Positions 1-64,000 of a stretch of DNA of 64,000 nucleotides are shown here, one piece after another; position 1 is the first letter of the stretch, and every line of letters begins with the position of its first letter. Source of the DNA: Cheilinus undulatus (taxonomy: Eukaryota; Chordata; Actinopteri; Labriformes; Labridae); the NCBI RefSeq assembly GCF_018320785.1, contig NC_054873.1, forward strand, positions 27,494,196-27,558,195. Reading direction: 5' to 3'. A program made the translations under genes and the position numbers. Below the pieces are notes generated by a model. The model was not told the DNA's origin. It saw nothing but the letters and a program-made list of their open reading frames with translations, and did not search any database.

Positions 1-1338
1 AATGCAGTTAAGCTTAACCTTGCCTGCTGAGGTACACATGCATGTGTCCAAATGTGGCACCTCGGCAGCCTCCAGCCCGGGTTGTGGAACATAGAGCCCC
101 GTGATGAATCCTTAATGCCCTACATGCCTAAAGCGTATGCACATGACTGTAGGGACTAGATTTGTAATGACATATGGATCGATTTTTGTTTACATTTAAA
201 CATGTTTGTATCATCCCAGGGAAAATAAGAAGTAAAATGCAAATTTCATCGGAAATGCATCTCTGCACACATTATGTACAGAGGGTAGATGGCCAGGATT
301 CAACTCCTACCTGCTGCACTTTACTGCTCGACATTTTCTACTTTCATCTCCATTTCCAACTGTCCCCTCCAAAAAAATGGTCAAACAAAAAAAAACAACA
401 ACTGTACACTCAGAAAAAGGATAGAGAGAGCTGGTTAGTGTATGGCTGTTTGACAATCCATTTAGACCCATCTATCATCAACACACCATGATATAAAGCA
501 TCAGCCTGGCATGTTCTGTCCATATTTCTATCAGGGCCACATTTACACTCCCTGATCTACTTGCTTACTTAAATAAATCTAAGTTTTACATTTGACTTTA
601 GTGTAATGCTTTTGCATCAGTGTTGAAAAAATATAAATATATAAAGAGCTACACAGTCTTGACATCATCATATGCCAGTTTGGTACACCAAACCTGAGTA
701 ATGACAAAGAAATCTAATACATTATGTTTTCACTGAGGGTTGTTATGTCTCTAACTGCATTAAAGCTATATTTTACTATAATAGTGATTACATAAATCAG
801 TACAGTATGGCTCAGTGGAAGGGGCAAAACTAGTGCAGATTGGATGTCTTTGAGCAGACATTCATGTACTGTATGTACAAATGTTTGTGGTCACCCTAAG
901 GCAAAACTTACTTTATAGGGAAAAAGTAAAAGTAAAAACAACTCAGTGTAATCAAAAATGAAGAGGCAGGATTACTAGTTCTTTATAAAAGTATTACTTG
1001 ATGGATTGGTTTCTTTTTTTCTGCAGTAGTAAGGCATTTTGAAACAAAATTGCAGCTGACACATCACTTCTTGGTATTGTGAGATGGTGCTGTTTATCTC
1101 CCTTATTTCAAACTAGAAAGCCACAATCTGAACTTTAGGAACACTACAACCCGTGTACGTACTGAAAACGTGGCTTTTTAAAAACAACATTTTTTCATGG
1201 AATCAATCCAGTCTGACATATAATCAACTCACTCTTAAAATACACATTATCAGTCCTGATACAAATCCACTGGATTAGTCAGAGCATCCTTTTAAATTTA
1301 TGGACGTCTCTTTCTTAAAAAACCAAGAGCTGTCTGTT
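1..1338. other. tmem60 3' UTR and flanking spacer
   Basis: AT-rich sequence downstream of the tmem60 stop codon. I see no coding exon with usable splice sites and no convincing protein similarity here. Part of it is presumably tmem60 3' UTR on the minus strand, but I found no unambiguous AATAAA on that strand to fix its end. The small open frames here are not conserved-looking. Confidence 0.5.
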
Positions 1339-1743
1339 TCAGTTTCTGCTGTAGTGAAAAACACTGTGTCCTAGTTCCACAAGTGCTCCACCCAACAGCA
1401 CCCACAGAGGCACACACACCACACTGACCCACATCTCAAAGAGCCTCTCCAGGTGTGAGCACAGAATCAGACAGAAGGCCAGTTTCAGCAGTAAGGCCGT
1501 CAGGTACCAGAGCTTCCTCTTCAAACCCTGCTCTCCATCCCGGGCATCAAAGGCCGGCTTGCAGCGTCCCGCCATCTTAACTATCAGCATGAGGATGAGG
1601 ATGGTGTCAAAGGTCCACACAGGAAGGAAGATAAGAAACCAGTTCCAGTGAATCTTAGAGTCCAGCTTGAGGACAAGCATGATGAGGAAGATGAGGGCGA
1701 AGATCCAGGAAAGGAGCACTCGCTGGGCCAGGGACATCTTCAT
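1339..1743 (-). CDS. tmem60: Transmembrane protein 60 (TMEM60)
   Basis: A single coding exon for a 134-residue protein with stop at 1339-1341. It is recognised by near-colinear similarity to vertebrate TMEM60 (about 133 aa): an N-terminal MSLAQRVLL block, the stretch KLDSKIHWNWFLIFLPVW, the cytosolic IVKMAGRCK motif and a hydrophobic C-terminal half ending near GHSVF. Four hydrophobic segments are visible, at about residues 8-26, 33-55, 78-96 and 104-124, so it is a multi-pass membrane protein. Its function is not established. The start was chosen because MKMSLAQRV aligns with the known N-terminus. A splice acceptor lies just upstream near 1809, and a good donor (GAG|GTGAGA) near 4180 suggests one non-coding first exon, as in the human gene. 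The intron between them carries a Tc1-like element. The next gene, prr5, lies upstream on the same strand. Confidence 0.93.
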   Translation of the reverse strand: MKMSLAQRVLLSWIFALIFLIMLVLKLDSKIHWNWFLIFLPVWTFDTILILMLIVKMAGRCKPAFDARDGEQGLKRKLWYLTALLLKLAFCLILCSHLERLFEMWVSVVCVPLWVLLGGALVELGHSVFHYSRN

Positions 1744-2080
1744 CTACAGAGGATAAGCACCGAGCCAGGAGACTGAGGGCCACAGCCAGGGTGACACCTG
1801 CAGGCATCTGAAAATAAACTTAAATACAAAACAGAAGAGTCATTTTCAAGTTTTTTGATAATAAAATGGAGGAAAACGTTGGCAGCATGGCAGCCTTACA
1901 CTGTCTCTGAGATGGATCAGCGATGGGATCTGTAAGATGTGCCCCTATGACATGCTAAAGATAAGGGATGGCTAACAACATTTTAAATAGTGATAGTAAA
2001 TAATTTTTGTTATGACTGTATGTTCTTTACCTAATGCGATCACTGCAATATTTATCGACAGATGATAATGAAATTAATTA

Positions 2081-3604
2081 CCCCCCTATGAAAACGTATT
2101 TTTTTAGCGTATTTTTCCAAGTGCTGTTTACCAGAGCTAAGAGTTTTTAACACAGCTTTCAGACATCCTAGTTTCATTATTCAAAAAAGTTTTTCACAAA
2201 AATCAAAAACTACTAGGGTCAAAAGTATTAGTCCCCTTCAGAACTGACCTTTTTGTTGAGCCATAGCACAAATCACTGTTGTGCAATGATGTGCTGGACT
2301 TTGTAATGCACAAAGCTTGTAAAATCAAGTAAAAACTGAGGGTCATCTTCCAAATTACACACAGAATAAAACTTTCCGTCAGGGTTGTAGCTGTCACTGG
2401 AGAAAGCATCATGGCGAAAACAAAAGAAATCAGTTTAGACTTGAGCAGAAGAATTGTTGATGCTCAAAAGCAGAAGGATATACAAAGTTACCACATCGTT
2501 TCCGGGTGTCAAGATCTGGAGTGAGCAGTTTCACCAAGAAATTCAAAGAGAGCCACACAGTCCAGAACAAAGCCTGGCAGAGGTAGGTAGGGGAAGATTT
2601 CAAAGACTCCAGAAAGAAAACTCATGAGAAATGTGTCTAAAGACCCCAGAACAACAGCCAAGACACTAGTGAATGACTTAGCCAAGTCAGGAATTGTAGT
2701 CTCAAAGAAGACCATCACTAGAGCCCTGTACAGAAGTGGACTGAGAGGTTACAGATAAAGAAAAAGTCCACTTCTGCAGAAGAGACACCTTCAAGTCAGA
2801 CTGGAGTATGCTAAGGACAACCCGGAGAAAGATAATGCATACTGGAAGCATGTCCTTTGGTCAGATTAAACCAAACCAGAACTCTTTGGCCAGAGAGACA
2901 TTGCTTATGTTTGGACAAAGAAGTGAGAGGTGTGTAACCTAAAGAACACCGTCCCCACTGTGAAACATGGTGCTGGGAGTATTATGCTGTAGGGATGCTT
3001 CAGTGCATCTGGAACTGGGAATCTCGTAAAGGTGAAAGGTGTCCTGAAAAAGGATATGTGACGATTTTGAAAGAAAATCTCAAACAGTCAGCAGAAACAC
3101 TGGGTCTGGGTCATCGCTTTGTCTTCCAACACATCAATGACTCAAAACATACACGGCCCTTGGTGAAGAACCACTTACAGAAGACCAAAGTGAGCGTTAC
3201 TGACTGGCCTGCAGGAAGACCTGTCTTGAATCCCACTGAAAATCTGTGGGGTGAACTAAAAACCAAGGTCCATGTCTGAAGGTCAGTCTAATCTGGAGGG
3301 GTTTGAGAGATCGGTCAAAGAAGAACAAACTGGGATTCCTCAGGAGGCAAGCGCTGAAAACTACAACAAATGACTGTAGTCTGTTATCAAGAAAAAGGAG
3401 ACACAACTCGCTATTTTTATCAGGGGGGCTACTAATTAAGACCCTGGTAGTTTTTGGGATATAGTTTTGTTTCTGTGTGCGAAGTAAAATAATATAAGCA
3501 TCCAAAATAAAACAAGCATGTTTGGAAAAGCTGTGTTAAAATACCATGCTCTGCTTAACAGCACTTGAGGAATGATTTAAATAGTGTAATTTTCATATGG
3601 GGGC
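2081..3604 (+). mobile_element. Tc1/mariner transposon with long IR/DR-type inverted repeats
   Basis: A 1.52-kb element flanked by TA (2079-2080 and 3605-3606), the expected Tc1 target duplication. The left end begins CCCCCCTATGAAAACG and the right end is its imperfect inverse. The inverted repeats are about 150-170 bp long, with a second similar block at the inner boundary (near 2205-2232 and 3424-3455), the arrangement known as IR/DR. A broken transposase gene lies between them. The element sits in the intron between the probable tmem60 leader exon and its coding exon. The divergence between ends and the many stops indicate an old, inactive copy. Confidence 0.85.
2411..3279 (+). pseudogene. 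Degenerate Tc1-like transposase
   Basis: The reading starts at an ATG (2411) with the typical Tc1 transposase opening MAKTKEISLDLSRRIVD. It meets a stop within about 40 codons and continues in shifted frames. The C-terminal part is readable at 2995-3279. It includes FQHINDSKHT, which corresponds to the second catalytic Asp region, and NPTENLWGELK, which corresponds to the third acidic residue of the DDE/D triad. Intact family members are about 340 aa; this copy has several stops and frameshifts and cannot encode a working enzyme. Confidence 0.8.
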
Positions 3605-3859
3605 TAATTTCGTCCTCATGTTCATTTTAAACACATTCTTGGGATATATAGATAATTGTTTTTGACCGGCCGTTTCATTGTACAATAACCATCTTCTTAG
3701 ATCGCCATATTTGTACACAACACGATTAAATACTTTCTAGTTTTCCCCCTTTTCTTGGATTATTGGAAATACTATAATTACGGTTGTTTTTAAGTTGTAG
3801 CACCATCAATTTCCCCGTTAGGAGGATCCATAAACATCATCTTGCCAACGACAGAGAAG

Positions 3860-3945
3860 TCACGATAAAAAATATATATATCGGTATATTAATCGGCTAA
3901 CTTGTTATCTTTAACATCAGTATCGGTCCTGTTTTTTAACTGGGA
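3860..3945. repeat. Fragment of ATCGG-rich repeat (possible hAT terminus)
   Basis: A short stretch with repeated ATCGG/TCGGT words (TATCGGTATATTAATCGG and CAGTATCGGTCC). It resembles in style the ATCGG-rich block at 52460-52556, which looks like the end of a common fish hAT-type repeat. Only a fragment is visible and no target duplication was found. Confidence 0.35.
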
Positions 3946-4177
3946 ATCCTGGATGCTTGCTAGCTCGGGCTGACTCTTCAAACCAAAACCAGAATCAACA
4001 AACATTGCTCAAAGAAAAAAGTCTTACCCAGCAGACAAGGACAGTCAGCTCCTTTCGACGGACAACCTATTCACCACAAAAACAAGTATCCTCACTTTAA
4101 AAAACGATTAAATTATGAAACAGAAGCTGTTTAAATACAGAGATACGTTCCCACTGCTTCGCTTCTGCTCCTCTCAC

Positions 4178-4310
4178 CTCCTTTAACTCCAGCAGCAGTT
4201 GTCAGCGGCAGCATCTCCTCTTCCTGTTATGTTTGAGGGTTCCTCTTCTTCCTTTTGATTGGCGGCTTGGCAAACCAGCTCAAAGACGCATTACCGCCAC
4301 CTCTCGGCCG
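4178..4310 (-). promoter_or_regulatory. tmem60: Probable tmem60 first exon and promoter
   Basis: A local GC-richer patch (GCAGCAGTTGTCAGCGGCAG) upstream of tmem60. Read on the minus strand it ends in a good splice donor, AAAGGAG|GTGAGAGG, near 4179-4180. Vertebrate tmem60 genes have a non-coding first exon, so this is the best candidate. The transcription start cannot be fixed from sequence alone. Confidence 0.45.
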
Positions 4311-5199
4311 GGAGTGTGAAGCAGAAAGGATGACAAAATAATAAGAAGAAAAATAGGATGATGATAATAAAAAACGGAAATCTTTCAAATTGTGTTCCCT
4401 TTAAGAATTTTTAAATTTCCGTATGCTCCCGACAATTTACTTTAAGTAAACCCCCCCCCCTTTATAAATACCTTTTTTTTAGCAGACTCAGGCTGTCCAG
4501 AATGTTAATATCTACCAGTTTTGTGAACTGACTCATCTCTTCACAACACGACTTCTTTTAAAACCAAAGCTTGGATTAATTGGGGTATTTTTTTTCCAAA
4601 ACTGAAGGGCCGAGCTTCTATTCAGGACACTGAGTTCATGCCATCAACACCCTTTCTGAATATTTAGGGAGATTAGTGAGCTGGAAGGATTTAACAAAAA
4701 ATAAATCATGGCCTGACTCAGTTTTGGTTTACTAAACTCATTACCCATAACAGCTAAGCAGACCAATTAAAAATGTGACTACTCTGATATTAATTTTAAT
4801 GAGAAAACCCTGAGTTAAAACAGTCAAGGTGAAGAATGAATACTGAACCTCAATTTAAAGGGCGTTTACAAGTAAAAATTTAGACATAAGTGTTAAGGGA
4901 AATATTTGCAGACTTTAAATGTTAAATCTGAATAAAATCTTTCAAAACCACTGTCATTTTTTGTAGTTTCATATGTTAAATTCATTTTATCTGGAGACCA
5001 GGGAGCTTAATATTTCTTAAGTTTTGATCAAACTGAGCTTGACTGAATGATACTGAAATCCTGCTGTGGCTTAAGAGCCTCCTCTGATATCAATTACAAA
5101 CTAAAGTTTTGTTTTTTTTTAAGTTGATACCTCACTGTATGGCCATACTTAAAGTTATAAATAATAAAATAATTGCTTTACAACAGATGAGATGACATG
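4311..5199. other. Intergenic spacer between tmem60 and prr5
   Basis: AT-rich spacer with a C10 run near 4450 and several short A/T runs. I see no coding exon, RNA gene or element with defined ends. Confidence 0.5.
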
Positions 5200-6619
5200 T
5201 TTTAAATACAATTCAAATTTATTTTAATTTTCACTGGGCTAGTATAACAAATTAATACAAAGTACAACTCCATAGACATCATAGATTGTCAAAAAAGTAA
5301 AGTACAAAACGCTTGAGGTAAAACATCATTTGAAAAAGATTTAGTTAAAAAGCCCTTAGTAAAATTTAAATTCATTTAAAGGTAAAAGCTCACTTTACAC
5401 TATCTAGCCGTCCTAAAAAACAACAAAGCACTTTTATGTACAAGGTAGTGGTGGTGCAAAATACAGTGTATGAGACGACATTCAGCCAAAATGGTCATGT
5501 CTTAGTCGAATGTAAACAATTAACATCATAATAACTCCTCATAAAAACTCCTGCTGTACAGAGCTAATACAGAAAAGCAGACGCTGTCACACCGATGTTC
5601 ACTGTAAAGAAGGAAAGATAGAGATAGACCTATGATCACTGCTGGCAATGAAAATAACAAAGAAGTCCAAATTTCATAAGATGTTGTACAAAAGTAGAGC
5701 ACAAGATCTTATTACTATATTGCTGATGAGCGGCAAACAACTGAGCGTAAAAAGAAAATACAAAAGATCAAAAGTTGCGTATAAAAGACGACTGAAAAAC
5801 AGGCGTTTTTTTGTAATTACCATATTGTTTATGGTAGTAACATCCAACCTTTCATTAGAGGTGTGAAACCGATGCCCTGTAAAACCCTATAACTTCAGCT
5901 CTTAATTTATATTGGTTTCAATTTCTACTAAAGGTTAGCATAGTGATTCATCAGTAAAGCATCATATGTATTTTTGTTATGTAGATTAAAACTTTGTAGG
6001 GCTCAGGGTTTGTCCTTCTCTCAACATTTTCTAAACACTCTAGTGTGTCTATGACACTTAAAGTACATGAGCATTATTTCAAATACAAGTTAGCTGAGCA
6101 GTTCCTTTAACAGCTGGGTAATGTAGTTTTAAGCATACATAACGTAAACAGAAGTAAAACAGTACCCTTTAGGAGCCATTTAAACTTAAATATCTCAAAC
6201 AAAAATCACTGATGTGTTTGAGTAGTTTCCGGACAAAAATGTAGGTATTAAACCAAAAACAATACCAGTACTTAAATCAAATTGATCCTGCTTTTGGTCG
6301 TTTTTATGAGATTTCATGTCAGTGAAAATGTGAGCTATGTTGAAAAGCTCAGAAATATGGATGAAAACTCAGTACAGCATTCAAGTCTCTACTGTAAAGT
6401 TTTCTTAGATTTATTTTTTTGTTCTGATGAAGAAAAGCTAAAGAGGTTTTCATCCGCTGGTGAAAGCACTTTGGAATGGATTTGCTATGAAAAGTCCTCA
6501 TCTTACAGCAAGAAAAAAAAGATGGTACCCATTTAATGAAATGTGGCTTTTTGTAATCTGTTGTAATCACAGATTATTACTGCACAGTTACTGTGGTGCG
6601 CTCCTAAAGGCAGCCACAG
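5200..6619 (-). other. prr5: prr5 3' UTR
   Basis: Sequence downstream of the prr5 stop codon with no conserved coding frame. A minus-strand AATAAA (TTTATT at 5218-5223 on the plus strand) is a plausible polyadenylation signal, placing the transcript end near 5200. The end is an inference from this signal only. Confidence 0.55.
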
Positions 6620-9600
6620 CTACACAGTGCTCTGTCTGCTCTCGCGGTTGTACCCCAGAGCCTCCGAGGAGTGAGAAGGGAAATCAATAAATATCCCATC
6701 AGAGTCTGAGTCTGCAGACTCCAGCACTTGTCCAATTATGGTTTCTGGGCTTGATGATTCACTGGGTGGTGTGGAGGATGCACCCATACTGAGATCAGTC
6801 ATTGTTGTAGTGGCCTCGGTGCCATGCAGAGCCCCTGAGGAATGAAGGGGAAGGATGGAGGAAGAGGAGAGAGGCAAGTCTAATGCACTCGATCCTGCTT
6901 GTAAGATACCTGTGAATGAGAGGGTCTCTAGATTATCATGTCACGTTACATTACAGTTTACTTTTTATGTTGACTAACGTCTTAATCTGTGTCATACCAT
7001 TGAACTGAGAGGCCACACACAGCCTGTTGGAGGTGGGGCCAGACAGTTCAGATCCTGAAGCCAGGTCAGCGTAGGCCAGTCCCTGTTCCTCCAGGCATGA
7101 TATAATCTCACAGGCGGAGTGGCGCCTAATTCCTCCACTGCCCACAGAACTGGCATCTGGGTCATACTCGGCCACTGGGGTCAGCAGCAGAGGGATGTTG
7201 TAGCTTTTTGATCGTACCACGGGGTTCTTAGACGGTTGATCTGCAGACTTTGGCCAGCCCCATGGCAAACACTTCTCTAAAGACGAGAGGAAAAGTAATG
7301 GTTGATAAATTCATCTTACTTTTTAGAAAACACAACAATATCACTACTATCCATTTTATGCACCTAGAACGCAGCAGTTTGCCTCAGCACCATCTCCAGA
7401 GTAAAGCCCATGGGTGCCCAGGTAGGGCGAGACCACCTTCTGAACCAGAGACTCAAGCCTCAGGTACTCCTCGTTCACACCTCGAGACTCATGGACGCCC
7501 TAAGCAGAGAGGAAAATTAAGGCTTATGAAATCAATACCAAAACACAAGTGACTAAGGATAAAATTTCTAAAAAATATATACATCAAACAAGTTATTCTT
7601 GAGAAAATCTTGGGGTTCTCAAGTGTTGCTGATTAGATTTTTTATGACGAGGGAAACAAAACAAGAAAATACTGCAAGGACTAAACAAAAATGGGAACCA
7701 AATTCAGTCATTAAATTCATGTGATAAAATGTCCCTTTAGGCTGTGAATTATAATCACAATGTGAACATTTGTAGAAAAAATTCAAGAGAGTAAGTTTGT
7801 TGCCACTTGCGATGGAAACTAGAATTCAAAAAACTTTTTTTTTCATTTAAAAGTACAACAAATTACAAAAAGTACAAAAATTAATTTAGTTTATGTAACT
7901 GCATCAAACTCCTTTTGATATCTAAGGAAAGCACATACTATTTAATGTACTATCTAATGTTTATTTTAATCTATGAAGCTTTATGTAAACAAAAGCTAGC
8001 TTTAAGAAATTAGAATAGTAGAATAGTGGAGGCAAAATTAGCAATACCACAAAACATTCATAGCGAATACATTCTTCAGATGCAGACCTACTCCTCATCT
8101 TTCTTTAACCAACCCCAACTTTATGATGTTTCATCTTTAATATGTGTGTCACAGAGACATAAAGGGGGAAGAGGTGATCCCCTGTGTCATCTATAGAGGT
8201 AGAAACAGAGGCTTTGGAGGGATAAGATGGGATTGGGTAGAAGGTATAGGTGAAGCCAGTGAGGAACACAATACTGTGTGCTTGTATGTCAGGGTCAGGG
8301 TATGAATGTGGAGCTCCTGCTGCACATATGCAGTCTTATGCTTCTGAAGCACTGTAATGCAATATAAATGAAGAGGTGGAAACATCAATATCATGCCTTT
8401 GTGGAATAATTAGGAATGTCTTAAGGTGTAATTATGGTGGAGCTTTGTTTGGTGTTGAGAAAAAGTTCTTCAGTCTGCTGCATGTGTCATGTGCAGAAAC
8501 AAAACACTTGAATGGAGCTGAAATTGTCATGATCCTGATTTTGTTTAGTTTAGTTTCTTTGGTGTTTCCTGAAGCCATTGTGTTTCTGTGTATTGTGTGC
8601 TATATGTTATATACTATCATGTTTCTGGTGTTTTAGTTGACTACCCTTTGTGTTTCTTGTATTATTCTAGTGTTTTGTTAATTCTTGTCCTTCCCTGTGT
8701 ATGAGATTCCCTCCTTGTTTTGTTCCTCATATTGTCTTTGGTTGTTAGTTTGTTGCCTTTGTATCCTCCTGTGTTTTCAGTGTTTCTCAGTTTAAGTTTC
8801 CGGTGTACTGTTTTGTTGTCTTTCAGTCCTTGTGTGTTTAATGGTACTGTCTTGTGAAATGTTCCTTGTTTCCTGTTTTATTTTGTAGTTGCCTTCCCTT
8901 GTGTGTGATTCCAGTTTTTCTTCCTGCCTTAGTTTCCCTCCACTGTGATTATCCTCACTGGTTTCACCTGGGTCTCGTTAGTCACACCTGTCTCTCCTTG
9001 TGCAGTCACTCCCTGTGTGTTTTGGTTCTGTGTTTCTCCCTGTCCTTGATCATATAGTCGTATGTCTCTCCATGTTACTCCTCGTGTTGATCCTGATGCC
9101 TCCCGTGCATGTTGCTTTTGATGGACTTTGTTAAAGTAAGTTTTGTTTAGTAGATTTTTCCCCTCGTGGTTCTTTAGTTTTGTTTTTCCTTGTGTTTGAA
9201 CTTTTGTTATTTTCTTGGATTTTTGTAAATTAAATTTAGTTTGTTTTATCTGCATTTGGGTCCTCTTTTGAGTTTTCTATAACCTGACAGAAATGAAGGT
9301 AAAATACTACACATGTGTTAACCAGCTTTGATGGTGGTAGAACCTTTTCTGTTTCGCAGCAGTCACAAACTACCCTGTGTGAAGCTCTCAAACATTATTT
9401 GAAAGTTATTTTGTCTCATTAAAAGTAAAAAGAACTGCCTGGTGTTTGTGCAAACAAGTAGTTCAGCTTTCCTCATCGACTACAGGCCTACCTGTAAGAT
9501 TAGCAGCATCTGTGTAACTGAGGGGGGCACACGGGCTCGAGGTCGAGACAGGGCGTCCTCTAACTTCACACTTAGGACGATGGTGTTCCTGAAGTGAAGC

Positions 9601-12600
9601 AGAGCTAGCTGTCTGACAGAGGGCTCCTTACCCTGAAGTCATCAAGGATACAGAAAAGAATGAAAGTTGGTTAGAATGAACATCATTCAATTAATGTACA
9701 ATCATATTATCTTAGGACAGACTTGTACCTGAACTGGATGGAAAATGGCCTGCAGCATAGAGAGGACATCACAGAAGAAGAAGTCCCAGGTCTCTGCCAG
9801 AGAGTCTAATAACTTCTGACCTGCATCAATTACACAGTAACAAACAATGATTAAAGCTTAATTCACTGGCACAGACCACAATAAAACATGTTCCTGTCTG
9901 TCTGAAACAAATAAATTCAAATCCTCTGCTGTCACATGGGATTAAGAGGACCTCTGTTTAAATGCACCAGACAAAAGAATACTTCTTAAAAATACGAAAA
10001 TGTGATATGTACAACATTATTGAAAGGAACTATCTGAGAAGGGATAATGATTTTCATAGACCTACTATAAGCTGTATAATATATTACTGTAACTGCATGG
10101 CTTCTTTTTGTTTTGTTTAAAATCATAGTGTGTTGTATCTATTGCACCTTATTGTTATTAAATCGTTTTGAATTATATTTAGTAAATTCTTAAATCTTAT
10201 TGTATGGTGTCTCTCTAATGCTCCATATCGTGTAGTATAGTATATCGTATCGTATCAGACTGTAAAATGTCATATGTGTTGTTTCATGTGGTTTTGTATG
10301 TGGTATTGTATGTCTTGTGCTTCATGTGTTTAATCATGTTCATACCTTCGTAGAACCTTATTTTGTCCCGAAGGATCACCATCCCTTTTGTCAGCAACTG
10401 GTTCTGTGAAAACAGCAAAACATAACACCAAACATGACTTCCTGAAACAACAACAAAACAGTCAAAAATAGGTCAAACTGAGTAATATAATCCAGACATA
10501 CTCTGATCCTACTTGTATGAAAGTCAATACCTGAAGGTACTCTGTGAAGAAGGATCCCAGCTCAGTCTTCAGGAGATGCCTGAGAGAACAAAAAAAAGTT
10601 AATAATAGCTAATTTTGATCTCAATTTTCTTCCTAGAAACTATGACCATTTTTTTCTTCTATGGACAGAAAAATCTAGAATAGTTACTTTGAATAAGAAA
10701 GAACCAAATGAGGCCCTAGAAGTCGATGACTGCTAAATCTCTGGCAAATAACCAAGTTGTTGGTTACTTGTTATTCCTGTTATTAGTTAACCATCATTTA
10801 ATAATTAACTAATGGTTAACCAGTCAGTATTCCTCAGTATTTCTAATTTGTCCCTTAGTTATTATGCTATTATTTCTTCAACATTAAATGACTGTTAATT
10901 TTAGTGGGTTGCCTGAGGGAGAAGACTGTGAATGAGTTTTTAACATATACTCAGTTTTTAGCTATCCTCATTTGTTCTTTCATCCACAAATTATGGGAAT
11001 ATCTGTCTACCAAAAAACGAGACAGACAAGCAACTAACAATTACTTTACCATTAGTTAATCCTAACTAACAATTAACTTGGTGTAATTTCCTCATTTGTT
11101 CCTTGCTAGAAGAGGTGAAAAGTAACTAATTATATTTACTCAAATCACTGTAACTGAGTAGTGTTTATAGGTACTTCTACATTTTTAAGTACATTTGAAA
11201 TCAGCACTTTTACTTCTATTTAAGTGCATTTTAATCAGAGTAACTGTGCTTTTACTTCAGTATGATACTCTTGTACTTTTTCAATCTCTGTTGACCACAC
11301 AGTTAACCATGCAGAGCACATGGATTTGCCCGTTTTCGTGTTTCTCACTGCCAAATCCATCTTGAAAAGTTCCCATCTGAACCATTTGGGCCCAGTTAGA
11401 CAGTGACAGGACCAATCAGCGACTAGGAGCAGTACTTTGAGCGTGGCAGAGTCATGAGGTAGGCAAGCAGTGAGAAGAGGCCAGTGCAAGTATGGCGGAA
11501 GACATTAGCATGAATGCTGCTAAAGCGTAAGTTTTATCAGAACTTGCAACATTTCTTTGTTAAAAGAAGAACAAAGAACAGCATTGAGTTGTTTTCTTTT
11601 CAAAAACGACAAAAGTTGTGTACTGACATGTCTACAGTCGCCAGGGTTCGCATTATGCAGCTCTCTATGGAGTTCATCCATCGGTAGCAGTGCACCTCGG
11701 TTTGGGGCTACACGTTGTGTTTTGTTTCTCTCGTTGGCCCGTAAACATGTGACAGACAGAATGTTCATCCAATCACCCTCTGAGGAATTTTTCAGAGGCT
11801 CTGCTCCTTCCCAAATGCCGTCTATGGAAGGTTTACCAGATGGATGTGTGAAACAAATCCATCTGGTGTGTCAGGTTACCACACAGTAGGACATAGAAAA
11901 AATATGATTCCACAGCACATCTAAAAACTGCTGTTGTACACAGCAAAAATTTGAGTGTTCCCATTGGGGTGTTCCCATCATGCCCTTGGGCATAGTGTCT
12001 TATCCTGCTGTTTTTGGATGTTTCCTGTTGTACAGTGATCCCAGCTGCAGTTCCTTTGGTCATGTTTATAGTGGTTTGTTGTTGTTTTTGTTGTTAGACA
12101 CATTGGCACCACTGGTGAAGTTATCCACCGAGTTAGAATTTTCACCGGTGACTACAGGTTTTCCTAAATTACTTAAAGTATTCTTCATCAGAATACATTG
12201 CACCTCTATGAGGTTGATTCTCTGCCCACCTTGCCACAGATCAAGACTGCAGTAACTTTCTGCAGAGTGTCAAGCTCCGCCTTACTGTCAAATATTTAAC
12301 ACCTTAAAAAGTGCCATTCAATTATATGTAGTGTGGAGCAATATAGACACTTAAAGCGGTTATTAATGAGTTTTAAAAACTGATTTGTTTTTATTGTGTT
12401 ATTGAGGTGTGACTTTACCTGAAAATCCTGGTTTGAGATCCATTCTGTTGTTCTTGCCAATAAGGAAAGAGCAGATCAGGCAGTAGTTGTAGTATTTTTT
12501 TTAATTGACTAATGGTGAGGACAGAGATATTTCCTCTCTAATCCTCAGTTCTACCCCAATGACAATGCCATTTTTTCAACTTAATTAACAAGCAGCCTGT

Positions 12601-15600
12601 TTTACATTAATTCCTCATTTGTTCTAAAATAACTGCCAGATTTTTGGGGAACATTTTGACGTAGTTACAAGGGAAGAAATGAACTAACATCTGATGATCA
12701 AAGACTAATATTTACCAAGTGGTATTTTCCCATTTGTTCTCCAGTAACTTATCCAGATTTTGTGTACCTTGTCCATTAGTCTTTCTTGATCAAGTAATCA
12801 GGGCATTCAGGACACAAAGTGCCAGCTGAAACAATGATGAACATTTTCTGTCTTTCTCCTCTCTGTTTGGATATGTGTTTACCTAATAATTAGTTAACTG
12901 TTTTATGCAGCCATGGTGCAATTACATGAAAAACAACCAAAACATACAAATTAATCCACTAGGCACCATGTTATTCTGCATTCTGAGTTTGAGTTTCCTG
13001 TGAATGATTGATGATATGTGTGCCAGCCTCTCTGTGGTTTTTCTGTAGCGGGGAATATGTTTACTGGGCTGTAATGGGGACTGGTGCGATAGAAGTGATG
13101 GGTCTGGTTTGGGCAGATAATGAGATATCTAGCAGGACCACATGACTCCCCAGGCCCACAGTACACTACACACACAAACAAACTCATTCACAAGAAAATG
13201 TTCGGTCAGCAAATGCAGGACAGACAGTAATTATGCTGATTATAGCTAAAAATAACATCAACGGACTAAAATAAGGGTTTCTCTCTGTTGTTTGTGGCTG
13301 TTTCTAAACCTACCGGACACCTTCGTTGAGGACGTAGAGTTCGTTATCTGCCAAACCTTTCTTCTGGAAGACTGCTATTACAGCGTTGTGGATGCTGTGG
13401 TGAAGAAACATACACACTGGTGGTCAGCATTATCAGTCAAATGCATTAAAACCAAAGGTTTTTTTTGCATTTATATTGCACTGAATGTACCTGTTCCAGG
13501 TGGCGTTGGCCCCTGCCCTCTTCTGCTTCTCCCCTCTGTCTTCTGGTGAACTTTTCTCACTTTTCCCCAGCTCACTGAGGCTAGGGGAGCTCATCAACTT
13601 CAGTCGGTGTAAAGTCCTCATGAGGGAGAAACACAGTATGCACTCAGTACAGGACAGAAGAGAAAGAAGGTCAGAGACACAGAGAAGAAACACGAGGAGG
13701 TCGCCCCGAGGGAGCAGGAGAATATAAGCAGCGTGTGTCTGAGAAAGTACGCAGAGGGAGAAAAAGTACAATGGCAGCACAAAGAGCGGCTAGTGACAGA
13801 GGATGAGAGAAGTAGGACAGAATGATGCATGGTGAGAGAGGGGCAGCCCGTTAAGAGTAGAGTGGGCGGAGCCAAGCCGAGAGGTGGCCCAGGTCTCAGA
13901 ACAAGGAGAAAACAATAGCACATGGACTAGTGGGAGCATATTCTTCCTCTGCCTCTGCCTGTCTTTCAGTACAATACCGCTATTGATGCAAACAAATATT
14001 CATGCAGAGCACAGATGCCACAGAACTGCAGAATGAGCAGACTAAAGCAGAGCAGTCTTTGTTGTGCCTCTCACTGTACGGCGAGGAGGTGGAGGAGGAA
14101 GTCCAACAGCTTATTGACAACAACAGGGATAGGAAGCAGTGACACAATGTAGGACAATGAAGAAGGTTTTCCTGCCCTCACATTTTCAGCACAGCTGCTG
14201 AAGGACAACAAATGGAAGAAAGACAGACCAAAACTAATGACATTTGAGAGTTAAACATTCAAGTTTCTCCTATTAAACAGCATAAAATCTAGGAGGGGAC
14301 ATATTTTTCTACACTGCTGAAATCTATGCTTTAATGGACTCTGCATGCCCTAATATTTGAATGTTAAGATGTTTTCATTTTGGCTACATACATGTTAACA
14401 AAATAACCATCAAACAAGATCATTTTACATCAAATTTGTCAAACAGTAACCAAAAAGAAATAGGATGAAGCCAGTGGCTAATTCTTGCCTGGATGTGACA
14501 TCCAAAGAATGAACCAGAAAATCAACAATACAAAAACAAAATAAATACAGGATCCTTAAAAAATAAATCTTTAACTGTCATCCCGTTTAAAATCACATTG
14601 TAGCCTTGATTATTCTACATTTCAGTCTTTTTGAATCTCAACGAAGAGTTAAAAAATTTCAGTCCATCATTAAATCCGCTTCATAACTTCACCCCCCCAA
14701 AAAAACTAACATCTGTATTTAACATTTGTTCTCACTTTGCAAGTTTCTAACATTAGCAGTCCCTTTAAATTATAATTTTCTCCTCTTGATTTAACAAACA
14801 TTTCAAAGAGTGTGAGTGGGTTATCTGTTTGCAACATTTAGGTACTTAGACCTTCATCAGGCGAACAGTTTAAAAACGGCTGGACATCTTAAATAGGAAG
14901 TAGCTACACGCCTTCAACTTCTCATCATGATATCAGATCTCATCAGCAAATTAAACAAACATCAGCTTTCTGACTGAGAGAGCAAATATGACGAAAGACT
15001 AAAAAGCACCTAATTTTCAATTTTAAGAAAGAATAAAGGGTTCTTAAGGTCCTGAAATAGAAAAAAAATCATAATAAAAAATAGGAAAACACTACAGTAG
15101 CACAACAAAGGGGAGGGGGATTTCTAATGCAAGTTTTTAATTCTAGTTTGTCATCCTATGAATGAAAAAAGCACCTTTAAGGACCCTCAAAAAGAGACCT
15201 TCCAGTATGCTGGAGTTTTCTTTGAATTGGATACATTACCCTCTGATGCAATTCTTAAGAAAAATAAGTGCGACGCAATTTTTCCATTCCTCTCTTGTTT
15301 TACAAAAAGAAATGTGGAATACCAACTGGAATAATCTTATTCACCACATAAAACACAAGTTCTATTTTTGAATATACAATATCCAGACTTTTTAATGTGG
15401 ATGATACCAACTTTATTTATTATCCTTACAGCTCTAGGCCTCAGTTAAATTATTGGATCTAAATTTATCTTTATTTCCCTACATTTCCTCACAGTAAGTC
15501 ATATAAATCATCACAAGAGAACATTACAACATATTAAGGTTAAAATAGTTTGGGATTTTCCATTAGTTTTTATTTTATTTTGTTTTCACTTTTTGTTTTA

Positions 15601-17458
15601 AATTTCAGTTTACTTTAATTACTTTTCCATTTTGATTTGTTGGTTTAGTTTTTATTTTAAATAATTCATTTTAGTTTAGTTTTGTATTAGTTTTAGTGTT
15701 AGTTTTAATTTCTTCTGTGATAAAGGATACCTGTCAGGGGAAAGACCAAAAAGGGAAAGGAAACATCATGCAACTATAAAAAAATACATTCATACAGGCC
15801 AGTGCTCACTTTTCATTTTATTTGTTGAAATTTGATGAATCCAACTCAAGACCTCAAATTAACCTCTTTGTGAAGTCTTCTTCAATCAAATCAGACCCTT
15901 GGACACTCCAAAGGTTTTGGTCTTCACGTCAGTCAGTCTGCTGCTGTCAAAGACTAGAAATAAGGAATTTTTGTCTTAATTTTTATTTTGCTTTAGTTTG
16001 TTTTTTAAGTCAGTTAAGTTTAAATTAGTTTTAAGTGTTTTTGTGTAGCTCAGTTTTTATGTCAGTGGCTAAGATGATTTTTACATTTCAGTTATAGTTA
16101 TTCAGTCAGTTTTAGTTAACTATAATAACCTTGCAACATATGAATCAGGAAATCTTTCTGATTTTTATTTGAATACATAGAACTTTAATTCAAACAATGT
16201 TTAGTAGATCAAACTCTATTAACTTTGGCAAATATTTCAAGTTTAATCTTTGGATGAAAATATTTATTAGTCTTAGTCACATTAGTCATTTTCATTCTTT
16301 GAAGTTTTAGTCTGGATTTAATTCATAAATTGATCATTCAAAGATCCTTATAATTTAGTCTGTACTTTTAGACAAAATGTTAATTTCCTCATTTACTATT
16401 TGTCACAGTTTTTGTTATTAAAGATCTATCTGTAGCTTGTTTTCATCTTGTCATGGAAAAGTCTGTCAGTGAACACTTTTAGTATATTTTAGTGAACAAA
16501 ACTAACAACATGAGTTGTAAAGATTAACCCAGCAGGTGCACCCTGATTGAATGAGGCACAGGAACAGTTTTTGAACATCTGTAATAATAATAATAAATAA
16601 TAGCGAATAATTAAAGGTATATTGTTAGTTGTGATCTTTGAATATAATTGAAGTGAGCTGTTGTTATCTTTCAAAATACCATAAATATTAGTCAAATTTT
16701 GTTCTCATCCATTCATTTTACTTTGCTTATCTGCAAATCTGCAGATATGGTATGTCTACATTCAGCTTTTATAGTACATTTATTGGTACTCTCAGTTTGA
16801 CTCTCAGTCAGACTCTACAGGAGACAATGTTGCCTCAAAGACAGATGAATCTTTTGAATCTTTCTTACAATTCAGGACCGAAGGAATGAATTTAACATGT
16901 AATTACTTCATACATTCATAATAAAAAGTATATATAGAATGTCCTAAGTAGAAACTGTCTGCATTTGTTAAGATATGGTTAAACTAAGGAAAAATAAGGT
17001 TACTGCAACTCTGCCGACAGCAGAGACAGTCAACAACAATCCTCCTTTCAAACCCACAAACCAGCAGACACAGAAAGCACAGCAAACAAATCTTCAAACT
17101 GATAACATGTAAACATGTAAGGAATTGAGTCAACCAAACATCCCAGCTGGAGTCATTATCATTTGGACAACATGTGCTGCAAGCAAAGCTCAGCAGCTAA
17201 TTGAAATCCTCTGAGAGGAAAGCTGGTGGGAATTTGTGAACACTCATTAATGTTTCATGCATTTTCCAGGATGCTGTATGTTGTGAAATTTTAATCCCAG
17301 GAACTGAGCCCTTACCTCCTGATTGGATGCTCACTGTTGGTGTCCATGTCCGGGCTGGGGGGAGGTGCTGAGAAGGTGCTGAAGTTGAGTGACAGGGGAC
17401 GGGAGGAGGGTCTGGAGGAGGGCCGGGAGGCGTGCCTCCGCCGGAGTCCATCAAGCAT
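6620..17458 (-). CDS. prr5: Proline-rich protein 5 (PRR5/Protor-1), mTORC2 subunit
   Basis: PRR5 binds Rictor in mTOR complex 2 and contains the HbrB-like fold. Ten coding exons were read on the minus strand: 17316-17458, 13491-13616, 13314-13394, 10531-10579, 10346-10403, 9729-9820, 9492-9632, 7364-7499, 6998-7276 and 6620-6909. All junctions are GT-AG and in phase, giving 464 residues. A second start, MRTLHRLKLMSSPSLSELG, at 13621 corresponds to the usual human N-terminus and would give 418 residues. Conserved blocks in order are ATWNSIHNAVIAVFQKKGL, LKTELGSFFTEYLQNQLLTK, LLDSLAETWDFFF, LQAIFHPVQGKEPSVRQLAL, VHESRGVNEEYLRLESLVQK, KNPVVRSKSYN and ESADSDSDGIFIDF. The last two distinguish PRR5 from PRR5L. 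The N-terminal exon is rich in Arg, Ser and Pro. The introns hold several mobile elements. Confidence 0.93.
8525..9289. mobile_element. Solo LTR flanked by 5-bp duplication
   Basis: A 765-bp segment beginning TGTCATGATCC and ending AACCTGACA, so it has the TG...CA ends of a long terminal repeat. It is bracketed by identical GAAAT pentamers (8520-8524 and 9290-9294), the target duplication. It is T-rich on the plus strand and has an ATTAAA-like signal near the 3' part (about 9229). No internal retrotransposon genes accompany it, so it is the product of LTR-LTR recombination. It lies in the prr5 intron between the exons at 7364-7499 and 9492-9632. The family cannot be named without a repeat library. 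Confidence 0.8.
10830..12780. repeat. Degenerate ~120-bp tandem repeat, interrupted
   Basis: The word TTCCTCATTTGTTC or a close variant recurs near 10845, 10967, 11089, 12611 and 12729. Spacing is about 118-127 bp within each cluster, and TTAGTTAA/TAACTAATGG words lie between. This looks like an old minisatellite. The regular spacing breaks between 11105 and about 12450, where another sequence starting with a Tol2-like terminus is present. The array is in the long prr5 intron 10580-13313. Unit boundaries are approximate. Confidence 0.5.
11105..11290 (+). mobile_element. Tol2-like hAT terminal fragment
   Basis: It starts AGAGGTGAAAAGTAACTAAT and continues with repeated TACTT/AAGTA/TTTACTC words (ACTGAGTAG, GGTACTTCTAC, TTTTACTTC). 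This is the style of the terminal region of Tol2-type hAT elements in fish. The opposite end and target duplication were not found, so the full extent of the insertion, which may reach about 12450, is unresolved. Confidence 0.45.
13622..17315. other. prr5: prr5 first coding intron
   Basis: The 3.7-kb intron between the exon at 17316-17458 and the one at 13491. It is AT-rich. It contains a hAT-type MITE (15535-16133) and several short homopolymer and TAA runs (for example 16578-16605). I see no additional coding exon with good splice sites. Confidence 0.5.
15535..16133. mobile_element. Non-autonomous hAT element (MITE), TTAGTTTT-rich
   Basis: A 599-bp element bounded by perfect 8-bp duplications CAACATAT (15527-15534 and 16134-16141), the size typical of hAT insertions. 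The left end reads TAAGGTTAAAATAGTT. The right end, inverted, reads CAAGGTTATTATAGTT, so there are short imperfect terminal inverted repeats with the CAAGG start seen in hAT families. The interior is dominated by TTTTAGTTT/TTTAGTTTTT repeats and has no transposase. It sits in a prr5 intron. Confidence 0.8.
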
Positions 17459-18583
17459 CTGAAATATATGTGGAGGAATGGATCAGAAGATTTGAATGGA
17501 GGTTAACAGATTGACACAAGGAGCATACAGGAGGCATCAGTGAAGACTGTCTGAGGTCCTGGCATTAACACGGCTTCTCTGCTGCTGAGACAGTGAAGGA
17601 AATAAAAACAAACGTACAGTCTAATGAACTCTAAGAGGTCAAGGTCTGAAAAAACCACACTCTGGTACCCTCCTTAAAAAGTAGTGAAACCTGCTGGTTC
17701 CTTTTTGTTTCCTTATTCTGCCAATGACTGTTATTTCAACATAATACAGTAGTGTTTTGCAAGCAGATGTGAAGCACAGTCACACATTACATCAGAGAGG
17801 AAATGGGAAGATACATGTGTGAACATGTACAGTGTGAGTGTTCCTCCAGTAAGGGACGCCATGATGGATTATTTCTTTACAGTATGATAGTCTGTTTGGG
17901 TGTCTCCCCACAGAAACATAGCCTACTGTACATAGTAAAGCACCATCCCCTGGTCAGAGGGGAGAACAACAGTCTGGGCTGTCACTCCTCAGACAAAGAC
18001 ACCACACGAGCCCCCTCACTGCCCCCCCTACTGCCACTGACAACATGTGTGACTGGGGTGTATTCAGAGGGACTGACCTGCACATTCATCACAGCATCAT
18101 CATCCGATCTCAGACAGAGACACCCCGGCTGACTACAGTCTTCCCGACATGCCATGCCACGCCACGCCAGTCTAGGCACTTCTGCTTTTGTTCACCCCTC
18201 CTCCTTGTCTCTCAGGGGCGACTACAGTCACATCGATGCCACTTTCATTTCTACTATTCTCTGTTGTTTTGAGGCCTATTTATACCCAAGCCACACGTTT
18301 AATCAGCATAAGACAGACAATCTGCCAGACATGCAGTCAACAGTCTACGTTTGTCCTACAGGGAGGAATGTACACCAAATGGTGCGTACGTGGAGGTTTT
18401 CCTATTTTTTCTACCTGTGTGGACGCCACAACGAGGCACTGAAAACAACGTGACTATTGTGAACACACACCGCCTGGCAGGGAGGCATCTCAAAGTCCAC
18501 CTATGGAGAAAAACTGAACCATGATGGCCACAAAGTTGCCGTATGTCATGCGCCTCTGCCCGCCCACTGTAGCCTGCACTCAC

Positions 18584-18860
18584 CGTGTCGTATCCTGTGT
18601 CGGTCCTGAACGGATGAATCGGTCATGTAGCGCTGGTCGGTTGCGTTTGCTGTCCGAGATCTCATTCACGGCAGGCTCTTCTGTTCCCCGCCCGTCTGCG
18701 CACCCACACGGACATCAGGGTGCAGGCGGATGAAGGGTCCGACCTGCGGTGCGGTGGAGGGGGACTCATTCATGAAGCATGCGTGTGCTCGCCCTCCCTC
18801 TCTCTCTGGCTCGCCCCCGCTTTGTTTTGACGAGATGCAAAGCAAAACCTGGGCGCAGCC
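18584..18860 (-). promoter_or_regulatory. prr5: Probable prr5 leader exon and promoter
   Basis: A GC- and CpG-rich patch with several GCGC and CGCC words. Read on the minus strand it ends in a strong donor, ACACG|GTGAGTG, at 18584/18583. The first coding exon begins exactly at a splice acceptor (TTTCAG|ATG at 17458), so a non-coding leader exon must lie upstream, and this is the best candidate. The transcription start is estimated. Confidence 0.6.
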
Positions 18861-19784
18861 ATGAGCGACACGTGCACGCGCGCTGTGGTTAGAGCCGTAT
18901 GCAAAAGAGAGGAATTACTAAGATTCAAGTAAAAGCACAAGTTGCCTCATGCACTGGACAAGCCCGGGTGTATTCCTCTTAATTTATTCAACTCTGAAAT
19001 GCAAGTCTTTATGAAGCAGATTAATTGGCGCGTACAGGCCTTCAATAACACAATTCTCCTCACATTAAGCTAAAGCTGTAACGTAATGTATAGCAGTGTA
19101 GTCAATATGTGCAGTGAATATTGGTGTAGAGGAAAGGCTCGCTTGTGCCACGTTGCTTTGTCCTCGTGCATGCATGTGGCTACATAAACACAGAGGGATA
19201 TAGTAAACGCATTGCATCCGGCACTGACCCCAATCTATGCTGTTTAACACAGTGGGTCTCTTGCCATCTGTCAGCGGGCGCGGGCATTTTGCAGATAATC
19301 CCCTTTTCCACGAGCCGTGATTTAGCCTAAATAACTGGCTCTCGTGATAAACTGAACTGGTCTAAGAATCGCACAAGACCAGAGGCACGCAGTACATTAG
19401 GCTCTCTCTCAGAAATGTATGGTGGTGTGATGCGCAAATATAAGCTACGCTTCTCACACACACACACACACACACACGTTTTGCAGCTCCATATTTACAG
19501 TAATGGATGTAAAAGATGAACACCAAGCCTATCAGCACATTGTTTTACCCAAGCAGATGCAAAGGAAGGCACTTGAATCCCAGACTCGCCGGTAGAAACT
19601 TTGCCCTGATATGAAATTACTGTAAACAGAACCTAGAGTCAGAGTACAATAGACCTGTTCTTATGAAGTAATAGGAACGAAACGGCCCTTTTACTAATTA
19701 CGGAAATGTTTCAAATGTTATGATGTCAATTATTCTTCACCAAAACAACAATAACAACAGTGGCAATTATTAATGATTTCAACA
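18861..19784. other. Intergenic spacer upstream of prr5
   Basis: Spacer between the prr5 promoter and a repeat nest. It contains a (CA)11 microsatellite at 19455-19477. No exon or RNA gene is supported; short open frames here lack recognisable similarity. Confidence 0.5.
19455..19477. repeat. (CA)n microsatellite
   Basis: About eleven CA units in a row. Confidence 0.95.
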
Positions 19785-21340
19785 GGGCCGGCTCTAGCCA
19801 GTTTGGGGCCCTAGCCAATTGTTTATTTTGTTGCCCCCCATCCCCAGCACTTGTCATCACCTCAGAGAGAGTTATTAAATTTTACTCACAAATATTAGCA
19901 AGGGATTTTTTTTTCTGTAGTTAGAAACCTTTTTCACATGATGTTAAAAGAGCAATTCAGTTGAGATAACTACAGAGCATAAATATATAAGGAAGTCACT
20001 TGGCCTATCAAGATACAGCCATGACCTCAGTCAGTCCAGAGGTTTCTCCCACAGAACTTTTTAAATAAAAAGCTCTATTTTGGAAGTATTCTATGCACTC
20101 TGGGCACTTTGTGATCAAATTTATCAGTGAAAATATGACATGTATGCCTTAAATTTGGTTTCCAATCAATCTCATTGAACTTTTATGGTTGAAATTTATT
20201 TTACCATTAATTCAATATAATGTATGTATGTAATGTATTATTATTGTTATCATTATTATTCATTTTTTTAAATTACTTTTACTATTTCAACTACTTTTGT
20301 TCTTTTCCATTATTATTCACAAAAATTGACAATACTCATTTTTAGTCACAGTTAATGCAGTGTCATGCTGCTGTTTAGCATCTATTAACTACCGCAGTAT
20401 ATTTTTCATGAATTTCTTCATAATAAACTGCACAATTTCTCTCTCTCTAGTCTAAATAGTGCACCATATTTCCAGTTAAAATGCAAGTCAAACTAGTACT
20501 ACAAAAATATTTTTTGTAGAAGATGAGAGGCTACTTACAGATACATTCAAGCATTCCAAGTCAGATTTTAGTATGTCATATGTAATATGGTAGTAGAAAT
20601 TATAGACCAAACATCTGTCCAGGTGGCTTCAAAATGAGTGCCCTGTAGCACAGCCTTGCAAACTCAACACTAGCTGAACCGATTCTTGAACCCGTATGTG
20701 GAATAGTATCATGCCATGACACCGTGGTAAGCGCTGTGACTGATCCAGCCGAGGAAATGTTTGACCATATAGACTCAGCGGATACAACCTTGCTATAAAG
20801 AGAGGACACCATAGACAAAGCTGGATCCCTAAAGACTGTGCACCCACTGCAGCCAACAGGAGGTGGAAACAGAGCTACACTTTCTAACCACCTGCCTTTT
20901 GTACAATGACATCAAAGATAAGTTCTTGCCACTTTTCACAAGCAAACAAAAACAATTCATCAGCATGAACAATGAACAGAAGCTTCCATATCTGCTAGGT
21001 GAAGTGCAACAATGTGCAAAAGTTGCAGCACACACAGCTGCCCTAAATTAACAGCACTGCTGATTACCCAAATCATTTTTTATGTTTCTGTAATGTTAAT
21101 ACATCATTATGTAGAAGCTCTTTTACCAAAAGGATATCTTTAATGCTAAAATATACTAATAATTATTATTATCCATGAATTTTCAAATTTACTGGGTTAT
21201 AAAAACAGAAAAATAGTAAAGAACTTTATTATTTCTTGATTGAGATGTCAAATTAAAAGTATTTACAAGCATTCCTGAACAGAAAGAAAATGTTTTAATG
21301 GTTGAATGTGATGCTTGATTAATTTCTGACTTTGTTGAGA
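19785..21340 (+). mobile_element. LINE 3' region (5' truncated) in a repeat nest
   Basis: At about 20834-21051 the plus strand encodes the C-terminal end of a non-LTR retrotransposon polymerase. A Cys/His cluster (LCTHC, then H and C in ELHFLTTC) is followed by PLFTSKQKQF and KLPYLLGE. A tail to about 21340 follows. That tail is shared, with scattered changes, by a second copy at 51886-52190, for example CAGCTGCCCTAAATTAACAG and TATGTAGAAGCTCTTT. Upstream sequence from 19785 (GGGCCGGCTCTAGCCAGTTT) also looks repetitive. Stops and frameshifts show a dead copy. The clade is not assigned. Confidence 0.6.
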
Positions 21341-21424
21341 GCTCACTGAAAATAAAAGAGTCCACATTGACAGATGCTGGATGGTCTTTGAGACAAATAG
21401 GGAAAGATATAGAGTGTTCTCACG

Positions 21425-22455
21425 GTGTGGTTAAGTGCTCTGGAGTCAATTGCCCAGAATGGTACTTACAAAATGCACCAAGAAAGAGGCAGGAAACAAA
21501 AGTTAAGACACCTCAAGATTTTAAGTAATAGAGACAGAAAGAAGACCACTGCTGGTATTCAGACAGAGATGGATGCTTCTAGGTCAGAGTCTGAGAAAGT
21601 CTCCAGAATGACCATAAGCAGACACCTGATGGAACAAAGCTTACAGGGAAGAAAAGCTGCTAAGAAGCCATTATTGAGGCCTGCAAACATCCAGAAACAC
21701 CTCAGATTTGCCAGGGAGCACGAACACTGGATTGTTCATGATTGGAAGAAGGTACTCTGTAGGGGCGAGTCCAAGTTTCATCTCTTCGGTCGGCATCATC
21801 ATGTTTATGTCCGCAGAAAAGCTGGGGAATGTTTTGATGGCAGATGCATTGCACCCAGAGTGACAACAGTGGAGATTCAATTATGGTATGAGGTTCTATT
21901 TGTGGAAATGGCAGGGGCAAATTAGTGAAAATCTACAGTATCATGAACAAGAATGTCTACCACAACATCTTTATACATCAATTAATCTCATACTTTAAAG
22001 CTGAGCAGAGACTGACCAAGAAAAAGGGGGTCTGCAGAACTGGAACTGATGGACTGACCAAGTCAAAGTCCAGATTTGAATCCTTTTGAACAAATTTGGT
22101 ATTTAGTAGATTCAAAGATTGATTCTGCAAAAAGTTTCATCTAAAGCAATTCTGTGGGAATGGCTAGAAACTACTATTTGGAACTCAGAAACAAAAGAAA
22201 CGGTCTAAAACTACATAAAAAATAATGCCAGCAAGAATGCAAGCTGTTATCAAGGCCAAAGGAGGCCATACAAAATATTTAGTTTTATGGTTATTATGTG
22301 TGGCAACAGATTTTTTTATTTGTTTCAATGTGTTATTTGCCAAATAAATAATAACATTTTTAGTGTTAAATAAGTTTTAGAAAGACATTTTAAATAGCTT
22401 TTTCTCGTTTTTATGACAGGTGGTCTAATAGACTTGTTAAGCACTGTGTGTAAAG
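21425..22455 (+). pseudogene. Second Tc1-like transposase remnant, left-truncated
   Basis: The frame at 21425-21925 carries a Tc1-type transposase segment: a helix-turn-helix-like VSRMTISRHLMEQ, then FAREHEHWIVHDWKKVL and ESKFHLFGRHHHVYVRRK. The first catalytic Asp, normally in WSDESKF, is replaced by Gly (CRGESKF), so the copy is dead even where open. A right terminal repeat is visible near 22418-22455 (GGTGGTCTAATAGACTTGTT followed by AAGCACTGTGTG). The matching left end is missing, apparently lost where the element abuts the LINE remnant. It differs in sequence from the Tc1 copy near 2-3.6 kb. Confidence 0.7.
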
Positions 22456-23045
22456 GTGTAAATATGATTTTTGAATTCCCCCATCCACATAAAAAAAAGT
22501 TTACTTCAGTGTGCCTCGTACATTTCTATTTCCTGCAGGAATAAACACAGTGGACACATAGCACACTTGTAGGGTTATCCAGTATGATTTGAAATGAGTG
22601 CACTGAGTATAAAAAAGTGCTTATAATGTTTCTTGCAGTATAATAATTACGTTAGCCCCTATTAATAGTAAGACGCAGAGGTAATGTAGTCGAATACCAT
22701 CTAACCGCATTTTGATAAACTATAGTAGGATCAAGTTATGAATATTAGAGAATGAGAAGAGAAGAAAGAGAAAAAAATCCACTTACTCCTGAGGAGGACT
22801 GCAAGAGGGATGACGTTTATATGGTAATAACCATTGATATCAACTCATACAGATATCTAAAACAATTTTCTAAACCTTAAAGATCAATTTTAATGAAGGG
22901 TGATGCCAAGACATTGAATCAAGACAACAGACAATAAAATAAAACTAAAGAATATGTTAAATCTACATAGAAAATTACCAAAATAAAAGATTTTTATGTT
23001 CTTATCCCAACCATTAACTTTCATCTCTTTTTTCCGACTGAGCGT
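22456..23045. other. Spacer upstream of rad52
   Basis: AT-rich spacer between the Tc1 remnant and the rad52 promoter. I see no coding exon or RNA gene. Confidence 0.5.
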
Positions 23046-23221
23046 GAAGGCGGCATAAGCTCCTCCCCCTCCGTGTGGAGCGGGAAGTTCAGATGTTCTT
23101 CCTGTTGAGCTTCAATTGAGCTAATATTTCTGTGCTTAGCCAATTTTTGGCTCATGTCCTAAAGCCTATGGCTTAGAGAAGCTTATTCGGCATATCAAGA
23201 AAATTTCTGGTAGGTAAACAG
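23046..23221 (+). promoter_or_regulatory. rad52: Probable rad52 promoter and leader exon
   Basis: A short GC-richer patch (CTCCTCCCCCTCCGTGTGGA) followed by candidate donors TTCTG|GTAGGTAA (near 23210) and AACAG|GTGAGTTT (exon end at 23221). The first coding exon begins just after an acceptor CTCTGCAG ending at 23490, so a non-coding leader exon is expected here. The start site is not fixed. Confidence 0.5.
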
Positions 23222-23492
23222 GTGAGTTTGTGGTAATATATGATCGGTTAACTAGCAAACAGCGACATAATGCATGGCTAATATCATACACGTCAAATAA
23301 CAATGAAAGAAAGTTTGACCTGCTGTCATTTAGACCGTTTATGCTAACTTTTTTCTAGTTAAGTACACTGTAGGCTATTTTTACCTCCTTGAACAAGGAA
23401 CCTACCCTTAGGAGAGCTGTAGAAGTTCAACTACATTAACTTACCTCTGCGTCTGTTTATTATGACTGGTAGGAGAGGAGAGCTCTGCAGTC

Positions 23493-26400
23493 ATGTCCGG
23501 TCCTAGCGAGGAGAGGAGCAGCTCTGCATCCAGGTGCTTCGGACAGGTAGGCAGATAACAGAAGAGCAGAGAAATATCATACCTGTACGTGGAATCTCGG
23601 CTTCACCTTTCCCATCACTTGTTATACTAACTGGAAATCCTGGTCTCCTTTTCGTCAGGTAAATGTGTAGGTAATGTCATTATGAAGCTTTGCTTATGGT
23701 TATGTAATGAAATTCACAGGTAACCTTCCCTGGAGACTTAGACAAGCTGTGTTTGACCTCGTGCACTCATCAGGTTGAACTGGAAAAGATATCAGCTCCA
23801 AGGTTTACAATGTTGTCTATTTTCCTTTGAATTAGGCACGCAGTCTTCCTAAAGCTGAAGTTTAAGCTGAGGTAAACAATCAAACCATCTCAAAAATAGT
23901 CAATCATTATGAGAAAACTAATCTCATATTTGACCATGACTGAGTTGTTGCACTTTAAAAAATCATCAAGGCTCTGCTTAAATCTTTATAGTCTGACCTG
24001 TAGATATGGACAATATGCATTTGGCTGAAAAAAAAAGCTCAAACATGAACTTCTATGATTAAAAATGTTTCTTTGACAATTTGCTCAAAATCTGATTTGT
24101 TAATTGTACAGTGAGCTATATCACCAGCCAAAAATGCTGACACCTCTTTGATGAACATGTTTACCTGAATGCAGGTGGTTATACTAAGTATTAGAAAGTC
24201 TTCCAAAGCATTTAAAATTATTTTTATTTGTAACGCAGCTATACAACCTTGATCAAATCCACTTTGATTTACTGTTGCAACTTGACAACAACACCTTTTA
24301 AAAAGCATCAATTTAGCACCAGTATCAGAAAAAATAAAACGATACCCAGCCTTTCTTCTGGTGGTAACAGTGGCAATCAGTGGGCTTTAAAAAAACATGT
24401 TACCATTAAATGCTCTTTTCTTTGGTACAGTACAAACAAGGTGGATGGAGGCCCTGCCGATGTATGAGTAAAAGGCTTATTCTAAGTCATTAAAGATAAA
24501 ACAAGTTTTATATTTCCAGAGGAATAAACACTAATTTAAGCATACTTTTAATATAATGTTCCATTTTAACCACAGTTTTTCCAGTAAATGCTGCTAAATT
24601 TACACACTCTACCTTTTATATTATAAGAATTTTTTCACTATGCAATTTCTTTTTTTATTTCCTTTATTTTGTATATTCGCTATTGCACTAAGCAAAACCA
24701 TCTTCATCTGATTGATGCAATAATAGAGCAGAAAAGCTAAATGAACTGACAGCTTATTGTAATGAAATTAAGTGTTGTGCATCTTCTAGTTTATTTGAAT
24801 TATTCTATGATCAGCTCATCACAATTTATAGTCATTTAACAGTTCGTGATTATAGCCATAGACTGCACTGAAAGGAACAATTCACTGTACAGACATGATG
24901 TGTGCTTAACTATCACTGAATATTCCAGAAAAGGATGACTAAAAAAGAGCAGGAACGCTGGATTCACTATGTTCAAAATGTAACCAAGTTGCAGCTGGAT
25001 TAATCCAAATCACGTTTAAAATCTGTTGTCCATGTTATTGCATGACAGCATGGCATACCCATCTTTTTACCTGTCAGAGATCAATGATGGTTTTTCTTTC
25101 TGGCCTGTGTTTCTCAGCGTTCCTACACTGCTGAGGAGTACCAGGCGGTGCACAATGCTCTGCAGCAGAAACTGGGACCGGAGTACATCAGTACCAGAGT
25201 GGCAGGAGGAGGGCAGAGGGCAAGTCTTTGTTTGTGTCTCTGCCTTTGTTTGCGGCACAGCTGTGGAGCCAGTCAGAATCTGCAGGAGAAATGTTGCAAA
25301 TAATGCAAGTTAGATGTGTCTTTTTTGGACTGGATTTGTAACATGACAACTTCCTGTATATTTTTTTTAAAGTAAAATCTCTCAAGTTGAAAAATAAGAT
25401 TCTGTTGATTTGTGAAGAGAATTTAACCCCAAATGTCCGGTTTTTCAGTCAAACAAATTCAAATGATCCCTGCCCTCCATCTCACGTCTGTTTGAACTTC
25501 TGTAGGTGTGCTATATTGAGGGGCACCGTGTGATCAGTCTGGCTAATGAGATGTTTGGATACAACGGATGGTCTCACTCCATCTCTCAGCAGAATGTCGG
25601 TACGTTACTATTTAAGGAGTTTAGCCGACCCTGTTGAAGTCAAACTGCTGTCACACAATCAGACTAACACAAGGCCTTTGTTTGACAGACTTTGTCGACC
25701 TCATTAATGGGAAATTCTACGTTGGAGTCAGTGCATTTGTCAAAGTCCAGCTAAAGGTTGTGTATTAAAAGTAACCAACAATTTTTCTTAATGGGATGGA
25801 ATCTTTTAAAGAAGAAAACTGTGGGTGTTTTTCCAGTGTTCTATAATGTGTTTTTTTTTTTGTTTGTTTGTTTTTTTGTGCAGGATGGGGCATTTCATGA
25901 AGATGTAGGGTACGGAGTCAGTGAAGGACTGAAGTCTAAAGCTCTCTCACTGGAAAAAGCAAGAAAAGAAGCAGTCACAGATGGCATGAAGAGAGCATTA
26001 AAGTACTGAAAACGGCATTTTTTGCATCCCTAACCAGTCTCAATTGTGAAAAAAATATATTTAAAAAACTCTTGGTGCAAAACCGTTGCAAAGATTTAGC
26101 TTATTTGAGATTTCTTTGTGTTTGCATCTATGTTGAGATGCTTTGGAAATGCCCTCGGAAACTGCATCCTGAATAAGGAGTACCTCATAGCCATTAACAA
26201 GATAACTAAACAGGTGAGAGATATTGCGTATATTTTTTAAGTATTTAACTTTCTATTTAAAAATTTCTCAGTATGCTGAATCCTGTCTCTTCTATCTTTG
26301 TACAAAGCCTCCTCCCCCTCTGGACCTGGCCCAAACTAAGCGTTGTGAGGGTGAGCCATCGGTGGATAGTGCCCGTTTTTCCAGTCTGGTCCAGGAGGAC

Positions 26401-28078
26401 AAGCTTGCATCTGCAGCAGGCTCAGGAAGGGCACCACTGGAGCCCAGAGTCCTGAACCAGAACCAGAGTTGTTCAGCTGTTTTTACTCTGAACATGGTGG
26501 GCGCTGCTGCAGACAAGGACAGCGAGAACGCTGGCTCCAGGTAAACAGCAGCTTTATTTATTGTAAAAAAGCTTCTTCTCTCATTAGTATAAAAGCTTGT
26601 CAGTTCCAGATTATACTTGTTTATTCTTTTTCAAGACCTGTCACAGACCCAGTGGACATTGTCGGGTCTGCAGCTCACTCTGACCCTAAACAGCTGAGGA
26701 AGCTTAGACAGCAGCAGCTTCAGCAGAAGTTCAGGAAAGAGATGGAGGCCAAGAGGATGCAGCAGAAACAGGATCAAACAAAGTCTGAGGACACAGAGGT
26801 CACTGTTGGATCAGGATCGAGTGGAGGTTCAGGTTCCATGTGCCATACTGTTTATGTTAAAGCAGTGGTCTCGAATGAAAATGAATTTGTACTGTAGGAT
26901 GGGTTTTATACATGCAGAACTGCAGGTTTACACATGCAGACAGAAGAGGGTGCTGTTGTATTCAATTCCACATGCAATTAAAGACCAAGTCTAAAAATAT
27001 CTGAATTCTTTGAAATATAATTTTAAAGATATTTGACATGAAGATGTTTAATGTTTTAGTTTTGCAGGCTTGCAAGTTGATAAAGCAGCTGGACAGACAA
27101 TGGCAATAGTAATGGTAATAATAAGGAAGTGTTAACAAAGGGCCTACTAATACTAAAAATAAATGCATTTTTTAAACATGCTGTTGTTTTGGTACACATT
27201 TACACAACATTTGGTTGATTATGCCATTCAGAATTTGCAGATGAATCTTGCACAGAAAGTGACAGCATAAGATACAAAGACAATTTCCTCAGTGGGGGAT
27301 CAATAAAAGTTCTTACATTTAAATTCTAGTGTAATTTCTTGCCAGACAAAACCTTTATTTATAAATGTGAGTGGGTCTTGGTACCTCACAAGACTCAAGG
27401 TTAAGACTGCTTTTTTGAAGTGCACTTCTTTGTTACTTTGCAGCGTGTGAATGTGTTTTTTTTCCCTCTGATGTTTATTAAAACTGGTATTTATTTGTTT
27501 CTTCAGGTCAGGAGGGAGCCCCGGTGTTCAGTGACAGCAGCTCTGCAGAACACAAGAAGCCCAGCAGCAGAGACGAGTGTCTTGCAGGTACTTAAATCGT
27601 CCAGCAGAGGGCTCCTCGTGCTGATTGTGGTGAGGAAACCTGCATCACTTAACCACACAGCAGCTAGCATCCCTCATTGTTACCTGTTGGTCTCCATGCA
27701 GATGACCCTGAGCTCTGGGACTTCACTCTAGACGGGATTGAGGAGCTGAATGTCCCCCCAGGTGACTCACTATACAGGCCTCACAGGCCCAGCACGCCTG
27801 GGAATCACCAGATGCAGACTCGCAGTAAAACTCCACAGAGGGTGCCAGGCAGACCTCAAGACCCAGCCCCCTCATTCAACGTGGGACAGAGCGTGGCTCA
27901 GTCCAGACCTCATTATCACAACCAGTATCAAGCAGGATCAGGTGAGGTTTCTCCAGAGTCATGTTAAGTGGGTCAGCTGAATTCTTTGAACTTCAATCTC
28001 CTTTTTTATGTTTCAGGTCAAATGACAAGTCCTTACAGACCAGGCCAGCACATGAAGAAACGCAGGTTGGACACCTGA
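23493..28078 (+). CDS. rad52: RAD52 homologous recombination / strand-annealing protein
   Basis: RAD52 forms rings that anneal complementary ssDNA and interacts with RPA and RAD51. Eleven coding exons (23493-23546, 25118-25219, 25506-25599, 25689-25756, 25884-26002, 26138-26213, 26308-26540, 26636-26832, 27507-27587, 27702-27941, 28017-28078) give 441 residues; human is about 418. The N-terminal annealing domain is residues ~20-175, with [46 protein letters not shown] and [21 protein letters not shown]. Human DNA-binding residues K152/R153/R156 correspond to K142/R143/K146. A basic, Gln-rich RPA-binding-like helix is [19 protein letters not shown]. The tail ends HMKKRRLDT, like the human MKKRKYDPS. 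The intron after exon 2 uses a GC donor. The gene converges on wnk1. Confidence 0.95.
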
Positions 28079-28265
28079 AAGTGAACGATGCTGATCCGTA
28101 TGTTTCTCTGTGTATGTGTATCTGCAAATTATTTTTATGGTTTATATTTATGTCAATGTTTAAGTTCAGTTTTAGTTTAAGTGGAATGATTTATTTTTTA
28201 TCTCTGATATTTACAGAAGTGTTACTTGGTTTCGTAAAAAATAAAAACACAACCACATTAATTAT
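28079..28265 (+). other. rad52: rad52 3' UTR with polyadenylation signal
   Basis: A short 3' UTR after the TGA at 28076-28078. AATAAA at 28240-28245 is the first good signal, so the transcript probably ends about 20 bases later. Confidence 0.6.
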
Positions 28266-28339
28266 CCGTCTCTGTGTCAGTATCATTATTATCATCCCAT
28301 CTCAAAACTACCTTCTCTAGCTTAAGTCTATCTTTAGTA

Positions 28340-29280
28340 TTTCATCAACTCATGTCCTTCCTTTAGATCACTCCATTACATCAGTCCAGTTTCAGAGCAG
28401 ATCATGGGACAATTCAAGCCATTACATTACTCACAAATGACATATCACTGGACAAGAGGCACCATTGTGCTGCACTTTTAATAGATCTAAGTTTGGATAC
28501 AGCTGATTGTGGCATATTCTTAAATAAATGACCCACTGCAGGGCTGGATGAAAGGACAGTGTATGTCCCTGGATTTTATAATTCCTTGTGTGAGAGGTGT
28601 ACAATGTCAGGTTTTACCAAATTTGAATAGTTGATCTAATCCAGAGAGGTGTGCCTCCGGGTTCAATTTTGGGCCTTGTGCTTTCCACTACTTTTATTGG
28701 TGACATCTCTTTGAGTGGTTGTCATACCCACCTTTATGCAGATGACACTCTAGGGTACTGTATGGCTGATTCTATCTTGCCATCAAGAATTTGCATCTTG
28801 CTTTTAATGCTCTTCACAAAACTCATGTTAACCTCAAACCTTGAGCATGAGAAAGTGGGCAGTTTTTAGGAGCCTGGAATATTGATTTTGAAACCGCCAT
28901 CTACTGTAGATGGCTCTACAACTGAATATAAATATCTGGTCATAAGGCTGAGGAGGACTTCTGCAAGCATCACAAACGCTTGTCTTCACATTGCCACAAA
29001 AAGTTGGTTTTCCATACAGAAAAAAATAAAGTTTTTCCTTTTCCTCTGTGAAGACAATTATTTATTGGTATGCTACAGTTTTAACTCTTCTTAAGCCCCT
29101 GGATAATGTACAGTTTATCTGCTCTTAGATTTATGACTGGTGACTGATTCAGCACTCCTTTGTGATAAGGTTGGTTGACCTTGTGAGGAGTGGTGTAACA
29201 AGTATTGATAAACAATGCATACATTGTAAAATTGCCGACTTGATTAATGTTGAGTAAACATTATTTATTATTGGATGCAC
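28340..29280 (+). mobile_element. LINE reverse-transcriptase fragment
   Basis: Broken plus-strand frames contain PPGSILGLVL followed by a region with HLYADDTLGY. These are the hallmark reverse-transcriptase motifs of non-LTR retrotransposons (block with PxGSxLGP, and the YADD catalytic box). Frames flanking it (near 28440-28560) continue in shifted register with stops. Both ends are missing. The fragment lies in the spacer between the converging ends of rad52 and wnk1. A CR1/L2/Rex-like clade is likely but not shown. Confidence 0.65.
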
Positions 29281-30400
29281 TTTTTAATATTAGAGCTAGT
29301 TTATACAACACATTATACCAAGATTCTTAAATTTTTAAAGATATACCAGATTAACACACAGATTTAGGTCAAACCAACATTTTCTTGGGGCTCAACTTAA
29401 ATAGTTGGTGCAACCACATTAGTTGAGCCAGCTGAAACATATTTGAACATGCAGGAATGGAGCCAAAGATCATACTCCAAACAGAGCCGCCATTTTCGAA
29501 GACTGGCTTTCTACAGTGCCCAATTCCTTAAATTTTAAATGTCTTTCAGCACCAAAATTAGTCTCACTCCATTAGTTTTTCCTCAAAGTGTGTTAAGGTC
29601 TAAGGTTTTAGGTCTGAATTGTATTTATATACCAGTATCTATAAAAAAGTAACTGGTAAATATCATCATGCAGTCTCAGATTTTTATAAATTTGTAAAGG
29701 CCCTTACTGGAAAACTAACTCCTGCCATCTAAAAGTTGTTGAAGTCTATCAAGCTTGTACTGAACTTGGTAAAGCTGCAATTTCCTTTGATACTCTGACT
29801 TTATGAATCACACTCCAACACACCCTAAAGACTTAAGTTCTTCTCTCTCTTGCAGAGCTCAGACTGATTTCTAGATGCTGTTTTAAGCTGTAACTGTTTC
29901 AGCTGATAGCCATTTTTCTATTTGTATGCATTTGTTCTTTAATCTTGAGTTTGCTCTGTAATTTTGCTTGTAATCAAACGTATTAGACATGAGGGAAACC
30001 TCAGTGTCTTACCACAAATAACGGTTTGAAATGACATGAAACTGAAGGATTCCCTTTGTTTCTAATGCTGTCACATATTTCATTTAATATGGCGGGTTGG
30101 TGGTGGGTTAGGTGTCACTGATGGATTTGCAATGTGCATCTAACATCTTAATCCATGGCAATAAATGTTTATTGCATTTGTTTAACATATCCCAGCTTCC
30201 CTCAGATTTGTTACTGCTGATATTTAAAAAAAAAAAAAAAAACATGTCAGATTCGTATTGTTTTTTAAAATATTTTTAGGCCTAGTTTGAAGATTTACAT
30301 CAAATGAATAAATCAAAGAAAGACAAAACTCCAAAGTTTTCAAGCAGTGAATAAATACAGCAAGCATTAGTTGAAGTAATTCAATCAAGCATGAAGAGGT
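29281..30400. other. Spacer between converging rad52 and wnk1
   Basis: AT-rich sequence with an A-run near 30225-30241 and no recognisable exon or element. It separates the LINE debris from the wnk1 3' end. Confidence 0.45.
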
Positions 30401-33003
30401 GCTTTAAATGATATTACTTTTTATTTGTTTTTACATTTTGTACAATGTGAAAAACATACACAAAACAGACAGAATCACAGGAAATCAGTAAGGAAGGATC
30501 AGAAATAAGAGTTCATCAGATACTACTACTGTGTGTCAGTATTGTGTCGAGCTCTGTGAGATTTACTGAAAATAACACAAGGACCTGAAGCTTTGTTGAG
30601 CTTGTGCTGTACAGTGGCCAGTTGTGAGTTGTCATTTGCAATATTAAGCATCAGTGAAGCCGGCATGCAGAAATCATACGCAGATAGTTTGATATTAAAG
30701 TTGTGCCTGTGACATTGTCGAATGGCAGCAGAACAGATCAACACTTTGTGATGATTCAAAAAAGGCAAATATTAAAAAAAAAAAAAAAAGATTTCTAATA
30801 ATCCAATATCAAAAACATTGAAGTCAGTAACAACCCTCATCAGCATGCAAATGTTTCCGTTCCCCCTCAGTCCCTTTAAAACTTTAAACATTGCATATTC
30901 TGCATTGCAGTAACTTATTTTTCTCTAGAGAAGTTTAACTACTCATCCGATCTACGAGCAGGCGAAGGTCACAATGACAGCATGGCACTCGTGTGAGGTT
31001 GGGAGACAATTTTAAACCTTTTTACAACCCACTCGCTGCCTGAACAAGTGCTTCTATTAAACGGTGTAATGATAAATCCACAAAACAAATGTCAGCCAAA
31101 TCACACATGAGCCAAATAGAAATACACAGCTGATGAATACACAAGCAGCACAAATCTAACTGTGGTGAGAAAAAAAGCTGTTTCCACATTACTCAGTGTG
31201 CTCTTTGTTCTGCTGTTCTGTGTGTGGTGTCAGATGGTGCAGAGTGTTACATCCTCTGAGTTGGCTGTGTGACAGTTGTGTTTACGTTGTGTACAGATTT
31301 TGTTTAACTGGTTTTCTGCAGTACAGTCACAGCTACAGGACTAAATGAATCTGGAACTTGTCATTAGTGAGGATGCAAGGCACTAAAGTGTTCCTCATGT
31401 TTACAGGATCGAGTGCGTGTGCGTTTTGAGTTGGTCATCACAAGCATACTCTGGTGACTGAGCATTACATGAAAGCATATACTCACATTAACATAGATAG
31501 AATTAAATAGAAAAAGGGGGCAGGGCAGTCATCGACAGAAGAGCTTAATAAACGGCAGGATTAACTCCTGCATGGTGACAAGGATACCAATAACAACAAA
31601 CCCTGCAATTGCACTTTTTATATTCCTTTAACTACATGTTGTTTAACAACCTTTAATAATAATTACAGTGAAACAACATCAAAATCTGATGGCTGAATAC
31701 AGGTCCATAAAGAACATTTGTTTTATTAAATATACGCATACAAAAACAGACCACAGAGAGAGAGAACCCCAGACACTTGTGATTTGAGACGCGACAACTG
31801 GACGTCATGAGCGGAGAGACTTAACGAGACATGAATTCACTAACAACCTGTTCGTCTGTGTACTGTGTACCATCTGTGTCAAAGACTGGGAGAAGTGGGA
31901 GGCTAAGACTGCAATAAACCAGAACTATTTTACTGTACGATATGATGGGTGGGTTTTTAACTGCACTAAGTGAGGGGTTAAATGTGTCCACATGGGATTC
32001 TTAAGATTTCTAGCATTTAAAATAAGAAAAACAAACAACCTCTTTCCAGATTGTGATTTACAGCAGCATCATCTCTCAAGTATCTTACTCTGATGGTGGT
32101 CAACACCAGGACAATGCTTTTTTATGTGACTGATGCACAAAATTAGTATGATAATAAAGCTGTATGGATACAATGACATCAGACTCTCACAGGGACATAA
32201 ATATGCTGAACATGGAATCATAACCCAGTGAAGAAATATCTATGTACAATATGTTTTAATGTGTTTGGGGGTTAAGGCCACAGTTACAAGGGACAAGTTT
32301 ACTACTCTTTGCCGTTATTGCATTGTACTTCATAGGTAGCCACTGGGATGGTTTCATACTGCAACTCCTTCTGTTACACTCCTGCCTGACTTACTGTGTC
32401 GCTCTAACTCCACTCCACCTTATTCCTTCTGAGACAAACTGTCCCCCTCCTATCTTCCACTACACTCTCCCCTCTACGCTCTCTGAGACAACGTAACCTT
32501 CCATCCCAAGTCACACAACCAGGTCTAATATTGAATTGTGTTTGTGGCGTCTTGGTTCAACCGCCTTCTGGACCATGAAGGATGTGAACCAGAATCCTTC
32601 CTACCTTCCCCTCTTCAAAGGAATGCAGACATGCAAACGTCTGCTCTCAAAAGACATCTTTGGCTGCTGTTGGTTCTGTCGCTGGGTTGTATACCATAAG
32701 ACATAACCAACCGACTCATCACAGCTCCGTTCCACAGTTAATGGCAGGCTAAGTGTGAGACTCATGCTGTGGAAGTGTATTGCACTCTCCCTCAAATAGT
32801 CAGACAGAATTTACTGTCTGAGAGGACTTGAACCACACAGGTCAGCTTTTCAACAGAAAACAAAACACTGAATAAAAGTTTAATTAAAAATAAAATGCAC
32901 AATATCCAGCCAGCTAACCAGCCAATATAGCTAGTGGTTCTTGTTGGTGACTGTCTGTCCTGTGTGGCCCTGTGTCTCAGCCTGGACCAAGGCTCAGACT
33001 GGG
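30401..33003 (-). other. wnk1: wnk1 3' UTR
   Basis: About 2.6 kb downstream of the wnk1 stop codon without a conserved coding frame. A minus-strand AATAAA (TTTATT at 30420-30425 on the plus strand) marks a plausible transcript end near 30400. Long 3' UTRs are usual for this gene. The end is inferred from the signal. Confidence 0.6.
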
Positions 33004-36000
33004 CTATGTGGGCCTTAGGTTTGACCCTCCAGGGGTGACTGATTTCTGGGGGGCTGGTGTAGTTCCAATGTGGTAGCCTTGGTGTATGGACACTGAGGCT
33101 GTTGTCGGCGGCTGGTACTGTGTAAGTGGCTGTGAGGGGTTGAGCATGCTGACCTGGCATGTGCCTGTGGGTCCTGCCCACTGAGGAGCACTGTAAGGGG
33201 GGGAGGCATATCCAAAGCCCTGGGTTACAGGACCCAGTGAGCCTTTACGAGGCCCCACAGCAACAGAGGGGTTGGCTGGATTCTGTAGATGAGCGTTGTT
33301 GTTGGTGGACGTCGTGTTGGAAGGCGTGGGAAGTGTTGGGCAGAGGTAACCCGGAGCTGAGAATTTACGTCCCATGTTTGCAGGAGGGATTATCTGTGAA
33401 AGAAAAGCAAAAAAGTGGCTTATAGTCCAACTTCTACAACACGACAGTCTTTAAGCTCTGTTAAAGTACTGAATGCTCACATCATGTCCCATTGTAGACT
33501 GAGCTCCAGTTCGAGGACATCTCTTGACCTGGGACAGGCTCTTAGCATCCCTGGCCCAATTATCCACCAGTTGGTGCAGGTCATCCGTGAAGGTGCCCTT
33601 GCCTTTCTGCGTGTGAGAGGCAGAGGAAGTGGGTCCACCTGCCTGGGTCAGGGAGACTGAGTGGTTCTGGTAGTGACTTGAGCCATTTGTGGAGCTGGTC
33701 CCAATTGATCCTGTGAGACAAAATAAAATAGTGATGAGCAGTTAAGTACAATAGAAGACAAAGAATGGGTGCAGAAAGCTAACTGACAGGATCAAGTGAT
33801 TACCTGTAGAGCAATTACTGAGGCTGGGCATGGATGGTGAAGATCTGAGTGGCTGAATGGATGACTGGATTCCAGCCTGTGAGGCCTCTGATGCTGAGGG
33901 AGAACTCTGCTTTGGAGGGGATTCTGAACTTTGAAGACTCTGAGCTGAGGCAGGGGATCCTGAACATTAGAGACAGTACACAATGCAATGATGAAAACAA
34001 ACCTACTACTTCAACCGCTTGAAATGAAGTACCAACTCCAAAGTTGGCTCTGAGAAGCAGAGTTCTTACCTGAATGATTAGGGCTGGGCTGTCCACTGCT
34101 GCGAGCAGACTTGTGACTTTTGCGTCTACGACGACCTCCAGGCATGGCGACAGCAGGGGATAACACGGAAGGTGGAGGAGGTTTTCCCATCCGTGTGAAC
34201 AGGGCATCAATCTCCTCTTTCTGACGAGTCTGCAGGGCCTGGATCTCCATCATATGTCTGGACAAAGAAAAAGAAACTGGTTGAAATAATCTGACTGACT
34301 ACAGGATCCACCTTAAAAAATAAAAGAAATACACAAAGTATGGATAAGGATTACATGACTTACTTTTCTCTGAGACGGCTTATTTCTTTCCGCAAAGCTT
34401 CGTCTTCGTTCTCAGACTCGTCATCATTGTCACTACTGTCATGGAGGTGTGTGTTATGAGCGTCAGAGGTTGAAGATGAGGGTCCGTTCTGCATACTGGA
34501 GCCTGCAGCTGTAGCTGGCGTCACTGAGAGAATTAGAACACACAAGACCATTAGAGCTTTAGAGTAGGTTTACCTACACGATCTAAACATGCAGCACAGA
34601 TATGACTTCTGTTCCCAAATCCAAAAGTTAACTTTCAAAGGTTTTCAAGCTCCACAGATGGATGTTAACACGTGTACTTGATCTACAAATTTAATTCTGG
34701 TATGTGATGAGCAATTTGTGGGACACGACCAAGAATTTATTTATAAATATCCAATGAGACAGAGTCTGCCTCCACAGTCTGCTTTCTATAAATACACCTC
34801 AGACTAAATTTAATCACTTTTTTAATGGCAACTTGTCTAAGAAAATAGAGAGCTTATGACAGAATGATCATTCTTTAAAACACATTAACGGTATCATAAG
34901 TCTACTTTCTTCGTTATCAAGGAAAACATTATCAAGATTATTTTTTCCCCAAAATAACAATCTTCCCTGTTTTGACATTAAGGGTACTTCTACGAAGTCT
35001 GAATGCATTGGCACTGTAAACTTAAAGTCTTTTCTGCAGGCAGTTTTATAAATCTTTTAGGTACTACTAACTGCTAACTTAAATTAGTCTGCATAAGTTT
35101 GCTTCTTAACTGTACATACCAAACTTAGTACATACCTGTGACAGAAAACCGTCCCACTTTAGAACCAGCTGTTGGTTCAGATGTGGCGTTGCAGCTTGTG
35201 GATACTTGGAAGCGTCCAATAGTTGTGGACTGATTGGAAGTACCAGCAGTGGCAGATGGGGCTCCATTTACAGAGTCAGTCTCACAGACCTCTTTGGACA
35301 GCTTGGAGGACCGATGGAGGGTATTTTCTGGACTTGAGGGTGAGGAGGACGATGTTGATGAAGAGGAGGAGGTGGAGGTGGAGGACGGTGTCAGCGAAGA
35401 AGAGGAAACAACGCCTAAGGGACCTAATACACTGCTTGATGTACCATCTGTAGCAACAGACACCTAAGAAATGGGGACAATTTAAATTAAATAAACTCAA
35501 GAGTTAACAATTCTGGACCGATTCCTCCAAGTGCATTTGAAGCTTTAATTAAAACGTACTTGGAAACGACCAAGAGTGAAACCTGCAGCTGGAGCCTGGA
35601 CTTTGCTGCCTCCCTGAACAGTCTCAGGGCTCAAAGCTCTCCTCAGTTCAGCATCCAAAGTACCCAGGGGCTGCTGTGTCTGTTGATTCACATAAATAGG
35701 GAATCAAATCGAGTGTATTTGTACATAAACAGTAGAGTTACTGATATGACAGGAACTTTGTTGATCATACCTGGTTTGGTCCAGGAAATGGGGGTACAAG
35801 GTCAGAGGGAGGTGTAGCAGCTTGATCAAAACCAGTTGGTAAAGTCTAATAACAAAAAGAGAGAGAAAATAGGTCAAGGAGATCTCAGGTTGATAATTAT
35901 TTTCATTATTCTTGGGAGGCTGCGGTTTGTGCTCACCTGTGCCCTGGGCTTAGTTGGAGGTGTCTGTGTGTGCCCTGCTGGGGTGATGCCTGGACCGGGG

Positions 36001-37688
36001 GTGGTGGAGGGGCCCAGGGCACCCTGCCCCCCTGAGGGGAGGGGAAGGTTGGATGGAGGCATCAGGGCAGATCCAGGGGGAGGTGAGGAAGTACCAGTGG
36101 GTGGAGAGGAGGTGCCTGTGCTCTGACTGGGGTCTATGGATGCAGAGCTGGAGGCAGAGCTCTGGTCCTTAAAAAGGGAGCGCAGCTTCTTATCGAGAGC
36201 TTGGATATCATCCCGGCCAGCCTTGGTTTGGAGCTCAGCCCCCTCTGACTCCACTGGCTGTGGCTGGACCTGGTTCTGGCTGGGAGGGGGAAGCTGGGCA
36301 GAGATGGGGACTGGATGACCCTGGGAGGTGGTGTGCTGAGGTGCATGGATGGATGAATTCACAGGCTGAGAAGACGCAGCAACACCATTGAAAGACTGCT
36401 GCTCTGGAGCAGGGACAGTGCCAGTACTGCTGGGTGCATTGCTTGCAGAAGAGGCAGAGACGGAGCTGCTGCTCGACTGAGGCCCAGGTACTGCAGGGAC
36501 GGAGATTTGCACGGATGGAGGAGAAATTGTGGAGGATGAGGAAGGGATGTTGGCAGGAAGCTGCAAGGGAACTGTTTCATGGAGAGACTGAGGAGGGGGG
36601 CTCGTATCAGTGATGACAGGAGCTGGAGTTTGGGGGTGAGTAGAGACAGCTGGAGGGGAAATCCTCCCAGTTGAGGAAGGTGGAGAGGATGTGGCAGGAA
36701 ATACAGAGCTAGTTGTAGAGGCTGCAGCTTCTGGAGGAGGCAGGACATTATTAGAGCTTGGACCAAGAGCAGACTCATTGGACGGTTTATTTTCTGATTG
36801 TTGCTCAGGAGCAGGAGGGTCAAGAGTGCTGCCTCTCTCTGGATGTTCCTGCTTCATTTTATTGAACGCCTGCTGCAGAATCCCTGAGGGAGCAGACAGG
36901 GAAAGGCCCAATGTCACAGGAGCCGCTGTAAGTAAAACAGGAACAGTCAATTGATTAAACATTCAATATTAGGATTTTTAGCATCAATGTAAGCTTGGGT
37001 GAACTACTCAATAAATAAACATGATCAGAGAAAACCCCTTAGACTCAGTTTATAAGATCCTTTTGTGTTTTTTCAAAGTCAAGGCTTTAGGTAACAAGGC
37101 AGGGGTGTGCCAGTCTGTCCTTGCTAGGTAATTTACTTTAAATTCCACTTAAAAATAAAAAAGTGATATTCTAACTTTCGCACATATCAAGGATGTTTTA
37201 TTTTCATTTCTAACATGCCATCAGAGCTCATGTACACTCCACTGACAGGAGGGTGAGGAAAACACTGATGCAAAAAATACCTGTAGTGTTACATCATCCC
37301 AGTCAAACCACATTAAACACACACACTTTGTGGTATTTATTTACTCCTATGGGGGGCTAGAGGAAAGCTGAATTTTCCCTCAAGAACCGGCAGCTTCCCT
37401 GTTCAACCATCATTCTTAAACTACTTAAAATCAAATAATCAAGAGTTGATTATTTGTAAGTAAAGTGTGTATCTTCATGCACAGTAGAATAAATTACTAA
37501 AACAAACTTTCATTCCACAGGTATCCTGACAAACTTCTCTCTACCTGGGGCAGGTTCATCTCCAAAGGAGGTATTAGCAGAAGGAGCGCCAAAGAACTGT
37601 TCTTTGAGACGAGACTCTGGCACTGGGCTGACTATGAATCTTCGACCAGCCGAATGCACCACCTGGGCTGAGGTGTTGGGGGAAATGC
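33004..37688 (-). other. wnk1: wnk1 C-terminal exons with RFxV motifs and coiled coil
   Basis: Four R-F-x-V docking motifs for OSR1/SPAK conserved C-terminal domains are visible: RFIV (about 1068-1071), RFQV (1492-1495, split across the 35560/35463 junction), RFQV (1578-1581) and RFSV (1599-1602). The 989-nt exon 35937-36925 is Pro/Ser-rich with one conserved segment, [14 protein letters not shown]. Exons 34364-34523 and 34070-34257 carry the dimerising coiled coil ([11 protein letters not shown], then [15 protein letters not shown]) followed by a basic [10 protein letters not shown] tail. The last exon ends SNLRPT, like human SNLRTT. Confidence 0.88.
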
Positions 37689-40600
37689 CTGTGAAAATTA
37701 AACAAAAGGTCAGATGTTGGATTGAGGTCACATAAAATATAAAAAATGGAAATGAAATTTGTGTTTGTTGGCTGAAAGTTCATTTAACCTGATAGCATGG
37801 GGACATTAAGCTCAGGCTGTTGTTGATTACTCATCTGCAAGGAGATTAAAAGCAGGTGGTCACATCCTCAGGTTCAGTAAATGTCAAAATTTGGTATTTG
37901 TATGATATGTTAGGGGTAATGAAAAGTACCTGTGGAAAGACTTCCTTCATGCCCTCTCCTTTCTCATCAGCCATTTCTATGACTTCACGAACCTGCTCGA
38001 TAAAAGACTCACGCTCACTCTCCAAGATGAATTCACTCTCAACCTGAAAGACAGTGCAAAGTTAAGTTCAATTAATGCAACTCAAACTTCATACACAGGC
38101 AAAATGTGCCCAGAAAGTTTTAAAATGTGTCATTTTAGTTGACTCATGCAGCTATTTGAAATGCAGGACTGAAAACATTTGTTAAATGCTTTTTTTCACT
38201 TTTTAAAGTTCGGTTATGGAGGATTGCATTAGAAAGTCACCAACATTATAATGTCTAACAGAACAACTACTACCATGATCTGTGCAATCTCCTCTGGATT
38301 ATCACCATCAAGGTCGAATTTGAAGGTCACCATCTTCCTGTTATGAGTTTCTAGCTGGCACTCAGCTACTCTGTCTCCCACATTAGAGATCTGTAAAACA
38401 TTAATCCAGGTTAAAACTTTTTGTTTAATCAAAAGTTTAAACCAGAATATTACTGAAATAATCAGTTCAATAACATACGCTAAGAACGTTCAACTTGGCC
38501 CTTGAAGTCTTCTCATGGCGGGAGCGGCTTCGTACGGATCGCCGCTGATGACGCTTCAGAGAGCGGCCCTCATGGCGCCCTCCAGAAGTAGAGCTTCCTT
38601 CATTGCCGTCACTTAGACCTGACGCTGCATCCGACAGGCAGCTGAGAAAGAAATGGAGCCTTGAGAGGTAGCCAATTCATCCTGCTGACAACTGAAAATG
38701 TTTTTGTTTTTTATCTTTAAATAAGCTAAATCTCCTCACCTTTCCACAGATGGTGGCACAGGAGTTGGCTGCTCGGCTGGTAATGACTGAGGAACACTCA
38801 CGGGGGCCTATAACAAAGAAAGCTTCATAAATGCATGTAGGGAGCACTTCCTGTTTAAAATACTGGATGTAAAGTTTTGTTTCAACATTTTTTAAAAATC
38901 ACTTAAACCTTTTCTGTATAAGTTAATTTATGCCATTCCCATTAATCCCTTAATGTTTAGTTCTGCCCTAAAGGTGAGCCAACTATTGTAAAGACTGCAG
39001 TAATTTTAACCTAGACCATCCACCAGAGGGAGCTTTGAAATTAGGGGAACTGTGGGTTAGTGGGCTCAAAGGGACGCCATTATTCAGCTCTCAGGCTAAG
39101 TGTAAATATTGCTGTGTAATGCTGTTTTCATTTCATTTCCTAAAGAATGAGGCCACTTTACTCCAATGTGCTGTTTTTGCAGGTTTCTGCAGATCTATTA
39201 ACCCCCAGTTCCAGTCATGAAGTTAGTTACAAACAAAAAATAGGTATCTTTAACCATGAATAAATGTTCCATTGATTATAGGAAAATGTCACATTTTTCA
39301 GTGTGTTGCTAATATTAGTTCAATAGTTATATAGCTTTAGCAGAGATTTCATCCTGATGATTTTGTATTTATTTGATTGAAAATTAATCTATGATAAAAA
39401 CATGACAAATATTTGCCCCATAGACATTTGTGCAAAGACAAAAGGAACAGGAAAAGGAACAGGAAACAGTGTTAAACAAATGTTTCACACTTGACCCACA
39501 TTCAGCCACCCACACAAACGTGTTTTTGTTGCTCTGTACCTGCAGAGCAGAGAGGCATGAGGCCTGATAGAGGAAGTATAGGTGCTCAGCGTTCAGTGGA
39601 GGAGACATGATAGGAGGACTTGGATCATTGGCCCAAGACTAAGTGTCATGCAGGAAAATGCAGCATGCAGAGAACGACAGAAAAGGGGAAAGGTGGAAGT
39701 GATGGTTGTGAAACCAGAGAAAAAAAGAAAAGATTTGAAATAATGCCAACACAAAATTAAAATTGCAAGCACTAAATTAGAGGATGAAATTAACAACGAA
39801 GAGTCAGATAGCTAACCCTTGAAATTAATGAGTTAAATGCCCCAAGTTTATGTTTATACACTAATATGTTTCCAACTGAAGTGCAGCAGCTGAGTTGAAT
39901 GTCACCTGTAGCTGTGCTGCAGTCTGTCCCTGTGGTAGAACAGCGCTCTGAACAGACGTACTGCTCTCTGGATGTTGCTGCTGTTGGGGTAGAGATGGCT
40001 GAGAGGAAGGAGGCATCATTACTTGCTGAGGGGGAACCTAGAATGAAAGTGTAAAGAAAAAAGAGGCAAAAAAGAATGTAATCAGAAAGACACATCAATT
40101 AAACCATTTATACTTGCATGCAGACTACCTTCTCCCAATTGTTTTTTTGGTATTCAAATCCTTTAGAGTTATGTTACAACTCAATTCAAAAGCCTTACTT
40201 ACCTGTTTAATAACCTAAGAACATATCAAAATTATCTACTTGAAGATACTATGCAACAGTTTTGATCAAAGAAAATCAAATGCCATCTTTCAGTGTACTC
40301 TACAGACACTGGATGTCAGTCCACTCCACTTTCAAACTTCAAAGACTACTAGCCCTTCTTTGTCTGGATGTCATTAGGTCATAAAAACCTTTTATAACTA
40401 CATCACATTAAACATTGACAAAAAGGCTGAGTCCATTGTGCAGACCAACATACACAAAAGCTTGTTTCATTTTCTTTCTTCACAAAATCTTATCTCCAAA
40501 AGTTTGGGTATATTTCTAAGTGGTAACAGGAAAATGGGTCATGTTATCTACCTGAGGGGGAAGCGATGGTTGGTAGTAAACTCCGTACTATAAGAAACAA

Positions 40601-43600
40601 AACATAACACAGGGTAAGAGAGGGTAGCTTAAAAAAGAAAAAGAAAGGCAAACTAAGGAAGATACAACAGAAGAGAGAGGGAAATATTGGGACTGGGAAC
40701 ACTCAGCTGCCTCCAACACAGCTGCTTGAAGTAGAGATCAAATGCCTGTAAAATTCAACTTTACACCCTCTAAAAGTTATGTTTCTGCTGACCATAGATG
40801 TTTTTTGTTCACATGTATTGCTCCGCTGCAGAGGTAAATTCAGGGGTGCGTTCAGTACATCCGCAGGTAATCATTAGCACCTTTTTGTGAGGTGCAACGG
40901 TTTTTACACTTCTCGCATGAGATTGATGAAACAAAAGCTCCTTGACTGGTGTGAAGTTAGTCTTTAAATGCACACAGACTTGCATTACAATGTTTACCTG
41001 TGGAGGCACTGCTGGAACAGGTTGGCTGCTTGGGGGTACTGGACCAACTTCAGATGGGACACCTTGCATCTGGGGTTGAACCTTGTGTAGCAAAAAGAGG
41101 AAAAATGCACATGAAGTGTAAATTACACTAAAGTGAACGCATGCTGGCTACCATTTCCTCTGATCAAAAAAGACTGGCATTTAGGTGTTGAAAGCAGCAA
41201 GGGACATGCAGCATCTCAAACTGAGAGGGAAACACAAATACAAATAAAGGCATTCTGTATGTAAATGTTTCCAAGGAGCACATATCATAGACGAGCGTCA
41301 CAACAGACACCTATGTCATATGTTTCTTAAAATAGTACCAAACGATTAACAATACAACCATAGCTTACAAAATGAGCTCCCAGTTGTTGTTTTGTTGTTT
41401 CTCTTGTCCCCTCTCTGCATCTCCATCTTCTCTCTTCCTGCTTCTCCCGACCCCTTACCCCCCTACCTTTCTCCAACCCCAGTGCAACTTTGGCAGACGG
41501 CTGTCAACATTATCCTGGTTCTGCCAAAGGTTCCTAGAGTACAGTCTAGACCTGTCCTCTTTGTAGAGTGGCTTGAGAACATCATACAAAACAAGACTAG
41601 GGACCGGGACTCATATCTATTGCATGAATGTATTTGACATTCTTCAGGGAAAGCTCCCATAGAAAATGTCTGAGAAGGGCAGGACTTGTCAGAAAATCTT
41701 CAGTGGTGATCAGAGGAACGTTCTGTCACATTCCTGAGGGGTCAATCAGAGCAGAACTCAGAGACCGAGCACTGAGCAGCATCATCAGAAAATGACTTAC
41801 CAACAACTGCTGCTGCGGCTGCATTTGGTCATTCTGTGATGGCGGGCAAGACACCTGGGGCTGAAGGTGTTGAATGGATGAGGGGGTGAATGGCATTCCA
41901 GCTTTAGGAGGCAGGGCTTCATGGAGGACAGAGGAAGCAGGTGGTCTGTCTCCTATGTGACCGGCTGTAAGATAAGGATATGATGTTAAATTCAAGAAAA
42001 TTGAAGTATTTAATCAACATTAGACAGTGTGTGATCAAATATAAAGTCATCTAATCCACACCTCCTCCAGTGAGCTGTAATTGTTGATGTTGGTCAGTCT
42101 CTGGCTCCTCTGGCTCTGGCTGGATAGGGGCCACATTCTGACTGTGGACTGGAGCTGGGACTTGCCCAACTGACTGGGGGACATAAGGGCCCCCCTGTGG
42201 AACACCAGCTTGTTGGGTTGATTGAGGAGTGTTGTAGTTGGAGGTCTGAAGGCTCTGCTGAGAAGCCAGCTGAGCAGAGATCTGTGTGCTGTGTTGGGTT
42301 GGCTGTGGGGGGACATAGGAAGCAGCCTGCGACATGGACTGGGGCTGGGGCACCTCTGTGTTTGGCAGCTGGCTTGGTAGCTGTGAAGGTGTTGACTGAC
42401 TCTGTTCTTCCTCCAGCCTTCTCTTCTCCTGGTCTTCTCTCACCTGCAAGACAGCCATTCATAGTCAGACAATACATTAATATTCTTCCACAAAGCACTG
42501 ACTGACAACATCCAGACTTCACAGCAAGGTACACAAATCCAACTATGAAGATAACTTCAGCAAAGAGGCAACTTCAATATGTCAGTGGACACACCTGCTG
42601 TCGCTGTGCTCTCTTGCGACTGATGAGAGACACCCTGTCCTTAATGGCCTTTGCAATGGTCTTGTGGTCACCTTCGCACACATACCCAGACTCAACCTAG
42701 AGCATAAAAACATTTGATATGACTGGAAATCGAGCAGTGAAACTCATTAAACGGGCGTAACAAAGTTTTCATTGTGAGGGAACGATCACTGAACCACAAA
42801 AGTTAGATTTACCATCTCCTGAGCCACATCTTCAGGAACATCTTTGTTGAGGTCAAAAGAAAACTCAATAGCTTCGTTGTCTTTGTATTTCCCCTTAAGT
42901 TTCTTTCCATCCTCAATTCTCAGCCACAGCTTGATGTTTTCCATCTCGCCATCATCTTCTTCTGCCAACTCTACACGCACCCCTGTGTCCTCCTGGAAGA
43001 AGGCATGGTTCAAAAGGTCCTTAATTGAGTACCTAAATGGAGAAAAACAAGCACTGATTAAATACATGATTATCTCGTCTATGTTAAGCCTGATAAATAG
43101 ACATTTAGGCCTCGTTTACATGACAACGTTTTGCTTCGTTTCCCATTTTCGTTTCCAAACAGTTCCACGTTTACACAGCAATGTTTTGAAAACAATCTCC
43201 ATCTGCACGAGAACGCAGGAAACAGAAAAACGCTGTAGTAAGGTGATTTACTGCACAATAAAACTGTCTCTACAACAAGAACCGTGTTTTTCATGTGTTT
43301 TTGAGAATATGCAACATTTTTATCATACACGTGTGCATGAGTGTAATTCATTACTAAATCCTCCTCCTCATCACAATCGTAGCGCAGCAGCAAAATTTTA
43401 CGGCACATATAAACACAAAAATGCATTGCAAGACCAGTCTTATTATAACGAAATCCTGTTAAGACTGTTTGATTCTCCAGGGACAAATTTTTCTTCTAAA
43501 GCCTTTGATTTCTCGTGGATTTTCTCCGAAAGTGCAGCGCTTCCTGCTTCAAGAGTAGCAAAAGAATGGTAGCCTTTTCAGAACAATATTTCTACTTCCC

Positions 43601-46600
43601 CTTTTTCAATTTTATCTGCTTCTTGGAAGTGATTAACTATCTTTTTTAACCTTAACATGGAAGCTTTAATCCTGTCTCCTCCATCAGCTGCGCATATGTG
43701 CCGGTGGAGGAGGAGACAGGGGAGTCTACAGGCTGAAGTTAGTAATTAAAACTTAAAGAAAAAAAGATAAAGTCTAAATCATTTCCAAGAAGAAGGAAAA
43801 TAGAAATATCATTCTGAAAAAAAAGGCTCCAGCTGCGCTCATGTGCAGCGGTGCGATTTATGAGAAAATCCACGAGAAGTTAAAGGCTGTAGGAGCTGAA
43901 TTTGTCCGTGAGGAATTAATTATTCTCAGCGTATATCTTCGTTATTAACAAGACTGATCTAGCAAAGCATTTTTTGTGTTAATATGAGCCGTGAAATTTT
44001 TCTGCCTCACTACGATGATGATGACGGTGACTATCAAGATGATCGATAAAAAAGGTAATCATTTCCAAAATTGATAGCATGACTTTATCTAAAATAACTG
44101 GCACTGATAGCCCTCTAAACAAGAATAATGCGTCCACTTTTCTAAATCCAGCTGTCTGTGACATGACAAGCAGTAAACAACATCAGACGGCTCGGCTTGA
44201 GCTGCCACAGCTGGGTTCCGAGTGCTGCAACACTCGTGCTTGACAGCTGATTGCAGCCGTAGTGCGCATGTGCGTTTTCAGGAAGTGTCTTTTTCCCTGT
44301 TTACATGGAGATGGAGACGGGGGCGTTTTGGAAAAATTCCACTCTGGAGCCCGTTTCCAGAAAGTTTCATTTTCAGGCACCAAAACGTCGTTGCCATGTA
44401 AACGGACAGCCAAAACGCTACAAAACGTTTGAGTTTTCACTCGAAAATGTCGTCGTATAAACGGCGCCTTAAGTTTAACACCTTTCGTCCTTGTTCTGGC
44501 GAATGCATCCCTCGATGATCTCCTTCACTTCAGGAATGGCCACCTTGTCAAAGCTGCCTGGCTTCACACCCTAAATGAAACACAGAAAACTCAATGAGAA
44601 CGGTTCTTCTTCTCATCAACCTTTCTGTTTCTAAGTGAAACACTGCCTCCCAGACCATCCTTTTAATGAGAACAAATTTTTAAAGGCCTAAAATAACACC
44701 AGTTTTTAATTCTCTTCTAAAGCTGGTCTAAAAAAGCTACGTTACAGTATGACAATGAAAGAAATGTAACTCTCCAAACAAAGGGTAAATATGAGAAGGG
44801 GCCATGCTTTGCATTTGGTGATATTAAAAATGACAAATGTAAAGTGATGGAAAAGGAGTGGAGAAATCACTAAAAGATGGCTCAAGAGAGGGACTGCATT
44901 AAGTCAGCAGCAGGAAACTGCATGAGGAAAATGGAAGCTGAACAGCTGAGCAGCATGTCAGAGTAGAAAAAAACAACAGCCAATATCCCAAAGGCATAAT
45001 ACTGTAAAACCTGAGCATGTGACACTACCTAAATGTAGACTCAACCCCACAATAGCACTCTATTTCTTCACTGAGTCAACTGTGAGTGGTGCTCTGCAGT
45101 ATGAGCTATTGTGGATTATAAAGAGAGGTGAGAAGGCAATACTTAGAGGGGTAAACAGAAAAATCTAGCTTGAAATCACGTGGCAAGGACTTCAGTATTT
45201 GTACTTTACAGTTAATAATAAACTTAGGATAATGGTAAAGATTTCAAGGGACACTGTGTAGATAACAGTCTAAGAACAGGTTCAACCTCTTTATCTACAG
45301 GGCTTGTAATTGCAGAGTATGAGTCATATCAGTGGCTATGCATTTCAAAAGTAAGCCAGCATGAGCTGCATGAGTAAGACTATAAATATGTCCTTTCTTT
45401 GACAGTTAGTGCCCTTCTGGCGTCATCACAAGACTTAACCATTAGCTGTTAGGAAAATAGCAGGACTGTGCCTGTTCAGCTTTTATAACTTATCTATGCC
45501 TCAGGGCTACAGGCTCAGAAAACCTACAGCATTTCTTGCAACATAAAGCAACAAAGTGTGAAAAAGTGACTATGGCTTGACTGTGGTAAGTATTTTTCTT
45601 TTTAAAAAATTTTAATAGGAAGGTAGGGGAGGGAGATGCATTAATACACAATTGATGCAAGACAAGAGTAGAGGACAGACATGTAATAGAATGTAAAGTT
45701 GATTAAAAAAGAGGTGTCAGCTGGGGAATAAAACCACTCCAGAATGGGACACAAGCCTTCTTGGCACATTGGAAGATGTGAAGGCAGGGCAGTGGGGTGA
45801 AATGAAGGGCTGAAAAGTAGACTTACGCTGGTAACTCTGCGGTAGATCTGTGCAGCATTCTGGCACTCTGAGTAAGGGTACTCTGAGGTGGCCATCTCCA
45901 GCATGCACATTCCAAAGGCATACACATCCACTGACTCGTCGTACTTCTCCTCATACATCTCAGGCGCCATGAACTCAGGGGTACCTTAAATCAAAACAAC
46001 TATTCAGAACTCTCGAACCCCCTTACTGATTGTGTGGGCTTCTCACAACCCACAGTCCCTCTGCTCCCCTAACCCGTGAGGGGTTGAGGAAGAGGAGGAG
46101 GAGAAGAGAGACCAGCCTGTTCGTGTCCTGCAGTAGAACCTGTGAGGTGAGAGTTGAGGAGAGAGAAAAAGAAAAGGGGAAGGAAAGCAAAAAGAGACAG
46201 AAAACAAAAAAAGGAGGGAGAAGCTGGGCTCAATTAGACTGTAGAGAAGAGAGCACATGTTTGTCTGTGTAAGACCCTCATATGTGAAATACATGACTGA
46301 GCCCATGTGCAGAACACACTTGTTGGCCAATATCTGTATTTTGGGGAAAATATTCTGAATAAGGAACTTGAGAAAAATTCCTAGACCAGTTTGAACAAAA
46401 GGATGCCAATGATCTGTGCTAGAGTAACATGACTAGCTATGGAAACATTTGTCCAGACCTTAAAACCACAGTACACTTTCTGTCATTGTACACTCACCTT
46501 GAGAAGTCTTACTTACCGTCTTCTCTTGACCTGAAGGGGGTAAACTGTTACAATCAAGGCTGAGAGGGTCCCATAGCTAGTTACTCTCTCTCTCTCTGCG

Positions 46601-49600
46601 CAGAAGTGTGTCTATGCACATCAGCGTTTTCATTTGTTTATCTTTTTTTTTTTTTTTTTACATAATATCAGGTCTTACACAGAAAAACTCATTTAGTCAA
46701 GTTATTGTGAATGTTCTTTGATGATGATGTGTTACAGCACACTGTCAGACTTACCAGGCCCACTTAAGTTCATACTTACTCAATGACCAGCAGTACCCTA
46801 TTCATTCCAAACAGCAGAATGGGGCACAGCTGAGGCTAGAGCCTACATTTTAAAACATACCCAAGACTGTGAAAAATAACAAAATGAATAAATAAATAAA
46901 GGGAAAAAGTTGGGAGAGCTCCCTGGACACAAAGAAGGAGCAGAAAGATTCTGCAGCCCTGCAATGTCTTAAAAGACAGTAAGAGACACACGCTAGAAAA
47001 AAACCTGTTGAGGCAAACCCATAGAAAGAGATGTTAAACATTGTTGGTATAACTTACAAACAGACCACATATTTCCAAACCACAGAACAAAGACCAGTCT
47101 AGAACAGAAGCAAAGGCCATACCTTAAGCCATGGCCAAGTTAGCCTGCAAGAAGGCATGACAACTATTATAATGATGGTATTAATGTTTAACAGTATGAG
47201 AAAGGCGCTACTTACAGTCAGTAGATGCCTGGAAAAAAAGACCCTCTCTTTCTTTTTTTTTTTTTTTTTTTTTTTGAGAAACAGAGAACAGAAATATTCT
47301 GTACAGTGACCAAACTTGATAGAGTTACTGTGTAAGTGAAAAGAGAGAAAGCCTTGTGGTTCTCTGATTTAGATTACCACAATATTTGGCCTCCTTTTGA
47401 GCTGTGGTTTGAGAGACAGATGAAACTTTGTGGTCTGTTTTTGAACCACACCATCAAGGAAATTACACTCTTAAACACAATTGTCTTCATACAAAACATA
47501 ACATGACCTGAGAAAAGCCACTGCCCAACAGCAGGACAGAGAGCAGGAGGTAGTAATGATATCAGTGCCGTACCTATAACACTCTTGGCAAATGATGCAC
47601 GCTTCAGGGTGGCCAGTCCCAAGTCTCCAATCTTGACAGATCCTGTCGGGCCTGTGATGAAAATGTTGTCACACTTAAGGTCCCTGTGGATGATAGGGGG
47701 AGCCCGAGTATGGAGGAAGTGAAGCCCTTTGAGGATTTGTCGACACCAGCTGCGCAGCACTTTAATTTTCATCACCTTGAACCGTTTTAGATATCTGCAA
47801 GAAAATGGATCAAGGTTTTCATGTGCACTCTGAGAAACAATGATTGATGGCAGCAAATATGTCTTCATAAAATCCCTCAAATTCAAATACAGGTCAGATG
47901 AGACTGTTCTACATTTTAGCTAGTGAGTACAAATTCAACAAACTTTTTTTTTTTAAATTTGAATCAAACAGGATGATTCTTTTGTTAAAATTCAGTTAAT
48001 ACAGTAAATAGAGCATCTCAAGTACTGTATGGACCTGTTTGTGAGGGCTGCCAGTATGTGACTCACGTTTTTAGAGTTCCAGAAGTCATGAGTTCAGTGA
48101 CCAGTACAATGCACTTCCTGCCTTTGGACGGCCCCTCCCAGGAGTCGTAAAAGCGAACAATGTTGGGATGCTGTAGTCCCTTTAACATCCCTGCTTCCTC
48201 CTTAAAGCGCTGTCTCTCTGTCTTTGATAGCTTACGATCCTGCAGAAGGACAAAAAAGAGACAATCTGAGTTTTAACATCACAGAAAGCTGATCTATTTA
48301 TAGATGTAGACTGTTTAATTTGGAACACCGCAACACAAATTGCTATTGAAGGTTTAATTTATGTAGATCAATTTCATCCTAATATAAAACTGCACACATC
48401 CATTGACAACAATTTAAAGTGTGTCAACTTTTGTCATTGATTTCTAAGAATAAAAAATAATAAAAGGAGGTACATCATTGCTAAGAATCTATGCAGTAAA
48501 CAAGTAAAACTTGTACAACCCACTAAACTAATTTACATGCTATACTCATCTTTAGAAGGACACCACTCTGCAATAGGTTGAAACAATGGGGGATTGACAA
48601 ATAAAAAACAATATATCAACCTAATGTCAGTTTTATTGAAAAAAAAAAGGGAAATCTCTTTAATGCATACAAAGTGCATTAATATGTTAATCAACATAAT
48701 ATGAATTATCCTCATTAGCAGTATCAGCAATGACTTTAATGCAAATATAGGCAGATAGATACTCCCACCCTTCAGATACCAGCTTTATCCAATTTAATGT
48801 GAACATATTGCATTTTCTTCAAAAGTAGAAGTCACAAAGTGCAGCAGCTGAGTAGTTGGTATATGATTAAAAGCAAAAAAATGCAGAGCTGATCCCATTG
48901 TTTGACCATAGTAAATTAAGTGACCATCAGATAAATATGGGCAAGAATGCCTTTCGTAGGGTCTGCGTATTAACAAAAAATCTGGAATGTGTACAGCCGC
49001 CCTCCTCAAGTTTCCTGACTAATTCCTGGCGTGACCTACATTCACAGTGAACCCATACCAGCAAGACCAGCCCAGTTAAACCATGCAGCCAAAGGCCTCT
49101 CTTGAAACCCCCAGAGACCTGGACAAAGGCCAGGCTGTCCAGGAAATTCAGCCCATATTTGAGCAGAGTGCATTACCCTTTGTGTGTGTGTCAGCAAGAG
49201 ATAGAAAAGTTTCCAGTGACTGACATCCCTTAGCAAAAAATTGTAAGTGATACAGCTAAAGCATCTGCTGATGGTAATTTTTGAAAATTTTGAGGTCGAT
49301 GGTTAAATTTTTATTAATGTCAGAGGAAAAAATAGGCCAAACAGAATCAGAAGTTTAATCATGTAAACCATGAGGAGCACAAAGAGAAAAGAGGACGGTG
49401 AATCAGAGAGCAATGTCAGGAAACAGAAGGTGAAGGAAGCTGAGCAAGTAATTGGGGCTCCACAATGTATTTGGGCCAACTAACCTACTTTCCAAAGTGT
49501 TGCTCTAGTGGAACTGTGGGTCAACTTTGTCTTTCAGCACTACAAGTGAAAAGGCATGCACAACATCCAAATCCCCATTCAAGCCATCAGAGCTGCAATC

Positions 49601-52600
49601 CTCAGGGAGGACAGCTTCCCAACCCCCACAAATACCAAACTACTGTATTACTGACAGCATTTTTACTGGAGGCACATGCCAAACTGATACCTCGTGTAAA
49701 ACAAACGTCTTCCCTTACAAGTACAAACTAGTTGAAAAACTGCATTCCCTGTGAAAGATAAGGCATTTACCTCCTTCACTGATATCTACTTTAACTTCTG
49801 CTATGCAAATTCTTGAGCAATGAGGGTATTTTTTGTAAAGGCATGTGGTCACAGAGTGCTATTACTATCAAAACTAAACTTATCATAAATGATGAGATCA
49901 TGCATTGTGTAAGATGTACTGTATATCAGAAGACAATTCTGAGACAAGCTGAGGTGATGAAGATTTGAGTTTTCATGTGGCTTCACTATATACAATTTTT
50001 AAACAATTCACACTACTTACATAATTACTCAGCAAATGTCAGGACTAAATGAACCACCAGCTTTTTAACTGCTTACAGATATTCGGCTGACTGAGTTTAA
50101 AACAATCATGACACACATCACATTCCTATTAACTGTCACACGAAAAAAATTTTGCAGCCTTTTTATACCCTCAGCGAAACACATGTAGACTGTGTTGTTG
50201 CTTTAGTGACATATCCAAAACAACTGCCCCACTGATAAACCCCACATTATTACAATTTTGGTAAAGGGATAGGAGTTTTAGAGGACCACAAGTATTTTGT
50301 AAAAATCAAAATCAGGCATAAAAGCATTATTTGACATACATTTGCAAAAGTTGCAATCTATGGATATTTTTCTATGGCTTGTGGTTTTAAACACATTTCC
50401 TTCATACTATTTTTGATTAAGAGCCTTCATTGTTCATAAACTAGGAAGCATGTCTGAAAATCACTCAGGGGAGCAACAGCAGCTGCAGCTGAATAACAGC
50501 AGCTCTACAGTATCTGACAAGAGGTTCATGAGTCAGCTCACAGAAGAGTTGTGTTTCCACCAGTGTGTGTTTCCTCTGCTACATCGTTGCAATACTATAA
50601 CTGGGTGCTGTAAAAAAAACTGCCCTTGTGAGAATGCAACACATTTTGATAGAGAGAATTGAATAATGAGGTGGCGGAAATACGTTTTAGAGATATAGAT
50701 GCACAAAATATCCAGCAGTTATGTGAGTAAATGGTGGAGAAATAAATTGTGAATCCATAAGAATGTTTAAATGATTTAGTTATATCTCTAAGATGAGACA
50801 AGTCAGCATTTGTTTTGAAATCTCTGCAAAGTCAGCACAACACTTATCTAAAATCACGTTCCCTAAAGCCTTTGTACCATGACACACCCAAAACAAGCCA
50901 AAGCATGGATATGCATGTGAAACCAAGATTTATTGTCCTAGTAAAAATTATGTTATTGCTCAGTCTTACTAGTTCAAACAGAAAATCAAATAATAAAAAA
51001 AGAAATAAACAATTTTTAGGTACGTGACAAAATGTCTTTCAAAGCTCAGTATCTGAAGTACAACTACCTTGAGTGAAAAATATCAAGGTCCATTCAACCC
51101 TTTTTGGCAGTCCAGCAATATGGAGGGGGCCGATATGCTTAATTAAAATTTCATCAAAATTATACTGTAACATCAGAATATACACATGTATGGTAATATA
51201 ATAAGTAAAGCAATACATATAGTTGAAGATGTAGTTCCACTTATGTTTAAGGTTTCTTTAACTAGTGAGCAGGAAAAATAATTACATGGAAAATCAATCT
51301 GAATTGTGATTAGTTTAAACCATTATGAACCAGCTTAATATACTATAAAAACATATCTGAAACATGAATTATTTCCAGCCAATATAAATTACATTTAATG
51401 CCTGTTAACTGTAGTACCAAAGCAGAGCTGAAAACACAGCTTCCAGGCAAAGGCCATCATAAATAACTCAACAACCCTAAAAATAGACCGAGTGAAAAGG
51501 CCTGCGATCATGCCAAGGGCTGGCACTGTCAGGTCTCTGCGCTGAGGTCCACTCTGAGGTTGACACTGAGGGCTAGATGGAGCCCTCTGGGTTAAATAGG
51601 TTGGGGTTAGGGTTGCATTGAAAGTTTACAAGCAAGAGGACATGTTTCATCAGCTCAACCTTAAATGTTACTGCATTAAGTCTAATTTTCTTTTGATTAC
51701 AGATGTTTCCTGTATCTGCAGCATCACATGATACTGTGACGCATGACATTAAGTAGAAATATATCGATTCCAATTCTATTAAAAGATTCAGTTTTTAAAG
51801 GATACTACATCAGGGACTACTCCAATGTCACGCATCCTGAAAATTTTTAACCAAACCAATTTTAACCAAAGTAAGGTTTATGCCACAGCTGCCCTAAATT
51901 AACAGCATTGGTAATTACCAAAATCATTTTTTATTGTTCTGCAATGGTTAATGCATCAATATGTAGAAGCTCTTTAACCCAAATGATATTTTTAATGCTA
52001 AAATATAATCATTATTGTTATTCGTGAATTTTCAAATTTACTGATTTACAAAGAAACTGAAAAATAGTAAAGCACATTAATATTTCTTGATTAATATGTC
52101 AAATTATAGTTATTTACTTGCATTCCTGAACAGAAAAATGAGTCTTAGTGGTTGAATGTTATGCTTGATTCATTTCTGACTTCTCAGAGAAGCCCAGTGA
52201 GCTGGCTCAAATTTGGGTGAACTCAGCTTGAAATCCCTCATTTCATATGCCTCTACCTACTAAAATGTGAAAAGTGAAAGACTACAGGAACTGATATAAT
52301 TTAGTAGTTTGGACAGCAATGCTCTAAACTTTTCGTTTATATTTGAGAGAACTACCTCATGTGCAGTTAAAACAACAAGTTTGTATTGTTTCAAAGGTAT
52401 TGTTCAATGTTATTCAATAAAATAAGATTGGAACATTGAAGGTGTATGCTGTCAGTTATAAAAAAAATCGGTATCGGCCAAAATCGGAATCGGCAGGTCA
52501 GGCTTTTTAAAGATCAGTGATCGGTGATCGGCCAGAAAATTGCAATCAGTGCACCCCTACTGTAAATTTTTGTATAATGTTAAAATGCATAACTGAGAGG

Positions 52601-55600
52601 AACATGTAGCGATTGACAATTAATGGTTATTTATTGAGACAACTGAAATCAAAATAAACTGCTGAAATGAAGTTACCTGGCTGCCTATCATGTGACTACA
52701 CAGCTAGTAGTTAGTTTTTAAAGGGGTGGTGCATTAGTAGAGAGAGATATTACAAGGGAAAAAAATTGAAATAATTGACAGGGAAGGATTTCGTCAGTTA
52801 TAGGCTCTAAATGTCTGTTTCGATTATTTTGGATTAATTGCCCAGCTCTAATGCAAACCAATATTGAGAAGGCATCAATAGCAATGCCTTCTGACTGAGC
52901 CAACTCAACAAAGTAGCCAGTTTTGCTGATTCACTAAATAACACCACAATCTTGATTTAATAGTCCATGCCTCATGAAGACTCAAGTCAAGTATAAAATG
53001 TTTAGTAGCTACAGGCAAAGCACATGTTTGCACTGATGAACATAGTCTTTGTATCAACAGCAGAGCTTAATAAAATGTGGAAATATCATGTAATGATTCT
53101 GATGACTATGGCTTAAAGTAGAATTGATGTACAGATATTTTCTTATTCTATTAAGTGTGTACTAACGGTCCAAACAAAGTGAAATCAGCTCTCAAATAAA
53201 TAACCATATGTTCTTGTGGTCATACTAATTTAGTTTAATAAATGCATTTTGTCTGAAAGGTCATAATCTTCTACAGTCAGATGGAAACCAGGCCAAAGAA
53301 TCACGCTAAATAGTTAACGGTGTCACTTCATCTTTCTGGTCTATTTCGAGAGCAGTGATGTACAAAGCCAGCTTTCAACTCTGCTGTTTTCCTTTTTTCA
53401 CCACACACTAATGTACTGATGGCATTAAAGTCTTTTAGTGCAACAAACTGCAATGAGTATTTGATACAAAACAATAAGGATGCACACAATATCACAACAT
53501 TAGCAGAGCTAAAGCCATTATTACTAGTGTAATATCAGTGCTGTATATTACTAATGCTTTAAATTTTAATACAGCACTGGTTATTTGTTCTGTAAGCAGT
53601 GAAGCGCAAAAGAAATGGTGAGAAATGTGCTTCTTGACATTGACAGGTTAGCTTCTGGTTACAGGGAAATTATATGTCAATTTGTTATTAATGGTCATGA
53701 AAATAAAACACATTAATCAATACTTCGACTATTAACCCTGAATGCATGTGATGTTGTCAGCTCTGGTTTTACTTAGGATTGCTGACAACAAGTTGAGCAT
53801 TCAACTTTACCTGTTTTCTTGTATCGGTTGCTTTGAATAGCTACATATGTGCATTTCAAGTGAATACATTTCTGTGTTGTACTACTTAGAAACAGGGAGT
53901 CACTGGTCTACCGGCCAGCTGAGATGAACAGCTTCCCTAACTTTAAAGGTATCAGGGGTTCTCTTTCTCAACTTTAAATGTTCGAATGCAGTTAGAACTG
54001 CAGAAGAAGGCGGTGGGGAGGCAGTGAGCGGAGGATGACATGGTTGAAGATGGATGAGTGAGCAAGAAAGGGGAGGCTCCTAAATTTATTCTTTTTTCCT
54101 CTCTCCCTCGACTTCCTCTCTGCGGTGACCTACTTATTGTTCAGACATGCCTGCAACGTGAGATCCGAAACAAATGTGTGGGTTCAAGGGTGGGTGAAAA
54201 AGGGTGGATGGAAAAGGGTGGACGCCTAGAAATTCTTAAGACAATTGTGGACAGATGGCCTACCACACTGAATAAGCCAGGGCCATTATATTCAAACTTC
54301 ATACACTCAAATTTAAAGCCATGATGGTTTGAGGGAAGGTGAAATAAAGTGATCGAAACATCAGTCCACGCTGTGGTCCAGATGGAAATAACTAACAACT
54401 CCAGAATTTGTCTTGACAAGTGGTACAAAACTACTAAAGTTTACGACAGAACATTTGTATAAGTTGACTGATATCCAGTCAATTTCAAATTTTAGTTTAA
54501 ATAGAGGGGGATTTTTCCTTCTCAAGGTCTTAAAGCATCTCTTCTTTGTTAAACAATGTATTTTCTTCTTTTCTTCACTGACAAGAATAGACCTATATAA
54601 TTTGAAAGTCACAAATGAAAAAATCTTTTAGCTTAAGCTTCACTTTTTGTCTTAACCTCACTAAAGGACATGGTGAAAGAAAACCTGTCAGACTTGTTGC
54701 ATTAGCATAGAGGTAAAGAAATGGCTGTTGCGACCAGATGAAACCAAATTTGATCAGAGCAACCAAGTGGAAAGGCTGATGACTTTCTGCATCACTGATT
54801 AGGCATCATCAGGAAACCAAACAAAAAGCAAACTAACTGATGAGCCTCTACCGTTTTCCTAAAAAATGCACTCCTAAATTACTGCTATGATAAGCTTACT
54901 TTAAAACCAAGTAGAAAGCAGACTTCTATTGCTGTCCAGAGTAGTTGGACATATTTTCAACAGAATATTGAAAAACTGACGCTAAACTAGAACTTCTGAC
55001 ATCTCTTACACATGCCCCAAGGATGCATGCATACTGTAAGCGCTTGATTGATCATGGGACAGCTTTAACAAACATGTGAGAGGGGATTTCAGCTTCTCGT
55101 GTGTAACAGTTTTCAGCATTGAAAGTTCTGAGTTGATGGAAGAACAAAGGGGAGCTAGAATATCAGGTTACATGCTGGTATTTCAGACCAGACCCTGTAA
55201 ATAAAACAAAGCCAGTTCTAATTCAGCAGTAAGCGTTGCTATGAATCACGTCTTTGCACTGGATCAGACTCTAATTCCAGCACTGAGTTTTGGTGATCCA
55301 AAAATGAGCAGCAGTTACCCCTCATTCATTTGGGTGGTTCATTGTCTAAAACCCACAAGAAAATAGACAGGAGTGCATTTCGGGTTGGATTTTCCCTTGC
55401 TCTTTTTCCAACAGGTACTCAGAAAGTGTCTGCACAATATCAATATATCTCCTAGTCCCATAACAGATCAACTGTTGCCCCACTTTTCACTTGACCAAAC
55501 AATTAGTTACTTTATAGACAGGAAATCATACATTGCTGTCATCTACTGGCTCTGCTAACTTGAAGTTCTCATTTATCATTAGACAATCTATAAATAGCTG

Positions 55601-57671
55601 AGCGGAGGAGTACAATCCCTCTTCACAGTACAGATTAAATCAAATGAAAGTTAACAAACTATGTTTCTATCAGCTCTACTACATTAGCTGGATAAAAACC
55701 CATGCCTTAAGTATGATTTTCTGCTTCATCTACAACTGGCAAAAATGATCTGCTTCAATTTGACTGAAAAAAAGCATGAAAGAAAAAAAAATGTGTTACT
55801 GACACATGGTACAATATCAACTGCATGAAGTAGGGAAGTACTGATAAATTAAGTGAGTTTATTTGAAAAAGGTAGGCACAAACTAAAAATATTGGAAAAT
55901 GTGAGAAAGTTCTAAGGGTGTGAGAAGGACTGATAGTTTAGGAGCAAGCCTTGGCAGGCCAGTCTTCTGCACTTCACACAGGAGATTCCTCTATGAAGAA
56001 TGTGACCCATTTTACATTCACACAAGCATTCAGAGCAGGAATGCACTGAGCATGCGCTTAATTCGCTCTGTGTGAGGGGGGAGGGGCACGTGTCTGTAAT
56101 CTTCACATTGTTCTGAAACCAGAGTGCATGCAGAGCTCTGGTTTTTCTGTGCTGCCGTGTCAGGCCTTTGCCTCTCATGGCAGGGGGAAAGCGTGACAGT
56201 AAAAGCAAACATTCACGATGTGAATGAGGTCAGACTTTGCTATGGGCCACGAAGCTGCTTTCACTGGCCCGACAGCAGCGCTTTTCATAAACATTTATAC
56301 CACTTAATAAGAGGTATCTATTTTAATACAAACATACAAAGAGATGGAGTCAGTTATTTATTGTAGTATACTATGGCTAAAATAAATTTAATACAAGATA
56401 AAACTTAGTAACATTTGTCTTATTGTAATTCATTGTAGTATCATTTATACTATGATAACGTTTGAATGATTAGTATCTTATTTTAAATATGTGACATCTT
56501 CAAAATATGCCATTGTAACCAACATGATTAGTTGTATTTTTTCCAAACAGGGATTTGCTAAATTTTAACTTTAAAGTAGTTGTCATGGAACTTCAAAGTG
56601 TTAGAAAGATAGTCTTCATGTTTTATTTCTAAAACTCAAAATAACTACTTTCAGAGCCAAAAGTGGTTATGGGAAATAATTAGCATGAGTACATGAATTC
56701 AAGTGAGGCAATAAAAAAGGGCTGAACTTGGATCTAGTCAAGATAATAATTACAGTGTCTGAGTATAACTCTTAGTCATAGCGTTTAAACAATGACACAA
56801 ATCTTGGTGACTTCTGACACTTAGTCAAAGCTAGACACTCCTTTCTAGTAACAATTTAGAAGTACTAGAAATGTTCTGATACAATTTATCTCCCAAATGT
56901 CAGTCCATTACCAAGAATATTGGCAAAGCACAATATTCCCTTCCAACACCACGTCACTTAAAAGTTTTAAACATTAACTCAAATTGTGGGTGAAAAAAAT
57001 CTGAATTGAACAGCTCTGTGGGTAGAGTCATGCTAGATCTAAAATCTTGAGCACCAAAAAGTGAAACAAGGAAATGATTATTTTTTTGCACCTTTCTCAC
57101 AACTAAAAAGTGAAACATTAAAAGGGCAACCTCTAGTCTTGCCTCTCTGATGGGAAATCCCTTAACCTGGAAAGTGTATTAGAATTGAGACCTTTAAGGG
57201 CCTGTGTCCACAGACAGTGCCCACAACCTCAGTTTCAGAGCACTTCTCACTGCGAAGTTACATGGCTGACTTTTGCTTTACTCTGTAGTATCCACGATGA
57301 CATTTTTAATCTGTGTGCTAAATATTTCCCTTTTCTTTACAAAGAAAAAAATTACCAGGACAACAATGTATATGAATCATGTCCTGGCATTTGCAGTCAC
57401 TGTCGACCATAAAATCACCTCCCTTGCCATTGTTGTCAACAAAGATGATATCAGAAACGTCACCCCCTTTAAGATTTTGACTGGTCAGTGAGGGAGAGGT
57501 GACACTGATGAAAACAGTTCCAAAAGTTGCGCTATTTTCAACAGAGCAATGTGAATGCTGCTACAAAAAAACAGGTGTTTTAAGGGTTATTTCTGCTCTC
57601 AGAACACTGATGGCTAAAAACGCTATACTACATTTGAGTTTTATTTTTTACTGAAAATGAGTGCTACCAGG

Positions 57672-57704
<33 letters not shown>

Positions 57705-58708
57705 TGGCGGTGGGCACAAGCCCTATCTTTACTTCACTCACTTACACTTCAACTATATCAAACCTTGTTAAAGCAGTCTCAACACATGTAGGACAGTGAA
57801 ACCCCAAGGCTCACTTCTTTAAAGTATACTAAATAATTGCTCTACTAACTAAAAAAGGCTGAAAACAATGGTAGTAAATAAGGTTAAGTAATAAAATAAC
57901 TGCTATCTAAATTTCATACCTGCAGTTCACACCATGCCACCTCCACTGTGGTCTCAGTGTCCAAGCCCTTGTAGACAGTCTTGAAGGAGCCACGTCCAAT
58001 TTCTATGTCAAACTTGAGGAAACGTCCATCTGGTGATGTTCCCACTGCTTTGGTCTCTGCCTCTTCAATATCTTCCTGAACTCTTTTCTCAGCTTCTCTC
58101 TGCTCTGCCTCTGCTCTTGCCTTGGCAGAATCCTTCTCCTCATCCTCCCCTTCTTCTTCATGATGTACCTTCACATCAGCAGTGCTTTCAGGTTCTATTT
58201 GAGTTGGCACTTCTGTTCCCAAGCATGGTGCCGAGTGGGCTGATAGCACCACTTCTCCATCACAGATATCAGTGACAGGCTCCTGTTCTGAAGGCACTAC
58301 ATTCACCTTGGCTATTTTTATATCTTTTCCTTCTTGTCCTCTTCCACTAACAGTAGACTCCTCATTATGAGCTAAGCTTGGTTCAGCTCTCGGTAAATGA
58401 GACGAGGCAGCAGCCTGTTGTCGTTGGGGGATTGCTTCTCGTAGCTGAACCCTTTGAGGTGCAGGAATAGGGATCTTACTGGGTAAAGGTAGGGCTAATG
58501 CTGTTGCATTGGAATCACTGATGACACTGCGGCGCAGGAAACGGTGTTCAGGGTTACATCGGTCTCGCTCCATGGTGTGATGCCGGCGCCTCACTTCTGC
58601 TGGCCGACACTCACTCACCATAGAATCTGAACCAGAACTGGGGCCATTTCCACTCTTCTGAGGGGGAGCCAGGAACTTAACCATTTTGTCGTCTGGCTTT
58701 TCCGACAT
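33004..58708 (-). CDS. wnk1: Serine/threonine kinase WNK1 (with-no-lysine kinase 1)
   Basis: WNK1 senses chloride and osmotic stress and phosphorylates OSR1/SPAK, which control cation-chloride cotransporters. The 28 coding exons (high to low) are 57920-58708, 48067-48239, 47574-47794, 45827-45984, 44482-44570, 42813-43032, 42595-42696, 42062-42443, 41801-41964, 40998-41081, 40552-40587, 39906-40037, 39540-39638, 38740-38807, 38479-38641, 38274-38390, 37930-38043, 37792-37834, 37545-37688, 35937-36925, 35771-35845, 35560-35679, 35136-35463, 34364-34523, 34070-34257, 33804-33959, 33481-33710 and 33004-33393. All are in phase and give 1977 residues. The kinase domain is about residues 230-490: K243 in the glycine loop, C260 in place of the usual lysine, D359 in HRDLKCDN, D378 in DLG, and activation-loop S388/S392. 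PF2, acidic motif, RFxV motifs and C-terminal coiled coil follow. It could be the wnk1a or wnk1b paralogue. Confidence 0.95.
37930..38641 (-). other. wnk1: wnk1 exons 15-17: basic region and second PF2-like domain
   Basis: Exon 38479-38641 encodes an Asp/Gly/Ser then strongly basic stretch ([18 protein letters not shown]). Exons 38274-38390 and 37930-38043 encode [34 protein letters not shown] and [19 protein letters not shown]. These match the second PF2-like domain of vertebrate WNK1 closely. They are among the best conserved parts of the protein outside the kinase. Confidence 0.88.
42062..42443 (-). other. wnk1: wnk1 exon 8 with KLHL3-binding acidic motif
   Basis: The 382-nt exon is Gln/Pro/Ser-rich and ends with [14 protein letters not shown] (about residues 694-707). 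The human protein has EPEEPEADQHQQLQ here. This acidic motif is the degron bound by the KLHL3-CUL3 ubiquitin ligase; mutations in it or in KLHL3 cause familial hyperkalaemic hypertension in human WNK4/WNK1. The fish copy keeps the acidic core with one Ala-to-Thr change, so the same control is likely. Confidence 0.85.
42595..44570 (-). other. wnk1: wnk1 kinase C-lobe end and PF2 exons 5-7
   Basis: Exon 44482-44570 ends the kinase C-lobe ([20 protein letters not shown]). Exon 42813-43032 finishes it and begins the PF2 (OSR1-C-terminal-like) domain, with [40 protein letters not shown] and [10 protein letters not shown]. Exon 42595-42696 carries [20 protein letters not shown] and the basic helix after it. 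PF2 binds RFxV-type peptides and regulates kinase activity. The intron between the first two exons is almost wholly a foldback transposon (see 43108-44468). Confidence 0.9.
43108..44468. mobile_element. Long foldback (inverted-repeat) DNA element
   Basis: A 1361-bp element flanked by TTA on both sides (43105-43107 and 44469-44471). The ends read GGCCTCGTTTACATGACAAC and, inverted, GGCGCCGTTTATACGACGAC. Inverse similarity runs inward almost to the centre: 43512-43525 pairs with 43863-43876, 43379-43404 pairs with 43989-44014, and 43671-43682 pairs with 43709-43720. The axis is near 43695 and the loop is about 26 nt. The right arm has roughly 175 bp extra near its end. No transposase is present. 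The TTA duplication suits PIF/Harbinger, but the family is not proven. It occupies nearly the whole 1449-nt wnk1 intron 43033-44481. Confidence 0.85.
45827..48239 (-). other. wnk1: wnk1 kinase-core exons 2-4
   Basis: Three exons carry most of the catalytic domain: 48067-48239 ([15 protein letters not shown] through MTSGTLK), 47574-47794 (catalytic loop [13 protein letters not shown], chloride-sensing DLGLAT, activation loop [11 protein letters not shown]) and 45827-45984 ([20 protein letters not shown] through [10 protein letters not shown]). Leu379 and Leu381 of the DLGL motif match the leucines known to line the chloride site in human WNK1 (L369/L371). The unusual placement of the catalytic lysine is in exon 1. 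The intron sequence between these exons is AG-rich at about 46040-46260 and has long T runs at 46643-46659 and 47253-47275. Confidence 0.9.
47253..47275 (+). repeat. Poly(T) run of 23
   Basis: A run of 23 T residues in the wnk1 intron between exons 3 and 4; on the transcribed strand it is an A run. Another run of 17 T lies at 46643-46659 in the same intron. Confidence 0.9.
51886..52190 (+). mobile_element. LINE 3' tail copy
   Basis: About 300 bp similar to the tail after the LINE fragment at 21034-21340. Shared words include CAGCTGCCCTAAATTAACAG, TGTAGAAGCTCTTT, AATTTTCAAATTTACTG and GCATTCCTGAACAGAAA. Coding sequence is absent, so this is a severely 5'-truncated insertion. It lies inside wnk1 intron 1. 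Confidence 0.7.
52455..52560. repeat. ATCGG-rich repeat terminus (hAT-like)
   Basis: Repeated ATCGG words (AATCGGTATCGGCCAAAATC and GATCAGTGATCGGTGATCGG) end in GTGCACCCCTAC. An end that reads GTAGGGGTGCA when inverted is common on hAT-type repeats in fish. Only one end was recognised. Confidence 0.45.
57674..57702 (+). repeat. Poly(A) run of 29
   Basis: An uninterrupted run of 29 A residues in wnk1 intron 1, followed by GGTGGCGGTGGG. It could be the tail of a retroposed sequence, but no body was recognised upstream. Confidence 0.9.
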
Positions 58709-61100
58709 CCCACCACCCAGAAAAAGGAGAAAGGGGGTACAATAACTGAAAAATTAAAATAAAAGTAGTTCCATGTCTGCCATATATGCTTATGCAAGCA
58801 GTACTGGTCTGTGCTTTCAAAAGGAAAAAAGATAGAAAGTCTTGCAACTTCTATCTCAGCCTCTGGTTCCTTCTGTCCTAAAGACAATCTTTATATACAG
58901 AGTGCAGGAGTTGGAGGTGTAGGATGGGAGGTGTTCTCTTGTAAATGCTAAAAGACTGAACACCACAGCTGAACACTGAGTGCTGATGATGATACACGGG
59001 TCTTTTTAAGTCCACATCATCCATCCTGTAAGACACGGGCGCAGCTCCTATTAAGCATAAGGAATTACAGTTGAGGAACAAACATGCACAGCCTTCAACA
59101 GGAGCCAAACATCCTACTGTGGGTAAAGGCAGGGTTGCCAGATACTGTGAATCTGCTCCAATCCAGTTTCACTGCAAGAGAGAGAAAAAATGAAATAACT
59201 ATATATCTAAAAGTAACTTGTTTTATGTCTATTGTCAACAGGATTTGTACGAAACCAGCAGAAGTGTTACAAGTAGAATTTACAGTACACATTACGTTAA
59301 ATGTCATTGCTTTCATCAGACAGACACAGCTGACAAACAGGAGCACACAGTGCATTGGACACTGAAGTTCAGTATTGACGCATTTTGATATTTCACACAG
59401 AATTACTGTCTTATTTTAAGACATACTTTTGGTAACATCAGTTTATAAACGTTTAAATGTTTCCTCTGTGAGAAAGTCTGCTCTCTAGCCACATGGCATG
59501 CATACAGGGCACACACTTGCAGTAACTTTTTAAAGTATGCAAAGAAGCATTCTTGCTTTTCTATCAGCTGCAAGCAACTACTATATCATTTATTTATAGT
59601 AAGCATTTGTTATAGTCATCTGTAACGATGAAATGTGGCACAAATTTCTAATGCATTTCTCACAGCCAAGAGTGACACACTAACCTCTAAATGCCACCCA
59701 TTAATTACAGATGTAGTAAAATTAACTATATGACATCTGATAATTCCTCAGTATTTCCAGGAAGGCTCATTTTATAAACTGCATGTTTAGTCGGAATAAA
59801 AAGTACTAACTGTATTGTTGACATGGTCTCTCCGCTAAAACATAACTCAAAGCTACACAAACATAAACCCTGTAGCATGGAGACTATATTGTATACGGCC
59901 GGTGACATTTAATGTTTTTTTGAAATTGTTAACGGCTTTGCACTATGACATTTACTATCTCTTTCTGCACACGCAGGCTTGGAAACACATTCTCATTTAA
60001 TATTTGCACTGCCGTTGCTGCAGCCATTATAAGCGCAATGTCAGAACCAACCCTGCACATTAGCAATACAACCATCCCAATAAGACAATCGACAGCGCCA
60101 AAATAATTAATTCGGCAACAGTAAACTTAGAAACCTTTCGTACGTACCTACCGGTATTTCTTTACCGCCTTTCTAGAGAAACCACGGCCATTTGAGATAG
60201 AAACATGGAGCATACTAGGAAAGGAGGAGCAATGGCTCTTTGTTAGCTTGCTAACGAAAACAGCTAGCACGAAGCTAGTTAGCTGACGTTAGCTGATCCT
60301 TAACCATTGAGACGTTAACCGACGATGAATGATTTCCACGTCATGTCTTTTTAAAAAATAATCCACCCGTTGTTAACAATTCCGCGTAGAAATTATTTGA
60401 CAGAAACTAGCATGAAAAAGAAATATTTGTACCTATATATATATTTGTGAATAAAACAATTATTCACTGTTATCTGCCACTTTTCTGCATCTGCGTTTGG
60501 CCATAATCGTTAGAAGCTGTGCTAACACAGCAGTTACGTTAGCCTGATAAGACGCCGGTTGGAGAGATATCAGGCAGTAAATAGCGCCACTACTTGCCAC
60601 CTAGCTAACGTTAGCTAGGCGGGTCTTGCTGATGGCCTAAAAAACGAGACCCACCTCCTGACTGCCCCCATTCACTTCAACGTTATGAGAACCGCTTTCA
60701 ATATCCACACTTCGAGTGTAGTTAACAGGCACTTAACTATAAGAAATTCAGTAACAGATTCCCGACGACTACGCATAGCCGTCAACATGACGCTACTTTG
60801 ATGTCGGTATGTTAGCTGCTGTCCGTTGGCAGGTCTGGTTTAGCTAACAATTAGCAATATAGCCCCACACGTCCCGGTTAAAGAAGAGCGGAGCTGGGTG
60901 GCTGATAGCGACCTACCTTTAACGTATCCACAACACAATTGATGACCATCGACGCTCGGTGTGAATCCGCCTCGTTGTTAATTAGAAGAAACCCCGTAGC
61001 TTAATATCCTCAGACGATGGGTCGATAAGTCAGTCTGTGGGTGAATATCCAAGTAGCGATTTGTGGGGCTCGATGACAAACAAGCGGCGCAGTTGCTACA
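58709..61100 (-). promoter_or_regulatory. wnk1: wnk1 5' UTR and promoter region
   Basis: No acceptor abuts the ATG at 58708, so exon 1 includes some 5' UTR. Further upstream are two good minus-strand donors, TTAAAG|GTAGGTCG (exon end 60917) and CCGGTAG|GTACGTAC (near 60150). Both lie in CpG-bearing DNA and suggest alternative non-coding first exons. Candidate acceptors occur near 59100 (CCCACAG) and near 59029 (TCTTACAG). The stretch 60236-60860 is dense in GTTAGC/GCTAAC words and includes a perfect 18-bp palindrome at 60601-60618. Which start is used cannot be told from sequence. Confidence 0.5.
60601..60618. promoter_or_regulatory. Perfect 18-bp palindrome in wnk1 promoter
   Basis: CTAGCTAACGTTAGCTAG reads identically on both strands. 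It sits among at least eight further GTTAGC or GCTAAC hexamers between 60236 and 60860. A regulatory role is inference; such words are also frequent in fish promoter DNA. Confidence 0.5.
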
Positions 61101-62200
61101 TATTGACGAAGAAACGGGTTTTTCCGATAGCGCCTGCGCCAGAAAAGAATGACCTCACAACCATAACAGAAATACCACTCTGAAGCACTAGCACGGTATG
61201 CGTTTAATATGTGATCTTTGTGTGGGGTGGCAACTTTGATGAAAAACAGCCACAACAGAAAATTGCTTCCCATTAGTAAAAATTCGTTTGGGATATGTAC
61301 ATCTAGGGGATGATGATTGAACATTAAAATGTGCCGTTAACATGAACAACCACACATCCTCAAAAGCTTATGGATAACATGTCATTTCAGGAGTATGTGC
61401 ATTTGCACAACATTATAAAGTATTTATACTAATCAGGCACAGAAATCATCGCATCACTGTAACGCAGCTGATTAAATTCACATATTCACAACAATATATT
61501 CTCATGTTTAACGTTTGCAAGATTATGAGACAATGTTAAATTTAGATAATTACTGATTATGTTAATTAAGACATTAATACCTGCAATTAACCGAAACTTC
61601 ATTCAAATATACACTTGATTTCATATAAAAAGAAATGATATCTTTATCACGAGGTCTGATCCGATTTTTATAACACTGCATGCTCCCAGGATATTTGGTC
61701 TTTTTCAGATTTATGTAGAATTAGACATGAAAAAATATTTATATACACATTTTTCCTCAAAAACAAAGGCAAAGACTTTAGATTGACGACAGCAACCATT
61801 TCAAATATCTTTATATACTGTTCTTTTTTGTAACAGGCAAGCACTGCCCCCTGCTGTTGGCTTCAATTGCTACAAAACGACAACTCATTCTACAATATTT
61901 CACCCGGAGATTTTAAAAAAGGAATAATACAGTTTATTTTTATGAATATTATTTTATACTAGCTCATATTCTAACGTTATATTTGAAAAAAAAAGAAATC
62001 CCAGTGGTGCTTAAATTTGATTTGAAAACTGTTGAGTGTGATTTAAGATGTATTTAGTCAGTAATTTGCCTCCTGGATGTGTTGTTTTGCCAAAATGTTT
62101 GCAAGTTTGGTTTTGCTCCTGTCTACATTGATCCTGCAGCCCCCCACCAGAATCTCGTGACCGCGCGTTCAAAACTCAAGCGTGGCGAAGAAGACTACCG
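61101..62200. promoter_or_regulatory. Divergent wnk1-erc1 intergenic region
   Basis: About 1.1 kb between the probable wnk1 start (minus) and the probable erc1 leader exon (plus). The middle (61340-62100) is AT-rich; CpG-bearing DNA flanks both sides (for example GACCGCGCGTTC near 62160). No coding exon is evident. The head-to-head arrangement suggests shared regulation. Confidence 0.5.
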
Positions 62201-62209
62201 TGAACGCGC

Positions 62210-62397
62210 ACAGCAGCCTTGACGTCACTCAGGCGCCCTGGCTCTCCTGAGCCGCTGGTACTGCTGGCAAAAGATGGGAAAATCGTACAGACATCTACTG
62301 AGTCAACAGCATAAAATGAAGATTTTTGCAGCAGATTTCCATTTGACAGAGGATTCAACTGTGACACCGCTTTGAGCTACAGCTGTCAACGGAAAAG
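62210..62397 (+). other. erc1: Probable erc1 non-coding first exon
   Basis: It ends with the donor GGAAAAG|GTAGTT at 62397/62398. It lies downstream of a CpG-rich patch and upstream of the erc1 start exon, whose acceptor (TATCCACAG) ends at 63709. The start of this exon is a guess. Confidence 0.5.
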
Positions 62398-63709
62398 GTA
62401 GTTTGGAGAGGATTTTACCACTGGCTATTGTGTTAGCGAGAAAAAATGAGGTTCTGCTTGACCACATAAATTGGACGGACTAGCCTCCATATGTCAGGGC
62501 AAGCTAACCTTAAACAGATGCACATTATGTATTTAAACATCTTCTTTTCATATCGGAGTGTCTAGTGAGCATGCGATCCTCTGAGTGGAGAAAATCTTTG
62601 CTTAAAACGAAAAGCCATTCAGTAGAGATGGAGGAAAATGGATATGGTTTGATGTGGGTGTCTCCAAAGCAGACCCTGTTCGCTGTCGCTTGGATTGTGC
62701 AAAATGCTTCAATAACGCTTTTAAGGATTACCTTTTTATTCTGCATGTACTGAAGCTATCACGTCAGATGTCGGGCTGTCTACCTAGTGGGCTATTATTT
62801 TCTATTTCTGTTCAATTTTACAAGCAGAGAGTTTTTTTCTTTGCAGCGTCCACCATTGACTATCCCCTTTTCCCTCCCTTGCTAGTTTAATCCATAGCGT
62901 CAGCACATTGGAAAATGTGTTAGAGATACAAGACTTGGTCGAAATGTAGGGTTAACCATGCCGTTTACACACAGGTCGAGCAAACGAAGACATTTGATGT
63001 TTATTTCGAAGTTAAAGGTTAGAAAAGTCAGCCATTACAGTTAGCCGTTATGTTAACATAACGTTTGCTGCTAGCAAGGCCACAACGGCTGCCCCGGTTA
63101 ACGTTATATGACTGTAGTGGATGGACTACTATATACAACACTTTTACAAAGTAGTCATGGGAATTTGCATGCTTAGAGACTGACTTTTGTAACGAATAGC
63201 TTGACAGGAGTGTTGTGGTTTGGCAACGGTGTGTCGATAACCTTCGTTAAGGATAAACCTCAAATCATTGCCTGTAACACCGTTACCTTTGTATGTTCTT
63301 ATGAAGATGTAACGGGTCGTTTAGCTTAGACTTTGATTGAAAAGAACCAAAAAGACTGAATCTTGCGTATATTTAGTACAGTTATATATATATATATGAA
63401 ATAATGTGGGGAGTTCAGTTAATACAGTGAAAGTACGGTGTTGGTTATCTCTAGGGACTGGTATTGTGCTCTATGTAAAAAGGCAGACATTCAATTTATT
63501 ATATTACCGTATTTGGTTTTGGCTGGAGATGGTGAGAGGCTCCCTTAATGACCCTAACTGAACCCATGACTGCACATAACAAACCACTGCTTGGTTCTGT
63601 ATGGTTACTCAGAGTTTTAATGTACATATGAGTCATTTCAATTCATAACCAAAGCTTTATATATGGCATCTAAACGCAATTAATAGGATCAACTGTGTTT
63701 TATCCACAG
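62398..63709. other. erc1: erc1 leader intron
   Basis: A 1.3-kb intron between the probable non-coding exon and the start-codon exon. It carries GTTAGC words (for example near 63040-63110) and a short TA repeat near 63384. No other feature is recognised. Confidence 0.45.
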
Positions 63710-63972
63710 ATCTGTGTCATTACATGTAGTACTGGACAGCTCCTGTTGAAGAAGGGAAGACTGTCAGCATTGTCTGTTCAGGAAAGTGGAGCTCACCAGA
63801 CCTCTGTTTTGTCATGAACATTGTGCCCACCGTCTTCAGTTGAGGCAGGATTACCAAGACGAATTCATAGAATTGGTGAAAGTCACAAACACAGAACCAG
63901 CAAGAACAAACACCAACAGTTGAGTTCTGCTTTGAATTCTGCTTTCTGCTCCATTCTTCCATTTCGGAGAAG

Positions 63973-64000
63973 ATGTACGGTAGTGCCCGATCTGTTGGCA
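63973..64000 (+). CDS. erc1: ERC1/ELKS (RAB6-interacting, CAST-family scaffold), N-terminus only
   Basis: The last 28 bases of the window encode MYGSARSVG, the diagnostic opening of vertebrate ERC1 (ELKS). The gene then runs off the edge. ERC1 is a large coiled-coil scaffold of the cell cortex and presynaptic active zone; it binds RAB6, liprins and LL5beta and is also reported in IKK signalling. The exon begins after the acceptor ending at 63709 and carries about 263 nt of 5' UTR before the ATG. The start was chosen because the first nine residues match the family exactly. Only the N-terminus is visible, so the paralogue (erc1a or erc1b) cannot be told. The gene is divergent from wnk1. Confidence 0.85.

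Follow-up and report, generated by a model that had tools for sequence, protein, structure and literature searches.

The wnk1 gene of Cheilinus undulatus harbors an intron that is almost completely filled by a segment resembling its own reverse complement, which raises the question of whether this segment is an ordinary transposon insertion, a duplication that arose in place, or a hairpin recruited into the function of the wnk1 transcript. The locus lies in the window analyzed here, a stretch of 64,000 nt, and its host features are the following:

44482..44570, minus strand: wnk1 exon with the end of the kinase domain, donor side (in-frame join; paralogue exons)
42813..43032, minus strand: wnk1 PF2 exon, acceptor side (in-frame join; PDB match)
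43033..44481, minus strand: wnk1 intron, 1449 nt, GT...AG, phase 2

The best PDB match of the PF2 exon is WNK1 (E 5e-29), and the in-frame join on the minus strand with GT...AG borders bears out the exon coordinates and the 1449-nt intron of the original prediction. Introns at the same position in six wnk paralogues of the same genome suggest that the wnk1 intron is old; their lengths, which range from 118 to 2857 nt, do not give its ancestral length. None of the six matches the element at E 0.1.

The element within the intron and its parts can be delimited as follows:

43108..44468, plus strand: very probable copy of a non-autonomous foldback DNA transposon, 1361 bp, 93.3% identity to the 1377-bp family consensus
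43105..43107, unstranded: target-site duplication TTA, low side (read in the sequence; sibling alignment)
44469..44471, unstranded: target-site duplication TTA, high side (read in the sequence; sibling alignment)
43108..43132, plus strand: terminal inverted repeat, left, 25 bp (ends compared by eye)
44444..44468, minus strand: terminal inverted repeat, right, 25 bp (element ends; sibling alignment)
43168..43183, plus strand: terminal motif repeated in subterminal position on the left, 2 mismatches
44389..44404, minus strand: terminal motif repeated in subterminal position on the right, 0 mismatches
43108..43367, plus strand: outer left arm, 260 bp, patchy likeness to the right outer arm
44025..44468, minus strand: outer right arm, 444 bp, exceeding the left by 184 bp
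43368..44024, unstranded: inner palindrome, continuous, 657 bp, 68% identity over 682 alignment columns (E 3e-75)
43683..43708, unstranded: apical loop, 26 nt, between the innermost 12-bp arms (sequence reading; fold)

The ends, both TTA copies and the distances to the donor (10 nt) and the acceptor (72 nt) agree with the description of a TTA-flanked element that fills all but about 85 nt of the intron; without 43108-44468, exactly 85 nt are left. Compared by eye, the 25-bp terminal inverted repeats are identical at 23 of 25 positions between the consensus ends and at 19 of 25 in the wnk1 copy. There are 20 stop-to-stop frames of at least 40 aa, and the eight that were scanned (62 to 249 aa) contain no Pfam family at E 0.01; the scan left aside a 109-aa frame, which corresponds to the wnk1 exon, shorter frames and one other 62-aa frame. 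At gathering scores, Rfam has no match in the whole 64,000-nt window. Apparently, the element family is devoid of genes, which agrees with a MITE or another non-autonomous element.

The sibling copies that were expected elsewhere in the genome exist. A genome search, in which the best 40 of 1563 first-look candidates were scored, retrieved 39 of them; being the nearest to the wnk1 copy, they form a non-random sample. One-piece matches of more than 1,000 bp with 78-91% identity were obtained for 31 of the 39 (all of 1,100 bp or more, two just below this length being uncounted). Alignment of 34 siblings with the wnk1 copy, 35 sequences in total (L041, L043, L045, L046, and L047 were left out), yields a conservation of 0.78-0.96 per 60 alignment columns inside the element versus 0.44-0.51 outside it, and consensus ends that read GGCCTTGTTTATACGACAACGTTTT and GGCCCTGTTTACACGACAACGTTTT. 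The terminal 25-mer occurs at 495 places in the genome with up to 2 mismatches (reversed control, 0), and two internal 28-mers occur at 165 and 124 places with up to 3 mismatches (controls, 0 and 1). Five other elements with the same ends, 546 to 1927 bp long, were examined: L099 is a variant of the family and L102 is related to it, L098 carries coding-like frames, and L100 and L101 have no long arms. The terminal pattern is absent from the viral contig and genome contig collections searched. No published description of the family was found in the literature searched, which excludes Repbase and Dfam, and a search of papers for the printed end sequences gave none with a title related to transposons.

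These dispersed copies bear directly on the idea that the arms arose within the intron by inverted duplication, with no transposon involved. The restriction of the continuous palindrome to the inner 657 bp would suit such an origin, but the same palindrome with the same ends is found at dispersed loci, and the existence of sibling copies refutes it; its probability is close to nil.

Insertion of a transposable element with duplication of TTA, as originally proposed, is supported by the siblings, by their target sites and by the empty sites of one sibling. Exact target duplications flank 13 of the 35 aligned copies, and all are TNA (TTA 4, TAA 4, TGA 4, TCA 1); they are absent in the other 22, some of which have an end that is broken or replaced. 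When shifted ends are allowed, a duplication is present in 16 of 30 copies, 3 of the 16 being other than TNA. The sibling L010 is inserted in another repeat, 38 genome places match across its junction, and all eight repeat copies retrieved are gapless there, with a single TTA. No such empty site turned up for the wnk1 insertion, and the joined flanks of nine siblings and the wnk1 copy gave no junction-spanning match in the retrieved genome DNA.

Self-comparison and folding of 43033-44481 place the inverse similarity beyond chance. The element matches its own reverse complement by BLAST with E 3e-75, and the end-to-end arm score is 156 versus 29.8 ± 7.2 in 200 shuffles (maximum 56). The similarity had been described as running from the tips to a 26-nt loop; it is continuous over 43368-44024, and the loop can be read in the sequence at 43683-43708, but the outer arms are unequal (260 and 444 bp) and alike only in patches. 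Their global score, 19.4, exceeds all 500 shuffles (maximum 14.2), and their local score, 27, falls within the shuffle range (mean 17.4, maximum 32). The predicted RNA fold is strong for the whole intron (z -13.8, 40 shuffles) and for 43300-44250 (z -18.3, 20 shuffles). Of the 500 predicted pairs in the intron, 218 span a distance of over 300 nt, and the longest uninterrupted helix has 25 bp, so there is no clean hairpin of some 600 bp, as had been predicted. Special juxtaposition of the two exons by the fold is not supported either: the ends of the intron lie at a graph distance of 28, and 37 of 40 shuffled introns have a shorter one (range 2 to 35). Since most shuffled introns do better, the predicted nearness of the ends is no argument by itself, and a hairpin that draws the splice sites together was rejected as non-specific.

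The strong predicted structure and its unbroken 25-bp helix nevertheless invite the reading that the hairpin has been co-opted in the wnk1 transcript, where it would tune splicing between the kinase and PF2 exons, be edited by ADAR or be cut into trans-acting small RNAs. Passages of PMC9989829 list repeats, including DNA transposons, as targets of editing throughout metazoans. Of the 35 aligned copies, moreover, just one is nearer to the consensus than the wnk1 copy (5.2% for the wnk1 copy versus a median of 6.6%, among siblings chosen for likeness to it), and mutations are slightly rarer at paired than at unpaired sites (4.4% versus 5.6%, 29 copies). The mutations themselves speak against this reading. 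Arm mismatches in the wnk1 copy have no strand bias, with 22 G-U and 22 A-C over the whole element and 11 and 14, respectively, in the inner part. Across 29 of the 35 alignment rows (the divergent or badly aligned L035, L037, L038, L039, L040, and L042 and all CpG sites being excluded), changes at paired sites comprise 268 G-U, 251 A-C, and 461 other. Both paired sides are changed in 31 cases versus 24.8 expected, and 14 of the 31 pair again. The equality of the two mismatch types, G-U and A-C, and a number of double changes close to chance give no evidence of selection for pairing; the lower rate at paired sites and the slight excess of double changes are read as putative alignment effects. 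The idea that the arms pair better than neutral sequence is likewise not borne out. With the intron ends also closer in most shuffles, co-option of the hairpin is very unlikely. It is just as improbable that the foldback, as intramolecular double-stranded RNA in every wnk1 pre-mRNA, would alter the joining of the kinase end to PF2 in C. undulatus through editing or retention.

The wnk1 element is, with high confidence, one copy of a non-autonomous, cut-and-paste, NuwaII-like family of the PHIS superfamily, and it looks like an ordinary insertion whose hairpin gives no clear sign of a retained function. A transposase encoded elsewhere would have recognized the inverted ends and placed the element into a TTA of a short wnk1 intron, with duplication of the TTA, the exact insertion at a single TTA being seen in a sibling. 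Judging from the consensus, in which the arms are 85.5% identical ungapped, with 315 gap columns, the mirror-image arms were probably imperfect and unequal already in the family progenitor, and the mutation counts suggest that they have since decayed as neutral sequence. The enlarged intron would be removed by ordinary splicing, and the RNA hairpin would be a by-product that may serve as an ADAR substrate, with no visible selection. The outcome adds little beyond annotation: non-autonomous transposons with mirror-image arms and TNA targets are delimited as a family, one copy of which has exact empty sites, and even a conspicuous foldback intron proves readable as the product of a neutral insertion.

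Judged by target duplications and ends alone, the family fits the PHIS (PIF/Harbinger-related) superfamily, within which the NuwaII group would be the most alike. According to the portions of PMC4482050 used here, NuwaII elements duplicate TNA in the context C|TNA|G, have terminal repeats of 13-46 bp beginning with GG and occur in hosts that include three bony fishes, whereas PIF/Harbinger elements duplicate TWA. The family shares with NuwaII the TNA duplication in all 13 exact copies and the ends, which are 25 bp long and begin with GGCC. Of these copies, 7 have C and 6 have T immediately before the duplication, and 8 have G and 5 have A immediately after it; the wnk1 copy has T before and A after. 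The family differs from NuwaII in the 1.36-kb length of the wnk1 element, with its long, imperfect mirror-image arms, and no transposase or Myb/SANT gene was seen, so that membership is putative.

An autonomous partner adjoining a DDE_Tnp_4 gene was not found among the matches and termini covered. The genome search gave 152 matches from the best 150 of 409 candidates; about 1.5 kb beside each of the 30 best contained one terminus-like match (L084, 4 mismatches) and one match to the family consensus (L087, 47 bp, E 0.022), and the 100 termini listed out of 495 are all more than 33 kb away from the 150 DDE_Tnp_4 matches listed.

Non-autonomous PIF/Harbinger elements resemble the wnk1 copy in their 3-bp AT-rich duplication, here TTA, and in their short inverted ends. 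That the element belongs to PIF/Harbinger in the strict sense, with TWA duplications, rather than to NuwaII, is favored by TTA or TAA in 8 of the 13 exact duplications; it is nonetheless rather doubtful, because the remaining 5 are TGA or TCA, outside TWA and within the TNA given for NuwaII in the same portions of PMC4482050.

Finally, the NuwaII-like family has inverted arms, many copies, no coding sequence found and a presumed mobilization in trans in common with foldback elements and MITEs. The arms of classic foldback elements are near-perfect, and MITEs are typically shorter than 1.36 kb; the wnk1 element, in contrast, is longer than typical MITEs and its arms are diverged and unequal.

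A common DNA transposon of the non-autonomous kind, whose two arms are mirror images, has inserted into the wnk1 intron and nearly fills it; the parts of the locus are:

44482-44570, minus strand: exon, end of the kinase domain
42813-43032, minus strand: exon carrying the PF2 domain
43033-44481, minus strand: intron of 1449 nt, bounded by GT and AG
43108-44468: foldback element, 1361 bp, with TTA at either side

When joined, the two exons share a reading frame that encodes the end of the kinase domain and the PF2 of a WNK kinase; the best PDB match of the PF2 exon is WNK1 (E 5e-29). Removal of the element and one TTA leaves 85 nt with GT at the start and, at the other end, AG behind a pyrimidine-rich tract; from these we infer the length of the intron before the insertion. 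The original prediction had read this anatomy well; its exons, intron and element coordinates, TTA flanks, splice ends and lengths are all correct. The intron itself seems old, because the same codon is interrupted by an intron in six wnk paralogues of this genome (591, 118, 2857, 647, 238, and 462 nt), and none of these six introns matches the family consensus at E 0.1. Separately, at L092, a wnk paralogue locus on contig C23, the PF2 exon is interrupted by 158 nt (388-231, minus strand) that can be read as an intron of the GC-AG type, each of its ends carrying AGGCAAA; this looks like an intron gain, the exon being unbroken in the other six wnk loci examined.

Sibling copies, for which the original prediction suggested looking in the genome, are abundant in the 1.17-Gb assembly (46 contigs). 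The best 40 of 1563 loose first-look candidates were scored and 39 siblings were fetched with their flanks, 31 of which match the element in a single piece of more than 1,100 bp, the long sense-strand pieces being 78 to 91% identical. Thirty-four siblings were aligned with the wnk1 copy, and these 35 rows give a 1377-bp majority consensus, in which conservation per 60 columns drops from 0.78-0.96 inside the element to 0.44-0.51 beyond its ends. Genome-wide, the terminal 25-mer has 495 occurrences with up to 2 mismatches (reversed control, 0), and internal 28-mers of the right and left arms have 165 and 124 with up to 3 mismatches (controls, 0 and 1).

Five more elements (L098-L102), of 546 to 1927 bp, share the ends of the family, and in two of them, L100 and L101, no long arms are seen. 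L102 and L099 share with the family the ends and a large part of the arms and differ in their inner segments, as if internal blocks had been exchanged. In L098 (contig C1, 2677150-2679220), the ends enclose open reading frames that are 239, 109, and 103 residues long; one of these may resemble a LINE-type protein. On contig C8 (~43.167-43.204 Mb), five copies of the internal sequence are spaced by about 9.2 kb, as though a tandem array of 9.2-kb units had trapped one copy.

An exact 3-bp target duplication is present in 13 of the 35 rows (TTA 4, TAA 4, TGA 4, TCA 1) and missing in 22, some of which have a broken or replaced end; when shifted ends are allowed, 16 of 30 rows have a duplication, three of them not TNA. 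The empty site with one TTA that the original prediction proposed to look for is found for the sibling L010 and not for the wnk1 copy. Apart from both of their own flanks, the joined L010 flanks match a different dispersed repeat at 38 places (best 40 of 1972 candidates); eight of these were fetched, and in all eight the alignment crosses the junction ungapped and with one TTA, gaps occurring elsewhere in some.

Other repeats are also seen in the window. The stretch 11304-11857 is a dispersed repeat that matches flanks of two siblings, L028 (84% over 179) and L038 (75% over 299), and at 11304-11328 and 11854-11878 there is an inverted pair of 25 nt (76% complementary). A 40-nt inverted pair (2204-2243 and 3417-3456, 78% complementary, 1173 nt apart) possibly represents the ends of another element.

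The original prediction of a hairpin of some 600 bp, from tip to loop, holds as a strong predicted fold, but not as a continuous duplex of that length. In a BLAST comparison of the element with the window, the only match besides itself is a single inverted stretch at 43368-44024 (E 3e-75, 68% over 682 columns). An alignment of the arms (588 and 773 bp) that is forced to run from end to end scores 156 versus 29.8 ± 7.2 in 200 shuffles; it has 439 matches and 103 mismatches (81% ungapped). For their outer parts (260 and 444 bp), the global score of 19.4 exceeds all 500 shuffles (maximum 14.2), and the local score of 27 lies within the shuffle range (mean 17.4, maximum 32). The whole intron is predicted to fold at -498 kcal/mol versus -361 ± 9.9 in 40 shuffles (z -13.8), with 500 pairs, 218 of which span distances above 300 nt, and no perfect helix longer than 25 bp; 43300-44250 alone gives z -18.3 (20 shuffles). 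As a prediction, the hairpin is real, but ragged and lopsided. The fold lends no special support to the idea that it draws the exons together: the intron ends lie 28 steps apart in graph distance, and in the 40 shuffles, where the distance is 2 to 35, they are nearer in 37.

Most of the arm imperfection probably arrived with the element, because identity between the arms of the consensus is itself no higher than 85.5% (ungapped, 315 gap columns); the wnk1 copy has 81.1% and the eight siblings measured 78-84%. Were an RNA duplex under selection on one strand, G-U would be favored over other mismatches. On the transcript strand, the mismatched pairs of the wnk1 copy include 22 G-U and 22 A-C (11 and 14 in the inner part), and single mutations at paired non-CpG sites of 29 copies give 268 G-U, 251 A-C, and 461 other. 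Double changes of paired partners in these copies fill 31 cells versus 24.8 expected, 14 of which pair again, by our estimate about what independent transitions would produce. Two points run against the reading that the hairpin is not maintained. Paired sites change slightly less often than unpaired ones (4.4% versus 5.6%, 29 copies), a difference that aligning conserved blocks could produce. The wnk1 copy also ranks second of 35 in closeness to the consensus (5.2%, median 6.6%), the siblings having been chosen for their likeness to it. Nothing in the sequence supports the suggested effects on splicing, editing, or small RNAs.

As for the origin of the family, the DDE_Tnp_4 profile has at least 152 matches in the genome (150 of 409 candidates scored). 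A transposase partner was not found: within ~1.5 kb of the best 30, only one terminus-like match, with 4 mismatches, is seen, and among 100 listed termini of the 495, none comes within 33 kb of any of the 150 matches listed. A Pfam scan of 8 of the 20 intron-overlapping frames of at least 40 aa gives no family. The best fit is NuwaII, a group of PIF/Harbinger-related transposons. In PMC4482050, the duplications are TWA in PIF/Harbinger and CWG in NuwaI, whereas NuwaII has TNA preceded by C and followed by G, and ends of 13-46 bp that mostly start with GG. The family likewise has TNA, a GG start, and 25-bp ends, identical at 23 of 25 positions in the consensus; in its flanks, the 13 exact rows have C (7) or T (6) before the duplication and G (8) or A (5) after it.
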